IMG/VR virus record: IMGVR_UViG_3300011114_000282
Coordinates: 1-35,168 of that record
Direction: 5' to 3' (one strand)
Origin: a virus
Length of the DNA: 35,168 nucleotides
Shown here: piece after piece, positions 1-35,168 of the stretch
Numbering within the stretch: position 1 is the stretch's first letter
How the letters are laid out: the number at the start of each line of letters is the position of its first letter
Position numbers and translations under genes: made by a program
The notes under the pieces: model-generated
Databases searched by the model: none
Told to the model about the DNA's origin: nothing
The model's input: the letters and a program-made list of their open reading frames with translations, nothing else

Positions 1-56
1 TGTATCAGGTCAAGATAGAAAAGTTCCCTGTCTAGTGGTGCTGATGGAATTTTCAT
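1..56 (-). CDS. N-terminus of a gene leaving the window, possibly portal
   Basis: An ATG at 56-54 overlaps the TGA of the preceding gene (ATGA) and opens 18 codons, beginning MKIPSAPLDRELFYLDLI, before the window ends. The stop-start overlap matches the coupling used throughout the leftward operon, so a real gene probably starts here. In many tailed phages the gene after terminase is the portal, and a portal lacking its start enters at the right edge, so this may be its beginning in a circular map. The 18 residues alone do not identify it. Confidence 0.55.
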   Translation of the reverse strand, partial: MKIPSAPLDRELFYLDLI

Positions 57-562
57 GGTTTAGGAACTGAAAGGTTTTCGTGGTCTGGAATATATGACGC
101 AGGTTTTGGCCCTGTCAAGTTCCCCGCTTCTTTCGGATTAATCCCCACAGATTCTCCCATGACAGACTTAAATTGTCCACCAAGGACGGATTTCATAGAG
201 ATATTACCGCCATTTCCCCAGATTGCGGAGTCACCAGCCCGTCCTTCTTTCTGTTTTTGGCTCTCAAAGTGCTCACTGGCGGCTGTAGCCTCGGCATATT
301 GCTTGTCATTGAGTTTGTTCTTACGCTTGAGGTATCCACTCTGGTGTTCTCCCTCTTTGGTGGACTTGATGTCCGTCATATCAAAGTCTTTTGCCAATCC
401 TTCCAACGTTTTGTCCGTTTTGGCGGTTTTTGCAGACCTTGTACCCACTGGTTTCAAGTGAATGATAGATATGGTGGCTTTGCAGTGCTTCATGGGGCAT
501 TCAGCCTCCCATGCTTCAAATACACCGTGTGATTCGCAATAATAGTCTCGCAAGATAGCCAT
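53..562 (-). CDS. Conserved phage hypothetical with N-terminal Cys/His cluster
   Basis: 169 residues. The first 30 contain a Cys/His pattern (C9, H12, C22, H26, C27) that could bind one zinc ion. The rest is hydrophilic, rich in Lys, Glu and Gly, with a probably disordered C-terminus. GAGGG lies five bases before the ATG. It sits two genes after terminase in the leftward operon and overlaps the next start by ATGA, so it belongs to the packaging/head transcription unit. I do not recognise a function; a small zinc-ribbon protein linked to head assembly is only a guess. Confidence 0.75.
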   Translation of the reverse strand: MAILRDYYCESHGVFEAWEAECPMKHCKATISIIHLKPVGTRSAKTAKTDKTLEGLAKDFDMTDIKSTKEGEHQSGYLKRKNKLNDKQYAEATAASEHFESQKQKEGRAGDSAIWGNGGNISMKSVLGGQFKSVMGESVGINPKEAGNLTGPKPASYIPDHENLSVPKP

Positions 563-564
563 AG

Positions 565-954
565 TTACCCTCTAAGTGCTTCGTTAAGGTCAATTTCACT
601 GTAATCATGGCGGTTGACCATTCCCACCTTGATTTTTATCCCGTCAGAGGTAACTTTTAGCCCCATACCCGCCATCATGGGGGGTTCTGGAACCTTTCTG
701 TACTCCACATACCGGGTTAAATCTTTGCGCCGCATAACTCTCACGTTCCCTGCTTTCCACTGCGTATAGGCTTTGTTAACCCGCATCTGGATATATTCGG
801 TCAGAGGTTCGCACTGTCGGATGAAAACATCCCGGAAATGCTCCTTGTGTATCCCCGCTAACTCGCAAAACAGGGGGATAGAGATGCCTCTTTCCTTGTC
901 AGCATGGAACTTTTGTATCTGCCGTATCAATTCTTTCTTGGGTAGGATAATCAT
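565..954 (-). CDS. Conserved phage hypothetical, possible helix-turn-helix
   Basis: 129 residues. Residues about 20-50 (ISIPLFCELAGIHKEHF and following) look like a helix-turn-helix, and the C-terminal third (DGIKIKVGMVNRHDYSEIDL) looks beta-rich. The ATG overlaps the terminase stop as ATGA, so the two are translationally coupled. From memory, similar proteins follow TerL in other environmental phages. A DNA-contacting packaging role would fit, but it does not precede TerL as a classical small terminase does, so I leave the function open. Confidence 0.75.
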   Translation of the reverse strand: MIILPKKELIRQIQKFHADKERGISIPLFCELAGIHKEHFRDVFIRQCEPLTEYIQMRVNKAYTQWKAGNVRVMRRKDLTRYVEYRKVPEPPMMAGMGLKVTSDGIKIKVGMVNRHDYSEIDLNEALRG

Positions 955-2705
955 GAGCCATACATCCCTATCTTTTTAAGGTAGTCGCTTACGTTTCTGC
1001 CCACAGAGATTTGCTCCGGGGTGTAGTCTTCTTGAGATTTGCTTACTTCACGGGTAATTCTGGCAGAGATGAGGCGGGGCTGGACTTGCTCTGCGTAGGC
1101 AACACAAGCCAGCGCCGCAGCAATAACCCGGTCATCCTTGGCTCTGCCGGGTGCGCCGATAAACCCGTCCTCACGCACAATAGTCTTCATCTCTTCCAAC
1201 AAGTCCATGCTGCGTACTCCCATCATAGTACGTTCAAAATAGTCTTTCATGTACGCCAGCATCCGCTCTTTCGTAGAACTGGTGGTCAAGAATCCTATGC
1301 TCATACTTGGGCCACCCAGCGAGTCATTACGCCGCCAGAGGTAATTGGACATGTTGCCAAGTACGTCCATCAGGTCAGACCCCATCTTGTTGTTCATACT
1401 GACAGCCATCCGCTTCAAGGTACGAATCTCATTGATGACTGCCTGACCGGGGCCGTTGATTTCCAGATTGAGGGTAGAGTTCTTGTAGGCTCCAGCCAAG
1501 TGCGCTATCACCCACGCAAACTGGTAGGTGTTCATTTCGCTGGTAGCAAACTCTGCCACTTGGTCTAGCCCGTTGGCGTAGCAGCGGAACACTTGGATAC
1601 AGAACCTGTCTGCCCAATCACTGCTGCCGTAAGCCGGGTCTGCGCCTATAACGTAGTACGCAGTGTCCAGCGGCTCTTCCCAGACCTTCAAAGTGCCAAG
1701 GCGCTCAGTAGACTTGATGACCTCTGTGTCTTGGAAGGATTGACCAAAGACATAGCGGTAGTGGTCAGGCAATAGCTTCTTAGATTCTTTGGCAGCTTCC
1801 GTGCAGCGGGTGTGGGAGAAGAAGCTGGTTCCTGTCATCACAAAGGCGTAGTCTTCTGTAGGTGGAAACTCTTGGTACATCAGGGTTTCGTCTTTGATAC
1901 CTTCTGCTAACTTCCAGCGCCACCATGCCATTTGCCGGGAGTTAATCTCTACGCCGTACATCTTCTTAATGTCTTTAGTCCATTCTTTTTCTTCCGGGGT
2001 AAGCCGTCCATCCCAATAGACTTTGTAGATGTTGCTGCTTGCTTCTACAGAATAGTATTCATTACGCCACCAGCCGCAGAAGATTGCACGTTGCGTCTTG
2101 GCAGACTTAGCAACCTTATACATGTCGTGAAACATGTTAAAGCCCTGCGCCGTGCTTTCAAACATGTACAGACGTTCCGGGTTCTTCTCAGCCAGAGAAG
2201 CTATCAAAGAAGCTAGTCCTTCTTCGTTGCCCCAACTGGCTGTCTCTGTGCCGTGCAGATAGGTGATGGCCTTGCCTTGTCCTAAACGAGACTTGTTACC
2301 CGCTATCTGGTAGAAGATGCGGCTCCTGTTTTTAAGAACCATCTGATTTCGGTTGTGCGCCACCAGCGGTATCTTGTACTCTTTGGGTAACCCGACCATG
2401 TACATAGCAAGAGTAGAGCGGAACATATCCCGGTTCTCTTCTGTGTCTGCCACCAGCGTCCCCTGCCAGCCCGGATGTGTGAACTGCCAGTAGAGGTCAA
2501 GGGCAAGACTGACGGTTGTGATACCAAGCTGCCGTCCTTTGAGGATGACAAAGAAGTGGACATCATCTGCCAGACCTTTCTGTATTTCCTCCATGACATA
2601 CTTCTGCGTCCCCAGAAGATTGCCCATTTTCTTGAGGCCTTCTTCTTTGGTTTCAATCTTCAGTTCACTACAGAACTTGTAGAAGTGCTGGAGGTTAAAG
2701 TTCAT
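951..2705 (-). CDS. terL: Terminase large subunit
   Basis: 584 residues, normal length for a TerL. It is the ATP-driven DNA-packaging motor and nuclease that docks on the portal of the prohead. The ATPase domain shows a Walker A-like GRQLGITT at 57-64 after a beta strand, an acidic Walker B region near 148-156 (YLHGTETAS) and a coupling-type FESTAQG at 182-188. The nuclease domain begins with IGADPAYGSSDWAD (D356), followed by LEINGPGQ (E415) and KDDRVIAAALA (D524/D525), the expected three acidic positions of the RNase H-like fold. The start overlaps the preceding small gene by 11 bases. The small subunit is not identified. Confidence 0.96.
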   Translation of the reverse strand: MNFNLQHFYKFCSELKIETKEEGLKKMGNLLGTQKYVMEEIQKGLADDVHFFVILKGRQLGITTVSLALDLYWQFTHPGWQGTLVADTEENRDMFRSTLAMYMVGLPKEYKIPLVAHNRNQMVLKNRSRIFYQIAGNKSRLGQGKAITYLHGTETASWGNEEGLASLIASLAEKNPERLYMFESTAQGFNMFHDMYKVAKSAKTQRAIFCGWWRNEYYSVEASSNIYKVYWDGRLTPEEKEWTKDIKKMYGVEINSRQMAWWRWKLAEGIKDETLMYQEFPPTEDYAFVMTGTSFFSHTRCTEAAKESKKLLPDHYRYVFGQSFQDTEVIKSTERLGTLKVWEEPLDTAYYVIGADPAYGSSDWADRFCIQVFRCYANGLDQVAEFATSEMNTYQFAWVIAHLAGAYKNSTLNLEINGPGQAVINEIRTLKRMAVSMNNKMGSDLMDVLGNMSNYLWRRNDSLGGPSMSIGFLTTSSTKERMLAYMKDYFERTMMGVRSMDLLEEMKTIVREDGFIGAPGRAKDDRVIAAALACVAYAEQVQPRLISARITREVSKSQEDYTPEQISVGRNVSDYLKKIGMYGS

Positions 2706-2895
2706 CTTTACCCCATCGTACTGCTTCTACGCACAATCGTGTACCAAGGTATGAAAGCTGATGGTTGGTGACATCTTTGGCATTCCAATACATCGTGCCA
2801 CCTTCATCAAACCAAGCAACAACATAAGGTTTTCCAGCAGGCACATTTTCAACATGCCTTAAACCTATAACTTTGTTTTCTTTTTCTGAGTTCAC
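2695..2895 (-). CDS. Small hypothetical protein upstream of terL
   Basis: 66 residues, starting at GTG 2895-2893, which overlaps the previous stop as GTGA. The sequence VENVPAGKPYVVAWFDEGGTM suggests a short beta-rich domain. It overlaps the TerL start by 11 bases, as expected in a tight operon. No known family recognised; its position next to TerL is the only functional hint. Confidence 0.6.
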   Translation of the reverse strand: MNSEKENKVIGLRHVENVPAGKPYVVAWFDEGGTMYWNAKDVTNHQLSYLGTRLCVEAVRWGKDEL

Positions 2896-3572
2896 GGAAC
2901 AATCTTTCCATGATAGGGAAGGCGGCAGTCAATCATGTGTTCTGTGCTGAACTTGCCTTTGACAATATCTTCACAGCGGTTGACAAACATCTGCACGTTC
3001 TTCTCATAGCGTCCTTGGTACAGATGGTACACACCTTCCTCAAAGTGAGTGCCTATTCCGTACAGACCGTAAGTATGCAGCCGCCACGCCCCTTCCAGCG
3101 GCTCTGTTGTCCAGTGAGTAGGGTACAGGGTCTTGTAGCGGATGTCAGACAACTCTGCTGCGTAACACACGTTCTCAGCTACATCTCCGTTAGGAGTTTC
3201 CGAGAAGGTAGGACGCTGCATAGCCTTCCATGTCTTACGCCAGATGAAGAAGAAAGCAGGGGAGGCAAAGATATGGGACTTGGGCGGGATGTGATTGCTG
3301 GCTTGGGCAATGCCAACAAAAGACTTGTTGTCTGCCGCCCACTGGATAGCATCGTCCACCACTTGCCTGTTGGTAGGCACACAGTCAATGTCTAGGAAGC
3401 CTACTACGTCAGAGACACTGTTGTTCATGATGTTGTCCATCCACTGACCGTGGGGAGTCTGCTGCAAGGCATAGCCCACTTCCAGCCCTAGATGACGGCA
3501 CACATCACTGTGGGACTTGAGCATGTCAACGTGAGTGTTGGGCCATGCCAGTGTATTTATCTCTACGTTCAT
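2892..3572 (-). CDS. Glycosyltransferase-like protein with GT-A-type DxD
   Basis: 226 residues. A predicted strand followed by VVGFLDIDCVPTN places a DID motif at 61-63, the position of the metal and nucleotide-sugar binding DxD in GT-A enzymes. Downstream, FASPAFFFIWRKTW and the Trp/His-rich C-terminal half fit an acceptor domain. The start overlaps the stop of a second glycosyltransferase as ATGA, so the two are made together. I infer sugar transfer to a phage or host component; the substrate cannot be read from sequence. Family membership is less obvious than for the neighbour. Confidence 0.7.
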   Translation of the reverse strand: MNVEINTLAWPNTHVDMLKSHSDVCRHLGLEVGYALQQTPHGQWMDNIMNNSVSDVVGFLDIDCVPTNRQVVDDAIQWAADNKSFVGIAQASNHIPPKSHIFASPAFFFIWRKTWKAMQRPTFSETPNGDVAENVCYAAELSDIRYKTLYPTHWTTEPLEGAWRLHTYGLYGIGTHFEEGVYHLYQGRYEKNVQMFVNRCEDIVKGKFSTEHMIDCRLPYHGKIVP

Positions 3573-4279
3573 ACTTCTGTCTTTCCTGTTAGTTCTTTAT
3601 ATTGAGGGTAAGTAACCATTGTCAACTCCCCGTTAAGGTTGATGATTACTTTAGAGTCATCAGGGATAGGTTCTTTGTTCTGACTGTAGTGAAAGGCAAA
3701 GCTGGTGGGGTAATTCACAGTTGGGAGAATTGACCTTACTATCTTTAACCCACTGTCCTTCACTGTTGCCCAGAACACCCGGTCATCAACAATACACAAC
3801 CGTTTGTCTTTCAATCCCCAAGCCCTGAGTAGGTGAAAAGCATCCCGCCTTACAAGGTAACAGTTAGTGTCATTAAAGTAATCTCCGTCTGACTCTGCAT
3901 CTACCGCCATAAAGCTGCCGTCTGTCCTGTACAAGTTGCGGGGGCAAGTAACAATAGGCGCATCCACTCCTTGCATAATTTCAACCATGTGTTGTACATG
4001 GTTCTTCTCTAACCAGCAGTCAGCATCTAGCAACAAGATGGCATCTACACCTTGGGCATCTGCCAAGGCGCAACCTACCAGCCGGGGCGTATCTCCGTAG
4101 TCTCCGCAGTGGGGAAGTTTCACATGAAACATCAGGTCATCAAACTCAGGCTTGGGATACCCGTCTGACACCATGTAATGCCGTACATCCGTGTAAGTCT
4201 GTTGGACAACACTAGCCCTGCACCGCATCAACGTACTCAAAGGCTCTTTGTAGTAGGGAGTAACCACCGCTACTTTCAT
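3569..4279 (-). CDS. Family 2 glycosyltransferase
   Basis: 236 residues. It opens with the classic GT2 strand MKVAVVTPYYKEP, has VSDG at 37-40, and DAILLLDADCW with the DxD at 85-87 (DAD). The later IVDDRVFW may supply the acceptor-side acidic residues. Such enzymes move a sugar from a nucleotide-sugar donor. Phage versions decorate virion proteins or modified DNA bases, or alter host surface glycans, and nothing here separates these options. It is coupled by ATGA to both neighbours, in the unit leading to terminase. Confidence 0.88.
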   Translation of the reverse strand: MKVAVVTPYYKEPLSTLMRCRASVVQQTYTDVRHYMVSDGYPKPEFDDLMFHVKLPHCGDYGDTPRLVGCALADAQGVDAILLLDADCWLEKNHVQHMVEIMQGVDAPIVTCPRNLYRTDGSFMAVDAESDGDYFNDTNCYLVRRDAFHLLRAWGLKDKRLCIVDDRVFWATVKDSGLKIVRSILPTVNYPTSFAFHYSQNKEPIPDDSKVIINLNGELTMVTYPQYKELTGKTEV

Positions 4280-4488
4280 ACGTCCACCAATAGTTCTTCT
4301 GTTGTCACTACCCGCATGTACTTCCTGAGTCTGTCATCCGACTCCTTGCCGTACACCTTCTCCAGCTTCTTTAGCTGCTTGTCCAAGAACACCCTAGCTT
4401 GCACAGGCCCAAACGTCTGCTTGGCAGCAAAGTAACTTGCCACCAGCATCCTAGCCTCTGCCATTTCTAGTATTACTCTATCTGACAC
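4276..4488 (-). CDS. Small hypothetical protein
   Basis: 70 residues if read from GTG 4488, directly abutting the previous stop. ATG 4464 would give 62 residues (MAEARMLVASYFAAKQ...). Mostly helical, charged, with no recognised domain. The stop overlaps the GT2 start (ATGA). The start choice is uncertain because neither candidate has a strong Shine-Dalgarno. Confidence 0.55.
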   Translation of the reverse strand: MSDRVILEMAEARMLVASYFAAKQTFGPVQARVFLDKQLKKLEKVYGKESDDRLRKYMRVVTTEELLVDV

Positions 4489-4662
4489 TTACTCACCCGG
4501 CGTTGCCATCCAATCCAGCAAGACTTTGCAAGCAGCTACAACATTGGGAGCATCACCCCACTGGTGCAGGTTCTCCCGTATCTCAGCTAGCCTAGCTTTC
4601 ATAAGCTGGTCAACAAGGTCAGCAGCAGTTGTCTGCTGGTCGACCACCAGTTCTACTTTCAT
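4489..4662 (-). CDS. Small hypothetical protein
   Basis: 57 residues from ATG 4662, chosen because GGAGG lies five bases upstream and this ATG overlaps the previous stop (ATGA); an in-frame ATG at 4674 would add four residues. It reads as one helical domain (TAADLVDQLMKARLAEIREN) ending WMATPGE. Function unknown. Confidence 0.6.
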   Translation of the reverse strand: MKVELVVDQQTTAADLVDQLMKARLAEIRENLHQWGDAPNVVAACKVLLDWMATPGE

Positions 4663-4877
4663 GCCTGCCTCCATACACGGATAGATTCACCTTCTGTCCT
4701 AGCTATGAACACCCTGCCTAGCCGTTTGCCAGCTCGGTAGTTAGCGTTGAGTACTTTTGCCCTAGCCTCTACCGGCACAACAAAGCTGTCCCCAACCTCC
4801 ATCTCCTCATAAGGGTAGGCGTACACCACCCTAGCAGGGGGAATTGCATAACCGCTTTCTCTCTTTATCTCTTGCAT
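4659..4877 (-). CDS. First leftward gene, small hypothetical protein
   Basis: 72 residues, beta-rich in appearance (YPYEEMEVGDSFVVP, then KRLGRVFIARTEGESIRVWR). GGAG sits eight bases before the ATG. It is the promoter-proximal gene of the leftward unit and borders the divergent control region. From memory, similar short proteins with an EVGDSF core are common in phages and plasmids, without an assigned function. Confidence 0.6.
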   Translation of the reverse strand: MQEIKRESGYAIPPARVVYAYPYEEMEVGDSFVVPVEARAKVLNANYRAGKRLGRVFIARTEGESIRVWRQA

Positions 4878-5170
4878 ATCACCATCTCCATGTCTACCAA
4901 TAACTAGATACTAGCACAAAAGACTTCTGGAGCAGAAACCTATTTTTTTTTGGGGGGGACGGGATGTGGAGGTCACACCACACAGGGGCTAGAACCCATC
5001 TCAAGTAGCCACACGGAGCGTAGGGGAATGTAGACTGAGCAGTCACAAACCAGACCCATGAGTCATAACGTGAACAGGGGGTGCAGTAAGTGACTACCTA
5101 GTAGGGGGGTGAACGGGAAGTGACAGACCCCATCCTTCTCCGTCTAATCGGTGTACTCACTACCTACAGG

Positions 5171-5206
5171 ATAAACACATAGATTGTTTATAGACTTTAC
5201 AGTCTA
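5171..5206. repeat. Two adjacent inverted repeats, operator or origin candidates
   Basis: ATAAAC at 5171-5176 pairs with GTTTAT at 5186-5191 across nine bases. TAGACT at 5191-5196 pairs with AGTCTA at 5201-5206 across TTAC. They share base 5191, so only one could form a cruciform at a time. ATAAACAC here is repeated at 5250-5257. Confidence 0.6.
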
Positions 5207-5239
5207 GATTGTAACCTAGATAACTAGCTAGTACTACGG

Positions 5240-5257
5240 GTGTTTGTAGATAAACAC
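5240..5257. repeat. Inverted repeat GTGTTT-N6-AAACAC
   Basis: A perfect 6-bp dyad, GTGTTT at 5240-5245 and AAACAC at 5252-5257, centred about 45 bases upstream of the -35 box of the rightward promoter. The left arm extends to GTGTTTGTA, which recurs exactly inside the late promoter on the minus strand at 33944-33936. This suggests one regulator touching both control regions. Confidence 0.6.
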
Positions 5258-5261
5258 AGTG

Positions 5262-5294
5262 TCAATTCTATAAATTGATACCTATTGACAATAG
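5262..5294. repeat. Two dyads at the early promoter, one over the -35 box
   Basis: TCAATT 5262-5267 and AATTGA 5273-5278 form a 6/5/6 dyad. CTATTG 5282-5287 and CAATAG 5289-5294 form a 6/1/6 dyad that contains the TTGACA -35 hexamer. A protein bound to the second would block RNA polymerase, so it is a good operator candidate. Confidence 0.65.
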
Positions 5295-5312
5295 TAGGAA
5301 TAGGCTTATAAT
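5285..5312 (+). promoter_or_regulatory. Consensus sigma70 promoter for the early region
   Basis: TTGACA at 5285-5290, a 16-base spacer and TATAAT at 5307-5312 match both sigma70 hexamers. The predicted start near 5319 gives a leader of about 40 bases before the ardC ATG at 5360, which has AAAGGAAG upstream. The 13-mer TAGGCTTATAATC around the -10 is repeated exactly at 9510-9522. Confidence 0.85.
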
Positions 5313-5359
5313 CTAATCACTCACTAACTAGGTGAGCATACTTTAAAGGAAGTTCTACA

Positions 5360-6148
5360 ATGTCAAACACTAACGTCAACTGGTCAGCATTACTCTCTGA
5401 TGCTGTCAATCAACCCGGCATTCTGAGCAGTGCCTACTCTACTTTTCACCAGTACAGCATCGGGAATCAAATGATGGCCTACAGCCAATTGGCTGCAAGG
5501 GGAGAGCAGTTAACACCTATTGCAACTTATGCCAAATGGAAAGCCTTGGGCCGTCAAGTAAAGAAAGGCGCGAAAGCACTGCAACTATGTATGCCCGTCA
5601 CCATCACTAAGAAAGACGAAGCGGGAGAAAAGACAGGGGAAGCATTCCAGTTGTTTGTACTTAAAAATAACTGGTTTGCTATGTCTCAGACTGAGGGAGC
5701 AGACTATCAGCATGAGCAAGTAACCCCTGAGTGGTCGAAAGAATTGGCACTCTCAGTGCTTGGCATCACCGAAGTGTCTTTCGATATGCTAGATGGCAAT
5801 TGCCAAGGCTATGCAACTGGTAAGAATATCGCTGTCAACCCTGTTGCAGTCTTACCGCATAAAACACGGTTCCATGAGTTAGCCCATGTAGTTTTAGGGC
5901 ACACAGCAGAGGGCACAATGTCGGACAATGAGCGCACACCGAAAAGCATTCGGGAAGTTGAAGCGGAGTCTGTAGCATATATCTGCTGCTCAGTGCTCAA
6001 TTTAGAGGGTTTGACAGAATCACGGGGTTACATTCAAAATTGGCTGCAAGATGGTGAAATCAGCGATAAGACAGCGCAGCGCATATTCGGAGCAGCAGAG
6101 AAAATCTTAAAGTCTGGTAAGGCTAAAACAGAGACAGCAGCAGAGTGA
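5360..6148 (+). CDS. ardC: ArdC-like antirestriction protein with zincin domain
   Basis: 262 residues. The N-terminal half (about 1-115) matches the ArdC N-terminal domain: LLSDAVNQPG near the start, then YATYAKW-like IATYAKWKALGRQVKKGAKA and a beta-rich end, a region linked to single-stranded DNA binding. The C-terminal half is a metallopeptidase with HELAHVVLGH (H172, E173, H176) and a downstream acidic helix REVEAESVAYICC, giving the HExxH plus Glu zinc site. ArdC-type proteins protect incoming DNA from restriction. As first gene of the early operon, right behind the strongest promoter, it would be made at once after entry. It shares the zincin fold with ImmA/IrrE proteases. Confidence 0.9.
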   Translation: MSNTNVNWSALLSDAVNQPGILSSAYSTFHQYSIGNQMMAYSQLAARGEQLTPIATYAKWKALGRQVKKGAKALQLCMPVTITKKDEAGEKTGEAFQLFVLKNNWFAMSQTEGADYQHEQVTPEWSKELALSVLGITEVSFDMLDGNCQGYATGKNIAVNPVAVLPHKTRFHELAHVVLGHTAEGTMSDNERTPKSIREVEAESVAYICCSVLNLEGLTESRGYIQNWLQDGEISDKTAQRIFGAAEKILKSGKAKTETAAE

Positions 6149-6150
6149 CA

Positions 6151-6197
6151 CCTAGCAGGGCCGTGACAGGGCCTTGCTGGATTGTCAATCGGACAAT
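6151..6197 (+). promoter_or_regulatory. Tandem hairpins after ardC
   Basis: CCTAGCAGGGCC (6151-6162) pairs with GGGCCTTGCTGG (6169-6180) with one bulge, and ATTGTC (6181-6186) pairs perfectly with GACAAT (6192-6197). There is no T-run, so this is not a standard intrinsic terminator. It could protect the ardC mRNA end, dampen read-through, or as DNA act as a binding site. Confidence 0.5.
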
Positions 6198-6219
6198 CGT
6201 TAACTTATGAGGTAGTACC

Positions 6220-6474
6220 ATGCTAACAACTGATTTCACAGGCACTTACGATTACGAAAAAGAGGAAGCGCGCCACGCAGCCGCATATCTCTTAGAAGAT
6301 TTAAGCCTAGCCTACATTACGCTAGAAGAATTCCCCGATAGGGTTTTGAAAGAGTTGGCGCACTGGAAAAAATGCATCCCCGACACTTTTGACGATTTTG
6401 AGCGCCACTTTAAAGCCGAGATTGAATCGGGTATGAATGACGCTATACAGTCCTATATTGCAAATCAGGGGTAA
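6220..6474 (+). CDS. Small acidic hypothetical protein
   Basis: 84 residues, helical and acidic (YDYEKEEARHAAAYLLEDL, later DTFDDFERHFKAEIESG). GAGG lies upstream of the ATG with suitable spacing. No recognised domain. Negative charge and size would suit a DNA-mimic inhibitor, but this is speculation. It is followed after three bases by a small membrane protein gene. Confidence 0.7.
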   Translation: MLTTDFTGTYDYEKEEARHAAAYLLEDLSLAYITLEEFPDRVLKELAHWKKCIPDTFDDFERHFKAEIESGMNDAIQSYIANQG

Positions 6475-6477
6475 ACC

Positions 6478-6645
6478 ATGAATCACACTACAAAACGCTA
6501 CCCGCGCACCCTCGCGCAAGCCTTCCCACGGCATCCAGAGGCCCATTTTGAGGACGATAGCGGCTGGGATGGGCACAAGGTGCTAGAGTGTGCCCTAATC
6601 GTTCTAATCGTGGCCCTGCCGGTGTTCTTTTGGCTGGCCCCATAA
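6478..6645 (+). CDS. Small single-pass membrane protein
   Basis: 55 residues. The N-terminus contains RYPRTLAQAFPRHPEAH, then a short acidic stretch, then one strongly hydrophobic helix (ALIVLIVALPVFFWLA) ending at the C-terminus. The soluble part is probably cytoplasmic, held by a C-terminal anchor. I recall similar RYPRTL-AFPR proteins in Burkholderiales phages and plasmids, which hints at the host group. Role unknown. It starts three bases after the previous stop. Confidence 0.7.
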   Translation: MNHTTKRYPRTLAQAFPRHPEAHFEDDSGWDGHKVLECALIVLIVALPVFFWLAP

Positions 6646-6657
6646 GGTTTAGAGAGG

Positions 6658-6748
6658 GATGGTTGTCCTGAGTGTCAGCTACTCAGGGTTTACCCTAAAC
6701 GAAGTCCGTAAGCAAAAAACACTGCTTTATGTGAGCAACCATCTTTTT
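6658..6748 (+). ncRNA. Candidate structured RNA with closing stem and T-run
   Basis: GATGGTTG (6658-6665) pairs perfectly with CAACCATC (6736-6743), followed by five T. Inside the closed loop are three further hairpins: CCTGAGT/ACTCAGG (6667-6673 with 6681-6687), GTTTA/TAAAC (6688-6692 with 6696-6700) and AAGCA/TGCTT (6710-6714 with 6723-6727). The layout resembles a cloverleaf, but the arms and T-loop sequence exclude a normal tRNA. It may be an RNA ending in its own terminator or a leader element. No clear promoter precedes it. Confidence 0.5.
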
Positions 6749-6765
6749 CTATGTATAATTTTCGT

Positions 6766-6859
6766 GTTGCCGTAGGAAGCGACAGAATGAAGCCGTTTAC
6801 TCATGCCTCTTCCCCATATCGTGGGGTTCCTACAGGGGGCAGCAGTAAACGGCTTTTTT
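6766..6859 (+). ncRNA. Candidate small RNA with terminator and pseudoknot potential
   Basis: A TATAAT at 6754-6759 could start a transcript near 6766, although its -35 is poor. The RNA ends in a perfect 11-bp stem, AGCCGTTTACT (6791-6801) with AGTAAACGGCT (6844-6854), leading into six T at 6854-6859. Its large loop holds CCCCA/TGGGG (6812-6816 with 6822-6826). GTAGGAA (6772-6778), upstream of the stem, is complementary to TTCCTAC (6827-6833) inside the loop, which gives a pseudoknot topology. No ORF of note lies inside. I do not recognise the family. Confidence 0.6.
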
Positions 6860-7076
6860 ATTGCCCCTACGCGCAACCGCCCATGTGTCGGGGTCAACAC
6901 GACAGGCATGGGGGATAGGTGACTACTGTGGGAAAGCGTGAGAGAGTCACAGGGGCGGCGAAGATAGAACCCCTACGCGAACGTCTGTCGGGCATGTGCG
7001 GCTCCGTCCGAGTGTGTAGAAGGCTAGTCCCTTTCAGTGGGGAGGGCTAGGCTTTGCTCACCATCCGAGTGAGGGT
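6860..7076. other. Non-coding stretch with further hairpins
   Basis: No convincing gene. CCCATGTGTCG (6880-6890) pairs with CGACA-GG-CATGGG (6900-6912) with a two-base bulge. GTGACT (6919-6924) pairs with AGTCAC (6945-6950). CTCAC (7057-7061) pairs with GTGAG (7069-7073). TTGCCCCT at 6861-6868 could compete for the G-rich strand at 6835-6840 of the preceding RNA. The block resembles the left control region in carrying CACAGGGG followed by TAGAACCC (compare 4979-4998 with 6948-6973). Confidence 0.55.
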
Positions 7077-7080
7077 TTAG

Positions 7081-7122
7081 AGTAGGTAGAAAGCTATAGT
7101 AGGTAAGGGATTAGAGTAGGTA
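7081..7122 (+). repeat. Three iterons, AGTAGGTA every 17 bp
   Basis: The octamer AGTAGGTA begins at 7081, 7098 and 7115, exactly 17 bases apart. The first and third copies lie in the longer identical TTAGAGTAGGTAG (7077-7089 and 7111-7123). A degenerate copy, AGAGGGTA, follows at 7138. Evenly spaced short repeats of this kind are typical of initiator or regulator binding sites. They lie just before the next gene cluster. Confidence 0.65.
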
Positions 7123-7150
7123 GTAATCTTTTTTTTTAGAGGGTAAGACT

Positions 7151-7243
7151 ATGGATGAGTTCAAGACTTTCAGAGGGCTATTAGCCTTCCTCTTTTTTTT
7201 AACAGGCTTAGTGTTATTGCTGGCTGCATGGTGGACATCATGA
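7151..7243 (+). CDS. Tiny membrane protein, 30 residues
   Basis: ATG 7151 follows GAGGG with suitable spacing. The product has a charged start (MDEFKTFRG) and then one hydrophobic helix (LLAFLFFLTGLVLLLAAWW). Its TGA overlaps the next ATG as ATGA, which strongly supports translation. Such small single-pass proteins in early regions may alter the host membrane or act as holin-like toxins; the function is not readable from sequence. Confidence 0.65.
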   Translation: MDEFKTFRGLLAFLFFLTGLVLLLAAWWTS

Positions 7244-7464
7244 GCAAGATGACAGACTGGTTTCCCCCGCACGTCAAGCCTGTGCGCGAGGGTGTGTACG
7301 AAATTAGATTTGCAAATAGACAAAAAAAGGATGCACCCATGTACGCTACATGGAATGGGCGATGGTCTTGTTGGTCACACTACAAAGACGATTTGTATCA
7401 CACACGATTTCTTGAAGCAGTGCAAAACAAATGCTGGCGCGGGTTTACTAAGGAGCAAACATGA
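7240..7464 (+). CDS. Conserved small phage hypothetical protein
   Basis: 74 residues from ATG 7240, chosen over an in-frame ATG at 7228 because it overlaps the previous stop (ATGA) and has GGTGGA upstream. The sequence WFPPHVKPVREGVYEIRF followed by YATWNGRWSCWS resembles a widespread short phage family with a W-P-x-x-x-P-V-R-x-G-x-Y-E pattern and a Trp-rich beta strand. Function unknown in the family. Coupled by ATGA to a zinc-ribbon mini-gene. Confidence 0.7.
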   Translation: MSKMTDWFPPHVKPVREGVYEIRFANRQKKDAPMYATWNGRWSCWSHYKDDLYHTRFLEAVQNKCWRGFTKEQT

Positions 7465-7544
7465 CAGGCTATCAATCTTATTGCGTGTACTGCAAACGCC
7501 CTGTGTTCACTATATTAATTAAATGTAGGAGTTGCGGAAAATGA
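7461..7544 (+). CDS. 27-residue zinc-ribbon-like mini-protein
   Basis: ATG 7461 overlaps the preceding stop, and its own TGA overlaps the next ATG. AGGAG lies upstream (7451-7455). The peptide has two Cys pairs, CVYC and CRSC, spaced as in a minimal zinc ribbon, separated by a short hydrophobic strand. ATGA overlaps on both sides make chance unlikely. It may bind a protein or nucleic acid partner. Confidence 0.6.
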   Translation: MTGYQSYCVYCKRPVFTILIKCRSCGK

Positions 7545-7726
7545 CTGACCCAACTATTGCTGCATGGAGCCGAGAAGATGACTTGCTTTTTCAATTGCGC
7601 CGATTGCGTGAAGAAAATGAAAGATTAAAAAAAGAAATTGCTAACCAAGACTCAATAATGACAGCGCAAGCAATGCGCATCGTTGATTTAAAGACACACA
7701 TTGCAAACCTTGAAGGAGAAGACTGA
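7541..7726 (+). CDS. Short coiled-coil protein
   Basis: 61 residues from ATG 7541, preferred over a TTG nine bases upstream because it overlaps the previous stop and has GGAG at 7528-7531. Residues about 15-57 (LLFQLRRLREENERLKKE and following) form leucine-zipper-like heptads, predicting a dimeric coiled coil with little else. No functional assignment. The stop overlaps the next ATG by one base. Confidence 0.7.
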   Translation: MTDPTIAAWSREDDLLFQLRRLREENERLKKEIANQDSIMTAQAMRIVDLKTHIANLEGED

Positions 7727-8505
7727 TGACAGGCTACGAATCAAAACGCGCAGCAGCGCAAGCAAAGACAATAGACGAAGTTAATTGGGCAGATCATGAG
7801 CCTGATGGGTTGTCACACCTAGCGCAGGAACCTGTGGTTTTTAACACGCTCACATCGCTAAGACACAAGAAAACTGTTGGCCCTATTGAAAGCGCAATGA
7901 GGAACATCGCCTCGGCACAGCCAGCGCAGGTATACCAAGACCACGACGATGCGCTGACGATTGCATATCAAAGCGGATACTACGATGGCAAGAAAGCAGC
8001 ACAGCCAGCGCAGGAGCCAATAAATGTCAGGGCTAAATTTTTGTCTGAGAACATTGTGGAAAGCATTGACTGTGGGGACGCTGCCGGAGCAAAAGCCACT
8101 CTTGAAATGCTTACAGCCTTGGCACAGCCAGCGCAGGAGCCGTTTGGCTATTTCCGATATGACGCACGCCTTGATGCGTGGGTGCAAAACTGTGGGAACA
8201 ATCAAGGCACTCCGTTTTACACCACCCCACCACAGCGCAAGCCGCTGAATAAAGAGCCGCCACCGTGGTGGCCTGCTGTTGAAAATATCTTGAACGAGTA
8301 CGGCTTGCAGGCAGTAGATTTTGTTGCTGACTTTAAGAATGCCTTGGCACAGCCAGAGCAAGAGCCTGTGGCAAATGACAGAGCATTGCAACTTGTTACA
8401 CATCAATTAAATCATTGGGTAGCTTATGCGACAGAGTTGCGAGAAAGGCTGAATAAGTACGAAGGCGGTGCGCCAATGCTTTTAAATAAGGAGAAGAACA
8501 CATGA
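7726..8505 (+). CDS. Modular hypothetical protein with AQPAQEP linkers
   Basis: 259 residues made of short segments separated by an AQPAQEP-type linker (copies at residues about 30-36, 64-69, 90-97, 133-139 and 206-212). The DNA of each linker is a 15-base repeat, CACAGCCAGCGCAGG or close variants, at 7814, 7916, 8000, 8123 and 8348. One segment, GTPFYTTPPQRKPL, matches a pattern common in phage proteins of unknown function. The last segment (ALQLVTHQLNHWVAYATELRE) is helical. Recombination between repeats could add or remove segments. Confidence 0.7.
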   Translation: MTGYESKRAAAQAKTIDEVNWADHEPDGLSHLAQEPVVFNTLTSLRHKKTVGPIESAMRNIASAQPAQVYQDHDDALTIAYQSGYYDGKKAAQPAQEPINVRAKFLSENIVESIDCGDAAGAKATLEMLTALAQPAQEPFGYFRYDARLDAWVQNCGNNQGTPFYTTPPQRKPLNKEPPPWWPAVENILNEYGLQAVDFVADFKNALAQPEQEPVANDRALQLVTHQLNHWVAYATELRERLNKYEGGAPMLLNKEKNT

Positions 8506-8690
8506 AAGTACAGGAAATCATTGACTACGCATACCCCAACATGATGGCAGAGAAGCACCTACATGCTGCCCATCAAGCTATGTTGTTGAAGCAGTATGAC
8601 GCTGCTCTAGACCACACTGCGGAGGCAATAGCCTATGCTGACCTTATGAGGGATGCCATAAGCGCCATGCGTAAGCTGGCAGCAAACTGA
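8502..8690 (+). CDS. Small helical hypothetical protein
   Basis: 62 residues, starting with ATGA overlap and ending at TGA 8688-8690, whose last base begins the methyltransferase ATG. Sequence such as MMAEKHLHAAHQAMLLKQ and DAALDHTAEAIAYADLM suggests a helical hairpin like one TPR unit. Unknown role, but translation of the methyltransferase is likely coupled to it. Confidence 0.65.
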   Translation: MKVQEIIDYAYPNMMAEKHLHAAHQAMLLKQYDAALDHTAEAIAYADLMRDAISAMRKLAAN

Positions 8691-9433
8691 TGGAGCAATT
8701 ATATGAGTTGGCTCTTTTCGCAGGCGCTGGTGGAGGGATACTTGGAGGGCACTTGCTCGGATGGCGAACTGTCTGCGCCGTCGAGTGGGAACCATACCCA
8801 GCTAGCGTACTGTGCGCCAGACAGAATGACGGCCTTCTCCCGCCTTTCCCGATTTGGGATGACGTACAAACCTTTGACGGACATCCTTGGCGAGGAATTG
8901 TCGATGTCATCAGTGGTGGCTTTCCATGTCAGGACATTAGTGCAGCAGGAAAAGGCGCAGGAATTGACGGAGAACGAAGCGGAATGTGGGGACAAATGGC
9001 GCGCATCATTTGCGAAGTACGACCAAAATTTGTCTTTGTGGAAAACTCACCAATGCTCACTTCTCGGGGACTTGGACGAATTCTCGGAGACTTGGCCTCA
9101 ATGGGGTTTGATGCAAGATGGGGAGTGCTGGGAGCAGATTCCATCGGGGCTTGTCACCATCGAGAAAGAATTTGGATATTGGCCTACACCAATGGCGACA
9201 GATTGGAAGGCAACTGGAAAATTAGAAACACTAAAACGGCAAGGGGACAAGAATGGGGCTGGGCATCAAAACAGACCACAATACCATTATGCCCGCAAAT
9301 ACAACATGAAAATGCCGTTAGCAGCGCAAGAGATACTGATGATGTGGCCTCTAGGGTGGACAGACTTAAAGCCATTGGAAATGGACAAGTTCCACTCTGT
9401 ACAGCAACCGCTTGGAGAATCCTAAGTGCGTAG
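8690..9433 (+). CDS. DNA cytosine-C5 methyltransferase
   Basis: 247 residues, short for the family. Motif I is FAGAGGG at 10-16 (SAM binding), motif II acidic VEWE at 31-34, motif IV GGFPCQDIS with catalytic C80, motif VI VENSP (E118), motif VIII HHRERIWIL near 156-164, and motif IX/X DRLKAIGNGQVP at 224-235. It transfers methyl from SAM to cytosine C5, presumably to protect phage DNA from host restriction. The segment between VIII and IX, where the target-recognition domain lies, is only about 60 residues. The start shares a base with the previous stop. A second long ORF occupies another frame of nearly the whole gene. Confidence 0.9.
   Translation: MEQLYELALFAGAGGGILGGHLLGWRTVCAVEWEPYPASVLCARQNDGLLPPFPIWDDVQTFDGHPWRGIVDVISGGFPCQDISAAGKGAGIDGERSGMWGQMARIICEVRPKFVFVENSPMLTSRGLGRILGDLASMGFDARWGVLGADSIGACHHRERIWILAYTNGDRLEGNWKIRNTKTARGQEWGWASKQTTIPLCPQIQHENAVSSARDTDDVASRVDRLKAIGNGQVPLCTATAWRILSA
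8703..9425 (+). CDS. Overprinted ORF inside the methyltransferase gene
   Basis: 240 codons on the same strand, shifted one base forward relative to the methyltransferase frame and covering 97% of it. ATG 8703 has GGAG at 8692-8695 with a seven-base spacer, a better Shine-Dalgarno than the methyltransferase start. The product begins MSWLFSQALVEGYLEGTCSD, contains SLWKTHQCSLLGDLDEFSET and WPTPMATDW, and ends near PLGWTDLKPLEMDKF. It is Trp-rich and looks protein-like. From memory, unverified, proteins with MSWLFS, SWKT...SLLGDL...FSETWP and GWTDLKPL occur in other phages and bacteria as hypotheticals. It could be a real dual-coded protein or a recurrent misannotation. Confidence 0.5.
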   Translation: MSWLFSQALVEGYLEGTCSDGELSAPSSGNHTQLAYCAPDRMTAFSRLSRFGMTYKPLTDILGEELSMSSVVAFHVRTLVQQEKAQELTENEAECGDKWRASFAKYDQNLSLWKTHQCSLLGDLDEFSETWPQWGLMQDGECWEQIPSGLVTIEKEFGYWPTPMATDWKATGKLETLKRQGDKNGAGHQNRPQYHYARKYNMKMPLAAQEILMMWPLGWTDLKPLEMDKFHSVQQPLGES

Positions 9434-9490
9434 GGCATTGACCCTGTCTCTTTTTTTCCACAACTTTACAAACTATTTAACAGAAAGGGC

Positions 9491-9521
9491 TTTACTGCAC
9501 ATAACTTTGTAGGCTTATAAT
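9491..9521 (+). promoter_or_regulatory. Promoter for the recombination genes
   Basis: The gap 9434-9563 holds a TATAAT at 9516-9521 within TAGGCTTATAATC, identical over 13 bases to the early promoter -10 region. The -35 side is weak (TTTACT at 9491-9496 or TTACTG at 9492-9497), so it may need an activator. A T7 run at about 9453-9459 after a short hairpin could weakly terminate the upstream transcript. Confidence 0.6.
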
Positions 9522-9563
9522 CGTACCCGTGGGAAGTTCCCCACTACTTAATGAAAGTTTCAA

Positions 9564-9791
9564 ATGACCAAATACTGTGTAAATTGCAAGCACTTCCGTC
9601 CCAAGGTGGGAGACGAACATCACGAATACGCTCGCTGCTATGTCAGTACGCGCAAAAACCCCATCTCCCTTGTCACTGGTCAACCAAAGTATGCAAACGC
9701 TCTTGACTTTCCGTATGCAGAGGTAATGCGAGTTAATGGGCAATCTTGTGGCCCTAATGCACTTTTCTATGAGGAGGCAACCAATGTCTGA
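9564..9791 (+). CDS. Small Cys-rich, probably zinc-binding protein
   Basis: 75 residues. CVNCKHF at the N-terminus, a third Cys in ARCYV and a fourth in QSCGP give four cysteines able to bind one zinc ion. The YCxxCKHF...C...CGP layout is a recurrent small phage family of unknown function. It is the first gene after the 9516 promoter and overlaps the exonuclease start by eight bases. Confidence 0.75.
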   Translation: MTKYCVNCKHFRPKVGDEHHEYARCYVSTRKNPISLVTGQPKYANALDFPYAEVMRVNGQSCGPNALFYEEATNV

Positions 9792-10680
9792 TTTTTCCCC
9801 CCAAACCCGTAACTCAGCATGGTGGTCAGGCGATAGCCGTCTGGCTGCCCAAGGCAAAGCTAACGTAGCCATCCTGACAAAGCAGGGAAAGATGGAACGT
9901 GAAGACCTTTCACAAGTGGAAGCTGTCCAGATGGGTCACATCATGGAGCCGGTCATAGGGCGGCTGGCCCAAAACAAGCTACAGGTGGAACTCACCAAGA
10001 TAGAAGAGTCTCTAACTCACCCCAAGGAATCTTGGCTCCGTTCACACTTTGACTTTGTAGGAAAAGAAAATGGTAAGACATTTCTGGTGGAAGCTAAGAA
10101 CTACAACGCAGCAATGCGCTCTAAATTTGATGCTGATACTGGACTTATGCCAGTTGCAGATATGGCTCAAATTGTCCATGAGGCCACGGTCTATGGTTGC
10201 GATACTGTTTATCTGGCCGTGCTATTTGGTGGTCAGGAGTTCGTCCTTATTCCTCAACAAATTACTGAGCAGATGAAGGAAGACCATATAAAAGAGATGG
10301 CAGTCCTGTGGGCGCACGTTGTAGGCGGTACAGCCCTTCCCCCTGAGTCTGTTGACCAAGCCAAGGCTCTTTACCCTGTGTCCTCAGAAGCTACCAAATT
10401 GGCCTCTGCAAGCGTAGAGCAAGCCGTACTCATGCTGGCGGCTATTAAGCGTGAGATTAAGGCCTTAGAAGACCGCGAAGACCAGTATCAAACGCTAGTG
10501 CAGGGTTACATGGAAAACAAGTCAACCCTAGCAAGCATAGATGGCAATGTCTTAGCAACTTGGAAGTCTGCCAAGTCATCCATGAAGTTTGACTCCAAGT
10601 TGTTTGAAAGTGCTATGCCTGACATTTACCGGCAATTCATTCGTGAGATGCCCGGTAGCCGCCGTTTCCTAATTAAGTGA
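9784..10680 (+). CDS. YqaJ-type phage exonuclease
   Basis: 298 residues from ATG 9784, chosen because GAGGAGG at 9771-9777 is six bases upstream; a longer in-frame start at 9736 is unnecessary. The N-terminal 160 residues show the PD-(D/E)xK pattern of YqaJ/lambda-exonuclease proteins: GHIMEPVIG near 51-59, SHFDFVG with D90, and FLVEAKNYN with E103 and K105. It would chew one strand from double-stranded ends to feed annealing by the RecT-like protein downstream. The C-terminal 100 residues are partly coiled coil (MLAAIKREIKALEDRED) and may mediate oligomerisation. Confidence 0.88.
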   Translation: MSDFSPQTRNSAWWSGDSRLAAQGKANVAILTKQGKMEREDLSQVEAVQMGHIMEPVIGRLAQNKLQVELTKIEESLTHPKESWLRSHFDFVGKENGKTFLVEAKNYNAAMRSKFDADTGLMPVADMAQIVHEATVYGCDTVYLAVLFGGQEFVLIPQQITEQMKEDHIKEMAVLWAHVVGGTALPPESVDQAKALYPVSSEATKLASASVEQAVLMLAAIKREIKALEDREDQYQTLVQGYMENKSTLASIDGNVLATWKSAKSSMKFDSKLFESAMPDIYRQFIREMPGSRRFLIK

Positions 10681-10688
10681 GGTTCACT

Positions 10689-10859
10689 ATGTTTATGTTT
10701 AGCAATGAGAAAGAGCGTCTATACGATGTGATAGACAATTTGCGTAACCGCATTACTTTACTGGAAACCAAGATTGACAACTTGCAAAACAGGCATCGTT
10801 ACGGAATCAAGCTGGACGGCACACCAAGAGCAAAGCCGGGAAAGAAGCCAAAGCAATGA
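10689..10859 (+). CDS. Short coiled-coil, basic-tail protein
   Basis: 56 residues from ATG 10689, supported by GAGG six bases upstream; GTG 10677 overlapping the previous stop is an alternative. LYDVIDNLRNRITLLETKI is heptad-like, followed by a basic Pro/Lys tail (RAKPGKKPKQ). It may bind nucleic acid or be an accessory to the recombination proteins between which it lies. Not recognised. Confidence 0.6.
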   Translation: MFMFSNEKERLYDVIDNLRNRITLLETKIDNLQNRHRYGIKLDGTPRAKPGKKPKQ

Positions 10860-11065
10860 AAGACAAAGCATACCCTTTCAGTCACAAGCATCCCACTACT
10901 GGACTGACTAACAGCAGTGAGGGAATGGACTTGCGAGACATGTTTGCCATAGCTGCACTGCAAGTAGTACATGCAACCAGTGGAGGTTTCTATCGTCAGA
11001 AGGCAGAAGATGCCTATCGCCTAGCAGATGAAATGTTAAGAGTAAGGAGCAAAGTAAATGAGTAA
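10856..11065 (+). CDS. Conserved small phage hypothetical protein
   Basis: 69 residues, ATGA-coupled to the previous gene. GMDLRDMFAIAALQVV and YRQKAEDAYRLADEMLRVR match a short family frequent in phage early regions (Gly-Met/Leu-x-hydrophobic-Arg-Asp, then AYRLADAM). The family has no assigned biochemical role. It overlaps the recT-like start by eight bases, so expression is tied to recombination genes. Confidence 0.7.
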   Translation: MKDKAYPFSHKHPTTGLTNSSEGMDLRDMFAIAALQVVHATSGGFYRQKAEDAYRLADEMLRVRSKVNE

Positions 11066-11894
11066 TATCATCCCCTACAACGATATGCAGCAGATGGCAG
11101 AGGTAGCTGCCAGTTCTAAGATGTTTGGGTTCAAGAACCCGCAAGAGGCATTGGCAATCATGTTGCTGTGCCAAGGCGAAGGACTGCACCCTGCTATCGC
11201 TATGCGTGATTACCATGTAATCCAAGGCCGTCCAGCACTGAAAGCAGATGCCATGCTTGCACGTTTCCAGCAAGCTGGTGGTGCAGTCAAGTGGGATGTC
11301 TACACTGACCAAGAGGTGACAGGCACGTTCTCACATCCGTCTGGTGGCAGCTTGGCAGTAACGTGGACTCTTACCCATGCCAAACAGATAGGCATTGCAA
11401 GCAAGGATAACTGGAAGAACTATCCCCGTGCCATGCTCCGTGCGCGGTGTATCTCAGAAGGCATCCGTGCTGTCTATCCCGGCTGCGTGGTAGGTGTCTA
11501 CACACCAGAAGAAGTGCAAGACTTCCAGTCAGCCCCTGCCACTAAAGACATGGGAATGGTAGAGGAAGTGATAGCAGAACCAGACGGGGCTTTTGAACTA
11601 TTCGTTCCCGGCAATGATGAGGCTTACAACCGCTTCCATACTGTTGAGCAATGGCTGGAGGCTTACGTCACTATGGTGGCCCGTATCACCAAGTCTGCAA
11701 AGATGGATGAGGAACTGAAAGCAGAGAAGATTGATGGCCTCAAGGCTTGCAACATGAACATGCTGGACTCTCTGGACAACATGCTCAAGGTCAAGATGAA
11801 GGGCATGTTAGTCACTGCTGGAGTGTCTGTTAGCCCAAAGCCGGGTACGCCCCCACAAAGTCCCGAAGTGGTACACAGCGTGACAATATCCTAA
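11058..11894 (+). CDS. recT: RecT-family single-strand annealing protein
   Basis: 278 residues. The core (about 10-160) follows the RecT pattern: FGFKNPQEALAIMLLCQGEGLHP, DYHVIQGRPALKADAML, a beta stretch TGTFSHPSGGSLAV, then KDNWKNYPRAMLRARCISE and VVGVYTPEEV. RecT/Beta-type proteins coat single strands and anneal homologous DNA, acting with an exonuclease, here the YqaJ-type gene 400 bases upstream. The C-terminal 100 residues are acidic-helical and less conserved. The family call rests on pattern recognition. Confidence 0.82.
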   Translation: MSNIIPYNDMQQMAEVAASSKMFGFKNPQEALAIMLLCQGEGLHPAIAMRDYHVIQGRPALKADAMLARFQQAGGAVKWDVYTDQEVTGTFSHPSGGSLAVTWTLTHAKQIGIASKDNWKNYPRAMLRARCISEGIRAVYPGCVVGVYTPEEVQDFQSAPATKDMGMVEEVIAEPDGAFELFVPGNDEAYNRFHTVEQWLEAYVTMVARITKSAKMDEELKAEKIDGLKACNMNMLDSLDNMLKVKMKGMLVTAGVSVSPKPGTPPQSPEVVHSVTIS

Positions 11895-11899
11895 GACAC

Positions 11900-12073
11900 T
11901 TGGAAGCTGGCAAGGCAATCTCTCCTATGGAAGCACTGAATTTATACGGGAGTTTTCGCCTTGCTGCCCACATAGAAGTGTTGCGGAAAGAGGGATACAA
12001 CATCTTTACTCATAAGGTGAAGAACAATGGCAAAGAGTACGCGAGTTACACGTTAACGAAAGGAAGAGTATGA
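11900..12073 (+). CDS. Small helix-turn-helix protein with non-ATG start
   Basis: In one frame from 11834 to 12073 lies a compact domain: AISPMEALNLYGSFRLAAHI, EVLRKEGYNIFTHKV, GKEYASYTL, typical of short phage helix-turn-helix proteins. No ATG precedes the conserved part; TTG 11900, six bases after the recT stop, gives 57 residues, while ATG 11927 would cut the first helix. Readable family-like sequence (TQRDNILRHLEAG) extends upstream of the TTG. Restart after the recT stop, or a -1 shift from recT, are possible. Its TGA overlaps the next ATG. Confidence 0.6.
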   Translation: MEAGKAISPMEALNLYGSFRLAAHIEVLRKEGYNIFTHKVKNNGKEYASYTLTKGRV

Positions 12074-12381
12074 GCAATCAACATCGTGAGATGCCGGGGT
12101 CAGGAGTGGCCTATTGGGAGGAAGAAAAGAAGTCAGACAAGGGGCCAGACTACAAGGGCTTTATTGTCCTTGAGATGGACTACAAGGCTGGCGAGAAGTT
12201 GAAGTTTGCCGTCTGGCAGCGGGATACTTCTAAAGGCACTACCCTGCTGTCTTTCAAAGAAGACAACTGGACTAAGCGCAAGAAGGCAGAAGAGCGTAAC
12301 GAAGTTGTCGAGGTGGTTCCTGCTTACCGCAAGCACCAGCAGAGCAAGCCTAGTGAAGACTTTGATGACGTACCCTTCTAG
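12070..12381 (+). CDS. Single-stranded-DNA-binding-like protein
   Basis: 103 residues. The central part is strand-rich and basic (KGFIVLEMDYKAGEKLKFAVWQ, LSFKEDNWTKRKKAEE). The C-terminus is EDFDDVPF, a close match to the acidic SSB tip (DFDDDIPF in E. coli) through which SSB recruits repair and replication proteins. The body lacks an obvious classical SSB OB-fold signature, so this is a divergent or analogous SSB. Its place after the exonuclease and annealing protein fits a three-part recombination set. Confidence 0.65.
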   Translation: MSNQHREMPGSGVAYWEEEKKSDKGPDYKGFIVLEMDYKAGEKLKFAVWQRDTSKGTTLLSFKEDNWTKRKKAEERNEVVEVVPAYRKHQQSKPSEDFDDVPF

Positions 12382-12384
12382 TAC

Positions 12385-12413
12385 TTGACAAAAGTCTATA
12401 CGTTTGTTACATT
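12385..12413 (+). promoter_or_regulatory. Promoter for the HNH-type gene
   Basis: TTGACA at 12385-12390, a 17-base spacer and TACATT at 12408-12413 (four of six matches). It starts three bases after the SSB-like stop and drives the next gene, which otherwise could be read from the operon. A private promoter is typical of morons and homing-endonuclease inserts. Confidence 0.7.
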
Positions 12414-12435
12414 AAAGACTTTAATGGAGCAGCGT

Positions 12436-13044
12436 ATGAAACTTCCAAAAAATGCAAAGGACATAACTGGTAACAAATATGGAATGCTAACTGCCATGTA
12501 TCCAATTCACTCAAAAAATGGAAAGGTTGTGTGGCAGTTCTTGTGCGATTGTGGAAATTACTATTTCACAATTTCTACCGCCATTAAGTGTGGCTCTGTT
12601 GTTTCTTGCGGTTGCCATAGAAAACGACAGCAAGGAATGGGAGCTAGCCGCGAGTATCACATTTGGTACAAGATGATTGACAGATGCACAAACCAAGATG
12701 CAAAAGACTATAAGAGGTACGGCGGGAGAGGGATTAAAGTTTGTTCTAGGTGGATGAAGTTTGAAAATTTTTTCTATGACATGGGAGTGGCTCCTAAAGA
12801 AAAAAGTTTGGACAGAATAGACAACGATGGCGACTACAGCAAGGCTAACTGCAAATGGTCAACCAGTGCAGAACAGCACAGAAACAAGTCAACCAATGTT
12901 GTCATTACGTATCAAGGGGAATCAAAAATTCTCACTGATTGGGCAAAATCATTAGGACTAAGGGTCGACACACTATGGATGAGATTGAAAAGAAACATGC
13001 CCCTAGAAAAAGCGTTAAAACCTCGCCAACTCAAAGAACCTTGA
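12436..13044 (+). CDS. HNH homing-endonuclease-like protein
   Basis: 202 residues from ATG 12436 (GGAG seven bases upstream; in-frame ATG 12424 possible). Zinc-binding pairs LCDCG and SCGCH lie in the first 65 residues. The nuclease-like core runs YHIWYKMIDRC, RYGGRGIKVC, SLDRIDNDGDY and NCKWSTSAEQHRN, a pattern common in free-standing phage HNH-type endonucleases. The C-terminus (YQGESKILTDWAKSLGL) resembles intron-encoded nuclease DNA-binding repeats. Codons look more AT-rich than neighbours, and it has its own promoter, so recent arrival as a mobile gene is likely. Confidence 0.75.
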   Translation: MKLPKNAKDITGNKYGMLTAMYPIHSKNGKVVWQFLCDCGNYYFTISTAIKCGSVVSCGCHRKRQQGMGASREYHIWYKMIDRCTNQDAKDYKRYGGRGIKVCSRWMKFENFFYDMGVAPKEKSLDRIDNDGDYSKANCKWSTSAEQHRNKSTNVVITYQGESKILTDWAKSLGLRVDTLWMRLKRNMPLEKALKPRQLKEP

Positions 13045-13331
13045 AAGTTTTGCGAGAGCAAGGATATACCGTTGAAGTTGTTGAGAAATGGAATAGTTTT
13101 ACAAAAACTAGAAAAGACCTCTTTGACTTCATAGACATCTTGGCTATCAAGCGGGATGAGACTCTAGCAGTACAGGCTACAGCGTCCGGGGTGAGTGACA
13201 GGATAAAGAAGATTATGGCAAGTGAACTTTTACCGAAAGTGAGGGAAGCAGGATGGAAGATACAAGTGTGGGGCTGGCGCAAGTCAGCGAAGACAAAGAA
13301 GTATGTACTCAGGATAGAGGACATATCGTAG
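12975..13331 (+). CDS. Small phage protein, possible PD-(D/E)xK fold
   Basis: 118 residues. It starts at ATG 12975 inside the preceding gene (70-base overlap). SPTQRTLKVLREQGYTVEVV and then FDFIDILAIKRDETLAVQATA give a beta-Asp...beta pattern as in VRR-NUC or resolvase-like nucleases, but Gln replaces the usual Glu/Lys pair, so activity is doubtful. KIQVWGWRK precedes the C-terminal strand. Similar proteins sit near phage recombination genes. A long overlap with an HNH-type gene suggests that gene's end replaced the original upstream sequence. Confidence 0.65.
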   Translation: MDEIEKKHAPRKSVKTSPTQRTLKVLREQGYTVEVVEKWNSFTKTRKDLFDFIDILAIKRDETLAVQATASGVSDRIKKIMASELLPKVREAGWKIQVWGWRKSAKTKKYVLRIEDIS

Positions 13332-13420
13332 AACTTATCAACATGTCTATCCAACAACTGTGGGATATGGCATACAGGGCCGGTTACGAAGACGGCATGA
13401 CTTTTATTTCTAAGGATTAA
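13253..13420 (+). CDS. Small acidic hypothetical protein
   Basis: A frame open from ATG 13253 to TAA 13418-13420 encodes 55 residues, overlapping the previous gene by 79 bases. An internal ATG at 13343 gives 25 residues. The C-terminal part (MSIQQLWDMAYRAGYEDGMTF) resembles a short phage motif (LWDMAFRAG-DGM), so that part is likely translated; the start is uncertain. It ends two bases before the next gene. Confidence 0.5.
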   Translation: MEDTSVGLAQVSEDKEVCTQDRGHIVELINMSIQQLWDMAYRAGYEDGMTFISKD

Positions 13421-13422
13421 TC

Positions 13423-14271
13423 ATGGCAAGAGGTGGAACAGTAGGGATTCAGAAACCAGAAATCAAACTGGTTGCGAAGAAGAAACGGTCAGCAACTCCA
13501 GTTGTGGCAAAGAAAGTTAAGGCTCCTGTAAAGCCTCACCTCTTTGTAGCTACGCCTATGTATGGAGGTATGTGTACAGGTTACTTCACTAACTCATTGA
13601 TTAACATGACAAATGTTATGAAGAATGTTGGGTGGGATATGTCTTTCTCCAGCATGTTTAATGAGTCTCTCATCCAGCGTGGACGCAATGCTCTTGCCCA
13701 CCAGTTTATGAAGACCAAGTGTACGCACCTGTTGTTCATTGACGCAGACATTAAGTTTGATGCCAACGACATCATCCCTATGGTCTTGGCAGACAAGGAC
13801 ATCATCTGCGGTATCTACCCTAAGAAGGAAATCAACTGGCACGGGGTAGAGCAAGCAGTTAAGCAGGGTGTGCCTCCGCAAGAACTCTCCAAGCGTACAG
13901 GTGCGCTAGTGGTTAACCTTGTGGGATACGAAGGTGCAGTCACTGTGCCTGTGGATAAACCTGTGGAAATCTGGGCTGGTGGCACTGGTTTTATGCTTAT
14001 CAAGCGCAAGGTGTTTGACAAGCTGAAGAAAAAGGTCAATGCCTACAACAATGATGTGGCTGTCCTGTCTAGCACTATCCAGCCAGCAGAGCGCATCACT
14101 GAATACTTTGCTTGCAGTATTGAGCCGGGGACAGAGCGTCTACTGTCAGAGGACTATCACTTCTGCCGGGTAGCGCGAGAGAACGGCATCAAGATACACG
14201 CAGCGCCGTGGGTACGTCTGGGCCACTTTGGAACATATCTTTTTGAGGGCGGCTTGCTGCCAGCGCCATGA
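13423..14271 (+). CDS. Glycosyltransferase-like protein
   Basis: 282 residues. After a Lys/Ala-rich N-terminal extension (about 1-38) comes HLFVATPMYGGMCTGYF, ESLIQRGRNALAHQF and CTHLLFIDADIKF with DAD at 107-109, the GT-A DxD motif. WAGGTGFMLIKRKVF and LSEDYHFCRVARENG with the acidic LSED fit the catalytic and acceptor side. I recognise the layout from phage GT-like proteins; the sugar and acceptor are unknown. ATGA-coupled to a SAM methyltransferase, so the two may act on the same product. The basic extension is unusual and might contact DNA or a virion. Confidence 0.8.
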   Translation: MARGGTVGIQKPEIKLVAKKKRSATPVVAKKVKAPVKPHLFVATPMYGGMCTGYFTNSLINMTNVMKNVGWDMSFSSMFNESLIQRGRNALAHQFMKTKCTHLLFIDADIKFDANDIIPMVLADKDIICGIYPKKEINWHGVEQAVKQGVPPQELSKRTGALVVNLVGYEGAVTVPVDKPVEIWAGGTGFMLIKRKVFDKLKKKVNAYNNDVAVLSSTIQPAERITEYFACSIEPGTERLLSEDYHFCRVARENGIKIHAAPWVRLGHFGTYLFEGGLLPAP

Positions 14272-14819
14272 AATTCTCACAAGATTGGTTTAGCCAAAAC
14301 ATTCCTAACTTTGAGGCTTGCGCTGCCAAGCTGCCTGACAACAGCGCATTCTTGGAGATAGGAAGTTTTGAGGGTAGGTCAACGTGCTGGATGCTCCAGA
14401 ACATGTTGTCCTACGATGGCACGATGGTCTGCGTAGATACTTTTGAGGGAGGCGAGGAACATGCTGGCCTTGACCTTTCTGAACTACGAAAGACCTTTGA
14501 CTCTAACGTAGATGAGGCATCAGATGAGAACCAAGCCATTGAGGTCTTAGCCAAGACATCTTGGGAGGCTTTGAGCGAGTTGGTGTATTTGGATTTTACG
14601 TTCGATTTCATCTATGTTGATGGCAACCACCAAACACCAGAGGTGCTGCTGGATGCTTGTCTCGCATTCAAATTATTGGAGCCAAAAGGCATTATGCTGT
14701 TTGACGATTACGCTGGCGGGGCTGGCGTAGGCGCAGCGGTAGATGCCTTTCTCAAGGCCTACAAGGGGCAGCACAAAGTAATTCTGAAGAACTACCAGTT
14801 AGCCATTCAGAAGACTTAG
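14268..14819 (+). CDS. Class I SAM-dependent methyltransferase
   Basis: 183 residues. FLEIGSFEGRST at 28-39 is motif I of the Rossmann methyltransferases, MVCVDTFEGGEE supplies the acidic end of strand 2, FIYVDGNHQTPEV (114-126) and IMLFDDYAGG (142-151) match the Methyltransf_24 / sugar O-methyltransferase-like group. Coupled to the upstream glycosyltransferase, it could methylate a transferred sugar. It ends the rightward unit and overlaps the first convergent gene by four bases tail to tail. Confidence 0.85.
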   Translation: MKFSQDWFSQNIPNFEACAAKLPDNSAFLEIGSFEGRSTCWMLQNMLSYDGTMVCVDTFEGGEEHAGLDLSELRKTFDSNVDEASDENQAIEVLAKTSWEALSELVYLDFTFDFIYVDGNHQTPEVLLDACLAFKLLEPKGIMLFDDYAGGAGVGAAVDAFLKAYKGQHKVILKNYQLAIQKT

Positions 14820-15043
14820 CGGCAACCCCACCGCTTTCTAGCGGCTTTCCCCCGTTCACCTGTCCAAGATTTACTGCGAGCGCAGAAGGACTTGTGACGG
14901 GGGCCAGACTTAGTAGGTGCTTTCAAGTTACTACCTGTAGCCCTATTTGCCTTTGCCCTACCTTTGGCGGTAAGACCACCACCTTTTTTGACAGACAGCT
15001 TCTCGCCTCTGCCAACAGAAAGATTGGGGAACTTCTTTTTCAT
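14816..15043 (-). CDS. Small basic conserved phage protein
   Basis: 75 residues, about one third Lys/Arg. LSVKKGGGLTAKGRAKANRATGS is a well-known phage/metagenome pattern (a short DUF family; I do not recall its number with certainty), followed by RHKSFCARSK. Basic, Gly-rich and probably disordered; nucleic-acid or virion binding is likely. It is the last gene of the late unit, coupled by ATGA to the endolysin. A CCGCT/AGCGG hairpin lies in its 3' end (14831-14844). Confidence 0.75.
   Translation of the reverse strand: MKKKFPNLSVGRGEKLSVKKGGGLTAKGRAKANRATGSNLKAPTKSGPRHKSFCARSKSWTGERGKAARKRWGCR
14831..14844. terminator. Weak hairpin at the convergence point
   Basis: CCGCT (14831-14835) and AGCGG (14840-14844) form a 5-bp stem with loop TTCT where the two transcription units collide. 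A T-run is absent on either strand, so termination is doubtful; collision of polymerases may be the real boundary. Confidence 0.3.
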
Positions 15044-15378
15044 ACATTCCTTTCAAAGTGGGGGCAGTCCACAAGGCTTTTGAAGTTGCCACCCCACCTA
15101 TTCTTGGAGTACAGGCTTTCCCAATAAGCGCCGATAGGGGCAAGTATGCCCTTGTCCCAGATTATCTTTCCGTCTTTAAAGAAGTTCAAGTCTATGGCGC
15201 AGCGTTTCAAGTGGATGGAATCCATAGTCTTAGAGCGCCCGGTCTTGAAATAGATAGCCTGTTGTTCTGGGGTACGGGCTAGTTCACCGCCAGTGACTAC
15301 AAAACCTTGGTCTGTGGCGTACTGGATGAGTTTGCACATGTCCAGCAAGAATGCTGCTTGCTCTTGATTAAGGCTCAT
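15040..15378 (-). CDS. M15-type peptidoglycan endopeptidase, endolysin
   Basis: 112 residues, a minimal single-domain enzyme. The zinc site is visible: R35 in GGELARTPEQQ, then SIHLKRCAIDLNF with H56 and D63, and DCPHFE with H107, as in VanY / L-alanyl-D-glutamate peptidases. It cuts the peptide stems of peptidoglycan during lysis. There is no signal peptide or wall-binding domain, so it needs the holin encoded immediately upstream (ATGA overlap). Confidence 0.9.
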   Translation of the reverse strand: MSLNQEQAAFLLDMCKLIQYATDQGFVVTGGELARTPEQQAIYFKTGRSKTMDSIHLKRCAIDLNFFKDGKIIWDKGILAPIGAYWESLYSKNRWGGNFKSLVDCPHFERNV

Positions 15379-15887
15379 TTTCCATTCCTTATGTCTGCAA
15401 GTTTTTCAATGGTTCTGCCGCCAAAGTAGGCTCCCATGATGAGCATTCCCCAATTGCCAAGCAGGGTGACGTAGCTTTGATTGGCGTTTAGGCCAAAGGC
15501 CGACATCATGGCAAACAGGAAATAGCCCGTAAAGATAGCTACAAGGCTCAAGGGGCGAATGTTTTTGGACAGCCAAGAGTCAGACCCCATATCTGCCTTC
15601 CAGCGGTCAGATACGTTGTTGTCTTCATTCTGTGCAGCTTGGGCAAAGACTTTGATGGTGTCTAGTTCCATCCGGGCTTTTTGGATGCCAAGTTCTATCA
15701 GGCGTTCTTCATGGTCATACTGAAGCTGGCGTAGCTTGGCAACATCTTCCGGGGTAGGAGCATCTGGAATCTTGACTCCAAAGGTGTTTTCGACCACTTC
15801 CTTTCCTTTGGCTTGAATGGCAGAGGACAGTAGTCCTAGTCCGTTCTCAGCAAGGGTTCCAAGCAATGACGCAACTATAGGAATCAT
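15375..15887 (-). CDS. Holin, GTA-type three-helix family
   Basis: 170 residues from ATG 15887, which shares its A with the previous stop and has GGAG eight bases upstream. An amphipathic N-terminal helix (residues 2-22), a charged helical middle (LRQLQYDHEERLIELGIQKA) and two C-terminal membrane helices (about 112-132 and 138-157) match the holin family first described in gene-transfer agents. It would open the inner membrane to release the endolysin encoded next. Confidence 0.8.
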   Translation of the reverse strand: MIPIVASLLGTLAENGLGLLSSAIQAKGKEVVENTFGVKIPDAPTPEDVAKLRQLQYDHEERLIELGIQKARMELDTIKVFAQAAQNEDNNVSDRWKADMGSDSWLSKNIRPLSLVAIFTGYFLFAMMSAFGLNANQSYVTLLGNWGMLIMGAYFGGRTIEKLADIRNGK

Positions 15888-16360
15888 CAGTGTTTCTCCA
15901 TCAAAAGTGTTAGCCACCACACACTAAACGCTAGTACCAATAAGACGATACCACCACCGAGCAGCCAGTTCAGTAGTTCGTCTATTTCTTCTTTTTTTTT
16001 CTTAGCTTTTTTCTCATCCAAGATTTCTTGCTTCTTGCGGTTCTGGATGATGTTGTTGCGTTCTATCAGGAGCTGCTGCCAGAGGTCAGCGTGACCAGAA
16101 AGAACCATCCACTGATTCAACTCTTTCTCAGCGTCATCTAACCGCTTGGCTTGCATGACAATCTCAAACGCCTGTGCAGTGTCAGACATTTGAAAGACAG
16201 ACCTTGGCTTGGATGCTTCCTTCTGGACAACATCCTTGGCCTCAAAAAAGCGCATCATTTCCCCGCTGATAGCGTGGATGTCCTTGCCCATTTTGATTGC
16301 TGCTTGAACCCCTTTTATTGCGGCTTGGGCTGTCGCAAAGGCTGTGATGGGGTCAATCAC
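15887..16360 (-). CDS. Membrane-anchored coiled-coil protein next to holin
   Basis: 157 residues, starting at GTG 16360 (MIDPITAFATAQAAIKG). A long helical region with a Lys-rich stretch (EKKAKKKKEEIDELL) leads into one hydrophobic helix near 133-154 (LLGGGIVLLVLAFSVWWLTLL). The family occurs in environmental phages; I know no proven role. Position before holin and endolysin suggests a lysis accessory, but the C-terminal anchor differs from an i-spanin, which is anchored at its N-terminus. Confidence 0.7.
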   Translation of the reverse strand: MIDPITAFATAQAAIKGVQAAIKMGKDIHAISGEMMRFFEAKDVVQKEASKPRSVFQMSDTAQAFEIVMQAKRLDDAEKELNQWMVLSGHADLWQQLLIERNNIIQNRKKQEILDEKKAKKKKEEIDELLNWLLGGGIVLLVLAFSVWWLTLLMEKH

Positions 16361-16369
16361 ACTTACACC

Positions 16370-16720
16370 TTATAGGCCTTCACCCGGCGTAAAGTAACAT
16401 TCAGAAGTAGTGGACTCTGTGATAAACGCAATGTAAGTGTTTCCAGTAGATAGCTGGTTAGGCACAGTGTAGACAATCTGATTGCCCGGAGACACCAACA
16501 TAGAGTATTGCGGATTGCCCGGAGTGGGAACAACCGCAGTTACAGATGCGTTAGAACTGACCACAAAATACACAGGCTTGCCGCCTTGTGTAGATTCATG
16601 GCTAGACACCAGCAACTGATTGCAGGGGCTGTCCGCAGTGATAGTTATCCGCTGGCTAGTGGTGGTAGCGTTAGCTTGATAGGTTTTCCCCATCGCTTGA
16701 AAAGCAATGTTATTAGCCAT
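16370..16720 (-). CDS. Small beta-rich virion protein, TPGEGL terminus
   Basis: 116 residues, Ser/Thr-rich with alternating beta pattern (TSQRITITADSPCNQLLV) and ending YFTPGEGL. A second window protein at 25559-25888 ends YITPGDGL, so the two likely share a C-terminal fold. Probably a fibre-tip or decoration protein. The start shares a base with the previous stop. Confidence 0.65.
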   Translation of the reverse strand: MANNIAFQAMGKTYQANATTTSQRITITADSPCNQLLVSSHESTQGGKPVYFVVSSNASVTAVVPTPGNPQYSMLVSPGNQIVYTVPNQLSTGNTYIAFITESTTSECYFTPGEGL

Positions 16721-16938
16721 CAGTACACCTTGCTGCCGCCGCCAGAAGTAGGACTATGTTTGGTGTCATAGGTGGGTGTGCCTGAGAAGTCAAACACAGA
16801 CCGAAAGCCACCCTTGGGAAGCTGACCCGGCTCCCAACGTGCGGCCCCTGCGCTGCCGTCACGGGGCAACTGTGGGCGCACAGACTTGGCTACCTGTTGA
16901 TTCAAATCATGAGGACGTTGGTGTTCTCTCTTGGACAT
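16720..16938 (-). CDS. Small Pro/Gly-rich hypothetical protein
   Basis: 72 residues, low complexity and probably disordered, with RPQLPRDGSAGAARWEPG and a C-terminus SGGGSKVY. AGGAG lies seven bases before the ATG. It overlaps the upstream membrane-protein gene by 32 bases. No function recognised. Confidence 0.6.
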   Translation of the reverse strand: MSKREHQRPHDLNQQVAKSVRPQLPRDGSAGAARWEPGQLPKGGFRSVFDFSGTPTYDTKHSPTSGGGSKVY

Positions 16939-17128
16939 TAACTTTCTCCTTTGCGGTTACCGTAAGATACGCGAAAAACACATAGATTGCTAGTGCCGAG
17001 ACACGCTCCCACCCCATTCCCCACATCGTCCAGCATCCAAGACCGAACGAAGTTAGAAGGGAAACGATAGTTATTAGACGGTCTGAAATGACACCTAACG
17101 CTATGCGTACGACTGCTGTTGCATCCAT
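16907..17128 (-). CDS. Small two-helix membrane protein
   Basis: 73 residues with hydrophobic segments at about 18-38 (RLITIVSLLTSFGLGCWTMW) and 42-58 (ERVSALAIYVFFAYLTV), then a charged tail. GAGGG lies upstream. Size, two helices and a charged end resemble class II holins, so it may be a second holin or antiholin beside the GTA-type one. The lysis genes are about 1 kb further along. Confidence 0.65.
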   Translation of the reverse strand: MDATAVVRIALGVISDRLITIVSLLTSFGLGCWTMWGMGWERVSALAIYVFFAYLTVTAKEKVNVQERTPTSS

Positions 17129-17166
17129 GATATAAACCCTCTGCTGATTGAGAAGTAATCATCTTA

Positions 17167-17373
17167 TCACTTCTCATCATCATCGTCTAACCCAAATCCA
17201 CTGCCCCACTCAGAATCTGAGTCTTTCAGCTTCAATTGCTCCAGTTTCAAGGCGCGGTCAATCACCCGCATCTTGTCCGTGATGCTGGCGGTAGGGTCAT
17301 TGGTAACGGATGCCATCAGGCTATTGATAGCTGATTCCAGTTCCGGGTTAATGCCTTTTGATTTCTTGCTCAT
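17167..17373 (-). CDS. Small acidic hypothetical protein
   Basis: 68 residues: INPELESAINSLMASVTNDP, TDKMRVIDRALKLEQLKLKD, then GFGLDDDDEK. Helical with an acidic tail. This pattern is familiar from environmental phages next to large virion proteins; role unknown. Two bases separate it from the preceding stop. Confidence 0.65.
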   Translation of the reverse strand: MSKKSKGINPELESAINSLMASVTNDPTASITDKMRVIDRALKLEQLKLKDSDSEWGSGFGLDDDDEK

Positions 17374-17375
17374 GA

Positions 17376-18791
17376 TTAATCCTGTAGGGGTCTAGTTACC
17401 GTGCCAGCAGCCGTAACCGCTGGAAGGCCGGGAGGTACATATTTTCCTACCTTGGGTGGCAACAAAGTGGGATTTTTCTCATAAGCCCGTTGTAAGGCTC
17501 TGGCTGCACGGGTTCTGGTTCCTGTCAGGGCAGATGCCATATCCGCGCCTGTACCCAAGGCTTTTCCAAGAACGTCCTCTCCACCAGTAGCGCCACGCCC
17601 TGCTGTTTCCCACCGAGCGCGTAACTTCAATTCCCGTCCCATCTCGCCGAGCTGGTCAATGTCACCGGCTGCGCCACGGCGTACACCGCTACGGCGCTGA
17701 CCAAGCATATTGCCAAGTTTCTCAAGACTGATATTTCCTTGCTGGATTCCATTGCCTCTAAGCAAGTCTTCCAAAACTACCGTGTTGCGGTATTGCGGCC
17801 TGATTTCCGCAAGTTTGGCAGCAATCTCTGGATGGTTCTTGGCAACAGATTGGTCAATGACATCTATGAGTTCGTATATCTGGTGAGCATCTTGCCTGTT
17901 GGTGGCAGACCGCGCACTTGCCATCAAGTCAGAACGAATGCGTTGCAGTGCATCTCCTTCAATGGCAAAAGTGCTTGGTTTTGCACCAGTTGCCCGTGTA
18001 AGAGATTCATAGTTGTCCAGCACCGTCTGGGCTGTTTTCTTTACCGCATTGACCTGTGCGTTGGCTGGCAACTGCATCTCATTGTTTGCCAATGAACGTA
18101 ATGCGCTGACTGCCTCTTCATCAATCTTAAAATCTTTGCCCTTGTACAGCTTGTTAAATTCTTCACCAAGGTCTTTCAACCGGCTGCGAACAAACTCAGG
18201 ATTGATTTCATTGACTTCTTTACCTGTGGCTTTTGAGGCCAAACGGTTAGCAAGGGCTTGATTCTCTTCCGAAAAGAAAGCAGCACCTTTTGATGGCAGC
18301 GGAACATCTTGCCGAACTTGGGCAGGAGATAGCTTAAATCCCAAATCTTCTGCTGCTTTTGCATAGGCTCCACTTGTCTTAGAAGGTGCGCCCAATATAG
18401 CTTTTACACCGCCTTTGACAAGACCGGGCAAAGATGTACCAAGTCCACCAAGAATTTCACCGGCTGTTTGGTAACCAGATACTTCTTCCCTTGGTTTTTT
18501 GATGCCAATTTTGCTCAAGACTTTTTGTGCTTCTTCAGTAGTAGGAAGGATGGTTTCTCTGCCAGTGCCAAACACACCACCTTCTTTTCTAAACTTTTCA
18601 GTTTCTTCTTTGTCGCGCAGACCAAGAGCCTCTGGAATAACGTCAGCACCAAACTTTTCTAGTTCACCGGGGCCACCAACAAAACCAGTGACCGCGCCAT
18701 ACAAACCAGCACCAGCCTTTTCACCCAAGGTAGGTTCTGTTGGTGCGTCAGGAGTAAAGCGACTAGATGGTTTATCGGCTTTGAATGGCAT
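17376..18791 (-). CDS. Large helical virion protein, possible ejection protein
   Basis: 471 residues from ATG 18791 (GGGAG five bases upstream). The N-terminal part has Gly/Ala-rich segments (KAGAGLYGAVTGFVGGPG), the middle and C-terminal parts are long helices (AEDLGFKLSPAQVRQD, LRSLANNEMQLPANAQV, LQRIRSDLMASARSATNRQDA). No enzymatic motif is seen. Three large Ala/Gln-rich genes follow the tail genes in line; in podoviruses such genes encode internal proteins ejected into the cell. That assignment is inference. Confidence 0.6.
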   Translation of the reverse strand: MPFKADKPSSRFTPDAPTEPTLGEKAGAGLYGAVTGFVGGPGELEKFGADVIPEALGLRDKEETEKFRKEGGVFGTGRETILPTTEEAQKVLSKIGIKKPREEVSGYQTAGEILGGLGTSLPGLVKGGVKAILGAPSKTSGAYAKAAEDLGFKLSPAQVRQDVPLPSKGAAFFSEENQALANRLASKATGKEVNEINPEFVRSRLKDLGEEFNKLYKGKDFKIDEEAVSALRSLANNEMQLPANAQVNAVKKTAQTVLDNYESLTRATGAKPSTFAIEGDALQRIRSDLMASARSATNRQDAHQIYELIDVIDQSVAKNHPEIAAKLAEIRPQYRNTVVLEDLLRGNGIQQGNISLEKLGNMLGQRRSGVRRGAAGDIDQLGEMGRELKLRARWETAGRGATGGEDVLGKALGTGADMASALTGTRTRAARALQRAYEKNPTLLPPKVGKYVPPGLPAVTAAGTVTRPLQD

Positions 18792-18793
18792 GA

Positions 18794-20263
18794 TTACTCC
18801 CAAGTTCCAGAAACACCATCAATGGTTACTTTGTCGCCAGCTTTCAGCGTTCCAGCTTTGAATGCTGCCTCTGCTTCCGCTTCTGACCTGTAAGACTTAC
18901 CGCCTTTGACTTTGCTTTCGGTGACTTCTCCAATGGTTTGTCTACCACCGCTTGCAGCTTTGATAACGTCATTGACTGAGTATGGAATTGCTTTCTCAAT
19001 ACGCTCAACAAGTTTTGACGCTACTTCTGCTTGACCTTTAGGCATCAAACCAGACTCAATTGCTGGACGAATGTTCTCAACAGCAATACGGCGAACGTCA
19101 GCAAGTTTCAACGCAACTTTGTACGGGTCATCCGTACCAGAGTTAATGTATGTGCCACTTGCCATCTGCTTAGAAAGTTCAGACAAGCCGCTTGCCGCAC
19201 CACTTGCTTCAATAGCCGCAAGGTTACGTCCAAGGCCTGTGAACAATGTATTCATCATGTCCGCTTCTCTGGAGGATACTTTCCTACCAATTGTGTTGCG
19301 AACATAATTAGTCATGCCATCTTTGGTTTGCAAATTTGGCATTACGCCAGTAGTTGTTCCAGTTGGCAATTCTTTGATGGCTTCTACGGCAGAGGCAACA
19401 CCACCCAAAGCATTAACAGCACGTTGTGCCATCATGGTTTGTTGCGACACACGCTCTGACTTGCCTTCTGCTCTGAGTTGAGCAGCAAGCCTCATCTCTT
19501 GTTCTCTGTCCAAAACACGCTGACGCTCTTGTACTGCACGGTCTTCTATTTTTTCTTTACGCAGACGTTCGCCTTCTATGGCTTTGTCCAAAGATTTTCT
19601 GACTTCTTTTGCTCTTTCATACGCAGCAACTAGACCGTTCTTTTCTGCATACGTTTTCATAAAGTCAGCACCAGCCGCTGCAAAAGCAGCACCAGCACGT
19701 TCGTCAGCAGCACGTTTGTCGCGGGTAAACTCTTCTAGCGAGTGCTTCAACTCTGTTTCCAAGAAATTAGCTTTTTGCTGCAAAGCCTTGAAGTTCTTGT
19801 CAAACTTGACTTGCTCTTCTTTAAACAAATCAGCACGGCCTTTCTGGTGGCCTTCCAACATGCCATTCATAGCGTGCATGGCTTGCATAGCATTTTGCTT
19901 GCCGCCAGCACCAATAGCAAAGCCAATGACGTTGATAAGAGAAAACAAAGCCGCTTGGTCTTGCAAATTCTCTTTGGTGGGCGCAAAGTGCTCTTCCATC
20001 AAAGCCTTGTCAACCATACCCTTTTGTTCGCGGATAGGTGCTTCTCTCTCCGCTTGACGCTGAGTAAGTTCTTCTGTTGACCGAACTTTTGATTCTGCTT
20101 GTTCAGCAGTGCGTTTTGCTTCTGACTCTGCTTTTTTGATTTCTAACTCTTGGAGTTTTTGTCCAGCACCCAACTCTTCTTGCACAGCGGTATCCCGCTT
20201 AGAAGTAAGTTCTTGGATAGGGTCTGTAACCCCTGTCAGTGATTTAAGGGTAGCGGTAGCCAT
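18794..20263 (-). CDS. Coiled-coil virion protein, possible ejection protein
   Basis: 489 residues. Residues 1-90 and about 150-270 are strongly coiled-coil (ELEIKKAESEAKRTAEQAES, RAVQERQRVLDREQEMRLAA). A Met/Gly/Ala stretch with hydrophobic character lies at about 105-140 (LINVIGFAIGAGGKQ). The C-terminus has a short beta domain ending DKVTIDGVSGTWE, similar to SH3-like tails of other phage proteins. No catalytic residues seen. Context suggests an internal or tail-tube protein. Confidence 0.6.
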   Translation of the reverse strand: MATATLKSLTGVTDPIQELTSKRDTAVQEELGAGQKLQELEIKKAESEAKRTAEQAESKVRSTEELTQRQAEREAPIREQKGMVDKALMEEHFAPTKENLQDQAALFSLINVIGFAIGAGGKQNAMQAMHAMNGMLEGHQKGRADLFKEEQVKFDKNFKALQQKANFLETELKHSLEEFTRDKRAADERAGAAFAAAGADFMKTYAEKNGLVAAYERAKEVRKSLDKAIEGERLRKEKIEDRAVQERQRVLDREQEMRLAAQLRAEGKSERVSQQTMMAQRAVNALGGVASAVEAIKELPTGTTTGVMPNLQTKDGMTNYVRNTIGRKVSSREADMMNTLFTGLGRNLAAIEASGAASGLSELSKQMASGTYINSGTDDPYKVALKLADVRRIAVENIRPAIESGLMPKGQAEVASKLVERIEKAIPYSVNDVIKAASGGRQTIGEVTESKVKGGKSYRSEAEAEAAFKAGTLKAGDKVTIDGVSGTWE

Positions 20264-20265
20264 TT

Positions 20266-21273
20266 TTATGCTCCCGGTGTCGCAGCAGGTGCGCCAGCCA
20301 CTTGTGGTGCAGCGCCATACATTGTTCTGGCAATGTTGTTGAAGTAGTTGCTAGTCAACTGGTTAACGTACTGGTCAGCTTGCATACCAACTTTGATAGC
20401 GCCGGTCATGATGTTGTCAGCAATGCCAGACAGTTTCAAACCGTAGTCATACTGCTGTTGCAACAACTGCTGACGGAAAGCCTCTACTTGCGCTGCCGCT
20501 TGCTGTGCGCCTACACCTCCACGTTTTTCCGCACCCTGCGCTGCCTGTGCTTGTACTGCTTGCAATTGCTGTTGACCAACAGGAGTTAGTTCTCCACGTT
20601 GTGCTTTTGCAATCATGTCTTGTGCTTGCGCCCGGTAAGGTGCAGCCATAGCTTGCATCTCTTCTTTGCCAGCTTGTCCAGCACGGGCTGCTTGTTGTGC
20701 TTGATAACCGCCAACAAGTGCTTGCAAAGTGCCAATTCCAAGTTTTGCAAGTGTCTCTTCTTTTAGGCCCGTAGCTTTAGATGCTCTGCCTAACAAATCA
20801 GCATCTGCTTTTGCTTCTGTAGGTTGTACGCCAGCTAACGCAGCAGCTTGGTCTGCATACTGCCTACCAACACCGTATTGTTGATATTGTTGCGGCACAC
20901 TAAGTTGAGGAGCCTCAAATGCTTGAGGGTCAGTTCTTCGCAGATAGTCAACTGCTTTTTTTCTGTCTTCGTCAGAAGGCGCAGTAACGTCAATAGCAGG
21001 AGTAGTGCTATCTGTTGGGACGGGTGGCAAATCAGTTTGTACCTGCGTCACTGGTGCTTGGAAGTTTTCAAATCCAGCTTCTTCATCTTCATAAGACGGA
21101 ATACCTGTGTCTGCGTGTGGTTTGCCAGAACCTCCCCGTGCTTTTAGCAGGTCTGCTTCCTCTTGGTTGATATACGCAAGCATGTGACCGGGCGGGGCTT
21201 TCTTTTGCAAGAGCCGGGCAATTTGACGGACATCGCCGCCAACAGAAGTTAGTTTTCTGACTGCTGATACCAT
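20266..21273 (-). CDS. Gln/Ala-rich virion protein
   Basis: 335 residues. The start contains PPGHMLAYINQEEADLLKA and RGGSGKPHADTGIPSY, a motif (AYI-x-x-EEA-x-LL...GGSG...G-PS) repeatedly seen in environmental phage virion proteins. The middle is disordered (Pro/Thr), and the C-terminal half is Ala/Gln-rich helix (QQQLQAVQAQAAQGAEKRGG). It probably works with the two neighbouring large proteins. Confidence 0.6.
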   Translation of the reverse strand: MVSAVRKLTSVGGDVRQIARLLQKKAPPGHMLAYINQEEADLLKARGGSGKPHADTGIPSYEDEEAGFENFQAPVTQVQTDLPPVPTDSTTPAIDVTAPSDEDRKKAVDYLRRTDPQAFEAPQLSVPQQYQQYGVGRQYADQAAALAGVQPTEAKADADLLGRASKATGLKEETLAKLGIGTLQALVGGYQAQQAARAGQAGKEEMQAMAAPYRAQAQDMIAKAQRGELTPVGQQQLQAVQAQAAQGAEKRGGVGAQQAAAQVEAFRQQLLQQQYDYGLKLSGIADNIMTGAIKVGMQADQYVNQLTSNYFNNIARTMYGAAPQVAGAPAATPGA

Positions 21274-21275
21274 GA

Positions 21276-23102
21276 TTAGATTCCTAGCGCGTCTTTTAGA
21301 CGCAGTGATTCTTCATTCCACACGTTTCTACGTTTCTTACCCGTTGACGGGTCTTCTATCTCGCCAGCCCCCCGGTAAGGGGCTATGCTCAATGCGCTTG
21401 CTAAAGTATCTGTCGATTTTGGTGTAGTTTTCTTAGTAGGCGTAACACCACTTTTAACAATTAAATCAGGTTTGTATTTGTCTGTTTTATCAGCAGCAAC
21501 TTCATCTGTAGAAATAACATCCTTTTTACCAGTGATTGTCACTGGGTCAAGAATTGTGTCTGTTTCTTTTTTACCAGTAACAGTTACAGGCTCAAGAACA
21601 TCACGTTTAGCCGTAACCGTAACTGGGTCAAGCACAGCGTCAGTCGAAACAAAATCACGTTTACCAGTAATAGTAACTGGTTCTAATTCTGTATCTTTTT
21701 TTCCAGTAACGGTAACAGGTGCAAGTTCAGTATCTTTTTTGCCTGTCACAGTAACAGGGGCTAACTCTGTTGCTTTTGCACCAGTAACGGTAACGGGGGC
21801 CAAAGCAGTGTCTGCTTTTCCAGTTACGGTAACAGGAGCAAGACTTGCATCAGCGGTGACAACATCCCGCATAGGGTCTAGAGCCGTGCCAATAATAGAC
21901 ACAGGGTCTAGCGCACCAGTTGTTTTACCAGTACCAGTGCCAGCCAGAGATGTTGTGGGACTTACAACGTCTGTCAAACTTCTAGTTGCAGAACCAGCAA
22001 CATCTACAGGATTTAATGCTGTTGCAGCCCCTGCTTTTGGAGTTACAGCACCAGTTGTAACTACATCTGTAGTTACAGGAGCAGCACCAGTAACCTCTAC
22101 AGGCTCAAGACCAGCAGAGCTTAATTGCTTGTTAAGGGTAGCCTGTTCGTTAGACGATAGCTGGTTAGCCAAGTCTGGGTCAGTGTATGTAGTAGCCGCA
22201 ACAGCATCTGCAACTGTTTTATCTGTTGCAAGAGCGTCTTTATTAGTATCAGTAGATGGTGTTTTGAAGATGCCAGTTTTGCTATTTGCTTGTGCGCCAA
22301 GTTCAGCAAGAGCGCCTTGTACAGCACCTATATCGCCATTTAACATTTGACCAGCAACTGCTTGACCAATAACACGGCCTGTAGTTTTTGCCACATCAAA
22401 AGCATTTTGCAATGCAACAGACGTAGCAGAACCAGCAAGACCAGCAGTCATGTTGTTCACAATGTCTTGTTCAGAACCGCCAACAGCAGCCGTTTTAACC
22501 GCAGAAGCAGCAGCAGACATCACTATGTCTGACACTTGGTTGTTGCCAATAACTTTGGCTAAATCTTTAGCATACTCAACAGAGCCAACATTGACAATGC
22601 CGTTGACCATAGCGTTAGTCACTGCTTTGTCTAATGGCACACCTTGGGCTACTTGTGCTGCTGTGCTGGCAAGGCCCATACCAATGTCAGTTGCGTACTG
22701 TTCTAATGCTAATGGCAACAACTCTGCTTCTACAAGCATGTCACCAATAACAGACCCAATACCGGGCAATGCAAACGACAAAGCTGCACCAATAAGAGGC
22801 TCAAAACCACTAAGAGCACCACCACGTTTTTGTGTTCCAGTGTAATTACCACTAGCATCAAAATTTACATAGGTGCTGTTGCCGGGGTCAATACGGTAAC
22901 CTGTTGGTGCGCCATAAGGTACTTTTTCTTCTGCTCCTCTATGAGAGACTGTACCCATTCTATAAACAGGCTCAAACGTACCGCCAAGTCTTTGTTCTAA
23001 CGCAATAATTGACGCTGGTTTTGGAGTCTCAATTATTCCAGCACGAATTTCTGCTTGGCTTGGTTCTACTGGTGCTGGCGCTCCTACACTATCACGAGGC
23101 AT
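21276..23102 (-). CDS. Virion protein with tandem PVTVTG repeats
   Basis: 608 residues. Residues 1-90 carry GTFEPVYRMG and DPGNSTYVNFD, and residues about 100-260 include hydrophobic Gly/Ala helices (GAALSFALPGIGSVIGDML) that could enter a membrane. From about 330 on, Thr/Val-rich repeats dominate; between about 415 and 535 the unit xLxPVTVTGKKDT occurs eight times with small changes. The C-terminus (RRNVWNEESLRLKDALGI) is a short helix. Membrane-prone plus repetitive parts suggest an ejected protein or host-contact structure. The repeat resembles TonB boxes. Confidence 0.65.
   Translation of the reverse strand: MPRDSVGAPAPVEPSQAEIRAGIIETPKPASIIALEQRLGGTFEPVYRMGTVSHRGAEEKVPYGAPTGYRIDPGNSTYVNFDASGNYTGTQKRGGALSGFEPLIGAALSFALPGIGSVIGDMLVEAELLPLALEQYATDIGMGLASTAAQVAQGVPLDKAVTNAMVNGIVNVGSVEYAKDLAKVIGNNQVSDIVMSAAASAVKTAAVGGSEQDIVNNMTAGLAGSATSVALQNAFDVAKTTGRVIGQAVAGQMLNGDIGAVQGALAELGAQANSKTGIFKTPSTDTNKDALATDKTVADAVAATTYTDPDLANQLSSNEQATLNKQLSSAGLEPVEVTGAAPVTTDVVTTGAVTPKAGAATALNPVDVAGSATRSLTDVVSPTTSLAGTGTGKTTGALDPVSIIGTALDPMRDVVTADASLAPVTVTGKADTALAPVTVTGAKATELAPVTVTGKKDTELAPVTVTGKKDTELEPVTITGKRDFVSTDAVLDPVTVTAKRDVLEPVTVTGKKETDTILDPVTITGKKDVISTDEVAADKTDKYKPDLIVKSGVTPTKKTTPKSTDTLASALSIAPYRGAGEIEDPSTGKKRRNVWNEESLRLKDALGI
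21510..21850 (-). repeat. Tandem repeats encoding PVTVTG
   Basis: Eight closely related copies of a unit of about 39 bases (13 residues), with a core CCNGTNACNGTNACNGG coding PVTVTG and more degenerate copies toward 22110. The core is its own reverse complement, so it reads PVTVTG on the plus strand too and produces a long antisense open frame (21385-22350). Confidence 0.75.
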
Positions 23103-23103
23103 A

Positions 23104-23442
23104 TCAAACTCCTAACGCAGCGGCTATCTGCTCATGAATGGTCAGGTGTACGCCTAACCAATCGTAAAAGTCATCTTCCACATTCCAATCAACGTCTAGC
23201 AGTTGGAAAGGGTTATCAAGGACAAGGATAGAAGCCAGAGACTCATGCTCTTGGTTATGCACAAAAAGCCAGTCATCAAGGTTGTCTGTGCTGGCATCTA
23301 TGATGGGGTACTTGGGGTAGGTAACGCCAGTGTCCGTGATTATTTGGTGGAACAGACGGTGTTGCAAGCCGTTCTCAAACAGCATCTCAGCGAGGCCTTC
23401 TTTGTCCCCAAATTTGACGTAGCTGAGAGCATCCATGTTCAT
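23104..23442 (-). CDS. Conserved phage hypothetical, possibly tail-associated
   Basis: 112 residues from ATG 23442, which overlaps the previous stop (ATGA); a TTG at 23457 is less likely. ALSYVKFGDKEGLAEMLFEN, GLQHRLFHQII and VEDDFYDWLGVHLTIHEQIA form an acidic, helical protein. Similar sequences appear next to fibres and large virion proteins in other environmental phages. A chaperone-like role for the fibres is possible, but not shown. Confidence 0.65.
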   Translation of the reverse strand: MNMDALSYVKFGDKEGLAEMLFENGLQHRLFHQIITDTGVTYPKYPIIDASTDNLDDWLFVHNQEHESLASILVLDNPFQLLDVDWNVEDDFYDWLGVHLTIHEQIAAALGV

Positions 23443-23612
23443 GGCTTGTCTTTCCAAAACTCATCACGGATAAGGACATATGTCTTCAGCAATGTGAAGA
23501 TGAGCGTAGCCCACACCATCAAGTCAGATGACGTAATGTGACTTGCAACAGTACCCACCCAGATGATGAGCAAATCTAGTGCAGAGTTGTGTGAGTTATT
23601 AGTAGTGTCCAT
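23439..23612 (-). CDS. Small membrane protein, holin-like
   Basis: 57 residues from ATG 23612, two bases from the fibre stop. Two hydrophobic segments (LDLLIIWVGTVASHI and LMVWATLIFTLLKTYVLI) and a charged end RDEFWKDKP. This layout is frequent among small phage proteins annotated as putative holins. With the candidates at 16907-17128 and 15375-15887, the window has three membrane proteins that could play this part. Confidence 0.65.
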   Translation of the reverse strand: MDTTNNSHNSALDLLIIWVGTVASHITSSDLMVWATLIFTLLKTYVLIRDEFWKDKP

Positions 23613-23613
23613 A

Positions 23614-24489
23614 TTAGAAAGTGATAGAACCGTTACCTGTCCATTTGTAAATTTTATACCCACCAGTGTTTGTAAAGGTGGGTGAACCTGTCGTAGACGC
23701 AGCATCTTTGTAAGTATTTGGATAGCGAATAATCACAATACCAGAGCCACCATCTCCCCCATTTTTTCCAGTTTGAAGAGTGCTACCGCCCCCGCCACCA
23801 CCTGTGTTTACTGTCCCTGCAACTACAGTTGAAGTTGGGCTAAAACTTGCACCAGCGCCACCGCCTCCCGCTCCTCCACTACCAGCGCCTGTAGCTTGAT
23901 ATGCTCCACCTCCACCGCCTCCAGCATATGTTACAGAAGACCCTGTAATACTAGATGCCGTTCCATTGCCGCCATTTCCACCGGGGCCAGTGCCGCCGTT
24001 TCCGTTACCACCAACAGCACCAGCACCACCACCACCTCCACCACTAAAAGTGGTTGGGCCATTAGTTATTCCAGAATTACCACCGTTGTTTCCCTGTCCT
24101 GATGTTCCAGCGCCATAAGCAGAAGTGTTGTTAGTCCATCCAGAACCTCCACCAGAACCACCAGTAAGTCCATTTCCTCCAGCACTTGAGCTTGGATAAC
24201 CACTTCCTCCACCTCCACCACCACCAGTAGAGGTAATGCTGCTGAAAACTGAATCTGAGCCATTTACACCTTTTGTGGTGTCGGTTATTGCTCCAGTTCC
24301 TCCAGCACCAACTGTTACTGTTAATCCAGACCCAGAACTAACCGAAAAACCAGATGCAGTTCTTAATCCACCAGCGCCACCGCCGCCCATTGCTCCACCT
24401 CCACCACCGCCAGCAACAACAAGATACTCTACTGTTGGCGTAGTACCAACAACATAAGTTGCAAGAAGGGCTTGGACAACACCGCTCAT
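23614..24489 (-). CDS. Glycine-rich tail fibre / adhesin, copy A
   Basis: 291 residues from ATG 24489 (ATGA overlap). After VEYLVVAGGGGGG most of the protein is poly-Gly segments separated by short Ser/Thr strands, as in polyglycine-II sandwich adhesins of T4-like phages. The C-terminus has GSGIVIIRYPNTY and GGYKIYKWTGNGSITF. It probably sits at the fibre tip and binds a host receptor. A second gene (26266-27132) has the same architecture. Confidence 0.8.
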   Translation of the reverse strand: MSGVVQALLATYVVGTTPTVEYLVVAGGGGGGAMGGGGAGGLRTASGFSVSSGSGLTVTVGAGGTGAITDTTKGVNGSDSVFSSITSTGGGGGGGSGYPSSSAGGNGLTGGSGGGSGWTNNTSAYGAGTSGQGNNGGNSGITNGPTTFSGGGGGGAGAVGGNGNGGTGPGGNGGNGTASSITGSSVTYAGGGGGGAYQATGAGSGGAGGGGAGASFSPTSTVVAGTVNTGGGGGGSTLQTGKNGGDGGSGIVIIRYPNTYKDAASTTGSPTFTNTGGYKIYKWTGNGSITF

Positions 24490-25556
24490 GTCAAACCGTT
24501 TCCAGAAATAATCCAAGAAGTGTTGGCAAATTTAATTGCAGTAGCAACACCGTACTGAGCCAAAGACCTAGAACCAGTTGTACCAGCAGAAGACAAATAC
24601 ATGGTGTCAGTTGTAATAGCAACCGTAACTACGTTTGCAGACAAATTAACAAACGTAACTGCCGTACCATTTATATATGAGACAGAACTGTTAGCTGGTA
24701 TTGTGTAAGTAGCCGCAGCAGAACCTAACGCATGGTAGATATGTTTACCAGCATCAGCAGCAACAAGCGTGTAATTGCCTGTCTGTGCATTTTGAGGAAT
24801 GCCAAGAAATCCAACGCTGTTAGTGCCATCAGCAGTGCTGCCTGACAAGTTTGCACTTACGTTGCCGCCTGTGATGGTGACTGCGTTCTGATTCTGGGTA
24901 GACAAGTTACCAAGACCAGTAACTTGTGTGTTGGCAATGCTAATAGTTGCGTTAGATGCAGCAGTAACCCTGCCTTGTGCATCAACTGTAAATGTTCCAA
25001 CAATGCTTGCGTTGCCGTAAGTAGCAGGAGATACAGCAGTGTTTGCAAGATTAAGAGTTACGTTAGCAGCAAGATTTCCACCGCCAGACAAACCAGTTCC
25101 AGCTAACACATACACAGTGTTGGCTACACCACCAGTTACGTTTGCAACAGGAATAACAATGCCTACGTTAGCAGCTGCTGTTGCTTGACCTTGTGCATTA
25201 ATAGTAACTTGCGAAACAGCATTGGTAGTTCCGTAAGAACCAGCAGATACAGCAGTATTGGCAATGCTGATTGTTCCAGTTGTAGTTACAGGGCCACCAG
25301 TAAGACCTGTGCCTGTAGCCACGTTTGTAACAGTGCCAGTTCCACCAGCAGGGCCGTTAGCAGCAAGGGTAATACGTCCTTGTGCATCAACAGTGATGTT
25401 GGCGCTAGTGTAAGAACCAGCGGTAACTGCGGTATTAGCAAGCGAGATGGTTCCCGTAGTTGTGATGGGGCCACCCGTCAACCCTGTGCCGGTTGCTACG
25501 TTAGTGACGGTTCCGTTACCGCCACTACCAGTTCCAGTTTGTACAGTTTTTAACAT
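24486..25556 (-). CDS. Tail fibre with beta repeats
   Basis: 356 residues. The first 130 residues contain two copies of NVATGTGLTGGP-TTTGTIS followed by ANTAVTAGSY and VDAQGRI; a third, weaker copy follows near AGTGLSGGGNLAANVTL. This is the usual repeat of phage fibre shafts forming trimeric beta structure. The C-terminal 130 residues (YTLVAADAGKHIYH, YTIPANSSVSYINGTAV) resemble fibre knob domains and end IISGNGLT. It is placed between a small capping protein and the Gly-rich adhesin. Confidence 0.8.
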   Translation of the reverse strand: MLKTVQTGTGSGGNGTVTNVATGTGLTGGPITTTGTISLANTAVTAGSYTSANITVDAQGRITLAANGPAGGTGTVTNVATGTGLTGGPVTTTGTISIANTAVSAGSYGTTNAVSQVTINAQGQATAAANVGIVIPVANVTGGVANTVYVLAGTGLSGGGNLAANVTLNLANTAVSPATYGNASIVGTFTVDAQGRVTAASNATISIANTQVTGLGNLSTQNQNAVTITGGNVSANLSGSTADGTNSVGFLGIPQNAQTGNYTLVAADAGKHIYHALGSAAATYTIPANSSVSYINGTAVTFVNLSANVVTVAITTDTMYLSSAGTTGSRSLAQYGVATAIKFANTSWIISGNGLT

Positions 25557-25558
25557 GG

Positions 25559-25888
25559 TTATAGTCCATCGCCCGGAGTGATATAAATAGCAGCCGTACT
25601 ACTACCAGTTATGCCTGTGAAATAAGCATTAGGCACAAATGAAAGAATCTCATCTGTACCCGCTAGTAATGGATAGGCAGGGCCGGTAGATGTGACAACC
25701 GCTGCATTGTTAGCAGCATCAGCAGATGCAACACCGTATCCTAAAAATACAGTAACAGCACCACTGTTAATAATTCGGTACTGGTTGCCACCAAGCGTAG
25801 TGGACAATGCTTGCACAGGCGTAGGAGCAGACGTAGCAGCAGTAAAGACTACCGTGTTTCCTGTCCGGGTAAATGCGTTAGTGCTCAT
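25559..25888 (-). CDS. Small beta-rich virion protein, TPGDGL terminus
   Basis: 109 residues. Alternating hydrophobic strands (NQYRIINSGAVTVFLGYG) and an end YITPGDGL matching the end of the 16370-16720 product. AGGAG lies six bases before the ATG. Probably a fibre accessory or decoration protein. Confidence 0.65.
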   Translation of the reverse strand: MSTNAFTRTGNTVVFTAATSAPTPVQALSTTLGGNQYRIINSGAVTVFLGYGVASADAANNAAVVTSTGPAYPLLAGTDEILSFVPNAYFTGITGSSTAAIYITPGDGL

Positions 25889-25889
25889 C

Positions 25890-26258
25890 TTATGCTCCTG
25901 TAAATAAAATCCAATTTAAAGTTTCTTCATTCCAAACGTAACGATTGCCATCATCAGGATAAGGAACTGGTGCTTCCCACAAACAAGTGCTTTCGTTTAA
26001 CACCCAAGAATTAAATGGCTTTGGTGGAATAAAAGCATCACGGCTTGCGTCATAGGTATATCCAACTCCAGCATAGTTTTTACGAATGTTGCCGTTGTAC
26101 GATGTCTGTTTCCAGTTGGTGTAGCCGCCACTCCAACTTGTTAAAAATTCAATGCCTTTGGCTTCAGATTCTGCGCCATTAACCATCAACTCATTGTTGT
26201 TTACGCAATGCACTTCCAACACATTGTTGTTGTCATCAAGTTTTGCAAAATGTGCCAT
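25890..26258 (-). CDS. Tail-fibre-associated protein of aquatic phages
   Basis: 122 residues from ATG 26258, preferred because GAGG lies five bases upstream. MAHFAKLDDNNNVLEVHCVNN, SEAKGIEFL, RKNYAGVGYTYDASRDAF, FNSWVLNES and NEETLNWI follow a pattern I know from cyanophages and other aquatic phages near fibre genes (FRKxFAGxGYTYD...FxPP). It probably forms part of the fibre or its attachment. Confidence 0.8.
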   Translation of the reverse strand: MAHFAKLDDNNNVLEVHCVNNNELMVNGAESEAKGIEFLTSWSGGYTNWKQTSYNGNIRKNYAGVGYTYDASRDAFIPPKPFNSWVLNESTCLWEAPVPYPDDGNRYVWNEETLNWILFTGA

Positions 26259-26265
26259 TTCAACC

Positions 26266-27132
26266 TCAGAACGTAATAGAACCGTTGCCAGTCCACTTGT
26301 AAATACGATAGCCACCTGTTACTGTAATTGTTGGTGAGCCAGTTGTCGATGTTGCTGCTGCATAAGAATCTGCATAACGGATAACGACAATTCCAGACCC
26401 ACCGTTTCCTCCGTTAGAACCATTACCTGCGGTTGCTCCACCAGCGCCACCACCACTGCCGGTATTTGTTGTGCCAGCACCTCCCGGTGTTGAAGATGTA
26501 GTTCTACCATTACCGCCTCCTCCTGTGCCTCCAGTGCCTCCTGTTCCTCCATCTTGTGTACCACCGCCGCCACCGCCTGCGTAGGTTACGGATGAACTTG
26601 TAATACTAGATGCAGTTCCATTGCCGCCATTACCGCCAGTTGTAGATGTGCCATCTGCTCCTGTTGAACTTGCTCCACCGCCGCCACCGCATCCATAATT
26701 TGGGGACGCAGTTCCTCCAGCGCCACCACCTCCATTATTTCCTTGAGAAGGTGAAGTAGATGGAGTATTTCCAGAACCGCCTGTAAAACTATTTCCAGTG
26801 CTTCCACCACCAGCCCCACCAGAACCACCAGTTAGAGAAAAATACGATGTGCGTCCTCTGCCACCACCTGTTGAAGTGATAGAACTAAATATAGAGTCTC
26901 CACCGTTTGTTGAACTATCATTTCCATATCCTACTGAGCCTGTACCTCCAACACCAACAGTCACACTTATAGAAATTCCATAGCCAACATTCAATCCTGT
27001 AGCGGTTCTAAATCCACCAGCACCCGCACCAGAACCTCCACCATCACCCCCGCCACCACCTCCAGCAACAACAAGGTATTCAATCGGAAGTAATACGCTT
27101 CCCGCAAGAAACGAATTTTTTGATGCAAACAT
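26266..27132 (-). CDS. Glycine-rich tail fibre / adhesin, copy B
   Basis: 288 residues from ATG 27132, sharing a base with the previous stop (TAATG). After IEYLVVAGGGGGG come poly-Gly strings with Ser/Thr loops, then GSGIVVIRYADSY and GGYRIYKWTGNGSITF, almost the same ends as copy A. Loop sequences between the glycine strings differ, which is where receptor specificity would lie. Confidence 0.8.
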   Translation of the reverse strand: MFASKNSFLAGSVLLPIEYLVVAGGGGGGDGGGSGAGAGGFRTATGLNVGYGISISVTVGVGGTGSVGYGNDSSTNGGDSIFSSITSTGGGRGRTSYFSLTGGSGGAGGGSTGNSFTGGSGNTPSTSPSQGNNGGGGAGGTASPNYGCGGGGGASSTGADGTSTTGGNGGNGTASSITSSSVTYAGGGGGGTQDGGTGGTGGTGGGGNGRTTSSTPGGAGTTNTGSGGGAGGATAGNGSNGGNGGSGIVVIRYADSYAAATSTTGSPTITVTGGYRIYKWTGNGSITF

Positions 27133-27620
27133 TACGGCGTGTATCCTTGAGAATAAGAACCATACCAATTTGTTCCGTCAGAAACAAACGTCAAAATATC
27201 CATTTTTCCAGCAGTAGAAGTAATTGTTGGAGCGCCAAGAGAAGACCACTTAACACCTGTAAATGTTGCTGTGCCACCGCCTGTAGATGCAGCTTGTTTT
27301 AACAACAAGATAAAAGACTTGCCAGCAGTTGCTGTTGGCATAGTGAATGTGCAAGCGGTAGAGGCCGTCAACGTAGCTGTCAATACAGTTCCACTAGCCA
27401 ATGTCAACGTGTTAGACGTTGTGACTGTTCCAATTGCCAACACGCTTTCTGTGTAGTTAGTCACCGTTGTGTTCACAACCGACACGTTGTTCAAGGTTGT
27501 GATGGTGTTGCCAAGCTGTACAGAAGTGTTCCCAATAGTTACAGGCGTGTTGAAATTACTGTCTAAGTTAGACAGTGGAATAGCTGCTGTAGCTGTACCA
27601 AAGGTATAGGGAACTGGCAT
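27132..27620 (-). CDS. Tail fibre / tip protein
   Basis: 162 residues. IPLSNLDSNFNTPVTIGN followed by repeated Thr/Val strands, then a compact C-terminal domain (CTFTMPTATAGKSFILLLKQ, ILTFVSDGTNWYGSYSQG) typical of phage fibre knobs. It may link the tail hub to the Gly-rich adhesins encoded next. Confidence 0.75.
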   Translation of the reverse strand: MPVPYTFGTATAAIPLSNLDSNFNTPVTIGNTSVQLGNTITTLNNVSVVNTTVTNYTESVLAIGTVTTSNTLTLASGTVLTATLTASTACTFTMPTATAGKSFILLLKQAASTGGGTATFTGVKWSSLGAPTITSTAGKMDILTFVSDGTNWYGSYSQGYTP

Positions 27621-27621
27621 G

Positions 27622-29643
27622 TTAGAACCTCACTCTTAATTCATGTTCAAATTCAAACGTGTTGTACACAAAACCAGCGTTGTTGCTTGTTAAGGTCAAC
27701 CCCAAATATTTGCCGTACTGCTGCGCGTCACTCTTGTACAAGGCATATCCGTTGGAAGTTAACCAGCCTATGATGTTTAAGCTGTTGTTTTTCCAAGGTA
27801 TTGTGCTGTTGTTATTGTTATACCAAGTGACTGTGTTGTCTAGCGTATAAACCGGGCTAGAACCAATTTCACTGTCTACCGTGACATTTATGGTTGAAGC
27901 ATTTGACAAAGTGGCCTCTACACCAAACTTGAGAGCCTGTTTTGTCCGTATAGGGTCACCCATAGGCATCAAAGCGGTGCGGATGGTGCTGGCAATGTTG
28001 GAAGTAGAGTTGCCGTACAGACGGTACAGGTCTGTGCCGGTAGTGCCGTACAGGTTTATCAGGCCAGACAGGGGAACAGATGTAATGTAAGACAGACTGC
28101 CTTGGCTGGTAACAAACCACTTTTTCTCAAAAAAGACGCATTGAATCTGTCTGGGCGAGGACAGAGGGTCATTGTAGGTAAACGAGAAAGCGGCGCACAG
28201 AATGTTGTTCAACAGCACCTGACCACCTGACACCGGGTTTGTAAAGTCAATGTAAGGAAAAATACCGTCCAACTGGTCAGAAATCTTGCTGGTAGTAGAG
28301 CCAACAAGAGCGTACATACCGTAGTCGTTCATAAATAGAACGGAACGGAAGTACGGGAAGATAGAGTAAATACGTTTTGTACCTACGCTGGCACTAACGT
28401 TAGTATTGGTGAACAGGGTTGCGCCCGTGCTGGTAACACGCAAGTCTGAGAACACGTTTATGCTGTCATCACCAAACACATACAAAAAGTTATTGGCAGA
28501 TAACAAACCTTGTATGTTGCCGTGCAGCGTAGAGTCTGTCAGGGTAAAAGAACCGGCAGACACAGATGTAAAGTCACTGTAGCTTCCTGCTGCTGAGTAG
28601 TACACAGTACGTCCAGCCGCTACCCATGCTCTGCCCGAGAAGGTGGCAACGTCAACAATCTGGTCTGTATTGATTACCCCGGTAGCAGTAGCACCAGAAC
28701 CAGCAGGAGAACTGCTATCAGCAAACACCACCGTAACGTTGGAGGTAGATGTGTATCCAGCCCCGGCATTGGACATGATGACTTGGGTAATCTGACCGCC
28801 GCTGACAATAGCATTGCCTGTTGCCCGTGTTGTCCAGCCGCTTCCATCTCCGATAGTTACCGTGATGTTGGACGAGTTGGTGTAGCCCGTGCCTAGTGTG
28901 TTCATCACCACAGACACCGTGCCTGTTTTGAAAGTGATTAGAGAAGCTATGGCAGTAGCACTGGTAGTAGCATTACCGCCAGCAATAGTGACGGTTGGCG
29001 GGGATGTATACCCTTGACCAGCGTTTGTCAGGGTAATGCTGCTCACTACATTGCTGCCAGCAACATTGCTGATTGTGGCTACAGCGGTTGCTTGCACATT
29101 GCCGGTTAACTGTTGCGGGGCAGAAAGGGTGACAGAAGGGGTAGTAACAAACCCGTTACCCGCATTCCTGATACCAATAAGGCCCACAGAGCCAATGCTG
29201 GACAAGTTTGCCCCATCCCAAGTAAACAAACCTTGGCTTGGGTCACCAATAATGACGCGCTGGTTCTTGTATTGGGCGGCAGATACGCCTGTGGCAGAGA
29301 ACGTTCCTGCTGTAGTTATGTTACCCGTGTTGGCAGTACCGCTAGTGTCTAGTTTGACGTATTGCGCTGCGCCGTTGGCTTCAAAGCCAACAATGTAGTC
29401 ATTGACATCAATGTTTGCGGATGTAAGGTAGCTGACAGTATTGGAAAACGCAATGGCGTTTCCAGTAGAGTCTTTGACAGCGGATTGCGCCGGGACAATC
29501 TTAATGTTGGCGTGACCAATCGGCATGGCATTCTCAATCCACGCAAATTCGTCTTCTTTGATTGCCGTCCTATTAGCCTTTGTGTTTAGGCTAGTGAAGT
29601 TTTTAACGACAGCATAAGACTTTTTTTGTTCTGCCGCTGCCAT
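27622..29643 (-). CDS. Tail hub / stopper protein, P22 gp10-like
   Basis: 673 residues. Strand-rich throughout. Between about 150 and 320 a Gly-Tyr-Thr module (AGQGYTSPPTVTIAGG, LGTGYTNSSNITVTIGDG, AGAGYTSTSNVTVVF) repeats four times, inserted into a beta-propeller-like body (GRAWVAAGRTVYYSAAGS, NNFLYVFGDDSINVFSD). That body resembles packaged-DNA stabilisation proteins of the P22 gp10 type that close the portal and carry fibres. The adaptor gene is next to it, as in P22-like order. The homology call is by pattern only. Confidence 0.7.
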   Translation of the reverse strand: MAAAEQKKSYAVVKNFTSLNTKANRTAIKEDEFAWIENAMPIGHANIKIVPAQSAVKDSTGNAIAFSNTVSYLTSANIDVNDYIVGFEANGAAQYVKLDTSGTANTGNITTAGTFSATGVSAAQYKNQRVIIGDPSQGLFTWDGANLSSIGSVGLIGIRNAGNGFVTTPSVTLSAPQQLTGNVQATAVATISNVAGSNVVSSITLTNAGQGYTSPPTVTIAGGNATTSATAIASLITFKTGTVSVVMNTLGTGYTNSSNITVTIGDGSGWTTRATGNAIVSGGQITQVIMSNAGAGYTSTSNVTVVFADSSSPAGSGATATGVINTDQIVDVATFSGRAWVAAGRTVYYSAAGSYSDFTSVSAGSFTLTDSTLHGNIQGLLSANNFLYVFGDDSINVFSDLRVTSTGATLFTNTNVSASVGTKRIYSIFPYFRSVLFMNDYGMYALVGSTTSKISDQLDGIFPYIDFTNPVSGGQVLLNNILCAAFSFTYNDPLSSPRQIQCVFFEKKWFVTSQGSLSYITSVPLSGLINLYGTTGTDLYRLYGNSTSNIASTIRTALMPMGDPIRTKQALKFGVEATLSNASTINVTVDSEIGSSPVYTLDNTVTWYNNNNSTIPWKNNSLNIIGWLTSNGYALYKSDAQQYGKYLGLTLTSNNAGFVYNTFEFEHELRVRF

Positions 29644-29645
29644 GA

Positions 29646-30491
29646 TTAGTACGCTGAAGAGTAAGGGTCTGGAATACGCCGTGTAAACACCGAGTTCAAC
29701 ACTGCATTGACATGCTTGCCGTACTCTTGTTTATAGATTTCAGCTTCACCGTAGCTTTGTTCTTTGTATTTAGCTTTGTAAGCTGCATAGAACGCAACAG
29801 GTGTGGTGTAGGGGACAACTATGGAATCTACAGTGTCTGGACTAGATGTTGACAATTCAGTAGGCATAACTACTGTGTCCAACTCTATGTAATAGCTTTG
29901 GTCTGGCACTGGCGAGATATAAATCTGCCCTTGACCATAGACACTGTAACAAACAGGCCGTCCAACATAGTTTTGCCAATAACGCAACTGAGCGTTGAAA
30001 TTTGACCAAGGCAAATACCGCAGCGGGATGCGGCTGTTACCCCAATATATGTTGACGTTTATGATGTCTAGCGTGTACTGCGCGTTTGGCATCGCGGAAT
30101 AAGTAATAATTTCCGCATTGCTAGAGTATTGCAGCGTTGCCGTACCGTCTGTAAAGGGGGTAGACGGAGGGAATGTACTTCCAGAGGCCGGGTAAGGCGG
30201 GGGAGTTGAGCCAGTTGTACCGCTAACGGTAACTGCGTAGATAAAGATGTTGCTAAACAGGAACTGACCGGCTGTTACAGCGGTGTTAGCAGTCCAAGGT
30301 ATAGCTGCAACCCCTGTCGTAGACAAAGGTGTTTGGGTAATTTGTAACGTGCGAAGGCAACCAGTATCCCTGACTACTCTTTGACGGGCATCGTTGATGT
30401 AGTCCGTTAACTCAGCGTCAGACCAGAAGTTCCCGTTAGCATCGTGTAAAAGCCGCCGGACTTCCGTAATGTAGGAAGAAAGTGTTGCCAT
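29646..30491 (-). CDS. Head-tail adaptor, P22 gp4-like
   Basis: 281 residues. The N-terminal helical part (VRRLLHDANGNFWSDAELTD, YINDARQRVVRDTGC) is the hallmark of podovirus head-completion proteins; a beta insertion follows, and the C-terminal helices (VAFYAAYKAKYKEQSYGEAE) match the rest. It would bind under the portal ring and accept the hub. Position between head and hub genes agrees. Confidence 0.78.
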   Translation of the reverse strand: MATLSSYITEVRRLLHDANGNFWSDAELTDYINDARQRVVRDTGCLRTLQITQTPLSTTGVAAIPWTANTAVTAGQFLFSNIFIYAVTVSGTTGSTPPPYPASGSTFPPSTPFTDGTATLQYSSNAEIITYSAMPNAQYTLDIINVNIYWGNSRIPLRYLPWSNFNAQLRYWQNYVGRPVCYSVYGQGQIYISPVPDQSYYIELDTVVMPTELSTSSPDTVDSIVVPYTTPVAFYAAYKAKYKEQSYGEAEIYKQEYGKHVNAVLNSVFTRRIPDPYSSAY

Positions 30492-30503
30492 GTGGCTTCC
30501 ATT

Positions 30504-30845
30504 TTAGGCTGCCCTTTGATTAACTTTTCCCCCCGCGTGTTTTTCAACACGCAGAGGTACTACGCTAACCGCCGAGGGTAGGGAGCGGTCTTGTTGGGCC
30601 GACTGATAAGTTATCTCAAACTTGTTCAGTCTCTCAATCCCAGAATTTAAATCTGCATGAGAACGTATCCAACCCAGACGGGCCAGATACGGTTCTTTGT
30701 CTTCTGCACCGTAACCAAATACATGCTTTGCAACATGCAGAGGAACTTCTACGGGTTTACCCCTAAGAAATTCATAAAAGACTCCACCGTACCCGTCTGT
30801 GAGTGCGGAGTCGCTTTTGTTGGTTACGATTACAGTTTCGGTCAT
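30504..30845 (-). CDS. Small head-region hypothetical protein
   Basis: 113 residues. GVFYEFLRGKPVEVPLHVAK, VFGYG and YLARLGW make up a compact domain seen after capsid genes in related environmental phages; the C-terminal 40 residues are basic and disordered. The ATG overlaps the previous stop. Probable structural role. Confidence 0.65.
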   Translation of the reverse strand: MTETVIVTNKSDSALTDGYGGVFYEFLRGKPVEVPLHVAKHVFGYGAEDKEPYLARLGWIRSHADLNSGIERLNKFEITYQSAQQDRSLPSAVSVVPLRVEKHAGGKVNQRAA

Positions 30846-31246
30846 AGGTTCACAATGTCACCGTACACCGTCACATCGCAAGTTGCGTCATTAGAAGTGG
30901 TCACTTTTACCCAGAGAGCGCCAGACGAGTACACGTTAGAAACGGCATTCGCAGTAGGCGAGGCATCTTGGAAAGTAACGTTGCTTGTAACGTTTGCGAG
31001 TTTGGTGGTTGCAAATACAGCATTGGCAGCATTGCCATCGCTAGACGTAAGAATACTCACGTTAGCGGTGGCAGCACTTGCGTTTGCGTTTGAAAAGGTG
31101 ACACGGCGAACTATGTAGGATGTACCAACCACCGACATAACCGCAGCAGCATTGCTGACGGCATTCAGTGGAACGTTCACGGCAGACGCAATGGCAAAGT
31201 TGCCAAACGAATCACCGCGCAATGCACCTACTTGGTTTGCGTTCAT
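30842..31246 (-). CDS. Putative capsid decoration or minor head protein A
   Basis: 134 residues, Ala/Asn/Val-rich, beta pattern (YIVRRVTFSNANASAATANV, ALWVKVTTSNDATCDVTVYG). The domain IVRRVTFSNAN...VSI...TSSDG resembles that of the next gene, so the two may be paralogues. Encoded one gene after the capsid, suited to a capsid-surface or fibre-base protein. Confidence 0.6.
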   Translation of the reverse strand: MNANQVGALRGDSFGNFAIASAVNVPLNAVSNAAAVMSVVGTSYIVRRVTFSNANASAATANVSILTSSDGNAANAVFATTKLANVTSNVTFQDASPTANAVSNVYSSGALWVKVTTSNDATCDVTVYGDIVNL

Positions 31247-31255
31247 GTCTGCTCC

Positions 31256-31630
31256 TTAACTATTGAAAGTACCGGGAGCGTTGTTGCCGCCGTTAGACGT
31301 ATACAGAGTCAAAGACTGAGTGCTGGTAGTTGCGTTTGCACGAACGTTCCAACCGTCAGAAATAACTGTACCGCCAGTGTTGGCTGCAATGTACGTTGTC
31401 CATGCGTTTGCATTTGCAGACGTATAAGCATTCACCTCAATGGTCACGTTGTTCGTGGTTTGGGGAAGAATGTATGCACCAGCAGGAATGAATTGCGCGG
31501 ACGATGTACCAGCGTTCATCAGGGTTGCGTTACCAATACCAATGCTGGTAATGGTGATGCCTTGCAGATACGCACCAGCCGTGTTGGTAGATGCGTTGGC
31601 AAGTAGGATTTTATTTAGAGACAATGACAT
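31256..31630 (-). CDS. Putative capsid decoration or minor head protein B
   Basis: 124 residues with a beta-rich pattern (QFIPAGAYILPQTTNNVTIEV, WTTYIAANTGGTVISDGWNV). It starts 12 bases after the major capsid stop. The gene next to a capsid gene often encodes a decoration protein, and the composition (Thr, Asn, Ala, no Cys) fits, but there is no diagnostic motif. Confidence 0.6.
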   Translation of the reverse strand: MSLSLNKILLANASTNTAGAYLQGITITSIGIGNATLMNAGTSSAQFIPAGAYILPQTTNNVTIEVNAYTSANANAWTTYIAANTGGTVISDGWNVRANATTSTQSLTLYTSNGGNNAPGTFNS

Positions 31631-31642
31631 GTTCTATGCTCC

Positions 31643-32653
31643 TTACAGCGAGAGATAGTTGTAACCTGTCACCTTGGTCATCGACTTAGGCTTGACGTTC
31701 ACCAGTTCGGCAATCATCAAAACTGCACCGACATAACCAATCTGCCAGTTCGGGAGCGTGGACTCAAATCCTGTGAACACGAACGAACCTTGCTCATGGA
31801 TGTAGAGCGACAGGTAGTTGGTGTTGAGGAAGTAGACCGTACCTTCTGGGCAGTAGGGGTCAGGATAGATTGGCACACCGGCAACCATCAAAGCGCGGAA
31901 AGCTGCTTGAGGGCCGTTGTTGTCGCCATCAAAGCCCGAACCGGGAGTGATGACATACTGCTCTTGACCTACGAAGTCTTGAGCCAACAGTGTCCATGTA
32001 CCAAAGCCGCAAACACCAAAGCTAGGCATTTCAGCACCGTTCTTCACAGTACCAGAAATGTATTGCAGGATGTTTTGACGGGTGGGGTTAACAGAACCGG
32101 CAGCGTACTGCTTGGATTTCCACCATGTGTAGGTAGAACGGTTAATGTTACCGTAGGTTTGCAGAGTTGTACCATCATCCACAGCACCGGGCAGTCCAAT
32201 GAACTGTTGGGTGTTGGTGGTGTTGTTGTACAAAGCCGTAGCCATTGCGTCCATCATCACGTTGGTGGCATCGTTCATACGAGCCTCAATCAACGGAATA
32301 ATCGCTGCATCTTGTTGAACTGCGCCTTCCATACCGAGGAACGGCACGGGAGAAATCATCAGTTTCAAGTCAAATTCAGCGTTGTAAGCACCCTGTTGAA
32401 CTGACGGTTGGGCAAAAGAGCCGCTGTAGTCAGACCACTGAGCATTTACGAACTGAGCGCCCTGTACGGGAACAGTTACAGAAGAAACACCGCCAGAGGC
32501 TTGCTGACTATTGCTAATCAGTGCTGCCAATAAAGGTGTTGAGTTATAAAGCTGGACAACCAGCTTGGGAATAAAGGCTCTACGAGTTACATAGGTCAGT
32601 TCAGTAAACTGATTCGACCCTGTAGCTGGTAGGATGCCGCCGCCAATAGCCAT
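31643..32653 (-). CDS. Major capsid protein
   Basis: 336 residues. ELTYVTRRAFIPKLVVQLYN at the start, VTVPVQGAQFVNAQW, NAEFDLKLMISPVPFLGM, then a long helix (IEARMNDATNVMMDAMATAL) as the HK97-fold spine and a C-terminal domain with VAGVPIYPDP and LSLYIHEQGSFVF. Length, location after the scaffold candidate, and a GG-anchored start region fit a podovirus coat protein. No cleavage peptide is evident. Confidence 0.88.
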   Translation of the reverse strand: MAIGGGILPATGSNQFTELTYVTRRAFIPKLVVQLYNSTPLLAALISNSQQASGGVSSVTVPVQGAQFVNAQWSDYSGSFAQPSVQQGAYNAEFDLKLMISPVPFLGMEGAVQQDAAIIPLIEARMNDATNVMMDAMATALYNNTTNTQQFIGLPGAVDDGTTLQTYGNINRSTYTWWKSKQYAAGSVNPTRQNILQYISGTVKNGAEMPSFGVCGFGTWTLLAQDFVGQEQYVITPGSGFDGDNNGPQAAFRALMVAGVPIYPDPYCPEGTVYFLNTNYLSLYIHEQGSFVFTGFESTLPNWQIGYVGAVLMIAELVNVKPKSMTKVTGYNYLSL

Positions 32654-32691
32654 AAGGCCTCCTTACGTCTTGATAGACAAACAATACCCTC

Positions 32692-33222
32692 TTATAAACC
32701 GATTGGGCGAGTGGGCTTACGCAAATCACTCAATGCCCGTGCTGCTTCTTCACGCGCTGCACCTACCGGGTTCTTCCAATACTTGTTGAGGTCAAACTGT
32801 TTAACAGGTGACGGGTTGTATCCAGAAGAGGTAGGCACTGCGGCTTGTTTCATCCAGTTGTGATACTGGGCTGCTGTTTCATGGTTTGTAATACCTTGTT
32901 CCAGCATAATTTTTTCTACGTCCCTGACTTCCTCTTCAGAAGAGATAAGTCCCTTCTTCACAAGAGAATTACGGCGGCTTTGCAATTCTGCAATTGCATC
33001 ACGCTCACGCAACTTTGCTTCTAAGGCTTGTACACGCTGTTCTGACTGATTGACAGCATTGCGCGTAAAGTCTTCCATTTCAAGTTCTGGAATAGGAAGG
33101 TCTGGTTTAACCTTCTTGGTCATCCGCAAGAACTCTTTACGAGTCTCTGGATTCTCAGCCAGCATTTGAGATAGGGAAGCCAGTTCATCACGGGCTTCAA
33201 AAGATACGTTTTCAAGTGACAT
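32692..33222 (-). CDS. Scaffold protein candidate
   Basis: 176 residues, acidic then basic, mostly helix. LASLSQMLAENPETRKEFLR, NQSEQRVQALEAKLRERDAI is a coiled coil, followed by GLISSEEEVRDVEKIMLEQGI and a basic end (AARALSDLRKPTRPIGL) able to bind capsid subunits. Immediate position before the capsid gene and this charge plan are typical of scaffolding proteins. Confidence 0.8.
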   Translation of the reverse strand: MSLENVSFEARDELASLSQMLAENPETRKEFLRMTKKVKPDLPIPELEMEDFTRNAVNQSEQRVQALEAKLRERDAIAELQSRRNSLVKKGLISSEEEVRDVEKIMLEQGITNHETAAQYHNWMKQAAVPTSSGYNPSPVKQFDLNKYWKNPVGAAREEAARALSDLRKPTRPIGL

Positions 33223-33242
33223 AGTTTTACCCTCTTAATGTC

Positions 33243-33425
33243 TTAAATTACTTTTTTACCGTCACCGGGCTTTTGGACAGCCATTCCAGTTTTTCCAACT
33301 TTAGCGGGGCTGTTAAGTCCACCAAATTGAGCAAAACGGGGAGTGTTGACCATTACGCCGTTGTTCTGATTGTTGTCAGTAGGACGGCGGGGGGCTGCTG
33401 CGCCACGGGGTTTAAATAAATCCAT
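33243..33425 (-). CDS. Small basic hypothetical protein
   Basis: 60 residues from ATG 33425, with AAGGAG six bases upstream. Basic and Asn/Gly/Pro-rich (FKPRGAAAPRRPTDNNQNNG, later KVGKTGMAVQKPGDGKK); probably disordered. Unknown role, but its strong ribosome site and place between head genes imply abundant expression. Confidence 0.65.
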   Translation of the reverse strand: MDLFKPRGAAAPRRPTDNNQNNGVMVNTPRFAQFGGLNSPAKVGKTGMAVQKPGDGKKVI

Positions 33426-33435
33426 GATGGACTCC

Positions 33436-33903
33436 TTACATTGGGGGGGGTTGTGGTGCGCCGGGTGAGGGCATACCGGGAATCGGCGCGCTTGCCATTG
33501 CTTTTCCCTCTGGGCTTGCGCCACCAGCTTGAGGTAGAGTTTGCAGCATTTGCAGAATCTCTGATTGCTGCAACTCATTGGTTTTGTTCTTGCGTGGCCC
33601 CATGAGGCCCGTCAGTGAACGAATAGCAGCCAATGCTTTTTGGCCTTCTACAGATTCTGAACCAAGTGCGGGAAGGGACTGCTCTAGCAAGTCCATTGCC
33701 ATGCCAACATTAATCATGGCAGCTTCTTTACTGCCCATTTTAGGTTCTGGAGTAGACATAGGTGAGGACATTGGAGGCGTTTCCGCATCCGACATCGCAC
33801 CAGCACCGCCGGGTATTTCACCGGGAGGGGGGGCTGGCACAGGCGCACCCGCTGAACGGTCACCCTTCATCAACTCCATCAACTTATCTGACGGTACACC
33901 CAT
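33436..33903 (-). CDS. Head-region hypothetical, Pro/Gly-rich ends
   Basis: 155 residues from ATG 33903 (AAGGAG six bases upstream; an in-frame start at 33942 lies inside the promoter). The N-terminus is MGVPSDKLMELMKGDRS, then a disordered Pro-rich stretch, a helical core (AAMINVGMAMDLLEQSLPAL, GQKALAAIRSLTGLM) and a Pro/Met-rich end. The helical core resembles proteins lying between portal and scaffold in similar phages. It is the first gene after the late promoter. Confidence 0.65.
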   Translation of the reverse strand: MGVPSDKLMELMKGDRSAGAPVPAPPPGEIPGGAGAMSDAETPPMSSPMSTPEPKMGSKEAAMINVGMAMDLLEQSLPALGSESVEGQKALAAIRSLTGLMGPRKNKTNELQQSEILQMLQTLPQAGGASPEGKAMASAPIPGMPSPGAPQPPPM

Positions 33904-33921
33904 AACTAACTCCTTTGTGGC

Positions 33922-33950
33922 GTTTGTACCACATACAAACACTTTGTCAA
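33922..33950 (-). promoter_or_regulatory. Head-gene promoter with operator-like palindrome
   Basis: On the minus strand TTGACA (33950-33945), 16 bases, TACAAA (33928-33923). A perfect 7-bp dyad, GTTTGTA-CCACA-TACAAAC on the plus strand (33922-33940), covers the -10 and spacer. ACCTATTGACAA around the -35 is identical to the early promoter (5280-5291), and GTGTTTGTA (33944-33936) is identical to part of the dyad at 5240. The transcript would start near 33916, giving a short leader before the ATG at 33903. Confidence 0.7.
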
Positions 33951-34000
33951 TAGGTGGCGGTTATTTTGCATCCAACCGCCAATGATGTGCTGCTCTAGGC

Positions 34001-34022
34001 AATCAGGGTTTTACCCCTGATT
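34001..34022 (-). terminator. 8-bp hairpin after the micro-ORFs
   Basis: AATCAGGG (34001-34008) and CCCTGATT (34015-34022) form a perfect stem with a six-base loop. It overlaps the stop codon of the 12-codon ORF and lies just upstream of the head-gene promoter. There is no T-run after it on the minus strand, so it may pause or stabilise RNA rather than terminate. Confidence 0.45.
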
Positions 34023-34059
34023 ACTTGCGAGACTTACGTCCTTTACGACCTTTACGCAT
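34021..34059 (-). CDS. 12-residue Lys/Arg micro-ORF
   Basis: ATG 34059 with AAGGAG six bases upstream, an ideal ribosome site. The peptide is MRKGRKGRKSRK, eight of 12 residues basic. It resembles short protamine-like peptides and could bind DNA or RNA. Its stop lies in a strong hairpin. A similar micro-ORF is 70 bases upstream. Confidence 0.5.
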   Translation of the reverse strand: MRKGRKGRKSRK

Positions 34060-34086
34060 AGTGCGCTCCTTCATCAAGGCGGCCAC

Positions 34087-34110
34087 TTACTTTACAGGGG
34101 AAGCAGCCAT
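34087..34110 (-). CDS. Possible 7-residue micro-ORF
   Basis: ATG 34110, preceded by AGGAAAAGGGT, encodes MAASPVK and stops. It lies between the two basic micro-ORFs. This is too short to judge from sequence and may be chance. Confidence 0.2.
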   Translation of the reverse strand: MAASPVK

Positions 34111-34130
34111 ACCCTTTTCCTGACGGAAAC

Positions 34131-34172
34131 TTACCGGCGAGTCTTCCGACCGCGCTTGTGTGCTTTGTACAT
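34131..34172 (-). CDS. 13-residue Lys/Arg micro-ORF
   Basis: ATG 34172 with GGAG six bases upstream encodes MYKAHKRGRKTRR, seven of 13 residues Lys/Arg. Same composition and same kind of ribosome site as the 34021-34059 ORF, which makes coincidence less likely. Confidence 0.5.
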   Translation of the reverse strand: MYKAHKRGRKTRR

Positions 34173-34188
34173 ACTTTACTCCAGTTAA

Positions 34189-34359
34189 TTAACGGCGAGC
34201 ATAGTCACGTTGACTGCGCCCACCGCTAGTTTTATACCCAACTTGACGGTATGTCAAGGCGGGACTGCTTTCTCCACGCTGCAAGCTAGAAGTGCCTACC
34301 CTTGGCTGGTCTGCCTTGGGTTGGGTAACACCACTAGCTGCTGAACCTTTTGTAGCCAT
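34189..34359 (-). CDS. Small basic hypothetical protein after portal
   Basis: 56 residues. ATG 34359 shares a base with the portal stop (TAATG) and has AAGGAG upstream (AAAGGAGCAATA before the ATG). The sequence, MATKGSAASGVTQPKADQPR then SSLQRGESS and YRQVGYKTSGGRSQRDYARR, is Ser/Gly/Arg-rich and probably disordered. Unknown function; position suggests a head component. Confidence 0.65.
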   Translation of the reverse strand: MATKGSAASGVTQPKADQPRVGTSSLQRGESSPALTYRQVGYKTSGGRSQRDYARR

Positions 34360-35168
34360 TATTGCTCCTTTGGAGGTGCTTTTTCCTTGGGTGGTGGCTG
34401 CTGCGCCGCTTTTTGCGCTGCTTTTTCTTCCATCACCTTCAGTCTGTCCTTGAGCAATTGTTTCATTGGTGGCTCAAGTAAGTCAAGCAAAGATTCTTTG
34501 TCAATAACCTGTGCTTTGAACAAATTGAAGGCCAACTGGCGCAAATCTTCCATAAAGATGGGCGAATTGCTGTGTGCATCAACTTTAACCACGAAATCTT
34601 TGGTGAACTGCTCTGCAATGAACGGTGTACCCTTTACATCCTTGAAATGGGTGTTGTCATAGGCTTGCATACACTTGAGGTACAAGGTAGCCAGTTTTTC
34701 TAGGCTGTCCTCAATGACCAGCGCCCGTTTCTTGGCCCGACTTGACCCCAGACGGGCAAGTTGGCTGGCGTGACCAGTAGAGCGCACCCCAGATTCGCCC
34801 TTGCCTTGCAGGATGGACGAGATACCAGATGCCTCTTCAAACATGGCATCAATCTCACCAATCTCTTTGAACAAGTCAGGCGGGATAGTAGGTGCTAGTT
34901 TCTCTACCTTGGCATTTGGCATGTCAGTTGCCAATAGTCCACCAGCCCGGTTGAGAGCAAAATTCTTTTCATCCAAGATGCCGGTAAAGCCAATCAGGGC
35001 AGTAGGCGGCGATACTTGTTTACTCAGCAAGTCTAAGATTTCAGACATACGCTTTGTGCGTAGCTGTTGCAAGTAAATCAGACGGGCAACTTCAGATGTT
35101 CCCCAGAAATAATCGTACTGAGGGTTAGGACAGACTTGGACAAAAGGCAACTCGCCTTTCAAGAACAC
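34359..35168 (-). CDS. Portal protein, C-terminal part
   Basis: The frame is open to the right edge, so the N-terminal part is missing; 269-270 codons are seen. PFVQVCPNPQYDYFWGTSEVA, LIYLQQLRTKRMSEILDLL and KQVSPPTALIG, then helices (EIGEIDAMFEEASGISSIL) and the C-terminal region (VDAHSNSPIFMEDLRQLAFNL, then IDKESLLDLLEPP) match podovirus-type portal proteins. The end is a Lys/Pro/Gln-rich tail. As a portal it would form the 12-subunit ring through which TerL packages DNA. Confidence 0.85.
   Translation of the reverse strand: MFLKGELPFVQVCPNPQYDYFWGTSEVARLIYLQQLRTKRMSEILDLLSKQVSPPTALIGFTGILDEKNFALNRAGGLLATDMPNAKVEKLAPTIPPDLFKEIGEIDAMFEEASGISSILQGKGESGVRSTGHASQLARLGSSRAKKRALVIEDSLEKLATLYLKCMQAYDNTHFKDVKGTPFIAEQFTKDFVVKVDAHSNSPIFMEDLRQLAFNLFKAQVIDKESLLDLLEPPMKQLLKDRLKVMEEKAAQKAAQQPPPKEKAPPKEQ

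Follow-up and report, generated by a model that had tools for sequence, protein, structure and literature searches.

A small RNA and a second RNA near an ardC-like gene

The window analyzed here is the whole of a 35,168-nucleotide virus record (IMG/VR IMGVR_UViG_3300011114_000282). An ardC-like gene at positions 5360-6148 neighbors a small RNA, referred to as R1, which is followed by a linker and by a second RNA, RNA2 (Table 1). A first-pass annotation of the DNA letters alone had proposed a new folded regulatory RNA here, transcribed on its own from non-coding sequence next to ardC. TATAAT, the 11-bp stem, the six T residues, the GTAGGAA/TTCCTAC complementarity and the CCCCA/TGGGG hairpin on which that proposal rested are all present where it had placed them, the neighboring gene is confirmed, and no plus-strand open reading frame of at least 60 amino acids in the window's list overlaps the R1 region. 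No tRNA or tmRNA was found in the window.

R1 consists of a 5' hairpin (P1) and a long terminator hairpin in which stem P2, a 2x2 internal loop, P2b and the apical hairpin P3 follow one another in this order. P3 varies in length among family members, and a 7-nt bulge on its 3' side pairs with the P1 loop, forming a helix that crosses the nested ones. The predicted fold of R1 has an energy of -44.6 kcal/mol, compared with -25.8 ± 3.3 kcal/mol for shuffled sequences (z -5.6).

Table 1. Coordinates of R1, the linker and RNA2 in the window.
Feature	Position	Strand	Basis or remark
-10 element of the R1 promoter, TATAAT	6754-6759	+	Sequence; fixed -10 spacing among relatives
R1, small RNA of approximately 94 nt	6766-6859	+	5' hairpin P1, terminator stem with U-tract, crossing helix
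P1, 5' hairpin GUUGC-CGUAGGAA-GCGAC	6766-6783; strands 6766-6770/6779-6783 (GTTGC/GCGAC)	+	Covaries as helix 1 of alignment A1; minimum free energy (MFE) fold
Crossing helix, 5' strand GUAGGAA in the P1 loop	6772-6778	+	Complement of UUCCUAC at 6827-6833
P2, terminator stem of 11 bp, AGCCGTTTACT/AGTAAACGGCT	6791-6801/6844-6854	+	Sequence; covariation
2x2 internal loop, CA opposite GC	6802-6803/6842-6843	+	CA/GY in most members
P2b, 8 bp, above the 2x2 internal loop	6804-6811/6834-6841	+	A1 columns 49-56/90-97; fold
P3, apical hairpin CCCC-AUAUCGU-GGGG	6812-6826; CCCCA/TGGGG 6812-6816/6822-6826	+	Fold; covaries
Crossing helix, 3' strand UUCCUAC, bulge between P3 and P2b	6827-6833	+	A1 covariation; loop/bulge swap test
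U-tract TTTTTT	6854-6859	+	With the P2 3' strand (6844-6859), intrinsic terminator ending R1 (sequence, fold)
P0 3' strand, linker complementary to the R1 5' end (6763-6777)	6865-6880	+	Duplex of -19.1 kcal/mol in the window
RNA2, Rfam RF02932 (Betaproteobacteria-1)	6878-6993	+	80.6 bits against a gathering threshold of 49.4
Conserved 3' continuation of RNA2 beyond the Rfam model	6994-7075	+	GGCUCCG...GAAGG...GCUCACCAUCC; alignment A3 columns

The promoter assignment is based on relatives of R1. When 175 distinct sequences upstream of R1 are compared, the end of the best-matching -10 hexamer falls 6 or 7 nt ahead of the initial GUUG in 170; the hexamer matches at least four of six positions in 161, and a perfect TTGACA -35 element precedes it at a spacing of 16-18 nt in 54. 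This spacing places the predicted R1 5' end on the opening base of P1 (6766), 6 nt after TATAAT, and the 3' end of R1 is predicted from the sequence to lie in the U-tract. The -35 element of the window is weak, and a simple scanner detected no two-hexamer promoter in the window. The promoter call is stronger than the first-pass annotation could have known, and the autonomous unit proposed there stands, with transcription itself, termination and readthrough remaining inferences in the absence of expression data.

A cmscan of positions 6500-7300 against Rfam 15 (E up to 10) returned only RF02932, downstream of R1, and a chance SNORD10 match upstream, so that no Rfam 15 model matches R1 at this threshold and the proposed novelty holds to that extent. 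We found no earlier description of R1 in the literature searched, and many subscription papers lay outside that search; a previous account elsewhere than in Rfam remains possible.

Covariation and distribution of the R1 family

All four helices of R1, including the crossing helix, covary. The first-pass annotation had named homologous loci without compensatory changes as grounds for refutation, and the alignments do not refute it. Of the cells in alignment A1, 92.5% are paired; double changes occur in 261, compared with 71 in shuffles and at most 79 when the pairing partner is slid; P2 and P2b together show double changes at 10 of 19 pairs. The crossing helix was evaluated separately using loop and bulge segments taken directly from the loci, one locus per distinct P1 loop. 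At least 7 bp form with the locus's own bulge for 38 of 40 distinct loops, while swapping bulges between loci yields a mean of only 2.75 (maximum 9) such helices, in keeping with the earlier suggestion that the two crossing helices are unlikely to be chance. Exact bulge complements exist for loops as dissimilar as GUAGGAA, GUCGUGU, GUUGCAC and GUGACGG. These swap controls draw on related phages, and their phylogeny was not modeled. The conserved A1 block UUACUCAUGC/GCAGYAGUAA owes part of its conservation to the pattern used in the search; a query without it retrieves loci with compensated changes (UUACACAUGC/GCAGUUGUAA and others), and loci from an independent pattern carry the internal loop variants UC/GU and UG/CU. 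Pair counts from alignment A2 were not relied upon because the R1 unit is nearly palindromic and antisense-strand matches are mixed in. As far as sequence can establish it, R1 is virtually certain to exist as a structured RNA. Of the original proposal, the folded and new character of the RNA thus stands, through covariation and the lack of an Rfam 15 match, and its regulatory role is only inferred.

A covariance model built from 49 R1 sequences matches approximately 225 IMG/VR phage contigs, usually with one R1 each, and the window, whose own row is part of the model, scores 93.7 bits (E 4.8e-18). Weak reverse-strand matches occur at a few R1 sites because of the near-palindromic nature of the unit. 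The terminator-stem pattern alone matches 49 IMG/VR contigs, a looser stem pattern at least 120, and a pattern of P1 and the crossing helix without any constraint on the terminator stem gives at least 119 matches. Many model matches also lie in loci fetched by a Betaproteobacteria-1 pattern. R1 is present in the window and in 33 loci fetched by other means, namely the Betaproteobacteria-1 pattern or ArdC relatives, with the exception of two metagenome-assembled genomes (MAGs) that came from the R1 pattern, and in these loci it is mostly positioned directly before RNA2. Divergent R1-like units with long complementary loop/bulge pairs, some scoring below the model threshold, precede Betaproteobacteria-1 in several further groups of loci (L009, L022, L030 and L041; L010 and L028; L005, L024 and L049; L047 and L050).

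Annotated records contain little of this family. The R1 region gave no blastn match among 50,697 phage and 72,556 plasmid records, and a blastn query of R1 together with another RNA2 class recovered a single annotated record, the complete phage genome MW202484.1 (L286:7999-8383), which contains R1 at 7999-8097 of the locus (78.9 bits). In this record a hypothetical protein has been annotated across the start of the cassette, where it overlays R1 and the RNA after it. A pattern scan of bacterial assemblies produced only two matches, both on short betaproteobacterial MAG contigs, and in the family of the Comamonadaceae MAG the R1 model was positive in one of 401 genomes; R1 is therefore phage-borne and not a common host chromosomal RNA. 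R1 is carried by freshwater phages of betaproteobacteria, and most contigs bearing it are metagenomic fragments.

RNA2 and the linker that pairs with R1

R1 opens a cassette of two RNAs, an arrangement not recognized in the first-pass annotation. Directly behind the terminator, 204 of 209 R1 loci, near-duplicates counted, have a region whose conservation extends to one or more other loci, and this region contains a second RNA of about 200 nt that belongs to one of several classes. This arrangement of R1 before a second RNA is real and is found in more than 200 phage fragments. In the window, RNA2 corresponds to model positions 1-120 of RF02932, and R1 lies wholly outside the match. The Rfam model looks truncated, judging by sequence conservation that continues for about 80 nt past its 3' end. 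More than half of the loci fetched only by the Betaproteobacteria-1 core pattern have R1 just upstream. A scan of other RNA2 classes against Rfam gave nothing beyond Betaproteobacteria-1 and one tRNA. Classes without an Rfam match include one found in L060, L113, L128 and L133 and another in L070, L086, L087, L097 and L108, and two further groups are formed by L067, L145 and L058 and by L062, L064 and L093. In one class distinct from Betaproteobacteria-1, 23 of the 29 predicted pairs carry double changes. Inspection by eye revealed no sigma-70 promoter between the U-tract and RNA2 from which RNA2 could be transcribed. Overall, we are highly confident that R1 and RNA2 are coupled. Betaproteobacteria-1 also occurs without an R1 match, in some loci directly after a stop codon, and RNA2 therefore does not always need R1.

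Individual loci showed additional RNA features. The tRNA match is a tRNA-like insert within the RNA2 of L065 (positions 5790-5855, RF00005, 33.6 bits), and L154 may hold another by eye. In L087, positions 132-190 on the strand opposite R1 give a sub-threshold match to Betaproteobacteria toxic small RNA (RF02278, 40.6 bits against a threshold of 50).

The R1 5' end possesses a second, competing partner downstream of the terminator, likewise absent from the first-pass annotation. The first ~14 nt of R1, comprising the P1 5' strand and loop, are also complementary to the linker that separates the U-tract from RNA2, and we refer to the resulting helix as P0. For 51 loci with distinct loops, the P0 duplex averages -12.66 kcal/mol with the locus's own linker and -9.92 ± 0.34 kcal/mol with swapped linkers, the best of 500 swaps reaching -10.85 kcal/mol. 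No excess pairing was seen in these loci 28, 60, 100 or 150 nt further downstream. In MFE folds of R1 plus the 28-nt linker, P0 is present in 48 of 51 cases with the own linker, 33 of 51 with swapped, 20 of 51 with shuffled and 19 of 50 with offset segments. Both GUUG and CAAC are frequent, so that even swapped linkers reach 6.5 bp, leaving a locus-specific excess of about 3.5 bp. Across the family, the MFE fold of R1 without the linker contains P1 in 224 of 225 loci, and addition of the linker places P0 in the MFE fold of 217 of 225. Since P0 uses bases of both P1 and the crossing helix, the two states are mutually exclusive. In L074, where a coding sequence replaces RNA2, P0 reaches only -5.1 kcal/mol and P1, the pseudoknot and the terminator are kept. 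A functional P0 is well supported and, in our judgment, quite probable. P0 can form only once termination has been decided and therefore has no way to govern that decision in cis; it must act in trans or bear on what becomes of the readthrough transcript.

Proposed mode of action and its alternatives

The cassette occupies varied positions in phage genomes: before RepO, between RusA and primase-helicase, after TerL, before TerS and before YqaJ/RecT. The nearest downstream open reading frame is co-directional in 158 of 197 loci, and the first labeled downstream gene varies among RepO, RusA, primase-helicase, TerS, a structural protein and YqaJ. No common downstream gene or shared neighboring protein family was detected among labeled neighbors. 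An apparently conserved protein running through R1 (76 loci, one cluster) was rejected as spurious, its reading frames starting and ending at different points within R1 and RNA2. A type III toxin-antitoxin RNA was also set aside, there being a single unit per locus and no shared neighboring protein family.

We lean, with limited assurance, toward R1 being a genuine phage small RNA of about 94 nt that is at the same time the promoter-proximal attenuator of the two-RNA cassette, switching between the P1/pseudoknot state and P0. The basis for this is the sequence, the promoter position, the covarying helices, the tandem arrangement and a linker complementarity that follows the loop sequence. A sigma-70 promoter would start transcription at the first base of P1. 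P1 would form, followed by the P2-P2b-P3 terminator hairpin, and the P1 loop would pair with the strand beside P3. Most polymerases would stop at the U-tract and release R1, which should be stable since its 5' base is paired and its 3' end is a terminator hairpin. A minority would read through, whereupon the linker could capture the R1 5' strand and loop as P0, dissolving P1 and the pseudoknot, and RNA2, in this case Betaproteobacteria-1, would be synthesized and perhaps excised. The pseudoknot and P0 draw on a single variable loop sequence, and terminated R1 might therefore also bind, in trans, the linker on its own readthrough RNA, which would give each phage a self-specific control of RNA2. 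Transcription, termination, readthrough, the presence of both states in the cell, RNA2 processing and any regulatory outcome are inferred without RNA data. A more speculative extension, which we consider rather unlikely, treats R1 and RNA2 as a modular, horizontally shuffled two-RNA system with exchangeable large RNAs, in which the hypervariable loop, matched to its own pseudoknot strand and linker, serves as a self/non-self tag between co-infecting phages. If this were true, each R1 would act only on transcripts of its own genome.

The principal alternative, possible yet doubtful, is that R1 is a stable trans-acting structured small RNA that a host or phage protein binds as decoy or ligand. 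RNA2 would then be a separate RNA, transcribed as part of the operon around it, and the linker complementarity would merely insulate or mature RNA2, for example through RNase III cutting of the P0/P2 rod. The R1 promoter and terminator, the normally single copy per genome and the variable neighbors are compatible with such a role, as are the conserved 2x2 internal loop and UGC/GCA in the terminator stem, which resemble a protein contact, and the existence of Betaproteobacteria-1-class RNA2 without R1. It leaves unexplained, however, why R1 adjoins RNA2 in almost every locus and why the P0 partner tracks changes in the P1 loop. R1 could instead be a by-product without function, made by an operon leader, late or early, of the lambda pR'/tR' (6S RNA) type that a phage antiterminator protein bypasses. 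In favor of this reading, the promoter and terminator run in the direction of the downstream genes and in some phages lie ahead of TerS/TerL or behind TerL, but the cassette precedes RepO, primase-helicase or YqaJ/RecT in others, the lambda location between Q and the late genes is not met given the varied positions of R1, and a mere terminator needs neither a covarying pseudoknot nor a linker that follows it. We regard such a leader as improbable.

A cis-acting riboswitch or attenuator for one downstream gene is more improbable still. The pseudoknotted hairpin ahead of a terminator stem and the usually co-directional downstream frame point in that direction, but no antiterminator overlaps P2 and a consistent target is missing; the lack of a common gene renders a gene-specific riboswitch unlikely, and a trans-acting RNA or an element acting on RNA2 fits better. 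We give scarcely any credence to the last possibility, that the signal acts as DNA rather than RNA, being an inverted repeat that belongs to a mobile element or a recombination site. Together with the linker, R1 does make up an imperfect inverted repeat of roughly 115 bp, whose genomic location and accompanying second RNA vary, but the fixed -10 distance, the U-tract, the bulged nested architecture and a crossing helix that tolerates G-U pairs are features of RNA, and labeled neighbors have no transposase or integrase cluster in common. An integron attC-like site, suggested by this inverted repeat, was considered and set aside since the features are those of a transcript and the outer GTT..AAC of the R1 repeat is the reverse of the attC arrangement.

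For the attenuator reading, the nearest published logic would be that of IsrK, a short terminated small RNA of the Salmonella prophage Gifsy-1. Part of the transcripts read through the IsrK terminator, the stable downstream ncRNA STnc1160 is thought to derive from the readthrough RNA, and IsrK, which shares complementary sequences with STnc1160, acts in trans on that RNA (PMC4825925). R1 is similarly complementary to sequence downstream of its own terminator. The IsrK readthrough RNA is, however, an mRNA (orf45, anrP) tied to antQ (PMC4825925), whereas the R1 partner is a structured RNA, the neighbors of R1 vary and no Rfam model matches R1 even with E allowed up to 10. As to isrK homology, the only match of the region among the 4227 Rfam models, which may or may not include isrK, is RF02932, besides the chance SNORD10. 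A cousin of this logic is the P4 CI RNA, which, as summarized in the IsrK source, is a short RNA processed from a leader transcript, complementary to the leader sequences seqA and seqC up- and downstream, and acts on termination by pairing (PMC4825925). Both it and R1 are short phage RNAs complementary to flanking sequence, but R1 has its own promoter and terminator. These similarities are ones of outline, and relatedness has not been demonstrated.

GOLLD and ROOL are ornate phage RNAs of unknown function that contain pseudoknots, and GOLLD can carry tRNAs (PMC12286853). R1 resembles them as a phage-borne structured RNA with a pseudoknot, and the RNA2 with the tRNA-like insert recalls the tRNAs of GOLLD, but GOLLD and ROOL are far larger, and no Rfam match to either was obtained in the loci scanned. 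R1 is a separate unit from Betaproteobacteria-1, which lies immediately downstream as the RNA2 of the window. R1 adds a widespread structured RNA class to a phage group with few annotated records, with covariation that is unusually clear for a pseudoknot, and gives the orphan Betaproteobacteria-1 RNA a context as one of several interchangeable second RNAs behind a common leader. The competition between P1/pseudoknot and P0 offers specific, testable predictions on how the terminator of a phage small RNA might link it to a second RNA.

Just upstream of the R1 -10 element, at positions 6658-6748 of the window, lies a long-range stem, GATGGTTG/CAACCATC, followed by five T residues (z -3.5). L008, L054 and L055 share this upstream layout, with compensating stem changes and a common ACACTGCTTTATGTG block. 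A similar block is located between R1 and RNA2 in L257, and the upstream stem block possibly represents a third, movable RNA module.
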